Positions 1-64,000 of a DNA stretch of 64,000 nucleotides are shown here, one piece after another; the first letter of the stretch is position 1; each line of letters starts with the position of its first letter. A program made the position numbers and the translations under genes. The notes under the pieces are model-generated. The model worked only from the letters and a program-made list of their open reading frames with translations, was not told the DNA's origin and did no database searches. The DNA is from Ascaphus truei (Eukaryota; Chordata; Amphibia; Anura; Ascaphidae). Location: contig WSYH01001920.1 of NCBI GenBank assembly GCA_036426205.1, forward strand, positions 37,733-101,732, written 5' to 3'.

Positions 1-215
1 CCCCTTCTCTCCCCCCCCTTCTGCCCCCTTTCTTCCCCCCCTTCTGCCCCCTCTCTTCCCCACTTTCTCCCTCCCTCTCTCCCCCCCTTTCTTTCTCCCC
101 CCTCTCAGAATCCCCCCCCTTCTGCCCCCTCTCTTTCCCCCTCTCTCCCCCCCTCTCTCCCCCCTCTCTCCCCTCTCTCTTCTCCCTTTCGCTCTCTCCC
201 ACTGCCTCTCTCCCT
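1..215. repeat. Pyrimidine-rich simple repeat (CT/CCCCTT)
   Basis: Almost pure C and T on the plus strand, with repeated CTCTCCCCCC and CTTCTGCCCC words. It is a degenerate microsatellite with no coding potential. Confidence 0.9.
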
Positions 216-650
216 CGTTACATGTTTTTGCATACATTTAGCTTTGTGGATACCCATTAAAATCATGGAACATAAAGTCCGTTAGCAATTTAGGTAACCT
301 CATGTTATTTGCCCTGATTTAATGTAGCTTCGTTCATCTGGGCCCAAGGGGCGTGTCCACAAAAAGGGCAGCGTAACATCTGGATACTTTTACATATAGT
401 CATTTCTATTTGAAAAAAATTGGAATAGGAATGAATAAAGTAATTAGTTCTAAAATAATTCTGCAGTAATTAAGATCATAAACCTCATTAGCAGTGTTTT
501 ATATTTGTTTGTGTTTTTACTAGTATATCTCTCTAACCTGACTTTAGCTCTGTATGTACAACGGTACCAGTCTGTAGGGAAATGTTGACAGCGCTAACTT
601 GATTTAAGTTGTTTTTAATAATCCTGTATTTGTATGTAAAACCATCGCAG
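216..650. other. AT-rich intronic sequence without a clear feature
   Basis: No exon, RNA gene or transposon end could be supported here. It is probably intron of the DCDC1-like gene that starts before the window. Confidence 0.5.
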
Positions 651-745
651 GACTATAATCTCTTAATGACATTGCTGGCAATATCAGGAAATTTGCATTC
701 CATGGCATCGGAAGAATTTAAACCAAAATTCAAGAGAGCTACAGT
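651..745 (+). CDS. Possible extra upstream exon of the DCDC1-like gene
   Basis: A good acceptor (ATCGCAG) precedes an open stretch. A donor GTGTAC at 746 would leave two codon bases, which is the phase the exon at 966 needs. The encoded residues run into the doublecortin-like strand of the next exon. The donor is not a strong consensus and other donors nearby would break the phase, so this is only a candidate. Confidence 0.3.
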
Positions 746-965
746 GTGTACTCTGAGTAAAACATACTGGAGGTTTCATATCCTATCATATATACTTAAA
801 GTCAAATAGAATTAAATATCTTAATGCTCATTGTCACTTTTTATTATTTCACGTGAACTAAATTTTGGCAGTGTCTGTCCATGTGTGTAAGTACTTACAC
901 ATTAACCATATGATCCACTGTGTCCATTCATTCATTAATAACTTAGCTTTTACGTTTGTTTGCAG

Positions 966-3900
966 GTGCACACTGATGCTGAATTTACCTTCTGCAGCCC
1001 GCAGACTATTTGATGGAAACGGTACTGAAATCTTTCGTTTGAGAGACACTGAAAGAGATCAGTTGGTAAGGAAGGATAAGAATGGGTTTAATTTTTTTTT
1101 TTAATCCCATCTGTGTCCTGACATAAGATCAACATTCACTTGCTGTTCGAGAGGATTTCATACCGCTTTGATACAAGGTAGTTAGTTACACTTCAATATA
1201 TGCAATACAATGAGGGCGAACTCACGGCGGGATGCTGCACTGTATGTGTGTTCTGCTGAACAGCATAACAGTCCAAGTACAAAAGGTGCGATTTCATTAC
1301 AGCACCATAGCCTGGACGCATCCGTGGAACAGATTATATGAAATAGCCGTATAAATCACATAATCACCTGGGAAGATGTAGACCTAGTGATTAATTTTTG
1401 TTTAGGTCGTAATTTATCATGCTGTGAATCCAATATTTTGTATCTTTCCCTGAGAAAACTGATATGTATGATCTATGACAGGTTTACGTTTCATGCGGAG
1501 ATCAATGGATTGATCCCCAATTGTCTGCGGCCGAGCACACAAAGCGCCTTCTGCTCAATAACCTTGCATCGGATGTATCTGTAATTCGAAACTATTGTTC
1601 CATGCGAAACCCGGAGAGTAAGTATTTCCTTTGAACGAAAAACATGTACAAATCCAGTTAAAACTTGCATTTTCAAGTTGTTAAAAAATGATGGGGGTGA
1701 TGTATCAAGGCAAATTTGGGGCAAAAGTGACTCCAATTGTGTTATTTGTATCTTGGGTCTCTTTGCATCAATGTACCAAGTGTTGGCACAGATTGCGTCA
1801 GCTTGTGATGTGGGGAGTGACAATAGGAGGAGTTAGGGAGGCGTTGTGACACACGGGTTATAATGAGATGTAGCAAATTCTTCATCTCTGTGCGTCACTT
1901 TTTTTTATCAGGTTTTTGTGTCAAAACAATCCGCCAGGTCTGAGGGGGTGTAAACTTTTCTGTCCAAAAATGTACATGAAATGTAAGAAACACTTGGATA
2001 TATTTGACGCCAAGGTGAGCAAAAAATGGTGCAATGCGTCAAAATAAACTCGTACCCTCTCTTTCTTTACATGAATACATCTCCCCCTAGGTTTTCACAT
2101 AATGAATTTTCGATTTTATTAATTTTGCGTGGTATATTTGTGCTGTAGTTATTGTAGCAAAACAAGATTGGTAAATCCGTGCCATTAGTATCTTTAGTGG
2201 CACCAAATATATTGCTGCTGGCATTTTCACTTTACATTCTAGACGCGCTGACAATATTAGTAACGACCCTGTTGGATCTTCCCAGATCTGGTTCTAGAGG
2301 TATGGGGTGACATTGTTGTTGGAGCAAAACTGTCCGTAAATCGTAGCGTGGAACTTACAGAAGAAGGAGAAATAGTGGCAGGAAATGGAGAAAGCAAACC
2401 TGAAGCCACGGAGGAAATCATCGAGGAAAAAGATTGTGATGCGTTTCTGTAAGTACACGTGATTGCTTCTTATTGATCAGCTAGTAATAATGAGATAATT
2501 GAGGCATTTTTGGTTTCAAGTGGTTTCTCTACAATTTGCCAGTTGTGGGATAAAATGTGTAGAGCACGTGGCAAAGCTGTCCTTGGCCAATAAGTTTGTT
2601 GAAAGATGTGGGGAGCTCAGGAACCGTGGATAAATAAAAATATATAAAATATATATAGTGCAATAACGATGATATAAAGTGTGTTAAGTAATGGAATATA
2701 CCCCCATATCGGTGAACACTCACACTTTGCAAGAATTAATACAGCATGTGTGCCCTTCTTGGGTACCTCTTGGTTTTATGTTGATTGTGACTGCGTCAGT
2801 TATATCTTCTTCTAGCCACCTCCGTGGTGCGGATGGACATAGAGAGCAGGAAAAATAAGCACAAGGGAGACGGACTAAGTGTAGGGAGTAACGCTATAAT
2901 CGCAAGTGTAACACAAATAACAAATGAACACTTGCATGTAACTCCCCAAAAAGTACAATGTACGAAGTCCGCCCTCGTGGATACCGGCGCTCTGCTCGAA
3001 AACGATTGTGGCTGTCGGGCAGAGGTGTACCATCAGCTGCTGTTGCGCACACAGCAGACGGAGGCTTGCTTCACTTCGGTGTTCCCCGTCAATGGTGCAG
3101 GCGCTTCGATTGACGGCACACGTGATGACGTCACGGACCGGTTCCTTCTGGGCTGGTGCTTGCCAAACTCTACGCGTTTCCCGAAGATTCGCTTCGTCAG
3201 GAGTTCGAACATCACGTGTGACGTCAATCGAAGCGCCTGCACCATTGTCGGGGAACACGGAAGTCGTCACGCACCAATGGAAGGAAAGATATGCCCCATC
3301 ATGGCCCCCCCCGCCTCCCCTAGAGATCCCCTACAGACCGCCGATCGCGGCTTGGAGATGTGCACGCGCCGCCAGGTCACCAGGCGGCAAGCTGCAGGTA
3401 AGACTGGGGCTGTAGTCTGAGGTTGAAGGAAAGGAGATTTCACCAACAACAAAGGAAAGGGTTCTGTTGATCCAAGGAGTAATTTGAGTCAGGAGGAATT
3501 TATTTTTCCCCTACTGAGATATCATTGGATGGTATTTCACTGGGGTTCTTCGTTTGCCAGAATATACTGCAAATACAAATATAGGACAAGTATCTGTCAT
3601 CTAAATTTAACATAGGTTGAACTTCATGGACATATGTCTTTTTTCAACCTTATCTCCCATGTAACTATGTAACATTACTATGTGACTATGTAATACGTAG
3701 CTATGTAACATTATTATATAACTATATAACATTACTATTTAACTATGTAACGTTACGACGTAACTATGTGACATTACCATGTAACTATTAACACTCATAA
3801 TATACACTAAGTACATACTAACGTAACTGATGTGGACTATTGTACTATGGTAATATGTAACATGACTACGTGACTACGTAACTATATGACATTACTATGT

Positions 3901-6367
3901 AACATGACCATATAACTATGTGACATTACCATGTAACTATGTAACATGACTATATATAACTAAGTTACATTACTACGTAACTATGTGACATTACTATGTA
4001 ACTATGTAACATGACTACGTGACTACGTAACTATAACATGACCATATAACTAAGTTACATTACTACGTAACTATGTGACATTACTATGTAACTATGTAAC
4101 TATGTAACATTACTATGTAACTATGTAACATGACTATGTAACTATGTAACATTACTACGTAACTAGGTGACATTACTATGTAACTATGTAACATTACTAC
4201 GTAACAAGGTGACATTACTATGTAACAATGTAATGTTACTATGTAACTATGTAACATTACTACGCAGCTATGTAATCAGTGTACAGTAAGTAGTTAAAAA
4301 AAACAGAAAGTACAAAGAGGCTGCAAATGCCTGACATAGCCACACACCATAAATAAAAGAATGATGTTCAGTCTTCCTCTCTAGGGATCCACACACAAGA
4401 TCTCACAAAAAAGTAGATGCCTTGTTCACAAACACAAAATACTCCTGGCAACAAACCCCACCGACGTTGGAGGCAGATAGCCTCGTCCTGACAGAAGATG
4501 GAGAGCAAAGCTATAATGGGTCAGTATGTAGCCATTGTACTGGTGGTTTCCCTTTGTGTTAACTACTGTAAGTTGTTCAACCTTTTAGTTCCTTAGGAGA
4601 CTTCTGCTACTTAAATCATGGTAGTAGTCCCATAGTAATGAATTATTCTATTTACACTAGTCAAGTGGAATTATTTCTTTATACCATATAAAATTTGTAT
4701 GCAAAAGAAAATGGTTACAAAAAAGCAGAACATCCCTGTTACATTATAACAGATGCTGGTAACCTTTTTTCTAAGAGGTTTATATTTGTAGTGCATTAAT
4801 GCACAAATCGGCTTTCAATTCAATCTTCACAGCAACATGAAAGAGTTCAGTATATTCATATTTTATCTGCCAACCAGCATAGTAAGTGATGAGGCTTGTC
4901 ACATACAGATTGTCGTCAAATACGGACAGTTTGCTCACTCTCGTTATAAAAAGTGTACCCCTAACCATTTCATTTCACCACAGGCACAACAAAAAGGCCA
5001 CTAAGCTGAAGCAGATTCACCGTCAACAGTTTGAATTCTTAGACGGGCAGATTATTAACTGTGCGTTCCCAGGACTAGTGGTCGGAGTGGCTGGCGCAGA
5101 GGTTCATGCAGGAATTGAGGTGCTGTTGATGGAAAGGAAATCTGTGGACCCCAACCAGCGTTGGAAATACGTAGCTGAATATAGGTACACTTATGCAGAT
5201 GCAGGAGGGGAAGTCACTCTTTATCAGTAGGTCCCATCGATAAAATCTTAGGACGCTACATATTTTCTCTAGCATGTCTTGTGAACTGCCATTGCTTTGG
5301 ACTTCTAGAGTAGAGCGATCTCCAGGAAATAATTGAATTAGCAGCAATATTACATGACAACGACTAAAGTGTTTACATCCCGTTAAAAACAGCACAAATT
5401 CAGAAACAACGTGTACATTTATTCTCAATCTAAATTCCTCCTGGAGTCTTCGTTTTGCAACTTTTGGTTGGTTTATAAAAGAATCTGACTTTATGAGATC
5501 TCAGATTTAACAGTATTGTAATTTACACCCAGAAGGGGTTCAAGCTCCATTCATTCACGTCCGATTTCAGTACTTCATCTCCACAAGACTGGCTGATGCT
5601 AAAGTTGTGGTCAAGCACTGCATGTATGACAAATACAGTGAACTTAATTATGAGCTTAATTATGCATGCAAGAATGTTATTGATGGAATTGTTCTTCTAG
5701 TCTTCATGTCTAACGGTGCAGTGAGGCTTCAGGTAATATACTTCTTCGCTCGGAGAGATGTGTTCACGTTCTGATTTTGTCAATTATAAGGTAGCTGAGC
5801 TTTCTTCCATACGAAGAATATTTTACACTAATGCTTTGAGAGAACAGATTCCCCTTTTGGGAATAGGATTCATTTCCGCAAACTGGTTGCAAAAGCAGCA
5901 TTATTATAACTTGGCATAACATTTGGCAGATATAAACTGGGATCCTGTTTTACCAACGGCTGCAGTAACGCTGATATTCTCCTGGGCAGGACATTTCATT
6001 TGGCAAGTGACCCAGATCTGGTACTAGCCATCTCAATGCCTAAGGTGTATCCGGGAGTGAAAGAGGGGGAAGTGAAATTCCCAGGATGCCCTATTATTCT
6101 ACAGGTGAGAGTTGCTTTTTCCCACTATTGTTACATAAATGGGCGTTTACATGTGACTTGTTTTATTGATATGTTTTTCTTTTTTTTTTATTGTAGAACT
6201 ATAAAGAGTACATCAATGGGGCTGCCAATCAAAAATGGTGTTATATTCCCAATGTGAAAGTATTGAGTGGCTTTTATAGTGATGCATTGGACAAAGAAAT
6301 CACAGCAGCAAATCAAGCAGCCATCTGTACTTTCACTCTTACCAATACTGAGAAAATAAGTCAGCCA
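966..6367 (+). CDS. DCDC1: DCDC1-like doublecortin/ricin-lectin gene, six internal exons (5' and 3' parts missing)
   Basis: Exons read from AG/GT borders and matching phases are 966-1065, 1482-1617, 2286-2448, 4385-4519, 4984-5184, 5990-6104 and 6197-6367 (seven if the first two, which form one domain, are counted separately). All join without a stop or frameshift, giving about 340 residues. The first two encode a doublecortin-type fold (SAARRLFDGNGTEIFRLRD, then YVSCGDQWIDP). Later exons carry QxW-type words (NQRW, NQKW) of a ricin-B beta-trefoil. This combination is typical of DCDC1, a very long microtubule-binding family protein linked to cell division. The beginning lies before the window. 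No later exon was found before DNAJB1, so the copy is either truncated at its 3' side or continues across a huge intron. The family call rests on remembered homology. Alternatives are a duplicated fragment or a related doublecortin gene. Confidence 0.72.
3079..3258. repeat. Foldback element with 37-bp inverted arms
   Basis: The arms 3079-3115 and 3222-3258 are inverted copies differing at one position. They contain GGTGCAGGCGCTTCGATTGA and its complement. The spacer is GC-rich with CRE-like TGACGTCA. It lies in an intron of the DCDC1-like gene and looks like a miniature transposon; the outer ends were not defined. Confidence 0.75.
3421..3672 (+). repeat. LINE 3' end (CR1/L2 group), internally deleted
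   Basis: Closely related to 45345-45775, sharing the AAAGGAGATTTCACC, GATATCATTGGAT and AACATAGGTTGAACTT segments, but lacking roughly 150 bases of the middle. It ends in the ATGTAACTATGTAAC tail that continues as a tandem array. Confidence 0.75.
3655..4280. repeat. Expanded LINE-tail minisatellite (ATGTAACTATGTAACATTACT)
   Basis: About 620 bases of degenerate tandem units built from TATGTAACTATG and ACATTACTA words. The unit is the same as the natural tail of the adjoining LINE 3' end, so the array most likely grew from that tail. Confidence 0.85.
5185..5989. other. Intron of the DCDC1-like gene
   Basis: The flanking exon phases join directly across this stretch (AG + G). An open-looking segment near 5560-5735 has no matching phase and was not called. 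No transposon end was recognised. Confidence 0.6.
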
Positions 6368-6634
6368 GTAAGTAATTCTTTATTTTTATTCTGTCCCAGC
6401 TTACTGGACCTCATGCTCCCCTTCTGCGGCACTCTCGCTGTCCTAACCATCAACTCCGCGCTCGCTCCACTCAGCGTCTCTAGAGGAAATTTCACCCTCT
6501 TGCTGATTTCCTCCAGTACAAATTATAATACAAATGATTTTTTCTTGTATTGTGCTGAGTGTACGCAGTTGTACATAACCTTTTTGCAGGCATGGGTCCC
6601 TGTACCATACAGCTTACAATCTATTTTTTTGTGC

Positions 6635-6745
6635 CCAAGGAGATAAAGTGAGTTATCCCAGGTCACATGGAGGTGATACCATGATTTGAACCACTGCTCA
6701 GTGTCATTGTGTTTCAGTGTCAGTTTCTTTACTCACTGAGCCTCT
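6635..6745 (+). repeat. MIR-like core-SINE fragment
   Basis: Words such as TCCCAGGTCACATGG and ATGATTTGAACCA in the right order and spacing resemble the conserved core region of MIR-type SINEs. It is old and fragmentary. Confidence 0.45.
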
Positions 6746-6939
6746 CCTATCCTGTTACAACTCAGCGTTATCATTACAATTACTGTTATTGTAATTATTT
6801 ATTTATTATATTTATTATTTAATTATTACAGTTATTGTTACAATTATCATTAGTCACAGATCTTACCCACAATAATGTTCTCTGTGTTTAACGCGCTCCT
6901 TAAGCCTCCTACTAACTTTCTCTCGCCCTCCATCTCTCC

Positions 6940-8149
6940 TCAAACTTTTGGTGATTACGTCTAAGACAAGTTGGACTCTTATCAGGTGCCAGAAGATCTC
7001 CTCTCTGCCCTTATTCTCTTGCAACCCCCTTCATCTACTCTAGATGTTTTCTCCCCTGTAACAGAGGAGGTAGTATCTCAGTTACTCTTCTCCTCCACTT
7101 GATCTCCTTCCTTCCCATCTCCTCCAACCTGTCACTCCCACTCTGATCCCCGCACTCACCCACATTTTCAACTCTTCCCTATTGTCTAATATCTTTCCTT
7201 CCCCCACTAACCCATCTACTGTAACTATCGTCCTGTGTATCTCCTGCCTTTTGCCTCAACTTCTAGTATAGCGTATATCTTCATGCATGCTTTCTTTCCT
7301 CGGCATGTTTGCTCTTCACAACCCCCTCCAAGCATGTATCCACACTGGTCACTTTACTGAAACCGCACTCACCAAAGTAGCAAACAACCTCAACATTGCT
7401 AAATCCCAAGGACATTACTTCTTTCTCATTGTACTCGACCAGTCTGGAGCCCTTGCTACTGTTGACCACCCACTTCACCTTCCCCCCATTGATGTTCGGG
7501 ACACAGCCCTTTCCTTGCTTTCTTCTTACCTCTCTCTGTTACTTTAATATTTCTATTGTAATTCCTCTTCTTCCTCTGTTAATGTATCTGTTGGTGTACC
7601 TCAAGCCGCAGTCCAGGGACCTCTTTCCTTTTCTCTCTATACACTGACCTTACCAACTCATTTGGCTTCACTTATCACTAACTGTATCTATCCACACTGA
7701 ACCTCACGGTACAATCCCAGGTCCCCCACTGTCTCATGTCAATCTTATCCTGGATGGCAGCTGGGTGCCTCTAACGCAATATTTCAAAGACTGAGCTTCT
7801 TATAATCCCACCTGAATAAAGCCCAGTTGTGCCCTTTTAAATCACAGTTATTAACACTGCTTTCCATCCAGCTCGCAAAGTCTGTTCTTCAGTTGTTAAA
7901 TGTCAGTTCTCTCTTTCGTTCTCCCCTTACTTTACTGCTATTTCTAAATGTTCCCCCTTCTTTCCTCGTAACATTGTGAAAATATGAGTAACATGTTAAT
8001 ACATGCCCTCATCCTACTACTGTAGCCCTCTCCTTAACTGGCCTCCATACCATTCAGCTTAATATCCTTCAATCGTTTCAAAATGCTGCTGCAGTGATAA
8101 CCTCCTTTCAAGAGATCTGCTCACCTCCTGAAAACTCTCTGTTGGTTCT
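6940..8149 (+). mobile_element. Decayed L2-type LINE, reverse transcriptase part (5' of the later insertion)
   Basis: Translation shows scattered RT remnants: TETALTKVANNL, then FFLIVLDQSGALATVDHP (matching the LVLLDLSAAFDTVDH region of L2 RTs, with the first catalytic aspartates in LDLSAAFD not all retained), then a GVPQ-like stretch near 7590. Many stops and frameshifts make it dead. The same element resumes at 13277 after the LTR retrotransposon, so it was in place before that insertion. Confidence 0.75.
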
Positions 8150-8618
8150 TGTGAGGATGTCTATAGGGCATGTAGGAAGATAGGGAGTGAAAGAGTTGAA
8201 CTCCCTCACTGTTCCAGGCCCAGGGGACCACACCCTAGTTTCCAGGTCTGCTAAAGTGCAGGGATTGTTCCCAATCAACTCCTGATTCGGACTGGAGGTT
8301 ACATACTTGAAAACGAGACGTAACTCTCAGTGTATTACTTCCTGGTAAAACATTTTATAAATAAATCAAAGGGAGGCTGCAGACTCCCTGAGGTCAGTAT
8401 TTTTTTTGCAACCTGAGATGGAACAGGTTCCGGGAGCTTTTGTCTGGGAAATAGCTCAGACTCCTACTCTGCACCAGGCTGAATGATGCTTTGTTTGTAT
8501 GGCAGAGCTGTGCTCTCTTTGTTTTGCTGTTTGGACACTGTTAACATAAGTCTACTGCAACCAGTAGTCTTTTAAAGAAGTTGGTGTGAATTAGATACTG
8601 AGCATAACTAGGAGGCCA
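8150..8618 (+). repeat. 5' LTR of the Gmr1-like element, with an inserted SINE/LINE tail
   Basis: Matches the 3' LTR at 12886-13276 along its length (CTATAGGGCATGTAGGAAGA, ACTCCTGATT, TTTGTTTGTATGGC). A copy of the ACTTCCTGGTAAAACATTTTATAAATAAAT tail family (about 8300-8368) is inserted within it and absent from the other LTR. Confidence 0.85.
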
Positions 8619-8886
8619 TTCCATCAAATATGGTGTTTGAGGTGGGATTTTACACCCTGTGGTCTATGTAAGGAACACGCTTGAAGTACCTCTAGAACAG
8701 AGGATTTAGTGAAGACCCTAGTGCATGCTACTGCACAGCAACAAACCAACTGCAACAAGAGAATGATGCACATGTTACTGGTAGTGGTTAAAAGACTGGG
8801 AGATTTTTTCCCAAGACTAAGCACTGTGGGCCCTAATAGCATGCAGGAGCATCAGGTCATCAATTCCAATGATTTATTTACAATAA

Positions 8887-9290
8887 ATGACTAGAGAGGA
8901 TGATGTTGAGGCCTACCTTCTTGAATTCAAGAGAACAGTGTTAGGGAGGCTTAGCCTCAGGAACAGGGGGATGGTGCCTTTTTTGTGTGCTGAAGCTCAA
9001 AAGGCCTACCACGTCCTTGATTTAGAAGATGCTGCAGATTATCCTCGTCTGAAGACAGAAATTCCCATCAGAATCAGAGTAACTGCAACCGTCCGTGCAC
9101 CGAGGATTCACACATGGATGTTCCAGAAGGACAAGGCCCCTCGTTCATAAATGTTTGACATTATTAATGTGGCACAGATGTGGCTATGGCCACAAATCAA
9201 CAATCCCCTCCCCCCCCCCCCCAAAAAAACTATAGAGCTACTCGTGTTGGACCAATTTCTATGAGAGTTAACTGACAATGCTCATGACTC
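8887..9290 (+). pseudogene. gag remnant with a SCAN-like region
   Basis: The reading frame DDVEAYLLEFKRT ... EAQKAYHVLDLEDAADY resembles the capsid region of Gmr1-like gypsy elements from which vertebrate SCAN domains arose. After a frame break near 9150, MFDIINVAQMWLWP and LLVLDQFL continue the match, including the LxxQFL signature, then a stop follows. A stretch upstream of the EAQKAY segment appears shortened compared with the family. Confidence 0.7.
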
Positions 9291-9707
9291 CTATGAAACG
9301 TTTGTGGCACTCGCATAATGACACTGTGCCACTAAAAATCTGTCATAGACATGGATGAAGATTGCAGCCGCAATAGGAGACGAATTCCAATCCTGAAGAC
9401 CCGTAGTATGGAAGGGTCCGGCAGGTTTTTTTTAGGTGGGGGGGGGGGGGAGATAATGGAAAAGGCTCTGGGAACAAATTGATGCCCCCTGCTTGGCAGT
9501 ATGGAGGGAGACAACAGCAAGGAATCTCTCTGGGGGATTCCCAAGGAGTCCCAGTTGAAATCCCAGTTGGGGGGAAAGCGGAGGAAGGGAATCGGGGACC
9601 ACCAAAAAACCCATAATATATTTTTCGTGTTATGAGCCCGGTCACATGGCTTGGCCGTGTCCCTACATGGACTGTAATTATACTCATTCCTACACGGAAA
9701 GACACAC

Positions 9708-9865
9708 ATTCCCAATGCTACATCCAATATAACAAAAAATAAACAGTTAAATACCCAACTGTTTGTCTTCTTATTCATTCACTAAATTACCCTTACTTAT
9801 GAGAAGACAAACAGTTAAGTGTTTAACTATATATTTTTTGTCATATTGGATGTAACATTGGGAAT
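9708..9865. repeat. Foldback element inside the Gmr1-like element
   Basis: The segment 9708-9777 and the segment 9802-9865 are inverted copies (AACAGTTAAATACCCAACTG-type arms ending in ATTCCCAATG). It is a miniature insertion into the retrotransposon interior. Confidence 0.7.
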
Positions 9866-10059
9866 TTAGCATTGGAATGCACCCAGCCAGAACCAAGTTC
9901 CTAGTACCCCTAAGCATAGAAAGAACTGAGCTAAACGGTTTGTTGATTCGGGCTGTAGTGAAAAACAAGTGCAGGAAGAATTGGTTACCGTGGAAAGAGT
10001 TAGAGGCCGAGGCCTGATACTGTATATACTGTATAGAATGTATACATGGTGATATCGAT

Positions 10060-10160
10060 GGGTACACGTGCTACAGTAGCACTGACTGTGGGCGGGTATT
10101 TGCGGTCTTTGCTGGTAGGATATCCTGTGATACTGGATTGGGATTCAGGGTTTTTCATTG
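10060..10160 (+). pseudogene. Aspartic-protease-like remnant of the Gmr1-like element
   Basis: Translation gives VALTVGGYLRSLLVGYPVIL, resembling the C-terminal strand pair of gypsy proteases that precede the integrase in these elements. It is too short for certainty. Confidence 0.4.
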
Positions 10161-10446
10161 AGTTATTAGAAACCCCTGCTTCACCACTTAAGTCCTAGAG
10201 AACTAAAGCAAAGGGGATCCTCTTCAAGGACCCAGAGTTGTTTTAGTTCAGGCCTCGAAAAAACAAAAGTCAATGGAAATTTGAAAAGAAAGAGGGTGCA
10301 CCTGAGGTAGTTACGGTTGGTACAGTGCAGGAAACGAAGTACCCCAAATTAATCAAGTACCAGTCACCCAGGATGTTGGAGGACAGGGAATAGATAACAC
10401 TCCCTTAGTGGAGGCTGAGATGTTTAACAGCTTCTAAAATGTTCTA

Positions 10447-11100
10447 GTGGAGCAAAGGAATGACAATTCCTTGAGCCGGGTATATGATCAGATGGCGGAG
10501 GTAAACAAGGAAATAATAAAACCCCAATTAGCAGCCAGTTTCCCTCACTTTGAGTTGCATATCGATCTCTTATATAGAGTTGATAAAGATGAGCAAACCA
10601 AAGATGAACAAATGCAACTATTAGTACTTGTTCCGGAAAGGGGTGTTACGCCTAGCCCATACTCTTCCATGTTCAGGTCATTTGGGAAGGGAGAGAAAAC
10701 ATTAGCATGGCTACTGGCACAGTTCTTCTGACGTGGGATTTATAAAGAGGTACCAATTTTCTGTGGTTTATGCTCAGAGTGCAGGTAATTGCCCCAAAGG
10801 GAAAAATGAATGCTCCGTTGGTACCAATTCCAATAGGGGAATCCCTTTTGAAAGGATAGGATTTGACATAGTTGGCCCCCTGGAGGAAAGTTCTGCAGGT
10901 TATCAGTGCATACTCGTCATAGTAGATTATGCTACCAGATACCCAGAAGCTATTCCTTTGAGAACAACCTCTGCTAAGGTTATAGCTACAGAACTGATTA
11001 AGTTCTTACCCACGTTTGGATTTCCTACAGAAATTTTAATAGATCAAGGGACACATTTTATGTCCAGGCTTGTTTGTAAGAGTTCTGTGAGCTGTTAAGA
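10447..11100 (+). pseudogene. Integrase remnant of the Gmr1-like element
   Basis: First a zinc-binding-domain-like stretch (VYDQMAEVNKEI ... KEVPIFCGLCSEC across a frame break near 10735), then the catalytic core with FDIVGPLEESSAGYQCILVI and, further on, IDQGTHFMS, which hold the first two acidic residues of the DDE triad. The core is interrupted around 11095. Integrase sits 5' of the reverse transcriptase, which is the diagnostic order. Confidence 0.8.
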
Positions 11101-11779
11101 TTGAAGTCGATATAAACCTCTGTTTATCATTCACAAACAGACGGGCACATCGATCACTTCACTAAAACCCTTAAGAATATGTTAAGGAAGTTTATCTCCA
11201 CTGATCCACGGCATTGGGATAAACTGCTTTCACCACTTCTCTTTGCTATCCGGGAAGTTCCCCAGTCTTCCACAGAGTTTTCACCATTCAAATTACTTTA
11301 TGAAAGACAACAAAGAGGACCTACCAAAAGCACAAAAGACACAGGAGCTGCATTATAATAAAGGGGACCTGGTAAGAGAATTTCAGCCAAGAGATAAGGT
11401 ACTGCGCCTTCTTCCCACTACAGAATAGAAATTGTTGGCAAAATGGCATAGTCCCTTTGAAATAACTCGAAAAGTAAGGCCTGTAGACTATGAAATATTT
11501 TAGCCAGGAAAAAAAGAAAAGGAAAACAGATTTATCATGTAAATCTTATGAAACCCTGGAAGGCTCAAGAAAATCTGTTTATTTCAATAGGAGGTGTGTT
11601 ACATTTGGGGCCAAAGGCAGAACCCTTACAAATAGGGGAGAGTATCCAACTAGGGGAAAATCTTTCCTTAGATCAGAAGTTACAGGCACAAAAGACAGTT
11701 TAACAATTCTCTGATGATGTTCTCTCTGTTGCCAGAGAAAACACATCTGATTGCACACCTTGTTGAAACTGAACCAGTT

Positions 11780-12430
11780 AAGAAAGGGAAACAAGATCTT
11801 ATCATATTCCTGAAAAATGAAGGGCAGTTGTAAAAGCAGAACTGGAAACCATGCTCACATTGGGGGTTGTAGAAAGGTCACAGAGTGAATGGTGTGGCCC
11901 CATTGTATTAGTTCCTAAACCTGATGGATCTACAAGGGTTTGAATTGTTTTTAGAAAAGTAAATGCAATTCCTAAATTAGATGTGTACCCCATGCCCTGT
12001 TAATGAGTTGTTACAGAGGCTAGGGAAGGCCAATTATATCACAATGTTAGATTTCACTAAGGGGTATTGGCAGATCCCTTTAACGGAAAAGTCAAAGGAA
12101 AAAAATGCTTTTGCCACCCCCTTTGGCTTGTTTCATTTTCGGACCATGCCTTTTTTGGTTTCACAATGCCCCCGCTACCTTCCAGAGGCTTATGGATCAG
12201 GTGTTATTACCCCATAACAGGTGGAAGTAGAAGCGTTGATGGACTGTCCAGTGCCCACAACAAAAAAAACAAGTAAGAGCTTTTTTGGGCTTGGCAAGAT
12301 ATTATAGGAAATTTGTACCCAATTCTTCCACTTTCCTTGTCCCACTTACTGACCTGACAAAAAAAAGTAGCACCCAACGAGGTTCGGTTGATAATAGTGT
12401 GAGGACATGTTTCAGGGAGTGAAGACAATA
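11780..12430 (+). pseudogene. Reverse transcriptase remnant of the Gmr1-like element
   Basis: Recognisable pieces are SEWCGPIVLVPKPDGS, then TMLDFTKGYWQIPL, then FFGLARYYRKFVPN, spread over several frames with stops. The stretch that should carry the YxDD catalytic box between the second and third pieces is missing; the sequence jumps across it near 12215. The enzyme cannot be functional. Confidence 0.8.
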
Positions 12431-12434
12431 CTGT

Positions 12435-12860
12435 TCAGAGTCAGTGCTGCAGAGCCCAGGCTTTGGGGAACCTTTTGTTTTACAGACTAATGCCTGAGAA
12501 GTAGGTTTAGGGTCCGTCTTGTCCCAAGAGACAAATGGGGAGACATTTCCTCTTCTCTTCTTAACAGTTACCTACTCAGGTACAGAACAGGCCTACTCAG
12601 TGTTAGAGAAAGAATGCTTGGCGGTAAGTGGGCACTGTTGGCACTCAGTTATTACCTCCTGGGTGTCACATTTACCCTCATAACAGACCATGCACTCAAA
12701 TGGCTTCATAGTAGGAAGGACACCAACCCCAGGGTCATGTGTTACCTCGTCCTACAACCCTTCTCTTTTAGGATCCAGCATAGGGCAGAGAGACTCCATC
12801 TCAATGCAGATTTTTTTGTCCCGGGACAGGAAGGATGCGTCCGGTAGCGAGTGTGCGTGG
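12435..12860 (+). pseudogene. RNase H remnant of the Gmr1-like element
   Basis: Contains AYSVLEKECLA and then ALLALSYYLLGVTFTLITDH and LKWLHSRKDTNPR, the typical gypsy RNase H order, with a frame break between the first and second pieces. It ends at the purine tract before the 3' LTR. Confidence 0.8.
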
Positions 12861-12885
12861 AGCAACACTCTGAGGGCGGGAGGGA

Positions 12886-13276
12886 TGTGAGGGAGTCTAT
12901 AGGGCATGTAGGAAGATAGGGAGTGAAAGAGTTAAACTCCTTCACTATTCCAGGTCCAGGAGATCACACCCTAGCTTACAGGTCTGCCTAAAATGCAGGG
13001 ATCGTTCCCAATGAACTCCTGATTGGGACTGGAGTTTAAAATGGAAGCAGAAGACACCCTGAGGTCAGTCTTTTTACAACCTGTGAAGGAACAGGTTCCC
13101 AGAGGGTCTGCCTGAACTACGCTTTGTTTGTATGGCTGAGCTCTTTGTTGTTCTTTTTGGACACAGCAAGTATACTGTAAGTGAACTGCAACCTGGATTT
13201 CCCAGTCTGGGAAATAAAGGACTTTTCTTTGAAAGAAGTTGGTGGGAATTCCTTACTGACCCTAACTAAGAGGCCA
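12886..13276 (+). repeat. 3' LTR of the Gmr1-like element
   Basis: Begins TGTGAGGGAGTC directly after the purine tract at about 12873-12885 and carries an AATAAAGGA poly(A)-signal-like word. After GGCCA at 13276 the interrupted L2 LINE resumes. Confidence 0.85.
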
Positions 13277-14170
13277 CTTTGTCACCATTCCCTGCATTCA
13301 CAACAAAATTCTTCTCTTCAAGGCTCTGCCCTCCTCTGTCCCTCCTTATATCTCAGCTTTAATCTCTCGCTTTACCTTCTATGTGCTCTTTACACTCTGC
13401 TCTTATTATTATCCCGTGCCACTACAGGGCTGGCTAGGAATATTGCGGGGCTCTGTGCAGACATGTCGTGCGGGGCCTCTTACCTTCTCCTTCACCATCT
13501 CTTCCTGCAGGGTCCCTCATCACGGTGCCGCAAAGTTAACGTGTTGCCATGACATCGGGACGTCACGTGACATCCCATTGTCATGGCAACGCAACGCCAT
13601 TTGCCATCGTGGCACCATGATGAGGGACCCTTCAGGAAGAGATGGTGAAGGAGAAGGTAAGAGAGGTAGAGGCCCCGTGCTCTCCCCTGGCAATCAGCTT
13701 AATTGTTATGGGGAAGAGTGTGGGGCCTCTGTAACCGTGGGGCACGGTACAATGGCGCCGGCACCAACTACAGTTCCCTCACACCCACAACCCTTCTGAC
13801 ATGCTGGACCTTGCCTCTGGAACCTTCCCTGTCAACATCCGCTAAGCACCTTCTCTCTCTAACTTCAAAACCCATCTGAAAACTGACGAGTTGACACAGA
13901 AGCGGGGTAAGTGAGCCGCGCCCCCCCAAAAAAGTCTCCCAGTTTGCGCACTGCTGCTCTAACCAATGCACTCAAATGTAGGCCTGCTGTTTCTGCTAGT
14001 CTCCCCACATGCCGATTAGATTGTAAACTCTCAGAATCAGGGCCTTCAATACCTTCAATATCTGTTTGCACTTATTTTTCATTCTGTTTATGTAATATAC
14101 ATAACTCTGTACCCCCATTGTACCGCGCTGCGGAATACGTTGGCGCTTTACAAATAAAGGATAATAATCA
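13277..14170 (+). mobile_element. L2-type LINE continuation and 3' end
   Basis: Resumes with TCACCATTCCCTGCATTCA and CAAAATTCTTCTCTTCAAGG, the L2 region that follows the sequence ending at 8149. It later shows ACTTCAAAACCCATCTGAAAA and ends in the tail ATTAGATTGTAAACTCT ... GGCGCTTTACAAATAAAGG. A GC-rich foldback is inserted within it. Confidence 0.7.
13468..13680. repeat. GC-rich foldback (miniature transposon) inside the L2 LINE
   Basis: GGGGCCTCTTACCTTCTCC ... CTTCACCATCTCTTCC on the left is mirrored by GGAAGAGATGGTGAAGGAGA ... GAGGCCCC on the right. The centre has TGTCATGGCAACG words, shared with other GC-rich miniature elements in this window. Confidence 0.75.
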
Positions 14171-14279
14171 GTTGGAGAACGGGCCCAGTTTGCAGCATAA
14201 AGTAATGAAGAAAGTACCTGTTCAGCTGGGTGTTGTAACTGGTACTGGAGAGGTGCTATCTGAGAAATAGTTACAACCC

Positions 14280-14311
14280 CCGAAGAAGTTCTGTTGAACG
14301 AAACACGCGTC
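14280..14311 (+). ncRNA. Degenerate hammerhead-like motif
   Basis: CCGAAGA (core would be CUGANGA), then a hairpin GTTC/TGTT/GAAC, then GAAAC and ACGCGTC. This resembles the motifs at 16625 and 58476, but the core is altered at one base. It is probably a dead relative. Confidence 0.3.
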
Positions 14312-14689
14312 GAGTTTTGGTGACGTCCGCCATTGTGACGTCACTAGCGTGACTGAAACACCGGTCTCAGAGACAAAGTATTTTGAATGTATTGCTGCAG
14401 TTAAATAGAGTACATGATAGGGGCTCTTATAGCTATTATAGCTTAGCCCTGCGTCTCCACGGGAACCTGCTGTGGTGATAATTCAGCCCTGGTAATTATA
14501 GATCATATTCTTTAGTGTGGTGTCCATTGCGAGCTATAGACACTGGCAGCATATAGTGGTCTGTGAGCTTTTAATATGGAATTATGCTACTAGTTGGTAT
14601 TGTTCCTCAGGGTTTTAATTTCACCTGGTTTTCACTGTATATATTCACATATATTCAAATACCCCTATGGGCAGCCCCCAGTCGGCGTC

Positions 14690-15111
14690 ACACACATAAC
14701 ACGATGACGCGACCACTGGAAGGGAAGATAAGAATGTTGTCTGTTTGAGACACTGGCTGTATTCTCAGGGTGACAGCCTTCTCTCAGCCTCTGGGGGGGG
14801 GGGGGGGGCAAAGGGCAGGGTATATATACAGGTATATAAACTGTGTCAACCCTACAGTTTTTAGTTGTGCTGGATTGCTGGAGTTGTGCTACTGATACCA
14901 TCTTGAATGTCACTGGACTGCTGGAGAATTGCTAGCGGATACTTCTCCATCCCCCAACCCTAAGTAAGTGTTACCTTCTTGTCTGTTAATTGTACTATAT
15001 TGCTGTGTTCACCTTATTTAAGGAATAAATTATATTTTATTATATCTAAGCCTCGTTCCGTTCAACCCAGATATTTGGTGTTCATTATATCTTGTCATAA
15101 GCTACCGTGAC
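14690..15111 (+). repeat. Probable solo LTR (3' end at 15111)
   Basis: A TATATATACAGG box-like region, a downstream AATAAATTATATT poly(A) signal and an end in ...GCTACCGTGACA give the pattern of an LTR. The 5' end was not defined. Confidence 0.4.
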
Positions 15112-15601
15112 ACTCCAACAACTGATTTTCATGCAATCAAGGTGCTCCACGTCTATTCACAATCAGTGCAGCGGTGATGACGGTACAGGGGGATAGGAAT
15201 GGTAATAATAAATAATTGACTCACACGGCCGTGTGTGAGTCACCACCCTGCAACGGTATCTTTATCTGGAGTCCGGTAGCCTTGGGGTGTTCTCCCACAT
15301 CAACACGCGCTCGTAGTAGGTCAGGTGTGAGTGTCCCGTGTATGCCACAGATATCCGGAAAAGTATGGGTTAAAATAATATCTTTAATCGATGGCTACAT
15401 AAAACAAACAAGGTAAACCACTCACATTGTGGATAAAAACGATGAATAAGGCTTTTTCCGTTTTCTTGCTGCAGGCTGCTCCACTGTCCGCCGCGTCCGG
15501 AGTTCAGGGGAAGCAACAATCGCGAGTCAGGAACTACGGCAGCCGTCAGAGTCCAAAAAGGTCCATGCTCATAGGACAACGCGTTTCGCACTAATTTCAT
15601 A

Positions 15602-15943
15602 AATTGCAGGAGCAGCTATGTTGTGTACCTGCTCGAATGCCCATGTGGTTTACAGTATGTGGGACGCACGGCTAGGCCGTTGCGTGTCCGCATACTGGAA
15701 CACATGGGCAATATTCGACGACATCTACTTACACACAATGTGTCCAAACACTTCTGTATGCACCATTCCAGAGATCCATCTGGTTTGGTATATAGGGCCA
15801 TTGAATCAGTACCCCAAAACTGTCGCGGGGGTGACAGACTGAAACGTCTCGCTCAACGAGAATCGTACTGGATTTATACACTCCAGACCATGTCACCCGC
15901 GGTTCTTAATGTCGATATCGACATAGTGATCCAACTGTATTAA
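15602..15943 (+). CDS. GIY-YIG endonuclease domain of a Penelope-like element (C-terminal part)
   Basis: The frame reads VVYLLECPCGLQYVGRTARP, then ILEHMGNIRRH, then GGDRLKRLAQRESYWIYTLQ and a stop after DIDIVIQLY. The CPCGLQYVGRT segment corresponds to the GIY-YIG motif (YLL...YVG), followed by the arginine and glutamate (the E of QRESYWI) expected in the nuclease fold. In intact elements this domain follows the reverse transcriptase and nicks the target DNA. Here the RT is absent and the frame begins abruptly beside the inverted arm, so it is a truncated copy, although this part has no stop. Confidence 0.85.
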   Translation, partial: NCRSSYVVYLLECPCGLQYVGRTARPLRVRILEHMGNIRRHLLTHNVSKHFCMHHSRDPSGLVYRAIESVPQNCRGGDRLKRLAQRESYWIYTLQTMSPAVLNVDIDIVIQLY

Positions 15944-16214
15944 ATGAAAGCCACTAAGAGTCTTATCATCCATCATTTTATTTATATTTTCAGCCATGAA
16001 TTTTAAGTTCACCCGTACCCCCTCTCTTAATTTACATTCTAGTAGCAACCATTATGTACTAACTGTTTGCATTTTTGTATTTTATTTCAATTTCAGAGTA
16101 CATCATATCATCATGGTCATCTGCTTGTTTCATTTATCTTTTTTATTATTTTATTTTATATTTTCATATATATTATACTTTGGGCGTTCTTTTTAAAGTT
16201 ATCCTTGTAAGTTG

Positions 16215-16302
16215 GTATAGTATTCTATTTGTCTCAACTCTGTGCCCAGGACATACTTGAAAATGAGATTACTTCCTGGTAAAATATTTTATAAATAAAT
16301 TG
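16215..16302 (+). repeat. SINE/LINE tail family (CTGTGCCCAGGACATA ... TATAAATAAAT)
   Basis: One of four copies in the window (others near 8300-8370, 39885-39965 and 46465-46560). They share CTGTGCCCAGGACATA, TTACTTCCTGGTAA and an ATAAATAAAT end. Three have the full word set. Confidence 0.8.
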
Positions 16303-16624
16303 ACCTGTGGAATACTCACAGTATTTTGCTGGTTCGGTTTGCCCACTAGAGGACTCTCTTGAGCTATATCACTGTCTTTTCTCCTCATGTATCCCCAATA
16401 AGATTTTTATTGTGTATTTTTATCATATGTATTACACATGTTATTTATTTATTATGCATATTGATTTATATGTATGCACAACATATTGTATCAAGGATGG
16501 AATTTTGGTCATGAATCCTCCGGACTCCGTTTTGATGCATAATTGAACAATCTCAGCATACACCTGAATAGAATCAGTCATCCGAAACAGCTATTTAAAC
16601 CTACCTGCACATCACAACGCTCAT

Positions 16625-16664
16625 GGACCTGACGAAGCACAAATAAGTGCAAAACGCGTTGTCC
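16625..16664 (+). ncRNA. Hammerhead-like ribozyme motif in the Penelope flank
   Basis: Stem I is GGAC (16625-16628) pairing with GTCC (16661-16664). CTGACGA (16629-16635) matches the CUGANGA core. Stem II is GCAC/GTGC around loop AAATAA. AAAA at 16651 stands where GAAA is expected, followed by CGCGTT with a possible cut after GTT. The inverted copy at about 15575-15600 (minus) retains GAAA. Departures from consensus are one extra A between the core and stem II and the G-to-A change. Hammerheads are known from Penelope-like elements. Confidence 0.5.
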
Positions 16665-16734
16665 TTTTTGGACTCTGACGGCTGCCGTAGTTCCTGACTC
16701 GCGATTGCTGCTTCCCCTGAACTCCGGACGCGGC

Positions 16735-18134
16735 TGTGGCGATAGGCTTGGCCGGCCTTCCTTACAAGGGACATACAAGGGTACTATAGGGATTTAGTGA
16801 CCCACTACAGTGCTCTAACTGACCCCCGGACTAAGGTGATTGACCAGAGGGCAGTGGTGCTGGCAGCCTGGTTCCCAGAATGTGGACCAGCATTTCAATG
16901 TCTGCAGCGGATCCTTGCCCTGTTGAACTTGGACTATGGAGGCAAGGGGTCCCACCATGCTGGAGGACTTAACCAGCCAGATGGACTCCGTTTCTTCCCG
17001 GCAACCTCAATTTTTTCAGGCTCAGCAAGCCACCTGATGATGGTGACTGTCCTGGCGCCTTCATAATTGAGGGGGGAGGTGTGGCGATAGGCTTAGCCGG
17101 CCTTCCTTAATAAAGGGGGAGCCCGGCTGGCTGCCCCTGAAACCATATGGTATGGGCTGAGAGTGTCCGCTCTTGTGTCCAAATGTTGGTTCTCTGTGTT
17201 TTAAAACTGCAATGTATTATGTTTGTCCTGTGATTTAAACCCAGGTTGGTGACAAAAGGCAGTCTGAATTAGCATGTGAATTACATGTGGATTAGCGTTT
17301 CAATGCCCCAGCTCAGAAAGGGGTTCCAAGCCCAAATCTCCCCAATTTATTTCCCTTATAAGTATAAGATTCCCCAGAGTATATTCTGTAAGGAAGTGTA
17401 CTTTATATTGTGTTTTAATGTTTACTATAAGGTTCTATACAGAAAGCACAGGCATATGGTTAATATGCTGGCTAGTTTGCATAGATTCCATAGTTCAAAG
17501 AGGAGAGGTATGGCAGAGGGGGGAAACCATTTGGTGAGCAGGATGTTCAGATTGGGATGTCTTTGTTTTACTAGACACCACGGAGCAAGGGAAAAAGAAA
17601 ACGGCCCTGGATGTCAGAACTGATAAGCAAGGTTTCTACTGGCAAGTTTTGAATTTATCCCTCCTATCAGTGAATGCGTAATTTCAATCCCTGCTTTAAT
17701 TGGCTATTACACCCCTCAATGATTTAGATAGGAATTCAGCCTATATAAGAGTGTGCAGTAAAAGCAGCTTTCTCTCGATTTTTCCTGTTGGAGATCTGAA
17801 GACAAGCAGCTGCTGGCGGGCCTCTCACTTCTGATGCTTCTGTGAAAGAGCTATTCACACCTGGAAGCATGGGGAGGCCTAGCCAGCAGCCTGGATTTCG
17901 GTCCAGGAGCCCAAGGTCCTATCAAGGTAAGCCTTTGCTGAACAGGCGCCTTGCAACTAGGAAAGGGTAGATCTCTTCCCCAGACCCCCGTAAGTGTGTA
18001 TATTCTCTGTTTCTTGTATTTCTGTGTGTTTCCGAGGTCTTGTCCGAATAAACCGCAATTTATTTTACTGCCTGTTTTGCCTTGTGACTGATCCCTTAAA
18101 TATAAATGTGTATTTGGCCTGCCCTCCCATGACA
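16735..18134 (+). mobile_element. LTR retrotransposon remnant inserted in the Penelope flank
   Basis: Starts TGTGGCGATAGG and ends CCATGACA, flanked by perfect 5-bp duplications GCGGC (16730-16734 and 18135-18139). Only the first bases of the 5' LTR remain, then a short internal remnant, a purine tract GAGGGGGGAGG (17069-17079), then a full 3' LTR (17080-18134). Most of the interior is deleted. Confidence 0.85.
17080..18134 (+). repeat. 3' LTR of the element at 16735
   Basis: About 1055 bases, TG...CA ended, with TATATAAGA near 17742 as a probable TATA box and AATAAACCGC near 18047 as a poly(A) signal. Its first 60 bases resemble the LTR beginning at 49923. Confidence 0.8.
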
Positions 18135-18385
18135 GCGGCGGACAGTGGAGCAGCCTGCAGCAAGAAAACGGAAAAGGCCTTATTCATCGTTTTTATCCAC
18201 AATGTGAGTGGTTCACTGTGTTTGTTTTATGTAGCCATCAATTAAAGATATTATTTTAACCCATACTTTTCTGGGCATCTGTGGCATACACGGGACACTC
18301 ACACCTTACCTACTGTGAGCACATGTTGATGTAGGAGAACACCCTAAGGCTACCGGACTCCAGATAAAGATACTGTTGCATGGCG

Positions 18386-19595
18386 TATCGAGTCAAATGG
18401 ACCTCGGCCTGTACTTAGGGAAGCAGGAGGTCCCCGTACCTGAAATTAATGTGGTTCAACTCTAGAGACCCCCTGCTTCAATCCTACATATGTAATAAAA
18501 ATAAAAACAGTGTGATCGCCTGTGAAAACTGTGCAGGGAGACGCAGAAAGAGGGATCGCTTCTTCCAACGCAGCTCTTCCAGACTTAACGCAGTGGGAGT
18601 CCCATTCAGAAGCAGGAACCTGTAATGTTGCTGACTGCAAACAGGATACGGACCCGCAGGGCAGAGATAGGGAGTAATACACCGACCTTGGCCTGGGATC
18701 AGAGGCATGGGATGCAAGGGTAATCAGGTACGTTCCGGGGTCAAGGCAGGCAAAGGGTAGTCAGTTCCGGTTCCGAGGTAGGCGGCAGGCAAAGGGTAGA
18801 CAGGTCTGATTCCGAGGTCGCGGCAGGCAAACGGTAGTCAGGTCCGGTTCCGAGGTCGAGACAGGCAGCAGACAAAACAAAGGCAAGGGGGAGCTCAGAC
18901 ATGACAAGGTAACCAGTACTTTGCACAAGTAAAGACTAGTAGCAATTGCCTGCCTTTTAAAGGCCAGAATCAGCTGCTGGCAATGACAACCAAAGAGAGG
19001 CTGATTTCCTGTCAGGGGAGTAAGGGCAGGATTTGCCAGGAAGCAAAATGGCTGTGGTGGCTTCGGACCAGATGATATCACTTCCTGTCAGCATTCATCC
19101 TAAATGTTCAGTCAGATCCCTCATAGGACCCCCGCTGCGTTAATCCTGATGGGAAATTAGTGGACTGAGTTTTTGGACATGGGGAAGCCGAGATCGGGCC
19201 GTGGTCAGGCCCTGTTCATCTGCAGTTTCCTTGCGCCCAAAATGCACCTAAATGCTACTCCATCTGTATATACTGTGGCTATAGCATTTGGAGATATCTC
19301 CAACATATCCCCTATCCTTTCAATGTTGGCAGAAGTCACCACATGAGGGAGTTCAATCTACTGACACATAGCCCACACTCCTGGTGCCCGGATTTCCTCC
19401 CACCTGCCATCATTTTGACCGGCATCGCGGGGAATCTGGAACAATGTATCAGCATCCATGTTCTGCCTCCCAGGTCAATATTTCAAACTAAAATGGTAAG
19501 TATTTAAAACAAGACAGAACATAAAACACAGACAGAGCTCAGTTGTAGCACATCCAGTGATACTCATACACGGTACAGTGCCTAAATATATAGGG
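18386..19595. other. Repeat-like intergenic DNA; short 39-bp minisatellite at about 18740-18870
   Basis: Three to four units of roughly 39 bases (GGCAGGCAAAGGGTAGTC ... GGTTCCGAGGT) lie at 18740-18870. No gene or defined transposon end was found in the rest. Confidence 0.6.
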
Positions 19596-19960
19596 AGGGG
19601 GTGAGAGAGGATGAAGGGAGAGGGGGTGAGAGAGGGTGAAGGGAGGGGGGTGAGAGGATGAAGGGGGAGGTGGTGAGAGAGGATGAAGGGAGAGGGGGTG
19701 AGAGAGGATGAAGGGAGAGGGGGTGAGAGAGGATGAAGGAAGAGGGGGTGAGAGGATGAATGGAGAGGGGGTGTGAGAGGATGAAGGGAGGGGGATGAGA
19801 GAGGATGAAGGGAGAGGGGGTGAGAGAATGAAGGGAGGGGGATGAGAGGATGAAGGGGGGATGAGAGAGGATGAACGGAGGCGGGATGACAGAGAATAAA
19901 GGGATGGGGGTGAGAGGACAAGGGGGTGGGACGGTGAGAAGATAAGGGGAGGGAGAGGAT
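19596..19960. repeat. Purine-rich minisatellite (GGGGGTGAGAGAGGATGAAGGGAGA)
   Basis: About 15 degenerate units of roughly 25 bases. It produces a long Ser/Pro/His-rich open frame on the minus strand that is not a gene. Confidence 0.9.
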
Positions 19961-20369
19961 GAGGAGAGGTGCAACAATCTTGGAATTTGTGGGAGGAGCA
20001 GTAAGATCAGTATTGCTCGCCATGAACAGTATGACTGCAGGTCAGTTATTTATAAATGATCTGACCATTACGTCATTTGTTCTAAATTTCACTCAAAGGA
20101 TGCACCAATTTGCACTATTCCATATTCTATTTCCTAAAAAAAATCCTCGGAAGGGCGCCCCCTCCTAAGGCTCCTCCCCAGATTGGTACGAAACACAATA
20201 TAAATTGGTGCAAATTGGTGAATACTTGGAGTGAAATTTGGAAAAATTTACATAACAGTGAGGTCATTTATAAATAACATTCTTCCCCACCAACGATTCT
20301 TGCACGCGTCGCACCTTTCACCACTGTGTTCAGTATTTTTGGAGAAGCTGCCTGGCAACCCTAGTTGCA

Positions 20370-20513
20370 GGGTTCTTATGAGGGGTGTTTGGGGTCCCTA
20401 TAAGGGGTGTTGTGGGTCTTATGAGGGATGAGGGTGTATATGAGGTGTGTGGGTTATATATGAGGGATGTGGGTTATATATGAGGGGTGTGGGTTATATA
20501 TGAGGGGTGTGGG
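20370..20513. repeat. GTGGGTTATATATGAGGGGT minisatellite, left part
   Basis: The same unit as at 21946-23105. The array is split by the hAT-type element between them. Confidence 0.85.
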
Positions 20514-21945
20514 CAGGGCCGCCGAGAGGGGGGGACAGACGGTACTGGTGTCTCTGGCCCGGTGGCGGTGGGGAGCCCAGTGGCCGGACAAAGCAATTGC
20601 CTGCGGGCCCTGGCTCTCCCCACCTGCAGGCCTCTTCCTCTAACTCTGTCCCACGCCGGGCCCTCTAAGTCCTTAACACGACGGGCCTCTCTGATGTCGG
20701 TGCGCCGAAGGTGAGCTCGGCCCAGGTTCCAGCGCGTGGCGCCATGCGTAGGCGGGCAGGCACACGCTGAAGTCAAAGAGTCCAGCGTGGGACAGAGATA
20801 GCCTGGGTCCATAGAGGGGGGAGCCGCGCTGAGCCCCGTCATCCTCAATGAGGATGTCTTTAGAGGTGGCTCCCGCGAGCGTCCGCAGGCGTGCTGAGGC
20901 GCAGGGATTTTCAGCCGACAGCCGAAACTGTTGCTCAGCGCGCTGTCGGCTGAAAACACCCAATCAGCGCGAAGCAGCGTCATGACGTCGACGACGTTGA
21001 CGTTGGCGCTTCGTGGGCTATTGGCCCAGCGACGTCACTGCCCCGCCTTCCGATCGCGCACGCTGAGGCTCGCCTGCCAGTCCATGGAATCGCTCCTGAC
21101 CGAGCAGGCGAACCTCAGCGTCAGCGCGCAGGAGCGCGGCTGGACCCCTCTATGGCCTGAGCCATAGAGGAAGAGGCCTGCAGGCGGGGAGAGCCGGGGC
21201 CTGCCGGCAACTGCTTCGTCTTGCAGCCGGGCCCCTCGGCAGTCACCGTCCTCCTTCCCGGGCAGTCACCCCCGCCCCTAGCCCCCTTCCAGGCAGTCAC
21301 CCCCCTGGGGGCCTTCTTACTGTTTATTGGGGGGGGGATTGAGTGAGAGCGGAGAATTGATAGGTGGGGCGAGTGAGAGGAGAGGGGGGGAGGGAGTGAG
21401 GAAAAGAGGGAGTAAGGCCGCGCTCAGGGTGCCGGCGTCGCGATGGAGAGTGCGCGCGGCCGTCTCCCGCGCGATGTGTGAATATCCCTCCTGCTGAGCT
21501 TCAGGAGAAGATTAGGGAGGCCATGGGGGGCGCGGCGGACGCGTCACGGAGCTGGTTCGCCCTCATTGGCTGAAACAGCTCACGAGGCGCTGACGTCACG
21601 CGACTGCAGCCTCTGATCTCAAAATCACTTGTATCCCCAAGCTGCAGCCGCGTCGACGCGGCACAGCGACGCCAGGTGCCGCGACCACCACGCTACCTTC
21701 CATAGACTACAATGGAAGAGTCCCTGACGTGCGTGCGCAAGTCACGACGCCGGAATCCTCAGCACGGCCTGAGAGTGAGACGCAGGGGAGAGATATACAT
21801 GCGGGGTGGGAGGGGGGGGTGAGTGAGGAAAAGGGAGTGAGACGGAGGGGAGAGAAATACATGGGAAGAGGGTGGGAAGTAGACGGGGGCGAGGGGGCGG
21901 ACGTAACTCTAATCCTGGGCCCCGGTAAATCTGTCTGCGGCCCTG
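20514..21945. mobile_element. Non-autonomous hAT-type element, 1.4 kb, GC-rich
   Basis: Begins CAGGGCCGCCGAG and ends TGCGGCCCTG, flanked by GGTGTGGG on both sides (20506-20513 and 21946-21953), the 8-bp duplication size of hAT elements. The array it sits in repeats this word, so the duplication alone is weak; the inverted ends support it. Inside, 20560-20645 and 21165-21230 are inverted copies. A segment near 21547 (CTGGTTCGCCCTCATTGGCTG) is shared with the element at 41441. No transposase. Confidence 0.65.
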
Positions 21946-23105
21946 GGTGTGGGGTATATATGGAAGGGTGTGGGTTATATATGAGGCGCGTGGGTTACAT
22001 ATGAGGTGCGTGGGTTAAATATGAGGGGTATGGGTTATATATATGAGGTGCGTGGGTTATATATGAGGTGCGTGGGTTATATATGAGGGGCGTGGGTTAT
22101 ATGTGAGCGCGTGGGTTATATGTGAGGGGCGTGGGTTATATGTGAGGCGCGTGGGTTATATATGAGGGGCGTGGGTTATATATGAGGGGCCTGGGTTATA
22201 TATGAGGGGCGTGGGTTATATATGAGGGGTGTGGGTTATATATTGAGGCGCTTGGGTTTATATGTGAGGGGTGTGGGTTATATATGAGGAGTGTGGGTTA
22301 TATATGAGGAGTGTGGGTTATATATGAGGGGTATGGGTTATATATGAGGCGCGTGGGTTATATATGAGGCGCGTGGTTATATATGAGGCGCGTGGTTATA
22401 TATGAGGCGCGTGGGTTATACAAGACGTGCGTGGGTTATATATGAGGCGCGTGGGTTATATATGAGGCGCGTGGGCTATATAGGAGGGGCGGGGCTATAT
22501 ATGAGGGGTGTGGGCTATATATGAGGGGCGTGGGCTATATATATGAGGTGTGTGAGCTATATATATGAGGTGTGTGGGCTATATATATATGAGGTGTGTG
22601 GGCTATATATATATGAGGTGTGCGGGCTATATATATGAGGTGTGTGGGCTATATATGAGGTGACGTTGGGTTATATATGAGAGGTGTGGGTTATATAAGA
22701 CGTGTGTGGGCTATATATTAGGCGTGTGGGCTATATATATGAGGCGTGTGGGCTATATATATGAGGCGTGTGGGCTATATATAGGGCTTGGGATATATAT
22801 GACGGGTGTGGGCTTATATAGAGCGTGTGGATTATATATGAGGACGTGGTTGTGTGGCTATATATATGAGGCGTGTGGGCTATATATGAGGCGTGTGGGC
22901 TATATATATGAGACGTGTGGGCTATATATGAGGCGTGTGGGCTATATATGAGGCGTGTGGGCTATATATGAGGCGTGTGGCCTATATATATGAGGTGTGT
23001 GGGCTATATATGAGGCGTGTGGGCTATATATATGAGGCGTGTGGCCTATATATATGAGGTGTGTGGGCTATATATATATGAGGGGTGTGGGTTATATATG
23101 AGGCT
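21946..23105. repeat. GTGGGCTATATATGAGGCGT minisatellite, right part
   Basis: About 55-60 units of 19-22 bases with alternating TATATA cores and GAGGNGYGTGGG blocks. Unit variants cluster (GGTTATA early, GGCTATA late), as expected from local amplification. The open frames through it are artefacts. Confidence 0.95.
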
Positions 23106-23279
23106 TTTGATGATATCCATCAAATCAGTTCAGTGGCAAATATCTCTGCTATGCTTGCCCACATCCAAGATGGCGACTAGTTGCTTCTCTGCCAGACCTG
23201 CTCCTTGCTTCATGTGCGCATGCGCACGTGACGTAAAGGAACGGAGGCTTGGTTCTGTCAGGAGCGCACATTTGGCAGT

Positions 23280-23560
23280 TAGTGGGCGGGGTCCTGTCTG
23301 ACAGCAGGGCGGGGCTCCCCCCCGCTCGCCAACCAACCGGCGGGTCTGCAGACGTGTCCCGGGCACTCCCGAGCTCTGCCATTGGTCGGCGGGTTGCCGA
23401 ACTTGATTGGTCGCTCTACCTCCAGCTCTGGCACCTGATTGGTCAACATCCTCTCTGGGAGGCGGTGCCCAAGCTGCGATTGGCTGGGAAGGAAAGGGGG
23501 CGGGTTCTCCACGTTTCCGGAGGGCGGAAGAAAGATCTGGAAGGTTCTAAGTGCGCCGGA
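23280..23560 (+). promoter_or_regulatory. DNAJB1: DNAJB1 promoter: CpG-rich, four ATTGG boxes, GC boxes
   Basis: ATTGG (reverse CCAAT) occurs at 23381, 23406, 23438 and 23479, with GGGCGGGG and GGGGGCGGG boxes around them. Such a set of CCAAT boxes plus a heat-shock element is expected for an HSF1-inducible chaperone gene. No TATA box is placed convincingly. The start of transcription probably lies near 23555-23600. Confidence 0.65.
23535..23548 (+). promoter_or_regulatory. Heat-shock element
   Basis: ATCTGGAAGGTTCT contains GAAnnTTC exactly, preceded by a near-match TTC-type unit, giving three alternating pentamers (one imperfect). HSF1 binding here would drive stress induction of DNAJB1. 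Confidence 0.6.
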
Positions 23561-23846
23561 GGCGGGGTCCGGGGAGGCGCCGTGTACTGAGGTACGCACA
23601 GGGCGCTACAGAGAGGAATACAGGGGGTGGTATATAGTGCTGTATACACAGGGACGCACAGGGCGCTACAGAGAGGGTAATACAGAGGAGTATATAGTGC
23701 TGTATATAGAGGTACGCACAGGGCGCTACAGAGAGGTGAATACAGGTAACACAGAGTGATACAGCGCTGTATACAGAGGAGGGATACGTACAGCGGGGCT
23801 GCAGTCAGTGCGGATACAGCAGGAGGCCAAGGCGTGTCCTATAATG
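23560..23846 (+). other. DNAJB1: Probable noncoding first exon of DNAJB1, with a 60-bp tandem repeat
   Basis: The coding start at 24719 sits just after a splice acceptor, while the promoter lies 1.2 kb upstream, so a leader exon is needed. A perfect donor GTAAGT occurs at 23847. Within this exon, three units of 60 bases begin at 23591, 23651 and 23711 with TACGCACAGGGCGCTACAGA. The acceptor would be at 24709 (GCACAG) or 24714. Confidence 0.5.
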
Positions 23847-24029
23847 GTAAGTATCTATGTTGGTATATAGCTGTATGTGTTGGATGTGTATATACTATAT
23901 TATTATATTCACAGTGCTTCTCCGTGTAGGGAGCATGCAGCTAGTGAAAACATTGGCCTTTATATATATAAAAAATATGTTTGAATGTAAATGTGTATCT
24001 GTATTAAATGTGTAGTGTATACAGGGAGG

Positions 24030-24046
24030 AAGTGTGTGTGTGTGTG

Positions 24047-24115
<69 letters not shown>

Positions 24116-24120
24116 ATATG
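24030..24120. repeat. (TG)n microsatellite
   Basis: About 30 uninterrupted GT dinucleotides flanked by TATATG. It lies in the presumed leader intron of DNAJB1. Confidence 0.95.
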
Positions 24121-24718
24121 TACGTTACCATCCTGCAAAACAGCAGAGAGAGGCAGCACTCAGAGGTAATTCAGCAAAACAATGTCTCTCTTTGCTGCTC
24201 CGCTGCCCTGCTGGCTGGTAACGTGCTCTTTACATTATTTATGGGACTAGTACCAGGCCTTTCTGGATATCTACATTGGAGTGCTTGCTGCTTTTTTACA
24301 TATAGATATCTGCAGATTGGTAAATATATGGATGTAACAAGTATTTAGTGTGTTTGTGTTTACATTTAGTGTGCTGTAGATCTACATACCTGTTTAGCAC
24401 TGTATTTATTGTGTGATATATATATATATATATATGTGTATATATATCATATGTAATCATATGTAATCTCAGAATTCATACTGTGTGTGTGTGTACCAGA
24501 ATGGGTGCTACTATCAAAGTACCACACAAGTACTGTATGTAAAAAATAAAGATATGCACACCAACATTGACTATGTTTTGGGTACCCTCTGCAGCCCTTC
24601 TCTATAACTATCTCTATCCTTGCACACTCATAACTGTCTCTCTGCGGTGTGGCGTGCGGGGACCGAGGCATCTCGCGTGTCTTACATATATCCATATTTA
24701 CTTGCACAGCCCAGCAGC

Positions 24719-27660
24719 ATGGGGAAGGATTACTACAAGGTCTTGGGCCTGGCGCGGGGGGCGGCGGAGGAGGATATTAAGAAGGCGTACCGAAAGCAAG
24801 CACTGAAATATCACCCTGACAAGAACAAGGACCCCGGAGCGGAGGACCGCTTCAAGGAGATCGCCGAGGCCTACGATGTGCTGAGCGACCCCAAGAAGCG
24901 GGAGATATTCGACAAATACGGAGAAGAGGGTACGTATATATCACTATCTCTAGCACTGTGTAACGTTTATAGTCTTATAGGGAGTGTACAGACCTTAGGT
25001 GGCCGAGTACGGAGAGATCTTAACGTAGTGGTGGGCAAGATGATATACACCCTTAAGTTCTCATATATAGGATGTGGGGTGGAGAGAGTAATATAAGAGG
25101 TTTGTACCTTTTTTCTGCCTTTTTCTCCCTGGGTCACGGGCAAGGATGTTGCATCCGAGAGTAGGACCTTCTCTCTGTCCATGTCTAGATACCGGATTGA
25201 CGCAGGGGGTCTCCGGAGCTGAACGGTGTTAATTTTCGGCCCCTGGGACCCCCTGTGCTTCGGAGTTTTTTTTCAGCGCACGGTCATTGAGCCACTGACC
25301 GGGAGAACTCGTGATCCGTGGCAGCTAATGTCCCCACTCCCTCTGCTCCTGGGAAGAGAGGGCAGCTGGGGCAGGTCATGGCAGGCACCCCCAAAGTGTG
25401 GGGAGGAAGGTGCGTGTGTATATGGGAGCTTGTTAGAGAGATGCACACACGCAAATGAATGGTAGGAAGAGACTGCGCCTGTAAGAATCCTGTGTGCAAT
25501 GCTGCGTCCCGCGCGCTATATTGTAATGGTGAAGCACTTTGCGTCCCATTGGGAGAAGAGCACAATATGAAATAAAGGTTCTTTATTAATGGTGGAGGAC
25601 AAAGCCTCTGTTTGTTCTCATTTGAATACCTTTCGTGCCACCAACTCCCACAGCGATGGGGAGTTGAAGGCGCCAGTGAGGACGTGGCAACAATGTGTAA
25701 CCGGTTCTAGACGTTCTCATTTAATTGCTCCTATAAGTCTCTGGCTGTTGGCAACGTGGTTTTTGCCATTTTTGTGTGCGATGCTCTGCTGGGAGACTGC
25801 CGAGTGACGCGACGCTCTGCATTGTGCTTACAGAGCGACTGTCTGGGTTTCTCCTTTTTTAGAGCGAAGCTCTGTGTCGTGTTTAGTCGCGTCTCGGTAC
25901 ACACACAATGCTCTGCAGGGTTTGCAGGCTCTGTCCTGTCTGAGCTGTTGGTATTCCTGCAAATCAGGACATGTTTCATCTCTGCCGTCCAACACTATGC
26001 TCTCTTCCTGCTCTCTCACTCCTGTACCGCTCCCTGCCTGGGCTGCTGACTTGTCTCCCCTCTGTACAAGCCTTCGCCTTCTCCACTCCTCCTTTTTTAA
26101 CTCCTCTGCCTCCTCACCAACACCATTCTTACCCTGCCTCTTCTCCCCCTCCCCGGGCCTATCTGCAATGCGGGGTCCGTTCAGGGCTACTGGCCCTACA
26201 CAGCGCTGTTGGGGGGGACACCCATGTGGTGATTACCGGAAGGTGGGACTTAACTTGCATTTTGGAACGCCAACCGGGCCCCCTTCCCCTCCGCCCCCCC
26301 ACCCCCAACTGCACAATTGGAGATTGAGACTAGCGGTTGGGGGCTGCAAGGGAAGGTCCCTGCGGTCTGCCTATTGCCCACCAGTGATGTATCTTCTCCC
26401 CTCCCTGTCTCTTCCCCCCCCCCCCCAGGTCTGAAGGGCAGCCCAGGAGGCGGAGGTGGCGGCGGTGGCCCCAATGGCCAGTCATTCAGTTACAGCTTCC
26501 ACGGGGATCCCCACGCCATGTTCACCGAGTTCTTTGGGGGGCGCAACCCCTTTGACAACTTCTTCAGCCGTGGCGAGGATGACATGGACACAGAAGACCC
26601 CTTCGCAAACTTCGGCATGGGGGGCTTTGGCAACATGGGTGGCTTCCCCCGGGCTGTTCCTCACCGGCAGGATCCCCGTTCCAGGAAGCAGGACCCCCCG
26701 GTCGTGCGGGAGCTGGCGGTCTCGCTGGAGGAAGTGCTTACCGGCTGCACCAAGAAGATGAAGATCTCCCACCAGAGGCTGTGCCCGGACGGGCGCAGCG
26801 TGCGCTGCGAAGACAAGATCCTCACCATCCAGGTGAAGAAAGGCTGGAAGGAGGGCACCAAGATCACCTTCCCCCGAGAGGGCGACGAGACGCCCACCAA
26901 CATCCCAGCAGACATCGTCTTCGTGCTGAAGGACAAACCCCACCCCGTGTTCAGGAGGGAGGCGTCTGACGTGATATATCCGGCCAAGATCAGCCTCCGA
27001 GAGGTGAGATGTAGAGGGGTGTGTGTGTGTGGGGTGGGGGATGGGTGGTGTGTACAAATACATGACACTCCTAAAATAAAGTTACTGGTTTCCTTTTGCC
27101 GTGTACACTTATCAAATGACTTAATTAACAAATACATCACCCAGGACAAAAGTCACAGGTATGGATCGGACAAAGCAACACAGCACCACGCATGTAATTG
27201 GTATCAAAGTAGGCATATTGGAGTCCACATTATCCAACGTTTCGGTCCCCTCCAAAGGAGCTTCATCAGGACAACGTTGCCACTTTTGAGGGGACCGAGA
27301 ACGTTGGATAATGTGGACTGTAATACACTTATTTTGATACTAACCTGTATGGTGATGGTCGCAAGCGATATTGTGTGGATCACTTGGTGATAATAATATA
27401 CTGCTGCATACTAATCCTCTTCCCAACAGGCTCTCTGCGGCTGCTCCGTCAACATCCCCACCATGGACGGTCGCACCCTCCCCCTCACCTTGAAAGACAT
27501 CGTCCGCCCAGGGACCAAGCGGCGGATCGCCGGAGAGGGCCTCCCCCTCCCCAAATCCCCCGATCAGCGCGGGGACCTCATGGTGGAGTTCGAAATCCGC
27601 TTCCCCGAGCGCCTCCCGCCCGCTTCCCGCGAGGTGCTGGAGAGAGTCCTGCCCGCCTAA
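24719..27660 (+). CDS. DNAJB1: DnaJ homolog subfamily B member 1 (HSP40), three exons, 338 aa
   Basis: Cytosolic and nuclear HSP40 that delivers clients to HSP70 and stimulates its ATPase. Exons are 24719-24929, 26429-27003 and 27430-27660, with GT/AG borders and phases 1 and 0, as in mammals. The start [15 protein letters not shown] begins the J-domain, with the HPD triad at residues 32-34. A Gly/Phe-rich region follows ([20 protein letters not shown]), then the two beta-sandwich C-terminal domains ([53 protein letters not shown]). The length is close to the human 340. No stops or frameshifts were seen, so it looks functional. The coding part is much GC-richer than its surroundings. The next gene, GIPC1, has the same order and strand as in mammals. 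Confidence 0.97.
24930..26428 (+). other. DNAJB1 intron 1
   Basis: GTACGT donor to a C-rich tract and CAG acceptor. No clear transposon was recognised; a C-run immediately before the acceptor forms the pyrimidine tract. Confidence 0.85.
27150..27352. repeat. Foldback element in DNAJB1 intron 2
   Basis: GGTATCAAAGTAGGCATATT ... CCACATTATCCAACGTTTCGG on the left is mirrored by CCGAGAACGTTGGATAATGTGG ... TTTTGATAC on the right. On the minus strand it carries CTGATGA (27263-27269) and CGAAACGTTGGAT, a reduced form of the hammerhead-like words seen elsewhere, but the stem between them is not clean. Confidence 0.75.
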
Positions 27661-29140
27661 AGGACTGCGCCGGGGTTCCCACCCGCGGTGACGGTGACCA
27701 AACCAGAACTGGAGCAGAGTGTCCATACTGCAACCTCTGCTGCTTATTCAACCTTACACTCCACTGGGCCGGGAAGCACAGCGCTGGTTTCCATGCAGAC
27801 TTCAGAGAGACTTATCGCAGAAACTGAGCGGGGCTCCTCTCATAAAACCTTTTATCAAGTCTGATAGTTCTCAAAGTGAGAGGGGTTTAGCGGCCATTTA
27901 AATTTTTGGTTTATGGGTTCATTTTTTGTTTTAAATAATCGGTGTGCAGGGAGTATACCAGAGGCATCAAACAAGAAACCTTATGCAGTAGGGTGAAGAA
28001 ATAATTCACCAATTAAAAAAATAAATTTTCACGTGCGGGGGAATCCGCATCAAGTGATGGTGAGAGTTTGCAAGATGGCGGCACTCGCGCCATACGGGCC
28101 AAAAAAAAAAAATAAATACCTTTTTTTTTTTTTTTTTTTTTTTTTTCCTATCGTGTTCCATGTTCCTTATTTGTTTAAAACTTTTATATTGCAATATTTT
28201 TTTTTCAAACGCCTAAATTGTTTTACTGTTGAGTATTTGATGGGTGTAGAGAGGTAAATCTGAAGTTTTCAGGACAAGCATTGCATGTTGTACCCCAATT
28301 TCAGTGCCGGGGAGGGGAAGTTCTTGTTTTAAAAAGGTAAATTGCATTTTAAAATGACATTTCTCCTGAAAATGTTACTGAATATATAGATGACACATAC
28401 TCGGGCTCACTTTGCTGCGGCGTGGGACTGCGCATTTATCCCATCAAACGTGACCGGCATTGGGTCACTCCATGGCATCGTGTGATGTCATTGTCCCCTC
28501 TGCTGACATCACCGGGACTAAAATTGGGCTTCACATTAAGGGTTTTTTATTTTTAATGCCAGGTGCGCGCGGCCATCTCTATATGTACTGGAATTCCGTA
28601 TAAAAAGTGTCGAGATTTTTCTAATCCGGTTTGTCTCGTCACGTAGAAAACAGGTGGGTTTTTTTTTTTTTAGTCTTTTTCGGGCAGTGCGGCAAGATGA
28701 GCGTCAACAAATTCAAATGTTCTAGCAAAATATTAAGGAACACCTCGTTTCACAACCACACAATGTGTATATATTTATATATTATTTTTTTTTTTGTGTG
28801 TAAAATGGAATAACTGGTGTCCTGTGTAGCTATTAAAATATATTTATTTTTTACGCATTAATTGCATTCATCTTCAGGTTTTTAAAAAAAAAAAAATTTT
28901 TGTGAACCCAATTGTCGTTCAGCCGTTTTCTGTACTGGAGTAACATGCAGGGGGGGGGGGGGGGGAATGTAGAATATATATATTTTTTGTTTATTAAAGA
29001 CGGCTGCTGCTTGCAGTCGTATTCAGCGCATCTTTGGGCCTGTGGCATGAGGTAACGAGCATTGGCACGTTGGGTTTGTTCCGTAGTTGGGCTCCGAAGC
29101 CTGCATTGGAAACCTAATAAACTTTATCTTGAGTTACGAC
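27661..29140 (+). other. DNAJB1: DNAJB1 3' untranslated region, poly(A) signal at 29116
   Basis: From the stop to the AATAAA at 29116-29121 followed by a T-rich region. Contains poly(T), poly(A) and poly(G) runs. The end position is inferred; an earlier site cannot be excluded. Confidence 0.5.
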
Positions 29141-29199
29141 TGTTTTAAAATGGTAGAGAGGGTGTTGCTATTATAGAGTGCGTTCCAGCAGTGGGATAG

Positions 29200-29540
29200 G
29201 GCTAAAAAAAAAAGAAAAACAGGAGAAACGACAGTAAAGCGAAAACAAGAAAAAAAACCCAAAGAGAAATAAACAGAAAAAAGAAGAAAAAGAGACGAAA
29301 GCAAAGGATAAAAACAACAGAATCAAAAAAAAACCAAAAAAAAAATAGAAAAAAAAAAAAAAAAGAAAAGGACAACCAAAAAGAATAAAAAACACAAAAA
29401 AAAAAAAAGAAAAAAAAAAAAAGGAAAAAAAAAACAAAAAAGAAAAATAAAGAAAACAACAAAAAACGAGAATACTATCAAAGAAAAAATAACAAACAAA
29501 AAAAAAATAGAAACAATAACAAAAAAAAAGACCCCCCCCC
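29200..29540. repeat. A-rich low-complexity block
   Basis: About 340 bases of A with scattered G and C. It produces Phe-rich minus-strand open frames that are not genes. Confidence 0.9.
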
Positions 29541-31730
29541 ACAACCCTCCTACACTTTTTTTTTGTTGTATGTCAGTGTCCTGGCCCTGAGAGAAAATTA
29601 GATAGAGCGAAGCATTCTGGGACTTGGTTCATCTATCTGTAAATACTGTTGTTGGGAAAGAGGCTCGTTACTACAACTCCAGAAGCACTCTGCTGGGAAG
29701 GGGTGGGGCATAAAGCCCACTTTCAAAACGGGCGTGGGGTGTGGCACTCGGTAATAGGGCCCGGGGCACAGAGGGTCGAAGTCCTAGTGATATTTGGAGT
29801 TTAAAATGCGGAGGCCTGGGCTGGAAAGCCATTGAACACAGCTATTTTTTTATGAACTCCAACACCCCTCCAGATGACCCCCTCTGCAGGACTTCTAAAA
29901 GTGGGGGTCTATTAACAGGGCAGTATGAATAAAGTTGAATAATACCGTAGTCTCATTGTAACTGTTTGCATGATTTGAGATGCGCCATTGATTTAGCAAT
30001 GCAATAAAGGAAATACGGGTAATGGCGTACGGGAGGTTTGGGTATACATGTGTAATTTTTTGGGGGGGAAACAGGGAAGGAACGCACCTACTGCTCGAGC
30101 AATAGAAGCAAGGTGGGGCGGGCAGACAGAAGGGCCAGCACAACAGGCTGGGGGCTGGCATTGGACGTCCCCTAAGGGTTGGGGTGGGAGAGGAAGGACT
30201 AGAGGCAGTGTAGAGGATAGAGGTGGCAGGATTAGTCTGTTGTGAGAGGATTGAAATGGGACAATTGATAGTGATCATGGAAAGCCTGGTCACGCTGCTA
30301 TCGAGCTTGGTCAGGGCTCCACGTGGCCGCATGCTTTGGTGCATCGCATGATGGGGCAAAACAGATAGCTGTGATATTGATAAGTCCAAGTTACTCCAAC
30401 CAGCTGCAAGTAACCCAGCAGCCCTCCTGCTGCTGCGGCCGGCCCGGCTTTCCCGCCCGGCCGTACTTCAGCCTCAACCACTGGCAGCCTCTTTTTAACA
30501 TCAATTCTAAGACGACTCCCGATTTAAGGTTTGAAAATGGGGGGGGGGGGTGGTTGCAAAGATAGTATATCTCGGTGGAGGGGAGCCCTGAATACTCGAA
30601 CTGGACCTTTTTTAAATGAAAGATTTTTGATTAATTCTGTCTTTCGGTCTTTCTCACACCAGGTTTCTTCTTTTTTTTTTATTCCTCTGAATTTTGGTTC
30701 TCGTATAGAAAGTGTATGAAATATTACTCAAATATTAATTTTGTAGAGACTAATACAATCATAGTGATGAACGCAAATTCAACAGGCACCACTACAAAGT
30801 TATTTCCCAGTGTTTCAATCATCTGATTAAAGAGAAAAGGCTCAATCCGTATCTTTCACCCCTCTCCCCCTCCACCTCCCACTTCTCTTCCCCCCCTTCC
30901 CATTGCTGATGGATGGATGGTTACAGTTTAAAGTCCGGGAAACCGTTTCAGGAGAGGAGACCTGGCTTGTGCGACCAACACAATACGACAAACAACATTC
31001 CTCAAATCGCAGGTCTCTAGGACGAGGGACAAAGTAAAGCCCTACTCACGTGTCACAATGTAAGCTCCTAATTATTGTAACAGCCAAAGAACGGAGGAGA
31101 GGAGGAGCGAAGTTCATATCCATGTGGACCCTATTTTGTTTTTCTCCGTTAGTTAGCGTCACATATAAAAGAGGAGTTGCATTGTGAAGTTTGTGCGTAG
31201 AGCGGTGACTTTGTATATGGTCCTAGAGGAGACCTGCACTTTGCGGAATTGTGGATGTGGTGGTTTGCGCAAACTGTTCAGGCTTGCTTTTTCTGAAGAG
31301 TGTCCATTTCTTGCCCTGTCGGTTTATTTCGAACCCTCGGCCATGCGTCCTGCCCATCTGCCATAAAGCTGCATTCTTGGTTCTACATCTGTGTTAAAAG
31401 TTAAACTCCTGCAAGTGATTGTGGTCAGTCAGAAGAACTGCCGACCTGAGGAAGAGAGGAGAACTTTCGCGAGCTGGATTATAATTCAATAGTTAGTCCA
31501 AATTAGGGTCGCCAGACATCCCCGTCCCATATAGACGGGATTGGTCCTCATCTCGGTTAGGGTGTCCTGAAAGGTCTGTGGGGACGAATGATAGTCCGTA
31601 TCTTAGATCTTGAGGAAATGCCTGAATTCAAACATGACAGTAATGAGGATCATTCATAAAACCGTAACAGATATTACTTGTGTGTAAGAGTTCACTTTTC
31701 GATGATTTTGGGCGCTGCATTAAATTATTA
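29541..31730. other. Intergenic DNA without a defined feature
   Basis: No conserved coding frame or complete transposon was recognised. The sequence just before 31731 is the target site of the L1 insertion. Confidence 0.5.
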
Positions 31731-31750
31731 AAAAAATATTCAAGTTCGGG
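31731..31750. repeat. Left target-site duplication of the L1 element
   Basis: ATATTCAAGTTCGGG preceded by A's; it recurs at 39766-39785 directly after the poly(A) tail. After the left copy the L1 begins (AGAATTCCGG); after the right copy the interrupted host sequence resumes with CGCTGCCTGG. Confidence 0.9.
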
Positions 31751-31905
31751 AGAATTCCGGTGGTGACGTCCACTACGGATGGCTAGACTAGGTGAAGAGC
31801 TCCCGACACCCTCAGAGAGAAAAAGGAACAGTGTAATACGATCCCCCCCCACCACCGCACCAAAATCGCCTGCTTCAGTTCCATACCCGCACTTGCACAG
31901 GCGAG

Positions 31906-32620
31906 ATGGCGACCAAATCAAAAAAAAGCCAAAACACCGTGGCGACGCAGTGTATTACCCCCGCGCCGGGCAGAGCGGAGATGAATCCGGCGAACTCCAA
32001 AGATGGCGCCGAGGAGCCGGAGCACGCGGGCGGCACTCGGCGAATTCCAGGGATCAACTTGACTCGGACCCCCCAGTCCTTAATAAAGAGTTTGTTTGAT
32101 TCCTGATCATCAAAATGGGAGAGGGGGAAGGAGGACACAGAGAAGGCCCTGCAAAAATCAGAGTGGAACTGGGGAGCCCTGCTCCGGGAGACACTGAACG
32201 GTGGCTGGAGGACAACATCGAAGGGGCAGCACCTCCCAGTCTGAACTCACGAGGAGTTGCAAGATGCTGGCGACGCAATCAGGACTCCAGAACGACCACT
32301 GGAGGACCGCGAAAATCGCGAAAAGGAGGCAGAACATCCGCCCTCAGAAGCTTTACCAGAGCAGTCCCCCACGGGCCTTACAGGCCTTCCTCCCCGCAGG
32401 AGTCCTTCAACTGGTGCAGGCCTCTCACGAGCACGAGCTCCTTAGGTAGAGACCCACCGTGCCCTGAGGCCCATAAACCAAATGACCCAAACCGCCACAG
32501 GGACGTTGAGTGGTAAGCTCTAACTATGCGTGTACTCCCCCAAGGAACGAATAATGAATGCCGCCAGGGCCTACGCAGCATTACAAGGGAAAACACGAAA
32601 TTAACTATTTAATGGCCTGT
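31906..32620 (+). pseudogene. L1 ORF1 remnant (nucleic-acid-binding chaperone)
   Basis: Starts MATKSKKSQNTVATQ, a lysine-rich beginning usual for these proteins, and stops at 32106. Downstream, in shifting frames, LEDRENR, RRQNIR, SSPPRALQAFLPAGVLQ and DPPCPEAHKPNDPN follow the order of the RRM region of L1 ORF1 proteins. The remaining C-terminal part is not clear. Confidence 0.6.
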
Positions 32621-32859
32621 CCGATTGATAAACAAATGATAAGAGACGTGGAGATGAAGCACAATCACATTACTCCCCGCCCCCATCACCCAATACCTCC
32701 GACCAAGGAGTCAAATATCGGATGGGGTTCCCTTTCAACGCTAGTGCTGCTCCGCAACGGGCACCACTTCACAATCTCAGACCCGGAGGATGAGAGGGAC
32801 CTTCCCTCAAAGCACTAGGGATCCTCCCCACCACAAAGAGAAAACCGCCCACCCGCCCC

Positions 32860-32930
32860 CGCCTCCCCCCTCCCCCCCCCCCTCCCCACCAACAAACCCG
32901 CCCCCCACCCCCCCCCCCCCCCCCCCCGTC
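32860..32930. repeat. Poly(C)-rich run
   Basis: C runs interrupted by A and T; probably slipped during replication, or of uncertain length in the assembly. Confidence 0.8.
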
Positions 32931-34129
32931 CAGAGCAGGGTCGGAGCATAAAGACACCCCCCCGAGCATCGGAGAGGCTGGCCAGCAGAAAGCGATGGAC
33001 TGAAATGACCGCCCAATATGAAGAACCACGCATCCGGCGGGAGGAATCCAAACAACGCAAACCCAACGGGGTCCCAAGTCTAAACGGACTTCCCAACCCC
33101 TCTCCATTACAGGCAGTTTCGACTCCCAGGAACGCGCACTGCTCCATCCAGTCTTCACTTATCCGCCAGAAGCACGAAAGGTATTTCCGAATCAATAAGC
33201 CCTGGGATACCACCAAAGATGGCCACATGGAAGTTCCGCGTCACCAGGCTCCCCAAAACGGCCCAGCCCGCAGCAAAACCACAGCGACTGCCTACTGAAG
33301 TGCCTCCTATCTTCCCCCTCCCCCCTGCCCCACCACCCCCCCTCCGTTCCCACAACCACTCCACCCTCGCCCCCACCCTTCCATCCCAAGAAGCCGCACT
33401 TACTCAATCGCAGGGACCCAGCACCGTGAAGAGGTGCCCCTCCGCCCTCCGACAGACAAGCACCCGGACCGAGGCCAGTCAAACGTCCATCTTAGACCTC
33501 CTCACACGCGCGGATCCCGCCTCAAGACCTGAGCTGTATACTCACAGCTGTTGCCCCACGGAGAGATGGAGCCGGGCATGTCCATGGACTGCTGTCGCTC
33601 CGCCAGGAACTCAAGCAGGCCCGAAGCCGCTCTCACACACCAAAACAAGGAAATTCAACCCGGCTCTCCCCCCCCACAGCCCCCCACTCACGACCAGAGG
33701 AGAACGTCGTATATTTGCGTCTCGATCCCCAAACGCACTCCCCACTACACCCCTCCTTTTCCCCACGAACTATACCCCCACCCTGCCAAGAAGGAGCTGA
33801 AACATGCCTAAAATGGACCAGTCTCGCCAATAACCAACGACGTAGGTACACTCCACCCCACCCTGACAGGCCAACCAAGGATGAAGAAAAAGGAAAAAAA
33901 AAAAAGAAATGAGAAACTTGGTGAGTGGTATAGGAGAAAGAGTTTGGCACAAGCGAAGAAAAAGAAGACATTAAAAAACACCATAGAAAGAAAAAAAAAA
34001 ACAAAGGAATAGCAAAAAATCAGTTCCCCAAACACCGGACCTACCCAACCCCCCCATAACCCCTCCACTATATGCCCCCGGGGCACCAATACTCTTCACC
34101 ATTCTGCATAAAGCCCCCCCCCCCCCTCG

Positions 34130-35260
34130 CACCAATCCAAGAAAATGATTACTGTTCCAGCTATAGTATACGCAATGAGGTCCCTCCTGCCCAAGGACAT
34201 AAGTATACCGGGGTTGTCCCTAGACCTGCTGAACCAATTGAATTGGGACATAGGAGCTTTCTGTACAAAACCTACCTTTTGCCGATGTCAGTGGCTGTTA
34301 GCTCCCCCCTTAACCACCCACCCACAACCCGTTATTAAAGGCAATGTTGCCCACTCAGGGTTCTAGTGACCCAGTAAGGATCGCCTGGCCCTGAGGGAAG
34401 TAAGATAACAAGTTCAGGACCAGCTGATTAGGAGCCGTGATATAAGCCTCTGGACCACTGCTCCTCCCTCGTCCCGTCCCCCCCCACCTTAGCTCCGCCC
34501 CCCACCCCCCTTACTCCGCACAGTGAATCTGGGAAAAGTTTTAACTGGTCTCTGTATTATTCCATGCAGATGTCCGTCCCGCTACGGACCCTAAAACACA
34601 CAGAATACCTATGTAAAACACCGGACCAGACTGGCCAAGGGGAAATATGCTGTAGAGAGAGGTTGGGACAATGATATGCCTGTGACAGGTGCCTGAGGCC
34701 ATGTAGCCACTTTGTAACACTGCCAAGAAGAAAAGAAAAAACGGGAAAAACTAAGAGACAAGGAAAAAAGAAAAAACCTTCTCCCCCCCTCTCACCCCCA
34801 TCCTTTGTCCCCCCCCCCCCCGCTCGCCCCCGCCCCCCCCGCCTCACTCCCAACCCTCTCAACCCCTTCCCCCCCTTGTCCCCCCCTCCATTGATCCAAG
34901 GAAAAGGTTTATCTGAGCTTTGTATTCCATGTGTTGAGGTCCACTAAGGGCCAAGAGCTACCAGAACACATATGTGTCCCTTGACCTGCTGGTCAGTTGA
35001 ATTATGTTTTAGAAGCTCTGCCTAGACACTGTACATGCCTGTGACTTGGTCTTCTGCCATAATATCCCCTCCCCCCTTCCTCCCCTTCCTTCCCCGCCCC
35101 CCCCACCCCCCTCCCCCTCACCGAGCCTAAGGAAGGAAAAGGTCTATCTGACGCATGCCGGCTCAGGCAAAGTTTATCTCCCGTGACTTAAAATGTCCAA
35201 AACGTATATGTACCAAAAGACCTGCTGGCTAATTTGGAAAATGCTTATGGAGCCCTGCAT
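34130..35260 (+). repeat. Degenerate tandem units between L1 ORF1 and ORF2
   Basis: Four diverged units begin near 34145, 34535, 34900 and 35130. Each has a CTGTATTCCATG-like start, a GGTCC..CT..GCC stretch, TATGTNCC and GACCTGCTGG words, and ends in a C-rich tract. Spacing is 230-390 bases. Confidence 0.55.
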
Positions 35261-35644
35261 AACCCCATATCTGCCGCGGGCATAGACGTCCGCTCCCGTT
35301 AACCCCCCCCCCCTGTCTCAAACGACGAGGGTGTTCGACCTCGTTCCCTGGTCTCGCCCCATGTTTGGCGTCCCGGAAAGTTCTCCAGGGGTTTTTGCCC
35401 CCCTCCCTTGTCACCACGGTGTCAAGCGGAAACTCTTTTGGGCTCCCGGACAGGCCACTTTCTTTCTCGCCCCCATGTGTCCACCTCCCCCCTCTCTCCC
35501 CCTCCCTCACCCTGACCACTCCCAGAGGCCCGTCCAGGGACAGCACGAGGGCCCCCCGTCCCCTTGATCTAAGGACCCATCCACCCCCGACATGGGAATC
35601 ACTCGGGGTCCGGGGTTTGTCCCCAGGAACCATTGCCCTACCTA

Positions 35645-38600
35645 ATGGCGTCAATTAAAATCATCTCTCTAAATGTTAAGGGCCTCAACTCTGTTAGAAA
35701 ACGCATTCTGGCTCTCCAAGAGCTAAAAAAAACCAAAGGCGATATCATTTGTATCCAGGAAACCCACTTCAATACCCCAGATCCACCTAACACATTCAAA
35801 CACACTTTCCCCCAAGCGTACTTTGCATCATCCCCAAACAAGAAACGCGGTGTAGCCATACTGATCAAGAATAACATCCCCTTCGCCCCAACAAAGGTAG
35901 CCAAAGACCCTCAAGGTCGATATTTGCTACTCCAAGGTACACTGTCTGGGTCCCCCATCTCCATACTGAATATATATGCCCCTAATGACAATCAAATCCA
36001 ATTCCTTCAGAATCTACTTGGTTCATTCGACCTATCGGTACTCTCCTCGCTACTGCTAGTTGGAGACGCCAACATGGTCCTTTGCCCAGACCAAGACAAA
36101 TCCACTCTGCCCACGACACCACACACTGCCCAGACACAGAAAAAGGCCAAAACGTTCCGTGAAATTCTGAGAAACTACTCCTTGTCAGATATCTGGAGGG
36201 CCCAGCATGTAGGACAGAGGGACTACATGTTCTTCTCAGCTCCTCATCAGTCTTACTCGCGGATTGACTACTTTCTAGGTACCAACAATGTTCTCCAGGC
36301 ATCCTCCCACTCCAACATAGGCCCAATTACCTGGTCAGACCACGCCCCTGTCGAACTTACCCTCTCTCTGCCTTTCGTCAAAAGCTCTGCGTACAAGTGG
36401 AAACTGAACGACTCACTCCTTAACGACCCTCAATTGATCAAAACAATCAAACAAAAACTAAACACTTTTTTTCAAATAAATAGCGGTTCAGTCTCAGCAG
36501 CAGCAATGCTCTGGGAAGCGCACAAAGCTACCATCAGTGGAGACCTTATTTCATTAGCCTCCTATAAGAAGAAAATAAAACTCAAAGCGCAAAAAGAACT
36601 CGCTGAGAAGATCCTGGCCCTAGAACTCCAACATAAGCAGACCCCATCAAAAAAAAGTGTTCAGAACCCTAGATAAAGCAAGAACAGAACTTAAAGTACT
36701 GCAGCTTGACGAGGTAGAGAGAGCGCTGAAATGGACTAACCAAAAGTTCTACGACAGGGGCAATAAAGCCGATAAACTCCTGGCCTCGAAACTTAGAGGC
36801 GTAAAGGCCAAAGCCCAGATCACAAAAATCCGCACCAGGAACGGACAGCTAACATATAACGAGAAAGAAATAGCGCAGGAATTTTCAGAGTTCTACAAAG
36901 AACTTTACAACCTCCACCCCCCGGCCAGGACCAGGACAGTGCCAAAATAGCCGCAGAATACCTATCCCAATGCAACCTCCCAACCCTTTCAGCGGAAGAG
37001 CTTGACTTGCTTAATCAAAAAATAACCCAAGAAGAGCTGTCCCAAGCCATCACCTCTCGCAAAATAGCCAAGACACCCGGCCCAGACGGGTTCTCTAATG
37101 CATACTATAAAAAATTCGCAGCATCCCTCTCCCCTTATCTATTGGACATATTTAATTCCTTCTTAGAAGGGGAACCAATCCCAGGTACAATTTCGTCCGC
37201 CAACCTTGCGATCATCCACAAGGAAGGAAGAGATCCGCTACAATGCGGTAGCTATAGACCTATCTCCCTACTCAACACAGACCTCAAGCTTTTCAGCAAG
37301 ATCCTTGCAAACAGGCTGAACCCTATTCTCCCCAGATTGATTCATATAGACCAGGTGGGCTTTGTGTCAGGAAGACAGGCCTCTGACAACACCCGCAAAA
37401 TTATCGACATCATAGACCACGTCCACCTCAACAAGTCTCAGGCCATGATCCTAAGCCTTGATGCCGAAAAGGCTTTTGACCGAATCAAATGGTCCTTTCT
37501 CGACCAAACCATGCTTCGGTTTGGCTTCTCGGGTCCGTTCCTCGAGGAGGTGCGAGCCCTATATAACAACACCCACCACCCTTCTAAAACTCCCGGGAGG
37601 GCACTCCAATCCAATAACAATCAAAAATGGAACCAGGCAAGGTTGCCCACTATCCCCCCCTACTATTTGCCATATCGATAGAACCATTGGCAGCCCGGAT
37701 CAGAGCCGAACCCTGCATAAAGGGCATCCCAATCGCAGATAGGGAGTATAAAATCTCCCTCTTTGCTGATGACGTCATTCTGACCCTAGCCAATCCGCAC
37801 ACCTCCCTTCCCAATCTGCAGAAACTGTTGGACCAATTTAGTTTAGTGTCCGACTATAAAATAAATACGGACAAGTCCGAGGCGCTCAACATTTCTCTCC
37901 CAGACCCTACATGGAAACTCCTACAAACCAACTTTAAATAAAATGGAATCAGCTCCCACATTAATACTAGAGGGATAAAAATAGCGAGCTCCTATAGCTC
38001 TTATATCATGCTAATTACCCCCCCCCTTCTGTTTCCGCCGATCAAAAGGGAACTAGATTCCTCGGGCATACTCACCAGATTTGGACGAATTGTGTCCGCC
38101 AAAATGAACATCCTCCCTGGCTTACTCTACTATTTTCAGACCCTCCCAGTCCCAGTTCTGCTAGTAGAACTACGGAATATGCAGGCTCATATCCTCCGCT
38201 TCATATGGAGGCAGCGCAGACCAAGGGTGCCGAAATCGGTGCTGCTGGCTTCCAGGACGAGAGGGGGCTTGGGGGTCCCGGATGTGGTCAGGTACTACCA
38301 GGCAGCCCAGCTGAGGCAGGCTGCGGTCTGGAATAATCCCCCGACCTCCAACTGCTGGTTGGCGATAGAAACCCACCACGCGGCCCCCACCCCCCTCCCG
38401 GCCTTACTATGGTCGCCGGCCTACAAGCAAAGAAGGCCCCTGAGACTTGAGCTCGGGGCGATGAGGTGCACGTGGTCTACGTGGAATAAAACCAAAGGGA
38501 AACATGGCCTAGCTTCATCCCCCTTGCAACTCACCCCCATCTTCGGGAATCCAGACTTCCCACCCGGGTGCTCCCGTCCCCAATTTGGTCAATTCCAGGA

Positions 38601-39327
38601 CCTAAACATCAGAGTGGTTGCAGATCTGCTGGAAGGCGATGAGGTTCTGTCCTTCCATGAGCTCAAAAACAAACTCTCCGCCCCAGACCTTCCCATCTTC
38701 AAATACCTTCAGATAAGGCACTTCCTGAGAGCCCAGTCCCCAAACCTCAAATTCCCAGCGTGCACTAGATTCAAAACCCTCTGTCTAAAGGGGGAATACC
38801 AGAGAGGATCTCCGAAATTTACAGAACATTAGAGGCATCCCACCCCCCCACCCCCCTCGCATTCATATATGCAAAAATGGAGTGCTGATCTGAACATCCC
38901 AATCGATCCGGAAGACTGGGAGGATATCTGGGAAGCTGCCACCAAAACATCAATTTGTTCAATCACAAAAGAAAATATATATAAAATCCTATTTCAATGG
39001 TACCTAACCCCGAGTAGACTGAGCCAGATCTTCCCAGGCACCACAGACGTGTGCTGGAGAGGGTGTGGTCAAAGAGGAGACATGCCATATATTTGGTGGG
39101 CATGCCCAGAGATCCAGAGATTCTGGACTAGGATCCAGAGTCTCTTGATTGAAACCCTGGGACTGGAGGTCCCCCTGGACCCCCTGACGTACGTGCTGGG
39201 AAAACCAATTGAAGACCTCCCCCGCCCCTGTAGCCAGATTAACCTCGGCGTTCCTAACGGCCGCCAGACGCTGTATCGCCGCGGCCTGGAAACAAGTAAA
39301 GACCCCCTCACGGAGAACAGTAATTAA
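35645..39327 (+). pseudogene. L1 ORF2 (endonuclease-reverse transcriptase), frameshifted
   Basis: 35645-36670 is an open endonuclease domain (MASIKIISLNVKGLN, IQETHF, LVGDANMV, RIDYFL, WSDHAPV), with all expected active-site words. A frame break at an A-run near 36655 leads to the linker (36657-36950). The RT core follows (37007-37600: KTPGPDGFSNAYYK, YRPISLLNTDLKLFSKILA, GFVSGRQASDN, LSLDAEKAFDRIKW). After another break comes FADDVILTL near 37760 (the FADD catalytic box), then the thumb (38008-38832), and finally a C-terminal zinc knuckle (CWRGCGQRG...WWAC, 38869-39327). At least five frame breaks make it nonfunctional, although all catalytic motifs are still visible. Confidence 0.9.
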
Positions 39328-39765
39328 AAGAATAGATGTGGTCATGAACATGGAGAGACTGACAGCCGTGCTGAAGCAGAGAAGGCCTCAATTCTATAAA
39401 ACCTGGGAACCTTGGCCAGGCTCAGGCGCCCCGACACTATTGTAAGCCCTGGTCCAACTCTGATACCCCTGGGCGCGAGGGCCCTAGCGCCCTGCCCTCC
39501 ACAATCCCCCCCCTTCCCCCCTTCCCAGCCCCCTTTTCATCCCCATGTCGTTCCCAACTATCCACCCGACCCTCGTCGCCCCCCTATCTTTTCACTACAA
39601 AAGTAGAAAAAAAATGGTTTATTGTGTGTCTTCACTGTCATATGCCTATGTACCAAAATGTTTTTTTCTCATGCTGTGAATGTCATCGTTATTTTCCACA
39701 TGTACAGTATGTACCTTGTAAGATGCCAATAAAGAAAAAAACAGATTTAAAAAAAAATAAAAAAT

Positions 39766-39785
39766 AAAAAATATTCAAGTTCGGG
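39766..39785. repeat. Right target-site duplication of the L1 element
   Basis: Identical to 31731-31750; the leading A's merge with the poly(A) tail. Confidence 0.9.
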
Positions 39786-39884
39786 CGCTGCCTGGTCATG
39801 TCCTAATACCGTGACACCCGCCCTTTTAGGCGTTACTCCATGCGCGTCTTCCCCGGAGAGGATTAAAACCAAAGCGTTCAAGCT

Positions 39885-39966
39885 TTAACCCTGTGCCCAG
39901 GACATAGGAGAGGTAGCTCTCAATGCATTACTTCCTGGTAAAACCGGTTTCTAAATAAATAAATAA
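39885..39966 (+). repeat. SINE/LINE tail family copy
   Basis: CTGTGCCCAGGACATA, TTACTTCCTGGTAAAAC and an AAATAAATAAATAAG end, as in the copies at 16215 and 46465. Confidence 0.8.
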
Positions 39967-40357
39967 GATACCGTTCTGCTCGAAGCGTTTGCACATCATT
40001 CATCGCCCGTGATGACGTCACACTTTCATACTGGATTTCAGCGTCCCGTATTATAAAAACGTCACCATGGCAACCCTAGTCCAAATTAAAAAAAAAAACG
40101 TACCTCTTAATACTGAAGTACTCCTTTACTCTGAACACATTCCCTCCGCCCGCCACCGCCGCTTCATCCCTCGTACAGTACGTAGACTTTACCGTCTAGT
40201 AGCACCGATGAGCTGTTTTGTCACCGGATACTTCAGTCTGTCTGGCAGCGCTCAGAGAGTGAGGTGTCCTGAGATGGTTAACGGCTAGAGCATAAGGCAG
40301 TCAGTCCTAGTTTGTGTCCCGCACAGTCATAACTTGAGCACAAGATTGCTATGTCCA

Positions 40358-40843
40358 TTAAAGCTGCAGACCAAGCAATATCCTACGTGTGTTTTTTAAA
40401 ATAAATCGGTTCTGTACTATGACAAAATACTTGTAGCATTTTTTTTAAACAACCCTGAATGACATTTTTAATGTATTATAATGTAACAAGCCTTTTTTTG
40501 TTTCTATAGCAACCATTTACAAAGTCACACCCCTTTCCTCTTCTGAAACAGGCTCTGGCACACCCCTTTTTGAGCCCTGCCCTCTCTCTAGCAGTGCACC
40601 AATTGTATCTAGTGACTGCTGGTCACATGATCTTCCCCACAGAACTTTGCATCTTTGGTCCTCTTCTGCTGCACTGACAGCCATTTAGTGAACCCCCCAA
40701 GCCGAATCTTCACCGATCGATCACAGGAGAACGGATCGATCAGCAACTTCGCTAATTACGTATCAATGTGCGGATTGTATTGATGCACATATTAAAGGGG
40801 AAAAATGAAGAAAAAAAAACGGCAGCTTGGGTTGCTGCTTTAA
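40358..40843. mobile_element. TTAA-flanked miniature transposon, copy A
   Basis: Begins TTAAAGCTGCAGACCAAGC and ends GCTTGGGTTGCTGCTTTAA, imperfect inverted ends with TTAA at both borders. Its interior matches copy B (about 52458-52918): TAGCAACCATTTACAAAGTCACACCC, GGTCACATGATCTTCC and CGATCGATCACAGGAGAACGGATC. TTAA targets are used by piggyBac and Kolobok elements; which one is unclear. Confidence 0.8.
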
Positions 40844-40903
40844 AAAGGTATCTCAACCTACAAAGTACCTTATAAATTGAAGTGATGCCACATTCTACCA
40901 GAT

Positions 40904-41074
40904 CAGGGGTGGCTAACTCCAGGCCCCGAGAGCTTCCAAAAGGTCAGGTTTTCAGGATATCCCTGCTTCAGCTCAGGTGGAGCTGTCTTCGACTGAGCCA
41001 CCTGTGCTGAAGCAGAGATATCCTGAAAACCTGACCTGTTGGCAGCTCTCGAGGACTACCGTTGACCACCACTG
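40904..41074. mobile_element. Palindromic hAT-type miniature element
   Basis: CAGGGGTGGCTAACTCC at the left and CCACCACTG at the right. TACCAGAT and TACTAGAG (6 of 8 alike) flank it. Inside, GGTCAGGTTTTCAGGATATC and its inverted copy make a near-complete foldback. Confidence 0.8.
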
Positions 41075-41138
41075 TACTAGAGTGTTCCTTGGTGTTCCTT
41101 GGACCCCGCAATCCCGCTGCAGGTTGTTCTGTGGCACC

Positions 41139-41442
41139 TTTAGGCTGCGTCCACGCTGCCACTGACCACGCTTGGCGCGTAGCGCGGTCAGCACAATCAA
41201 TTTTTATCTGTCCGGCCACGCTCGCGGGCGCTTGCAGAGACAGATAAAATTGAGTTTGAGGCGCGCTGAAGGCTCATCTGACCTCAGCCAATCAGCGCCA
41301 GTCACTGTTAGGCCACGCCCCCCTGCCCCCCCTCCCGCTTACAGAAAAAGTTGCCGAAACACCCTGCGCTCATGCTTGGAGAGTTGGTGACATTATCACT
41401 CAAGCATGAGCGCTCTCAGCGGCAGCATGGCCGCAGCCTTAA
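41139..41442. mobile_element. Miniature transposon with AGGCTGCG-type ends
   Basis: Left end TTAGGCTGCGTCCACGCTGCC and right end GGCCGCAGCCTTAA are inverted. GC-rich, no coding frame. Confidence 0.6.
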
Positions 41443-41839
41443 GTTGCGGTCCCAGCGCGTTCTGTAGGACGCGCGCCCGGCGGGAGGGCGGCGCGTTCAC
41501 AGCGCTTCACCGCAGATCGCGGTCCTGGGAGAGAGGGAGAGTTTGCGATGAAAGGGGGCGTGGCGGGGGTTTTGCGGGGGCGTGGCCATGACCTCACGCG
41601 GCTGGTTCGCCCTCATTGGCTGAACCGCCGGCGGGGGCGGGGGCGTGGCCACGCCTCCGTCGTGAGTTGCACATACAAAAAAATTGTATGTGTGAAAACT
41701 TGCAGTACAGCGCGGCTGCTAAACGCGCGCCGACGCATGTACTGGGCCCGGATAGATTGGGGGGCGGTGCTTGTGCACACAGTGCACACAGTGCACGCCA
41801 AGGTGTGCGCTGTAGAACGCACTGGGACCGCAGCCTTAG
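41439..41839. mobile_element. Second GC-rich miniature transposon, abutting the previous one
   Basis: AAGTTGCGGTCCCAGCGCGTTCT on the left and AGAACGCACTGGGACCGCAGCCTTA on the right are inverted copies. GCTGGTTCGCCCTCATTGGCTGAA inside matches a stretch at about 21551 in the hAT-type element. Confidence 0.7.
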
Positions 41840-41929
41840 TCGCTCGGATGCGATAATATACATTCTAGCATATTTTACTATGGAACGGCAAGCACTCGGG
41901 AGGGGGCGGGGAGGGGTGTGTTACATACT

Positions 41930-42260
41930 CAGGGCCGGTTTTAGAATTGTGCCGCCCATAGGCACTTAACCTTTTTTGCCGTCCTGGCCGTCTCCTATTG
42001 CAGCGTCCCGACGTCACGCGGCTCCGTGACAAAGGGACGCCATTTGACGTCATGGCAGCGCGTGGCCATGTGACGTTGCGGCTGACGCCGCAGCCCTGCA
42101 GGAAGAGGAGGGCGGCGCTATAGGAGGTAAGATTCCTTTACAGAAGCCCCCCAATCCCCCCCAGTAATCAGTCTAATTGTTGTGGTGAAGAGCGGGGCCT
42201 CTGTAACCGCATCACCGACCCCCAAAAAATTTGCCATTCCCTGGCCTGATTTTGCCGAGC
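41930..42260. mobile_element. Fragment of a CAGGGCCGG-type hAT miniature element
   Basis: Starts CAGGGCCGGTTTTAGAATTGTGCCGCC, a common end of this family, and contains GC-rich CATTTGACGTCATGGCAGCG words, but its right end was not found. Confidence 0.5.
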
Positions 42261-42956
42261 CCAGTAGGCCTGTACGTAAATACGGGCCTGTATACGTGCT
42301 GTTTGGCTTCTGAGGAGAGCACCCTTCTAAAACTTGGGTGGAGGGTAAATTACTCCAGGACATGTCCCCTAACTCATTCCCACCTATACATTCTATTGCT
42401 TTGCTTCATTGTAAAGCTCTGAGGACGTAGTCTGGCAATATAAAGCAGCGCGGGGTGGGTTAAAATTCAGCTCCCTCCTACCACAGTCTAACTCTAGGGC
42501 GAGACCACCTTCCTCTCGGGTGTGATCAGGATCTTTTAAAAGATTTGTAAAATGCAAAATCCTTAGTCCCCCTTCTGTTACTGGGCCCACGTGTTACTCT
42601 TAGGAACGGTTGTACCCAGAGAGCCCCGGACTTTACCCGAAGAGGATTCTGGGTAAGGAGAGAGACTGTTTTTAAGACTGGGCCAGCGTGAGCCGGCCTG
42701 GGACGATTAACGCTCCCAAGGATGCAAGAAGCTAGTCTGACCCAAAACGACACTAATCCGGAGCGGATTCGGGCGCCGAGCCACAGCTCACAGAGCGGTT
42801 ATCTGTGACACGTCCGTGCCCAAGGTCAGAATGCTGAGTGCGTGACGAGCCTGAAACAAAATGCCAGCACAGAATAAAGATACTCACCCCACATACAGGA
42901 GGGAAGGAAGGAGAGACAGTTACAGCAGATAAGAAGTTACAGGGGGAGGGGAAGGG

Positions 42957-43640
42957 AGCACTCAGTGACTGTTTTGTCTAGAACGCAAAGAGAGCGCTCA
43001 GTGACTGTTTTGTCTAGAACGCAAAGAGAGCGCTCAGTGACTGTTTTGTCTAGAACGCAAAGAGAGCGCTCAGTGACTGTTTTGTCTTGCACGCAAAGAG
43101 AGCGCTCAGTGACTTTTGTCTTGCATGCAAAGAGAGAGCTCAATGACTGTTTTGTCTAGAACGCAAAGAGAGTGCTCAGTGACTGTTTTAGAACGCAAAG
43201 TGAGCGCTCATGACTGTTTTGTCTTGCATGCAAAGAGAGCGCTCAGTGACTGTTTTAGAACGCAAAGGGAGCGCTCAGTGACTGTTTTGTCTTGCATGCA
43301 AAGAGAGCGCTCAGTGACTGATTTGGCTAGAACGCAAAGAGAGCGCTCAGTGAATGTTTTGATTAGAACGCAAAGAGAGCGCTCAGTGACTTTTGACTAG
43401 AATGCAAAGAGAGCGCACAGTGACTGTTTAATCTAGAACCCACAGAGAGCGCTCAGTGACTGTTTAATCTAGAACCCACAGAGAGTGCTCAGTGACTGTT
43501 TTGTCTAGAACATAAAGAGAGCGCTCAGTGACTGTTTTGACTGGCACGCAAAGAGAGCGCTCAGTGACTTTTGTCTAGAACGCAAAGAGAGCGCTCAGTG
43601 ACTTTTGTCTAGAACGCAAAGAGAGCGCTCAGTGACTGCA
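42957..43640. repeat. 36-bp minisatellite
   Basis: About 19 units of CAGTGACTGTTTTGTCTAGA + ACGCAAAGAGAGCGCT, with some units shortened to 28-33 bases. Since 36 is a multiple of three, frames stay open on both strands without being genes. Confidence 0.95.
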
Positions 43641-43744
43641 TTAAGGCGATATAGTGACGCAATCATGGTCTTTGCTGGGGGAAAATCTGCCATATATTTT
43701 AAGAAAGTTGTCTGTCTGCTCGCTATGCATTTGGAAACCTCTTA

Positions 43745-44150
43745 AGCTACCGTAACCAAGTTTTGCATGATGGTTCCTGAGATCAAGGTGCAGGTTTTTG
43801 TCTTGTGTTTGGATACAATTCACAAATAATATGACATCACTGATGACATCACAAATGACATGATCCCATCACACGACCCCTCAAGCTGCCACTTTATCTT
43901 GGTCACTCTGAAAATCCAATTTGCAACAATAGCAAAAAATACCGGAGCAGCCAAAGTTCTGCAAGACCACGAGGGCGAGACCAGTGTTTGGGACGAGAGG
44001 ACAATGTCCCACACACACACACACACGCGGCATCAGAGGATCTCGATCGGACACGTCAGGACCTCAGAGGCAATGAAACTATTATGGGTGGAGTTGTTGT
44101 TGTTGTTGTTGTTGTTTTTGTCGGGGATATCACATTAAGGAACTAAAACA
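43745..44150 (+). repeat. Dispersed repeat, copy 1 (inverted partner at 61187)
   Basis: AAATGACATGATCCCATCACACGACC, CTCAAGCTGCCACTTTATCTTGG, GCAGCCAAAGTTCTGCAAGACCA and CAATGAAACTATTATGGGTGGAG all recur in reverse order and complement at 61187-61580. Confidence 0.85.
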
Positions 44151-45065
44151 TGTAATTATCCATTTAGTGTACACCTGCGTCGCCCCAAAGTCGGACGCCT
44201 GATGGGGTTCCCGAAGAGCTGCTCCCCTCGGCTCAGTGTGCTAAGGGTTAACACTTGCTTGTACTTTGTGGAACATCAACCACACCCACTGGAATGTTAA
44301 TGAGCCAAGAGGACAAAGGACTTTGTATGTGTGACCCCGTGGAAATATCTGTAGCATTTATTGTTGAAACCCGCACAAGAAAAATTGATAATAATCTCGA
44401 GAACAGGGGTTCCCCAGAGGTGGGAGGGTGGATCAGGTCTGTCCCCAAGATTAGGTGCTGTAAACTGCTATAAAATCAACACTCATCGCTCACTGAAATG
44501 ACTTCTTGCACTCCTGCCAAAGCAGCAGGCATGTTCCTACCTGAGATGCCACAGAAACTGGTAGAGACTGATCATATATTCATTACTTTTCCCAGCCTCC
44601 TGTATAGCATCTGTGCTAGGAATTCCGCACACATTACCCCTGCCCACTCGCCCTCTCCCCCCCCCACCTACCACAGGGCTTTTCTGCACCACAGAGCCTC
44701 CACTGGCAAGGTTAATGTGAAGTCCCCAAACAGTCGCCAACCACAGGGCTATTTAATTTCCTTAAACTAGCCCCGTATCCCCAGACCCACAAGGACCCTT
44801 TCAAGCCCTTCCTGAAGTGTCATATTAAACAGATCTAACCCTATTTCAGATAAATGTCTGGGCGAAATAATCCGCTATTCGCTGAATCGAACTCAGAGTG
44901 ACTTATCACCCAGCCTCCTACCCGCAACATACATTTCCCCAACGGCCTTATTCATTTTCTTTCTGCTTCGCTCCATCTCCCCTGCTTGCTGAGACCCTTC
45001 AACGCCTTCCTGTGGACAATGTCTGACCACACTACCTGGACCTTCCCCCAACACATCTGAATCCG
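44150..45065. other. Intergenic DNA, no defined feature
   Basis: Some C-rich stretches and short open frames. Nothing matched a known family. Confidence 0.4.
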
Positions 45066-45069
45066 AGAT

Positions 45070-45775
45070 AAATCCTTGAATATGGAGTACAATTTTGGGC
45101 ACCACTCCTTAGAAAAGACATTATGGAACTAGAGAGAGTGCAGAGAAGAGCCACCAAATTAATAAAGGGGATGGACAATCTAACTTATGAGGAGAGGCTA
45201 GCTAAATTAGATTTATTTACATTAGAAAAGAGGTGTCTAAGAGGGGATATGATAACTATGTACAAATATATTCGGGGACAGTATATGGAGATTTCAAAAG
45301 AACTATTCATCCCACGGGCAGTACAAAGGACTCGGGGCCATCCCTTAAGGTTGGAGGAAAGGAGATTTCACCAGCAACAAAGGAAAGGGTTCTTACAGTT
45401 AGGGCAATTAAAATGTGAAATTCATTACCCATGGAGACTGTGATGGCAAATACAATAGATTTGTTCCAAAAAAGGTTGGGCATCTTTTTAGAAAGGAAAG
45501 GTATACAGGGATATACCAAATAAGTAAACATGGGAAGGATGTTGATCCAGGGATTAATCCGATTGCCAATTCTTTGAGTCAGGAAGGAACTTATTTTTCC
45601 CCTTATGAGATATCATTGGATGATATTTCACTGGGTTTTTGGTTTGCCTTCCTCTGGATCAATACACTGTAAGTACAGATATAGGATAAAGTAAATGTCG
45701 TCTAAATTTATCATAGGTTGAACTTGATGGACGTATGTCTTTTTTCAACCTCATCTACTATGTAACTATGTCATT
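45070..45775 (+). mobile_element. CR1/L2-group LINE, 3' end of ORF2 and tail
   Basis: The frame 45123-45440 reads [35 protein letters not shown] and [13 protein letters not shown], the conserved end of CR1-type ORF2 after the RT. Just upstream, [16 protein letters not shown] continues it. The 3' part ends in AACTTGATGGACGTATG ... ATGTAACTATGT, the same tail that expanded at 3655. Confidence 0.85.
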
Positions 45776-45877
45776 CCTCATCGTCCTAACTAAGTCTACT
45801 GACGTTACCGCCCCCACATTGTTGCCCCCCTCCCACCCGTAAATAATCAGCATTTTTAGGGGGCCTTCTATCCCTTG

Positions 45878-47150
45878 CTAGGACCAGCAATTCTTGCTAG
45901 GACCAGCTGATTCCATGTCAAACCTCGCCCGCCCCACCAGAACACGTTTCTCTGCTTCCCGCTCACGCCCAGATTCCTCCCGTATGGCCTGGACGACCGC
46001 ACGCTTCTCTGCCCAATGAATAACATAATCCCTGATGGCCAGGGAATGAGCCCTCCTCGCAGGCTGAGCAGTCACTAAACTTACATTGTCCCTCATTAAG
46101 GGACCAGCACACTCCTCTCCCACTAGTGGGGGATCCCCTGCTGCCGGTGCCCCCATGAAAAGAAGCAGGCTTATCAGTGGTAAAAAAAAAACGCTAACCG
46201 TAGGTCCATGTCTTTCGTATCCCAGGATCGTTACTTCCGTACGGCCATCTAGTGTACATCTGCTTTGCCCCAACGGCGGACAGCCTTTGGCGCTACCGAA
46301 GGGCAGCCAAAGGGTGCGAGCCGTTTGCTGATGTTTGGTGATGTTAAAGCTTATCTATTTCAATCTGAAACTCAACCAGCCATTTAATCCCCAGCACCCA
46401 ATTTTCCAACTCTATCTGCCCGTGAAACGTCTGTGAATTGACTGTTCATTTAATGTAACCATGTATTGTCATAACTCTGTGCCCAGGACATACCTGAGAA
46501 CGAGAGGTAACTCTCAATGTATTACTTCCTGGTAACACATTTTTTATAAATAAATAAATAAAAATCTTCTGGCAAAATAGTTCGTCATATAGCCATCAAC
46601 CCATCCCACTATGGTTTCTGTACCCGAACCCGATCATATCCTGATATTTAAATAATGGCGAGCATAGAGGAGGCCATTTCCCCCCAATCACACTGGCCAG
46701 GATAAAGAAGGACTGTGACCTAATTAGAGAATGTTCGTGGGAATAACCGCTTCTCTATGTCTTCCTTCTTGGCCTCGCCCGTTTTGCTTGACCTCGCCAG
46801 CGCTTCCCTATACCCGCGTAGTAGTGATAATTTCTCCACCTCTGCCCATGTCTTTCCTTCTATCTCTATCGACACGTGAAAACCTAATGGGCTCCGTGAG
46901 GCATGCGGAAGCATCTTTAAAACAAATATCAGATACCTTCACCGCCTCCACCACACCTACCGCCGCTGACGGTGAAGTAACCCCCCCCACTGCCACCACT
47001 GAGGAGGCTAAGGCCAACTCCCCACTTACCAACCCCGAAGGAATCGGGTTGCTGACCTCTCTGCCTGAGGGGGTCACCCCGTTCCCAAGCCGCTGCCATC
47101 CCTGGCAGTGTAGCCCTCACTGCTGCCACAGGGGTCACTGACATCCCTGC
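45878..47150 (-). pseudogene. Unidentified decayed coding remnant (probably from a transposon)
   Basis: Minus-strand frames at 45878-46273 (PARRAHSLAIRDYVIHWAEKRAVVQAIREES), 46720-46914 (HVSIEIEGKTWAEVEKL, LLRGYREALARSSKTGEA) and 46808-47077 have protein-like composition and could be parts of one broken protein. A tail-family repeat (46465-46560) lies between them. I do not recognise the family. Confidence 0.35.
46465..46560 (+). repeat. SINE/LINE tail family copy
   Basis: CTGTGCCCAGGACATACCTGAGAACGAGAGG, ATTACTTCCTGGTAACAC and a TATAAATAAATAAATAAAA end. Confidence 0.85.
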
Positions 47151-47368
47151 TGCATGGGCCCTCCCCAGCACTCTTCAGGCTCCCAGCACCCCTCTAACAA
47201 TGGCAGCCACATCCACTGCCCAAGCAGCACCCGCAGGCCCACTCTGCAACAGCTCTCTCTTTTGCTGGCTTGTGTCCTTTCCTGCAGTGGCTGCCTGCTG
47301 CTCCCTTCTGTGAGGGCACCTCAGACACCCCCTGGCCTATCCCCCTCTGAGGATTACCGCCCCACGCC

Positions 47369-47758
47369 CAGGGTTGCCACCTCTCCGGGTTTAACCCGGG
47401 GACTCCGGGTTTCGGGCACTTACCTATGGGCTAAGGGTTTAGCCCGTCAATATCCGGGTGGCGGCGGGGTGGGGCGTGTCGCGGCGACGTCTCCGAGACT
47501 CCGGCATTTTGCCGGTATTCTTCTGCAATTCCCCCTCCAACTGGAGAGAACATGGCTGCACGGCGTCAAATGATGCCGCGTTGCCATAGCAATGGAACGC
47601 TAAGCGGCATCATTTTGATGCTGCGCAGCCATGTTCACTGCAGTTAGTGGGGGGAGTTGCAGCAGGATGCCGGGACACGCCGCCGCAGTATCACGCCGCC
47701 AACTAAGGGATTATTTCTTCTTCTCCAGATTGGCCTTCAGTTGAAGGCGGCAACCCTG
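47369..47758. mobile_element. hAT-type miniature element
   Basis: CAGGGTTGCCACCTCT and GGCGGCAACCCTG are inverted ends; CCCACGCC and CCTGCGCC (6 of 8 alike) flank them. The centre is a foldback with GAACATGGCTGC and GCAGCCATGTT. Confidence 0.75.
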
Positions 47759-48185
47759 CCTGCGCCCCTGGTATACCCAATGACCTCGACCCCTCTGCGC
47801 CCCCTTGTGTCTTACTTAAGGGGGGGAACCTTGCTCTCACCAAAGCTGGGGGCAGGGGGAGTAGAGGCCGAAGCCTCTCTCTTGGTTGCAACTCCCTGCT
47901 CAAACCCTCTGGTAGGGACTGTCTACAATGGTCCCAAAATAGTTGCGACGGAGGCGGTGAGCTGCTTACCACTCACGATGTCGGATGTATTGCGATAATG
48001 CTTTTATTATCGTACATGTTGTAAGTACGATTAATTCTATATCTCTTTATAATACGGTACACGAATCTCGGATGACCGATCTGCGCTATGGACTGTGCTT
48101 TCCCCTACATCGAGGTACATTCCTCCGGAACCTTCCGCACAAGCAAGTTTTCGTCACAGTTTTGGAGTTGCGTTTATATCTTCTA

Positions 48186-48395
48186 CAGCGGTGCGCAAGC
48201 TGGGGACTGGGGGGGGGGGCGAGAGATTGTTTTTTTGGGGTGGTCATGTGACGTCACGTTGCCTTTGTAACGCGGCGTGACGTCACACGACCCAGCGGCT
48301 TCAATTTGGCGCAAGGTACGGGGTGGGGCGCAGGATTGGAGGGAGCTAGGCAGGGGGGGGGGGGGAGCGCAGCAAAATAAGTTTGTGCACCCCTG
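48186..48395. mobile_element. hAT-type miniature element
   Basis: CAGCGGTGCGCAAGC and GTTTGTGCACCCCTG are inverted ends. ATCTTCTA and TTCTACTA (6 of 8 alike) flank it. Centre: GTCATGTGACGTCACGTTGC and a partial complement. Confidence 0.75.
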
Positions 48396-48699
48396 TTCTA
48401 CTACACTTCATATGAGCCAGGGCTTTGCACAATCCAATTTTTGCTGAAAGACAACTGCCCATAGATTTCCTCCCCCCTGTTTTCTGTTGATTTGTTCCCA
48501 CGCTCCTTCTGGACGGTCCCTACCCCTATGGAGTGTGGAAGCGAGCCCTGGCTAATCCTGCATTGTTGCTCGCAGCACCTAAGCAGCCAGGATTCCCCCG
48601 GTAGGCCCCTGTTTTAGAGAGCATAGCTCTGATCTGTGTCTTTGCGTTGTGCTTGCTGGCTCCGGCTGGAATAAATAACTCTTCATTGAGCTGCTTTGT

Positions 48700-48953
48700 C
48701 CTGTTCCGGGTGCCCTGATATCTCCTCTTCCAAACGACGCAGTGTGACGGTGTGGCGCCGTGCAGCGCCATATTGTCATGGCAATGCGGCGCCACGCGCC
48801 ATGACAACAAGACGCTGCCGGACAAGGTAGGAGACAGTTACTGCTCCCCCCCCGCGCACGCTCTCCCCCAGCAATCTGTTTCTGTAACCGCGGGGGGCTC
48901 GGTGCAGAGCCACCAATGGAACCGCCATCAATCCGGCCCTGATCTGACCCTTA
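48700..48953. mobile_element. Fragment of a GC-rich hAT miniature element
   Basis: The centre GCGCCATATTGTCATGGCAATGCGGCGCC is palindromic and the right end ATCCGGCCCTG matches the CAGGGCCGG family. No left end seen. Confidence 0.5.
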
Positions 48954-49088
48954 GAATAAACCCGTAAGTGTCAAATTAATGTTATTATTGTCCATTGTAA
49001 TACCCCACTTTTGGCACCAGGGGGTGCACATCACTTTTTATAAAATCCAAGACTGAGTTACAGTATTATAATCAACCTGACCTAAAGA

Positions 49089-49412
49089 CAGGGCCGTTTT
49101 AAGACCTTAGGCCCTGGGCACTTTTATTTCTAGAGGCCTGTGTGCCCGATATGTTTACTCATTTTTATGCTAATCTCATTGTTTGCTTGTTTCTTTCGAT
49201 ACTAGCGATATTTGGCATCGATGCTTTTGTTTCGATATTTAAAGGTATCGATACTTTGAAGGCATTTTAAATTAAAATTTGCTGTTTTCTCTTATTTTGT
49301 GATTTTTTTTTTTGTTTAGGCATTTTTTCAAGTGAAATATTGTAGGCCCTAAAAGGTTCGTAGGCCCCAGGCCAAGTCGGCCTAAGTAAGCCTAATGTAT
49401 AAAGCGGCCGTG
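49089..49412. mobile_element. hAT-type miniature element
   Basis: CAGGGCCGTTTTAAGACC and AAAGCGGCCGTG are inverted ends; CCTAAAGA and CCTAAGGA (7 of 8 alike) flank it. Confidence 0.75.
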
Positions 49413-50267
49413 CCTAAGGATGCCCCCGATGTGGAACCCTCCCCCCCCCCCCACCCCCCCCCCCCCTCCCCCTGACATTCCTAACCCAATAACAACAAGA
49501 CAAAGTGCTGGAGGAAAATGGCCACCGCTTGTTTATTACTAACAACATACTGTTAATAAACCCCCAAACTATAACCTGAACCGGTGCCAAACTGCCCCAT
49601 GCTATGTTGAGAGCCCCCCCGGACCCCTCCCCCCCCCCCCCCGTGACTCGTGTGTGTCCCCCCGCGCGACTCATGACCCGCCCCCCCATTCCTGACCGGA
49701 GAGCAAAAACATGAACTTATTCCCTTTGACCCAATACAGAAAAAAAACATACTTTTACACAAACTTATTTTTGGTATTGCTAACCATACTTATAATTTCA
49801 GAATTCCACATAATAACACAAGTAATAATAAAAAGGAAAAAACCCCAGATAATAGCATTTTCAAAGATTAACATCACAGCTGTCGCCACACCGCCTCCTA
49901 GTGGAATCAGGCATAAGGTTCCTGTGACGGTAAGGGGGTAGCCGGTCTTATAATAAAGGGGAAGCCCGGCTGGTTACCTCTGAAAACCGTGGGTCCCCCG
50001 GTAGCTGAGAAGCACCATAAGCCGGGGACTCGGTGTATGTTATAACCTGCCCTGTTGTGTTATAAACTTTCCTGTCGTGTAATAAACCTGGGATTTCGGG
50101 AGAAGGAGTTTGAGGGTGGATATTTGGGTGTAAATGTGATTAAAACATATGTACATGGTCAGGGGGGGGGGCAAAGTTACCGGTTGTCCCCCCATTTTAC
50201 CAGCAGACTACATCTGGTCTGCGGGAACGTGTCTGCGTATTGTCCCCCTTATATCTTCCCTTTAGAC

Positions 50268-50709
50268 CAGGCCTGCACAACTTATAAAGTGAAACGAGCC
50301 AAACTGCTCAAAGGAACGCAGATTTGGTCCACACTTTAATTAAAATTACCCCCCCCCTCCCTCCTCCCCACTCACAACTCTTACCTACCCCCCCCCAAAA
50401 CTCTTACCTGCGGCGGGGTCCGCGACGTGGTGCCGCGTTCTCCGTCTTCTCCCCTGGAAATTCTACTGTTTCCCCTGCAGGTCCTGAAAAAAAATGGCCG
50501 TGTGGCGGGCCGCGTCGCCGTGGCAACGGGACTCCGTGACATCACGGCGTCACGCAACGTGGCACCGCGTGGCATCACATAGCGTCCCGTTTTCATGGCA
50601 ACGCGGCGCCATGTGACGTCGGGTGACCATTTTTTTTTTCAGGACCTGCAGGGGAGAACCCTGCGGGCCGCACAGTGAGTCCGGGAGGGCCATATGTGGT
50701 GCAGGCCTG
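50268..50709. mobile_element. hAT-type miniature element inside the LTR
   Basis: CAGGCCTGCACAAC and GTGCAGGCCTG are inverted ends; CTTTAGAC and CTTTAGAG (7 of 8 alike) flank it. The long GC-rich arms (GTCCTGAAAAAAAATGG ... CCATTTTTTTTTTCAGGACC) make a foldback. Confidence 0.85.
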
Positions 50710-51424
50710 CTTTAGAGTATTGTATTTTCAGCCCGCAATGCTTATTATAACAGTTGCAGTCCCAAGCCCAGGTTAGAGTAAAAATGTTACCTTTTACATT
50801 GTGTATTCATCTCGATACAGAAAGTCCTTGTAATCCGCGAGGTAGCCAGGACGTCTGCATAGAGACCGGGGATCAAAGAGGAGAAGGGAAGTCGAGAGGT
50901 GTCAGAACGTTTGGTGAGCAGGGAAGGGCGGAGTATCGGGTCTGGGAACAAGGACTCCCCACGGAGGAGACACTTTGTTCGCCCAGACTCGGTGGAGCCT
51001 ACCCAACGGGCGGTATGGGGCTGGCATTGGGAATCCGTCGCTGGTAGCCATGATTCCCATTGGCCAGTTTAAATTTCCCGCTTGCCAGCGTCCTGACCCT
51101 CCTCCTCCTCTGACGCGTACAGCCAAACGAGCCCCCCAGCTCTAATTGGCTGGTACAGCTACGATCCGTGCTCTGATTGGTCGCCAGTCCCTCTTCCATG
51201 TTGAACATAGAACAGCGAGGTCTATGTAAGGGGACTGGCTGATCAGAGAACCAGACTTCTTAGAGCTTGGGCCGGTGAGGCGCTGGAGGGCTTTTCAAAA
51301 GTGCTTTGCTGCGAATAGCAAAGCACTCAGCACGGAGTTGCCGGAGGAGCCTGACCTAGCTGAGACCAAGTTCTGAGTTTGCAGCCAAGTTCCAGCTTTT
51401 GCCTTGCTCGCGGTTACCAGGTAT

Positions 51425-52043
51425 AGCCAGGTGTAGACGGACGTTCACAGAGGTACACAATGGGAGGCTTTATAAGGTGAAATTATAATAGGCTTTATTA
51501 TGCCTTTTCCTTTTCATCAGGAAAGTATCCAAACACAAGGGGGGGGACAAAGCTTCTATCTACTTGGGAGTATTTCTAGTGAACTCCTATGCAATTAATT
51601 CACATCTCCGTTAGTTAAGCAATTCTCCCAACCCCAAACACATAGCATGCAATAAGCAGATATAAGCAGTCTTTTAAGAATGAAAGTCTTATCTGTTCCT
51701 TGTGGTTTGGAGGGGAAATCTTCACTGTCCCTGCTTCAGCTCCATTGTCTCCAGGGTTGGTCATCATACAGGTTTAGAAGTTTTCCCTGTGTCTTGTAAG
51801 CAGCTCTGCTGTTTCTTCTGGCAGGGCTCAAGACTGTTGTGAGAGTCAAAGACAATCTCTGCTCTCTCTCCCAAGTTCAGCTCTCAGTCACAGCTAAGGA
51901 GTTCTCACTTCCTGTTTCAAAAGACAGGCTTTCTAAGCCATCTAATCAGGCAGGTGGTGTTTTGTTAATTGACTACCAGCAGTTAACCACCACACTGCTG
52001 GATTAGAGGCACATTACCTGAACAGGGATAAGTCCCCTGTTAC
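51425..52043. mobile_element. Insertion of unknown class with a 9-bp duplication
   Basis: ACCAGGTAT occurs at 51416-51424 and again at 52044-52052, and the surrounding LTR sequence reads on past the second copy. The insert has no obvious inverted ends. Confidence 0.45.
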
Positions 52044-52457
52044 ACCAGGTATCTGCCCAGAGGAAGGTACAGTGGAGTTTCTGGACGTGGAGCGGACAGG
52101 GTTAGCCTTCCGAAGCAGGCGCCCTGCACCTAGTGAGGCTAGAGACTCTCCTCAGACCCCCAGTTAAATGTGTATTCTACTGTATGTTGTGTATCATTGT
52201 GTGTCTGCTTGTATCACCAGAATAAACCTCATTTTATTCCGCTACCTGGTTCTGCCTAGTGAATTGATCCCAGAAGGTAAAAGTGTTCAAATACTGGTCT
52301 CCTGTGACAATTCACCATCTCCCCTATCAGTCCTGTACTATCATATTTCCTCAAGGGTGTTATTTATTTGTAAACATGAATTTGAGATCAAATCTGTCAA
52401 ATAGATTATATATGTTTTCCCCTTTATTTTTTATAATGCATCTATTTTTTTTTTTTA

Positions 52458-52918
52458 AAAAGCTATATCCTACGTGTTTAAAATAAATAAATAATAAAAT
52501 CAGTTCTGTACTATGGGAAAATACTTGTAGCATTTAAAAAAAAAACTATTTTAAAGAAATGTTTAATGCATTCTAATGTAACAGGCCTTTTTGTTCCTGT
52601 AGCAACCATTTACAAAGTCACACCCCCTTCCCCTTCTGAAACAGCATCACCTTTTTGAGCCCTGCCCTCCCTCTAGCAGCGAACCAATTGAATCTAGTGC
52701 CTGCCTGGTCACATGATCTTCCTCACAGAACTTTGGCAACAGAAGAGGACTCAAGATGCATTTAGTGAACCCCCAGAATTTCAGCGATCGATCACAGGAG
52801 AACGGATCAATCGGCAACTTAGCTAATCACTTGTCTGTGTGCAGATTGTGTTGATGCACATATTGAATGACATTTTTATTTTATTTTTTTTAAACGACAG
52901 CTTGAACTGCACCTTTAA
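52458..52918. mobile_element. TTAA-flanked miniature transposon, copy B
   Basis: Direct-orientation relative of the element at 40358; right end GCTTGAACTGCACCTTTAA, left end worn. Confidence 0.75.
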
Positions 52919-53254
52919 GTTTAACGATAACCAACTGCTCATGAGAAAGGTCTTTTCCGGGGCTAAAAAGGATTGAAAAAAATAGACGAGGATGACCATT
53001 CGACAAAGAAAAGCTTTCTGCACTTTTGTGCCTAAAGCGACAAGCTTCGTAACTTGTGATTTGATGATATCATCAATAAATTTGCTTTCCAAAAATCAGT
53101 TTTGAAATCCGTTTTTTTTTTCTGATAAGTTTATCATCAAATTATTTTCAGAGAATCGTCGAGAATTGTTTAAATATTTAAAATATTGCAATTGCTTAAC
53201 GTAAATGTTAATGTCAACATTAGTTGTGGCTGATCTGTTGAAAAGTAGTGACCG

Positions 53255-53542
53255 TTAAAGCTGCAGTTTAGGCTCCCGTTTTTTTTAAGTTTTTTTTTTA
53301 ACTTCAATAGTTTCATGTGGGCAATCTCTACTTACCTAAAAAAACTGCATAGCTGCCGGTCAATTCGTTCTCCGTCTATTGATCGGCAAAGTTTGGCGAC
53401 ATCTTTAAATATGGGGAATGTAAATCGTTGCTATAGGAACAAGCATGCTTGTTAAAATAGAATACAAGAAAATTGGTCTTTCAAAGTACTGATTTATTAA
53501 ATAAAACACACATGCAGGATATTGCCTGAACTGCAGCTTTAA
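53255..53542. mobile_element. TTAA-flanked miniature transposon, copy C
   Basis: TTAAAGCTGCAGTTTAGGC and GCCTGAACTGCAGCTTTAA are inverted ends with TTAA borders. The ends match copies A and B, but the interior is different and shorter. Confidence 0.85.
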
Positions 53543-53796
53543 ATGTGTCCGGTGGTGGAATCGATAGCTAATGTTATCCGTAAGATCAATAGGACTGTCC
53601 ATGGTTGCATCATCTGGGGTTTCTCTATAGCCACATGTGATATTACATCAATTGGAATGAAGGATGTTATTTTTATGTTTTTATCTCTGTCTGTCATAGG
53701 CTAGGATATCAGTATTTAACATGATGTGCTGAAGTTGCTTGTTGATAACCCCTCCCTAGCTACAGTATGGAGTTGATTAATTTGACAAAAACCCTC

Positions 53797-53799
<3 letters not shown>

Positions 53800-53827
<28 letters not shown>
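53800..53827. repeat. Poly(G) run
   Basis: Uninterrupted G run of about 27 bases. Confidence 0.95.
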
Positions 53828-53904
53828 TGTACAGTATTTCAAAATATCACTTGTGAGCACATTCACGTCTCAGACAGATGCTTTTCCCGCATTATGGCTT
53901 AGCT

Positions 53905-54198
53905 CAGCGGTGCGCAAAGTGGGGGGCACTGGATTTCTCTTGGGGGGGGGGCGCGGGCGGTTGCAGAGTTCCCGCGCTCTTCCCCAAGACATTTAAATGA
54001 AATGTCGGGGGGGGGGGGGGGGTCGCGTGAGGCCTCTGCAACACTAAAACTTACCTCACTCACTCGTGTCCATGGCAACGCGGCGTCAAATGCCATTTGA
54101 CGCCGCACGAGGTAAGCAAGGGGGGGCGCAGAAGGCAGGAGAGCAGGTGGGGGGGCGGTGGGGTGGGGGTTGCAGCAAAAAATGTTTGCACGTCCCTG
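53905..54198. mobile_element. hAT-type miniature element
   Basis: CAGCGGTGCGCAAAGTG and TTTGCACGTCCCTG are inverted ends; GCTTAGCT and TCTTAGCA (6 of 8 alike) flank it. The centre has GGCGTCAAATGCCATTTGACGCCG, an almost perfect palindrome. A truncated relative starts at about 54535. Confidence 0.75.
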
Positions 54199-54696
54199 TC
54201 TTAGCATACAATGCTTGCACTGCAGCCAGGGATTCTGGGAGATGACATGCAAATGAGCACACAGTGTTCACCTTTTGCTTCTTACCCATTTTAACATGAA
54301 TTCCTAAAAAGAAGATGCCTGCCGCATTACACGGCTTTTCAGCACAGCCTGGGTTAAAGACGTGCATAGCCAGTAACCCTGCTCACATAAAGCGGTTTAG
54401 TCTGTGTGCTCATTTGCATGGCATTTCCCAGAATCCCTGGCTGCAGTGTGAATGGGCAGGGGGTGCAGACCTGTCTGACGCGTGTGAATGGGCTCACAAG
54501 TGGTATTTTTATTTACTGCACACTATCTGTTACCTCAGCGGTGAGCAAACCCACGGGGGGCACAAGACTTTTGGGGGGGGGGGCGGCGTTTACAGAGGCC
54601 CCACGCTGAGAGCGTGAGGCCTCCGTAAACTTACTTACCCGGCTACAGTCACACGTCTCTATGACAACGCGGCGTCAAATGACGAAGGAAGTTACT

Positions 54697-54890
54697 GCAC
54701 TTAAATTAGATTGTGGGTTCTTTGGGGCAGGGACTCCTTTTCCTAAATATTAATTTTTTTGTCTGAAAGCACTTCTTCCCATTATGTGTTATTTGTATTA
54801 TTTGTTATTTATACGATTGTCACGTGTATTACTGCTGTGAAGCGCTATGTACATGAATGGCGTTATATAAATAAAGATATACATACTGTG
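54697..54890 (+). repeat. L2-type LINE 3' tail
   Basis: TTAGATTGTGGGTTCTTTGGGGCAGGGACTCC ... GTGTATTACTGCTGTGAAGCGCTATGTACAT ... TATATAAATAAAGA is the characteristic end of an amphibian L2 subfamily. Confidence 0.8.
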
Positions 54891-55265
54891 ATGCTCACAC
54901 CACGTTGCAGTCTCTTTTAGTCCCAATGCAAGGCAGGAAACACTGTATTTCTCTATATGGGGTTTATTTACAGGGATTAAATCATACACCAACAGGCCCA
55001 CCGTCCCTTTAAATCAAAACAACACATAAAAATAACACCTATTCCCTTTAGGGAAAACTAACTACACCGTAGCTTTAGTCCTCACTAACTGGATGGCCAG
55101 CTAAGCTGGTTCCCACCCCAAAATAGGTAGTATTATATTTAACATACACAGTCTCTGTACACAGCAATAAAGGGGCTTGCTTATCTGTAAGTCCAGGCTT
55201 TGAGCAGACGTCCCCGCTTCAGCCTTGCAGCCTTTCTTCCTAGGGGAACTCGGCCCCACTTGAGC

Positions 55266-57309
55266 TCAGAGAAACTCTCCTCTGTAAATGCCAAGGAGCG
55301 GATATCCCCGCTTCAGCACGGTCTGTCGTCCTTCTTCTTCCCTCTGGGATTCAAACCCAGGCAGTCCCAGCAGACTCTGCGACCACCGTCTAGCGGGTCT
55401 AAGGAACTGTGCCAGCCTCTTCTTTAGCGTACCGTCAGTATTGGGTTCCACACCAATTATCTTCAGTACTTCAACTTGGGCGGGATTCTTATTAACCCCA
55501 AGTGCACCCATTGATGCCTCTCTATTACAGTTGGCAGACTCGTAGGCTTGGGCCTTTCTGTCTTGACTCCTTAACTTACTCCGTTGGGAGTGTCGCTGGA
55601 CAAGCTGTGAGGTCTTTCTCATCTTACAATCACGGACACATCTCCATCCCATTCGCGACTGTCTCTTCACAGTGGCTGCCCTTATGGCATGGAATCCACT
55701 TTGGGTCCTATGTGCACTGCAGTATGACTGGATTCTTACTGTGCTACTCCATCGCAACTTGGTCTTCCCATTCCATGCCCTGTGGAAAGTAGACTGTAGT
55801 ACTGCAAAGGTATTGCAGTCACGCTTCCTGGAGCGCCGCACTTGCTCAGGCGGTTCAAACTTTGTAATCTTGATTTTCAATTGTGCGGTATCCCCAGCTC
55901 TCACTGTATCCTTGTCTACATGGGCATTAGTTTCTGTGGGATACAGACGCTTGGGCCGAGCCAATACCTTTTTCTTCAACTTCAGCTGAGAAACCTCCTA
56001 CTGGGCAGCAGTAGAGTCCAACGTAGTGTCACGCTCAGTCTTTAGGGTCTCGAGTGCCTCGCCCAGGTCACGCTTTTGTTTCTCTGCCATGTTGCGGTCA
56101 GCACGCTCAGACTCCAGGTCCTTCCTCAGGTCTTGAAGCGGTCCTTCAGCATTTCTTTTTCCACTCAGTGCAGCTGCCAGTTCAGCTTCTTTGGTATTGA
56201 GTCGCGATTCCACATCTGTCAGCTGATTAAAGCGGTTTCCCTTTTTCCATTGCTGGCCTGCAGCTGTCGGTACTCCTCCCGGACCTTGTCCAGCTCCAGC
56301 CGGGCCCCCTCATCGGCCGTGTGGTCCAGCAGCTTGCGGGTATCGGCAATCTTGGTTTCATAGCGTAATGTCAGGCAGGCCACCTGACGGACGGACACCT
56401 CCTCCCTCTCGGCGAGCTGTATCTTGCGCTCAGCAATCTGTGTCTGCAGTTCTTCAGTTTGATCCTGCAAGTCCCTTCTTAAGGCCTTCCCCTCTTCCCG
56501 GCGCTTGCTCTGGGTTTGCATCAACGCCTCCTTCATATTTTGGAGCTCTGCAGTTTTTGGTGCTATAATCGCCGCTGCTTCTGTTTTCCAGGCCTCTTTC
56601 TCCTTGGCGTGCTGACTCATGGGGATGGAGCTGCCTCTGTGCTTCTCCAGCTCTTGCTCTAGTTTCTGGACCTTCCCCCGCTCCCTGTCACACAGAGTCA
56701 CCTGGCATCTAAGCTCTGCCTCCAGCGATGCTCTGGTGCCGCTCAGTGTGGCCTCTGTGGGGACATACTGAGTACTCAGCCGTTCCTGTAGCACTTGTAC
56801 TTGGTTAGCAGCCTGGACACTTGCTTCCTGTAGGACTCGCTGCTTCTCCTCGGCATCTTGCAGACTTGCACGTAGCTCTTGCAACTGGTTCTGTAATAGG
56901 TGCGCTGCTTGTTTGTGCTGCTCCAAGGAGACACGTTCTTCTTGCAGCCCTATCTCTGCACTCTGCAGTGCTTCCTGCACTTTTAACTTTTCCTGGATCA
57001 ATTGCTTCTGCACTTTTTCTGCTTGGTGAAGCTTCTTATCACCTTCACTGACCTGGTCAGTCAAGTCTGCATTTTTCTGTCTCTTTTTACTGTCTCTAAA
57101 CGAATCAGGGTCTCTTCCTCAGCATCCTTCAATTCAGAGACCTCTGGGCTGAGAGCGTAGACCTCATGGCGTGAGAGTTGCAGCTCTGTGCTGAGGAGGT
57201 GTATCTCTTTCGGGGAGACTTCGAGCTCTTTATTTAATTGTTTATGGACAAAATCCAACTTAGGTCTGGTAGGTTGCAGAGGAGTTTCAGTGGGGTTCCC
57301 TTCTGACAT
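55266..57309 (-). pseudogene. Broken coiled-coil protein with a myosin-II-tail-like segment
   Basis: Read on the minus strand, an initiator MSEGNPTETPLQPTRPKLDF begins at 57309. The frame shifts near 57062 and runs open to 56219 (281 residues of heptad-rich, Glu/Gln/Lys-rich coiled coil). It shifts again near 56217 and continues to a TAG at 55998, beyond which the same frame reads on to 55266. The part at 55998-56213 contains [20 protein letters not shown] followed by LDSTAAQ, which closely resembles the tail of nonmuscle and smooth-muscle myosin II heavy chains. The beginning and end do not look like myosin. The end (KKKVLARPKRLYPTETNAHV) is basic and not recognised. With two frameshifts and one stop over 2 kb, it is dead but not old. 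It may be a transposon protein that took up a host segment, or a processed copy of an unknown gene. Confidence 0.55.
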
Positions 57310-57388
57310 TACACAGGGCCATCTTTAATATTTCCTATAGTTTCCTGTGTAAGCAACCTACCAGCCTTTTTCTTTTTCTTCTTTTTCT

Positions 57389-57560
57389 TTACTGGGGTAA
57401 ATTGTCAGCAGCACTGAGCACACATTCTCTCTCTTCCTCATCCAGTCTGAAGGAACAGTCTATGGTGTGGTTCAGCTTTTCACACCATAACCATTTCTGG
57501 TGCGGTTCCTTTTGCGGGACCACGCTGGGATTTAAAGCAGAAAAAAACCCAGAGATGTAG
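57389..57560 (-). pseudogene. Short coding-like stretch upstream of the coiled-coil remnant
   Basis: The minus frame contains WLWCEKLNHTIDCSFRLDEE and ECVLSAADNLPQ, then a stop and a lysine/arginine run. It may be an earlier part of the same broken protein. Not recognised. Confidence 0.3.
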
Positions 57561-58351
57561 ATAAGGTAGGGTGAGAAAGGGATGTCTGAAGACATTGGAA
57601 GGGTAATAAACGGTAACAAGGACCAGCATGGAGGGGGAAGAGGATGCTGTAGTGGGGAGGGTTGGAGGGGGGGGGGGGGAATGGTGTGGATAAGAACATT
57701 GGCAGAGAGGCAGGCAGGATGATTTTATTGTAGCCATGGCTGGGTATGGCTAATATTCTGCCCTACGGCTGGCAGTAAACCCTGGTACTATCAGGTTGCT
57801 AGTAGTCATCATGGTGTTTTCACCCTCCGAGGAACTGCATTTGAGTGACAGCGGGTGGCGGTGACATCAGGCCCTGGCATGACCAATCATGAGCCGGACC
57901 TGGTGCCCACCTCCTGGCATACTTAAAGGCAGGACCGCCCTAAAGTTAGCAGTGCCTTTCCCCACCTGAGGAAGGCAGGTCACACAGTGGAAAGGCTGAG
58001 ATTGGACCTTCTCTAGTCCTCTTCCCTCCGGGGGACAGTGAGTGTGGACCATACCTCTACCTCCACTAGGGAGGTGGGGAAGAGCTAGGACGGCTGCGGG
58101 TGCCCTTGGCCTTCAGTGGCAGACCAGGGACCATCATCCGGTGAATCCTGAGAGACTGTATTGGGCAGATCCTGCCTTGTTCCTGTTACTGCAGAGTGTA
58201 GTAATAAACCCGTTCCTGTTTTGCAATATACCTCCTGCCTGGGGGGAGAGGTAATAAGTTCTACCGTGGGAGATCAACTTCAGTTCCTGGAGCCTACGGC
58301 AGATGGTGGCGCTGCACTGCTAAGGAGATATGTGGGGTATGAACCTCAGAA

Positions 58352-59303
58352 ATGACAAAAGAAAAAAAGTGCGCAGCTAATAACTGATAAATAGGTATAA
58401 ATACACTATAGTGAATATATTGTGCAATAAACCAATAAAATAACCGTATAGGACACTGATGGTACTTTATATTCCCTGATGAAGTAACCTAGTGTTACGA
58501 AACGCGTTGGACTGTGTTTCATGCTCAATTCCCAATACCATATGGTGTTTTATTTCTTTATTTGTACCCCTATTGACCCCTGTGGCAGTTGTTTCACGAT
58601 CTGACAGCCTGTGTGTCTTTATGTGAGCCGAGCGGTGCCGTGCGCAATTGCTGCTGGAGCTGTGAGACTTGCACTGGTAGCGAAGCCAGTGACGTCATCA
58701 GCGGGCGCCCCCACATGGCACAGCGACTGGCTACCGGCTAAACAGAGCGGAGTCACTGATCAAGACTACCTTACACTACTTTAAGACTCTGAATCTCTGT
58801 TGTCCCCTGTGCCAGCCAATTCCCGTTCTGTCAGCCTGTGTCTCCCTGCAAGCCGAGCGGTGCTACATGCTGCGATAGCCGTGAGCCCTGTACTGTCAGT
58901 GGAACCAGTGACGTCATCAGCAGGCATCCCCATGCGACACAGCGGCGTGCTGTCGGCATGATACAGGGAAGTTACTGACCGGGACTGCAGTTTACTATTC
59001 TGGGACTGGTGTGTATTGTTTTACACTGTGGACTAATGAATTTACAGCAACAAGACGGAGAGAGTGTGATCTATTGATCCAGAGGGCTCCCCTGCCACGT
59101 TTGATGACTGCTGGTCTGCTGTTCTTCCCTTCACGTCGGGTGATGAGCGACGACTTCAGCTGTCTTGCTGTGTGGTAACCCCACTAACCCCTTGTCTGAT
59201 TTTATCAATTTTGATGTACGCAGAACTTATTTTTCCTTAGTAAAGCATTTTTATATACTGTATTTCACTATGTGCGTTGTGCGCCCTGTTCTTGTTTTGT
59301 TTC
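58352..59303 (+). mobile_element. Non-autonomous element, 952 bp, with a 13-bp target duplication
   Basis: ATGAACCTCAGAA occurs at 58339-58351 and 59304-59316. Inside are a hammerhead-like motif (58473-58511) and two tandem copies of a roughly 230-base unit (from about 58598 and 58835; AGCCGAGCGGTGC, AGTGACGTCATCAGC). Penelope-related by the shared ACGAAACGCGTTGG motif. Confidence 0.65.
58473..58511 (+). ncRNA. Hammerhead-like ribozyme motif
   Basis: CTGATGA (58476-58482) matches the CUGAUGA core. GTAAC (58484-58488) and GTTAC (58494-58498) form a perfect 5-bp stem II around CTAGT. GAAA at 58499-58502 completes the core, followed by CGCGTT with a possible cut after GTT at 58508. Stem I has only three pairs (TCC/GGA). 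As in the copy at 16625, one extra A stands between CUGAUGA and stem II, so activity is uncertain. The self-complementary ACGCGT could act as a dimer-forming stem III. Confidence 0.5.
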
Positions 59304-59507
59304 ATGAACCTCAGAAGCCTGTTCCTAGGTCCACACTACCATCGACGGACGACTCAGCCTTCCCGTTGCCAGCAGGTATATGCACCGGTCCATACACCCT
59401 GTAATGGCCCCTATCTGCGATCGGGTGGGGGGGAAACACCTTTACATATATATATTGCAAATGCACTCTTGTTTTTGTTATATATATATATATAAAATAA
59501 AAACAAG

Positions 59508-59822
59508 CAGCTGGCACTCTATATAATGAAATACAATGGTGGTGCTAGTCCCATAAAAAATAAACAAAACATATTACCATCCTTGCGTCGGGCAAAAAGA
59601 GGCAGCACTCACATCCAGAAGATAAAAAGTGTGTAAACAGGCATATGTAGACAGACAACCAATCCCAGATTGGCTCCAATCCTACATATGCCTGATTACA
59701 CACTTTTTACTTCTGGATGTGAGTGCTTGCCTCTTTTGCCCGACGCAAGGAGGGTAAATGTTTTGTATTTTTTATGGGACTTAGCACCACCATTGTATTT
59801 CATTATATAGAGTGCCAGCTGC
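59508..59822. mobile_element. Long foldback element in a TA repeat
   Basis: CAGCTGGCACTCTATATAATGAAAT ... CCGACGCAAGG-type sequence is present on both halves in opposite orientation with arms of about 150 bases. It lies between TA-rich runs, so it may have inserted at TA. Confidence 0.85.
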
Positions 59823-59830
59823 ATTTATAT

Positions 59831-59862
<32 letters not shown>

Positions 59863-59863
59863 C

Positions 59864-59895
<32 letters not shown>

Positions 59896-59985
59896 TATAT
59901 ATATCTATATATCATATATCTATTACATATATCTCTCTCTCTCTCTCTCCTCTATCTATCATCTCTCTCTAAGTCTCTACTCTAC
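59823..59985. repeat. (TA)n and (CT)n microsatellites
   Basis: TATATA runs followed by CTCTCTCT and CTACTCTACT words. Confidence 0.9.
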
Positions 59986-60269
59986 TCTACTCCCATCCCT
60001 CCCACAACAAGAGTGCAGTTGTCCAATATATATGGATGGTAATGTTTTTTTTTTTTTTAATATATATATATATATATTTTTGTCTCTAATGTAAATAGTT
60101 ATATATTCCTGGGCTTTAATTTCATCTATGTATGGATTTCTCTAGTCACAACATTTCTATATATCCATAGGCACATTTCTTGGGCTTGTATTTCATTTAT
60201 TTTTGTCACTATGGTAACAAATACCAACTTTTTTTTTTTTTTTAAACAAAGCTTTATTAACAAGGAAAC

Positions 60270-60478
60270 GTCCAATCTCCGCAGCCTCCCGCCCCGCCCC
60301 TTCGGGTAGCGCCCCCACTGTGATTGGCTAGACCCTGGCCCCGCCCCATTCTTCAGCCCTCGGCGCACAGATCCCCACTGGCAGGAAGCGGGGAGAGCGG
60401 CAGAAACCGGAAGCGGGGAGACAGTGCTGGGAGAGAGAGCCGGGGAGGGCGCCGCAGCTCACGTGACCCCGCATATAG
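60270..60478 (+). promoter_or_regulatory. GIPC1: CpG-rich block: likely GIPC1 promoter and noncoding first exon
   Basis: GCCCCGCCCC at 60291 and CCCCGCCCC near 60340 (Sp1-type), ATTGG at 60323, and CCGGAAG at 60407 (ETS-type), all within about 200 bases of otherwise AT-rich DNA. It ends in a possible donor (TATAG/GTGTAT at 60479). The first coding exon of GIPC1 at 63407 follows a splice acceptor, so a leader exon upstream is expected. Assignment is inferred. Confidence 0.5.
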
Positions 60479-60479
60479 G

Positions 60480-61034
60480 TGTATGTATATAGCGTTTGTT
60501 TATAGTTCTATATACAGTACATGTAATATATTTATATATTTGGGAACCACACTGCATTATATTACTGTAGTACATCTGTATTCATTCAGAAACTTTAAAA
60601 CACATACATATATATACACATATACACACACGCACTGTATTGTTATAATTATATTTACACATTATATTCATATGTATATTTACTATATCTTTTAATTTAT
60701 AAATATAATTGGGCGTGCGTGTATATATATAATATTTATTTTGCAGGGTATATGTGTATACAAGTACATGTATACTTTTATATATTTAGACATATGTATA
60801 GTTCTTTAAAACTATATATAAACGATTGTATGATAATATGTATAGTCATATGTATACTTACTATATTTTTAACTTTTATATTAGTTGTGTGCGTGTTTAT
60901 TTCCCAGGGTATATGTGTATAGAATTTGCACCCCTCACACATAGAGTATCACATAGGCTGAGCAGAGGCCATCTTTTTGAATGATTATATGTGTATAGAA
61001 GCACATTTATATTTTTATATATATGTATAATAAC

Positions 61035-61077
<43 letters not shown>

Positions 61078-61186
61078 ATTATTATCTACATATCGAACTA
61101 TACGGTATATATATACACACACGCGCACACAACCATCCCGGGAATTCTAGAAAGAAAAAAAATACTGCATTTATAATGTGGATATT
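60480..61186. other. AT-rich DNA with TA/CA repeats
   Basis: Many TATATA runs and two related segments containing AGGGTATATGTGTATA (near 60746 and 60906). A (TA)n run is at about 61040-61075. No gene seen. Confidence 0.7.
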
Positions 61187-61580
61187 ACATGTTTTAGTTC
61201 TTTAATGTGAAATCCCTGTCCTAAACAAACAACTCCTCCACCCATAATAGTTTCATTGCCTGGAGGTCCTGAGTGTCTGAAAGAGATTGTGTGTGTTGTG
61301 TGGTGTTGTGTGTGTTGTGTTGGTGTGTGTTGTTTGTGTGTTGTGTGTGTGTCGTGTGTCACTGACTTCCCGTCCCATAACACTGTGATCGTGGTCTTGC
61401 AGAACTTTGGCTGCTCTGGTATTTTTTTGCTAATTGGATTTTCAGTGTGACCAAGATTAAGTGGCAGCTTGAGGGGTTGTGTGATGATATCATGTCATCG
61501 CTGATGTCATCAGTGATGTCATTTGTGAATTGGATCCAAACATAAGACAAAAACTTGCTCCTTGATCTCTGGAGCCATTA
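61187..61580 (-). repeat. Dispersed repeat, copy 2 (inverted partner of 43745)
   Basis: CATGTTTTAGTTCTTTAATGTGA, CTCCACCCATAATAGTTTCATTG, GTCTTGCAGAACTTTGGCTGC and GCAGCTTGAGGGGTTGTGTGATG are the complement of copy 1 in reverse order. Confidence 0.85.
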
Positions 61581-61608
61581 CACAAAATCTGGTTCCGATA
61601 CCTTAAGA

Positions 61609-61959
61609 CAGGGGTGCGCAAACTTTTCCCCGTGCACACCCCTGCCTGCTCTTCTCTGCGGCTCGGCCCCGGCGTCAAATGACACCGCGGGGTCATGCGA
61701 CCCAGTACGCCGGGTTACCATGAGGTCGCGTCGCTGGTAGGTAAGTGTGTTATGGAGGCCTCACACGGTCCCCTGGCATTTAATTTAAATGACGGGGGAG
61801 AGTGTTTGACCTCTATAACTGCCGTGCCTACCAGCGACGCGACCTCATGGTAACCCGGCGTACTGGGTCGCATGACCCCGCGGTGTCATTTTTTGCCGAC
61901 CCCTCGCCGTATAGCAGCGCCCCCCGGGGTTGGCACCCCCCCCAGTGTGCGCACCCCTG
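61609..61959. mobile_element. hAT-type miniature element with a perfect 8-bp duplication
   Basis: CAGGGGTGCGCAAAC and GTGTGCGCACCCCTG are inverted ends. CCTTAAGA flanks both sides (61601-61608 and 61960-61967). The interior is a long foldback (CATGCGACCCAGTACGCCGG / GTACTGGGTCGCATG). Confidence 0.95.
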
Positions 61960-62013
61960 CCTTAAGAAATGTCCGAATGAAGAGCAAACTTTCCACAAAA
62001 AAAATGATATATA

Positions 62014-63008
62014 CCGTATTTCCTAGATTCTAAGACGCACCTTTTTTCACATTTTAACATGTCTGAAATCGGGATGCGTCTTAGAATCGATGTATTAGAA
62101 ATAATGCTATTTGTAACTGGTTCCTGTAGCGGATCCTAGTTGGCTGCGCTGCTTCCGCGTTCTGTTACCCGCGCTTTGGTTGGACGCGCTTCCCCGTCTC
62201 GCATTCTCATCGGCTGAACCGCCGAGCTCCCACCTCTCAACCCGCTGTCCCGTCCAATCCCCTGGCCGCTTTCTTCACGGTGGCCGACGGTTCGGGCCCG
62301 TGCGGTGTCGTGTTCTTCTCCCAACCCCCCCAGCGGATACTCCGTGTGTGCACCTCGGGCCCAGCTTGGGAGAGGACCCCGGCGGTCCGGCCTCATAGAG
62401 AGAATGCACAGGACCGAGGTAGTGGGTATTCTCTGTAAACGACGTCGCTTCATCTTCTACAAGGTAGGGAGCGATGCGTTGCGGAGGCCAGCGGCAGGAT
62501 GTTCAATACGTCCTCTAGTGTTTCCACGCTTCGGGCTTGTGGTCCTGCCATTGGGTTCTTGGCTAATTTTCCAGTTCCGTCGCCACGGGAACCAACACCC
62601 CCCCCCCCCCCCCCTTTCTCCTCTGGGCTTTTGACCGGCTTTGGCACAGCACCCAGCACAACCACCAGGGGGCCTATGAGAATGTCCGGTCCCCCACCTC
62701 ACTGTGCTGGTAAGAGCAGGAATCACGGAGTGCGAGAGAGTCGCAGATATGTAACACACACACACACACATATCTGTATTTTTATTTGCACAACACTTCA
62801 TAGAATGTGTTTGTGTGCGCGCGCGCGTGCGTATATGTATATATATCTTTTTATGCACATTTAATGAAGTTTAACCACGCACACAAAAACCCAGCAAGCT
62901 TTTTTTGGGAACCCCTGAGCCCCCAGAAAAATTGAATGTATTTTTTGTTTCCCCCCCCCCCATTTTTTTATTAAATCAATGGTGCGTCTTAGAATCGAGG
63001 AAATACGG
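62014..63008. mobile_element. DNA transposon with 33-bp inverted ends and a CpG-rich interior
   Basis: CCGTATTTCCTAGATTCTAAGACGCACC at the left and its near-complement ending AAATACGG at the right. TATATA flanks both sides (62008-62013 and 63009-63014). The interior 62110-62470 is CpG-rich with an ATTGG-like box and a donor-like ACAAG/GTAGGG at 62463. No transposase was recognised. Confidence 0.75.
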
Positions 63009-63406
63009 TATATAACACCCACATCTGTCTACCCTTGTATCGCCCCACTCCCTCCGTGTTATTATTTGGGTATTTTTCCCCCTTGCAGTCTGTGATTTGA
63101 GGGAGTAACTCCCATTTCTTCTCTCTGTAGGGTGTGATTTCAAGGTGCCCCCCTCCCAGCGTATGTTTTTGGGCTGTTCCTACCCCCCCTAACAAAGACG
63201 TTGTTTTGGGGTGTCACACGTGATTACGAGGTGTTCCTCGCCCCCAGCGGATGTGATTTTGGGGTGTCCACCCTGCGGCGGACCTGATTTTGGGGTGTCT
63301 GTCCCCCCCTTCTCAGTGGACGCGATTTCAGGGTGTGTTCCGCGGACGTGATTTCGGGGTGCCACCCAGCAACCGTCACTTCGGGGTGTCCCCTGCCCAG
63401 AACGTG
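63009..63406 (+). other. Sequence before the GIPC1 coding exon, with repeated GTGATTTTGGGGTGTC words
   Basis: Five to six short degenerate units (GATTTYGGGGTGTC) lie at about 63215-63390. A splice acceptor CCCTGCCCAG ends at 63400. Confidence 0.7.
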
Positions 63407-63688
63407 ATGCCGCTGGGTCTTGGACGCAGGAAGAAGGCCTCCCCCCTGATGGAGGAGGAAGGGGGGGAGCGCAGCGGTCTGGGGGTGTCCCAGGGGGGGC
63501 TGGTGCCTGGGGGTACTCTCTCCCCCCTCCAGCCTGGGTTACCTCCTCCCGCCCCCGGCCTGCGCCCCCGGCTGGTTTTCCATGCTCAGCTCGCGCACGG
63601 GAGCCCCACGGGCAGGATTGAGGGGTTCAGCAATGTGAAGGAGCTCTACGGAAAGATCGGGGAGTCCTTCAGTATACCTGCAGCGGAG
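63407..63688 (+). CDS. GIPC1: GIPC1, first coding exon (gene continues past the window)
   Basis: GIPC1 is a PDZ adaptor that links receptors such as neuropilin-1 and GLUT1 to myosin VI. The exon encodes 94 residues: MPLGLGRRKKASPLMEEE at the start, a Gly/Pro-rich stretch, then RPRLVFHAQLAHGSPTG, RIEGFSNVKELYGKIGESF and SIPAAE, which match the conserved N-terminal GH1 region of the family. It ends at a GT donor (63689) in phase 0. The start is preceded six bases upstream by an acceptor, as expected if leader exons are noncoding. The PDZ and GH2 domains lie beyond the window. Confidence 0.95.
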
Positions 63689-64000
63689 GTGAGGAGAAGA
63701 GGGGGAGTGCTCATTACACCTGGGGGGGGCGAGGGAGGGGAGTGTTCACCGTGGGGCAGGTGAGGAGAGGCGGGAGGGGGAGGTTTGCAATGTTCCTGCA
63801 GGAGAAGCATGGGGAGGGTGAGAATCGGAAGGGGTTCAGTAGGCCTGCGTGGGAGGGGAGGAGCAGGAGAGAGAGGACAACACGAGGAGCTGCTTTACGT
63901 TACGATATGAGACCTTATACCCCCTGTTACCTTCCCTTCTCTGTTCTTCTTCTCCCCCCTCTCTCGCTCCCCCGTCCCCTCCCCTCTCTTTCCCTCTTCA
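63689..64000 (+). other. GIPC1 intron, purine- then pyrimidine-rich
   Basis: GTGAGG donor, then repeated GGTGAGGAGA and GGGGAGGG words, and a CT-rich end. The units near 63690-63860 resemble repeats of the donor region. Confidence 0.8.

Follow-up and report, generated by a model that had tools for sequence, protein, structure and literature searches.

The 64,000 nucleotides of Ascaphus truei DNA analysed here, referred to as the window, contain at positions 58473-58511 a short segment resembling a hammerhead ribozyme, located inside a 952-base insertion. The locus raises the question of whether this segment (copy A) is a conserved ribozyme or a chance resemblance, and what kind of element has carried it. 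In our reading the segment is a minimal type I hammerhead lying at the 5' edge of a pseudo-LTR that belongs to a Penelope-like retroelement; a probability of about 0.85 was assigned to this explanation.

The motif and its copies in the host genome

Read from the sequence, the plus strand at 58473-58511 is UCC-CUGAUGA-A-GUAAC/CUAGU/GUUAC-GAAA-CGCGUU^GGA. Its parts, all on the plus strand and read from the sequence, are as follows.

58473..58511, plus strand: minimal type I hammerhead (copy A); match of model R1 (see below) at 58468-58516
58473-58475, plus strand: 5' strand of stem I, UCC
58476-58482, plus strand: core, CUGAUGA
58483, plus strand: extra A, preceding stem II
58484-58488 / 58494-58498, plus strand: stem II, GUAAC / GUUAC, 5 bp
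58489-58493, plus strand: loop of stem II, CUAGU
58499-58502, plus strand: GAAA
58502-58507, plus strand: palindrome ACGCGU replacing stem III; same string in 67 of 100 sampled copies
58508, plus strand: U before the expected cut; predicted cut at 58508/58509
58509-58511, plus strand: 3' strand of stem I, GGA (3-bp stem I)

In standard hammerhead numbering we take UCC/GGA to be stem I, CUGAUGA to be C3 to A9, GUAAC/GUUAC to be stem II and GAAA to be G12 to A15.1, with ACGCGU in the place of stem III and U58508 as position 17, before the cut. The type I order of CUGANGA, GAAA and NUH is found at 58476-58508 with one inserted A. The sequence thus bears out the type I order, the perfect 5-bp stem II and the extra A at 58483 that had been named in the original prediction.

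A full grammar was matched once in the window, by copy A, vs no match in 400 first-order Markov sequences of equal length. It required the core, zero or one inserted base, a stem II of at least 4 bp, GAAA, any of four strings resembling the palindrome, and A, C or U as the next base. The looser pattern CTGANGAAG-N(4-24)-CGAAACG gave two matches in the window vs none in 100 shuffles. Its matches in the host assembly, which comprises 19,235 contigs and 2.82 Gb, numbered 35,711 vs 50 for the reversed control. The 49-nt RNA was no more stable than its shuffles (folding energy z -0.22). The case for a hammerhead is made by conservation and covariation, and folding energy does not help it.

Copies were sampled as the first 100 listed places of the pattern with the extra A (+A pattern), all of them on one chromosome or contig. 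The core, the opening G-C pair of stem II and an A at the extra position are all required by this pattern, while the remainder of both stems is free. For stem I and the covariation counts 88 copies were used, after removal of 7 of the 100 which had no readable cut site and of 5 duplicates. A stem II of at least 4 bp was present in 70 of the 100 copies, vs 8.7% when the halves were swapped between copies, and a stem I of at least 3 bp in 62 of the 88, vs 28% when swapped. The covariation score of stems I and II in the 88 distinct copies was 0.659, vs 0.164 in shuffled alignments (sd 0.015), and none of 500 shuffles scored as high. In the same alignment 84.7% of the cells were paired (55.8% when shuffled) and 248 cells were changed on both sides (81 when shuffled), values which were also reached by none of the 500 shuffles. 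Both-side changes were found at all four varying pairs of each helix, and all four Watson-Crick types were seen at pairs 2 to 5 of stem II and pairs 2 to 4 of stem I. Two of the five covariation measures, the coarser ones, were not above the shuffles: the number of pairs with any both-side change was 8 vs 7.3 (146 of 500 shuffles as high) and that of further pair types was 35 vs 32.7 (57 of 500 as high). Since the sampled copies are related to each other, shuffles overstate the covariation; registers slid along the alignment share this kinship and yet scored only 0.120-0.189. Stems I and II therefore covary across the genomic copies as they should in a type I hammerhead, which was the check that had been proposed for this site.

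The palindrome was ACGCGU in 67 of the 100 sampled copies, ACGU in 16, and another or a decayed string in 17. A short palindrome in the place of stem III, as in the minimal, dimer-type hammerheads of Penelope elements, is a regular part of the family, and the early suggestion of a self-complementary, dimer-type stem III holds. ACGCGU was followed by A in 51 of the 67 copies, by U in 16 and never by C or G; because only A and U occur here, the copies fit the NUH rule for hammerhead cut sites. The 16 ACGU copies also have U next, but in that class U is part of the reading rule.

A model, R1, was built from the 88-copy alignment. It matched copy A with 52.4 bits (E 4.7e-16) and, with E values no higher than 1e-5, three further sites of the window. 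These sites and a half copy are listed here with their inverted arms.

16621..16668, plus strand: hammerhead copy B; R1 36.0 bits, E 3e-10; GAAA changed to AAAA
15570..15617, minus strand: half copy C, holding the motif's 3' part; lies in the inverted arm facing B; R1 just 12.6 bits, E 0.052
15490-15568/16656-16734 and 15246-15494/18135-18383: inverted arms around copies B and C
27228..27277, minus strand: hammerhead copy D, within an inverted repeat; R1 23.1 bits, E 1e-5; arms 27198-27256/27285-27343
3163..3208, minus strand: hammerhead copy E, between inverted arms; R1 33.3 bits, E 2.7e-9; arms 3073-3127/3210-3264

About 1.4 kb (16735-18134) apparently interrupts the element of copy B, with the inverted arms matching on both sides. 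Copy D lies near the end of a frame with a DnaJ C-terminal domain (26317-27390, E 1e-21), on the other strand. At 15570-15617 and 27198-27343 of the window, and in the host loci L042, L043 and L062, the arms start in or near the loop or stem II, as if reverse transcription had stopped or switched there.

The same arm ends (L042, L043, L062 and copies C and D), where copying seems to have halted, would agree with the motif serving, at the edge of the pseudo-LTR, as a retained structural signal which cuts weakly or never, the extra A marking this change. Such a signal could be a stop or a self-priming hairpin for reverse transcription, or a protein-binding site. This reading also gains from the Anolis hammerhead, whose mutation left in vitro insertion unaffected (PMC11167929), and from a viroid hammerhead moderately slowed by an extra A (PMC3705267). 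On the other side, a plain hairpin would have no need of the non-stem core bases or of A or U before the cut, and both are kept (67 of 67 copies for the latter). Since the search pattern itself dictated the core, conservation of the core is a weak point against the signal. Taken together, a merely structural role appears unlikely, and the motif is treated below as a hammerhead, whose presence at 58473-58511 is confirmed.

The 952-base insert and its Penelope-like relatives

The insert, 58352-59303, consists of 952 bases flanked by two copies of ATGAACCTCAGAA. Its apparent layout is given below.

58339..58351, no strand: left target-site duplication, 13 bp, ATGAACCTCAGAA
58352..58465, minus strand: inverted segment from the distal part of the element's 3' tail, positions 1-114 of the insert; opposite strand in other copies
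58466..59303, plus strand: sense pseudo-LTR, starting about 10 nt before the hammerhead core; near-full-length matches
58570..58986, plus strand: imperfect tandem duplication in the pseudo-LTR (58570-58767 and 58797-58986, about 70% identical)
59304..59316, no strand: right target-site duplication, 13 bp, ATGAACCTCAGAA

With the insert as query at least 95 matches were obtained (40 of 1134 candidates scored). Among the matches listed, at least 10 near-full-length ones besides the insert itself start at position 115-123 of the insert, whose first 114 bases are a different segment. In other copies (L138, L141, L142) this segment is found on the opposite strand, about 40-48 nt past insert position 952, which suggests that the insert is an inverted piece of the 3' tail followed by the sense pseudo-LTR. 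L141 is laid out in the same way, with a longer inverted arm and its own 13-bp target duplication. Published descriptions of Penelope elements include inverted pseudo-LTRs, a tail that one of these may carry, and short target-site duplications (PMC3846280). The copy A insert and L141 show this anatomy of direct or inverted pseudo-LTRs, a tail on one and a short target duplication. In six loci (L038, L039, L042, L043, L048, L054) the sequence shared by the copies starts about 2 nt ahead of the core, at a place upstream of the expected cut.

Other copies of the motif lie close to coding sequence. The following frame of the window is flanked by copies B and C in their inverted arms.

15578..15940, plus strand: open frame located between C and B, with nuclease sequence of GIY-YIG-like type; the opening residues overlap C

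The frame matched PF01541 with E 0.0014 and 19.4 bits, under the curated cutoff of 22.6, and had four metagenomic protein relatives with 44-52% identity. A stretch 51-52% identical to it (tblastn) is present in L044, L046, L049, L050 and L064 on the same strand as the motif, and ends, judged by the alignment ends, 320-336 nt upstream of it. L050 and L064 overlap, so these five loci represent four insertions; the motif core is mutated in L044 and L046. In the four insertions the motif has the pseudo-LTR location of minimal Penelope hammerheads. Two of them are contained in L138 and L139, where RVT_1 matches occur farther upstream (E 1.9e-5 to 3.6e-5; 24.0-24.9 bits, under the curated cutoff of 29.6), and a Pfam search of the L138 frame holding the GIY-YIG-like stretch found nothing. 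For a reverse transcriptase with a C-terminal GIY-YIG domain, the RVT_1 and PF01541 matches are thus all under the curated cutoffs, and GIY-YIG in the relatives was recognised through tblastn. In a sample of 30 loci with 1.5 kb of flank on each side, GIY-YIG homology lies upstream on the same strand in 4 (L010, L015, L019, L030), and an inverted repeat surrounds the motif in 5 (L016, L020, L022, L025, L031), or in 6 if a 35-nt pair in L017 is included.

In the relatives, the place of the motif is downstream of GIY-YIG-like and reverse-transcriptase coding sequence, which supports the Penelope-like carrier suggested in the original prediction. The 952-bp insert appears to be a pseudo-LTR copy that has undergone rearrangement, its source being a Penelope-like element with a reverse transcriptase and a GIY-YIG-like nuclease. 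The prediction had also proposed that the element is a small mobile RNA processing itself. The size of about 1 kb, the target duplication and the confinement of other copies to the same segment would suit a short retrozyme-like element moving as its own small circular RNA. However, the insert holds a single hammerhead and no tandem unit bounded by hammerheads, and in related copies the same pseudo-LTR comes after coding sequence. An independent retrozyme-like element was therefore rejected as very improbable.

Some other features were observed in the window. A LINE-type retrotransposon lies at 35633-37681, with frames matching Exo_endo_phos (E 7e-15) and RVT_1 (E 4e-22), and a near-palindrome at 61632-61936 has two 152-nt arms, 80% complementary and 1 nt apart. 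Tandem arrays are located at 3663-4285 (step about 21 bp), 21921-23145 (about 20 bp) and 42907-43679 (about 36 bp).

The extra A before stem II

The extra A had been regarded as a reason for caution. Cores without it (CTGANGAG-N(4-24)-CGAAACG) were matched 1,392 times in the host assembly, vs 334 for the control. The +A cores are about 26 times as numerous as counted, and about 34 times after subtraction of both controls; among the 1,392 are about 334 that the control would predict, members of a separate family with a GACC/GGUC stem II, and apparent one-base-deletion forms. Many of the 100 listed no-A matches belong to that GACC/GGUC family. The extra A is the common form in the Ascaphus truei genome and not a defect of copy A. 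The GACC/GGUC family is a second hammerhead family of the host assembly (L143-L146), without the extra A and recognised by Rfam Hammerhead_1; in L143 it stands in direct repeats 218 bp apart, as satellite or retrozyme units do.

Rfam release 15 gave no hammerhead in the window at gathering thresholds, none in 57500-59500 at E up to 10, and none at E up to 10 in 20 tested loci of the 100 sampled copies. As a positive control, four host loci without the extra A gave six matches to RF00163 scoring 32.2-34.8 bits, of which three exceeded the cutoff of 34. The type I model of Rfam does not recognise copy A, and the model match that had been hoped for at the site came only from R1, built in this analysis. 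A chance resemblance lacking conserved structure, for which the missing Rfam match and the ordinary folding energy could be cited, was rejected as extremely improbable given the 35,711 matches vs 50 in the control and two covarying helices.

A text search of the literature found neither CUGAUGAAG nor CUGANGAAG among the matches listed. A pattern scan of viral contigs yielded six stretches, none of which had family-like paired stems by eye, so that they were set aside; three of the six (L002-L004) represent a single conserved stretch. An extra A between A9 and G10.1 has been reported for the plus hammerhead of chrysanthemum chlorotic mottle viroid, where it made cleavage moderately slower, C or G at this place was much worse, and U was better (PMC3705267). 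Tentatively, the +A core might be a distinct, long-fixed hammerhead subclass of these Penelope-like elements, retained in numerous families and over tens of thousands of copies, with the no-A core persisting in separate tandem repeats of this genome. The extra A might make such a ribozyme slow by itself and dependent on a dimer or an element protein, which would tie cleavage to the assembly of the retrotransposition complex. We consider this idea less probable than not.

Proposed mechanism and comparison with known systems

The motif family has a conserved core, covarying stems I and II, a palindrome where stem III would be, A or U just ahead of the predicted cut, and the extra A as its common form. 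Copy A is predicted to cut itself, which we consider likely. A pair of hammerheads, belonging either to one multi-unit transcript or to separate ones, would join through ACGCGU and form a double hammerhead sharing stem III. Each would be cut after U58508 (position 17), perhaps aided by an element protein, and the freed units would start with GGACUG. In a simple two-strand calculation the forced double hammerhead, with one stem I drawn, had -15.2 kcal/mol vs -22.8 kcal/mol for the best duplex; with the ordinary energy of the single RNA, simple energies thus give no support to the dimer model. The rearrangement of the insert, an inverted tail piece and a sense pseudo-LTR, would be expected of twin priming or template switching in target-primed reverse transcription.

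In this one genome a small ribozyme fold is present in about 36,000 copies with natural variation, the majority or all of them carrying an insertion in the core, and the 20 tested +A copies escape Rfam. This copy set makes it testable what role the hammerhead has in Penelope-like elements, called unknown in a review (PMC7761336), and why a core form is kept which is slower in the viroid (PMC3705267).

Minimal type I hammerheads of Penelope-like elements were reportedly described by Cervera and De la Pena in 2014 and by Lunse, Weinberg and Breaker in 2017. The copy A hammerhead belongs to this published minimal, dimer-type, Penelope-like class, and its membership is well supported. According to two reviews, such hammerheads occur in the pseudo-LTRs of Penelope-like elements, are minimal and possibly dimer-acting, and have an unknown role (PMC7761336, PMC6155905). 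The copy A family shares with them the type I topology, a reduced stem III (dimer-acting there), the pseudo-LTR location and very many copies in animal genomes, and apparently differs in that the common A. truei form has an extra A between CUGANGA and stem II.

Like the Anolis Poseidon element PAc, the family has its hammerhead at the edge of a Penelope-like pseudo-LTR. In PAc cleavage falls 26 bp within the coding frame, whereas the motif of the copy A family lies 320-336 nt past the GIY-YIG-like stretch; the PAc hammerhead cut only with added protein, and its mutants did not affect insertion in vitro (PMC11167929). The tandem repeats of retrozymes, with RF00163 Hammerhead_1, have the same type I order of core and stems (PMC7229834), and such repeats also exist in A. 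truei (L143-L146). Unlike the copy A family, these have a core without the extra A, a 218-bp direct repeat (L143) and detection by Rfam, by which the 20 tested +A loci went undetected. The plus hammerhead of chrysanthemum chlorotic mottle viroid shares the extra A between A9 and G10.1 with copy A (PMC3705267); it belongs to a viroid, and no test in this analysis indicated kinship between the two.
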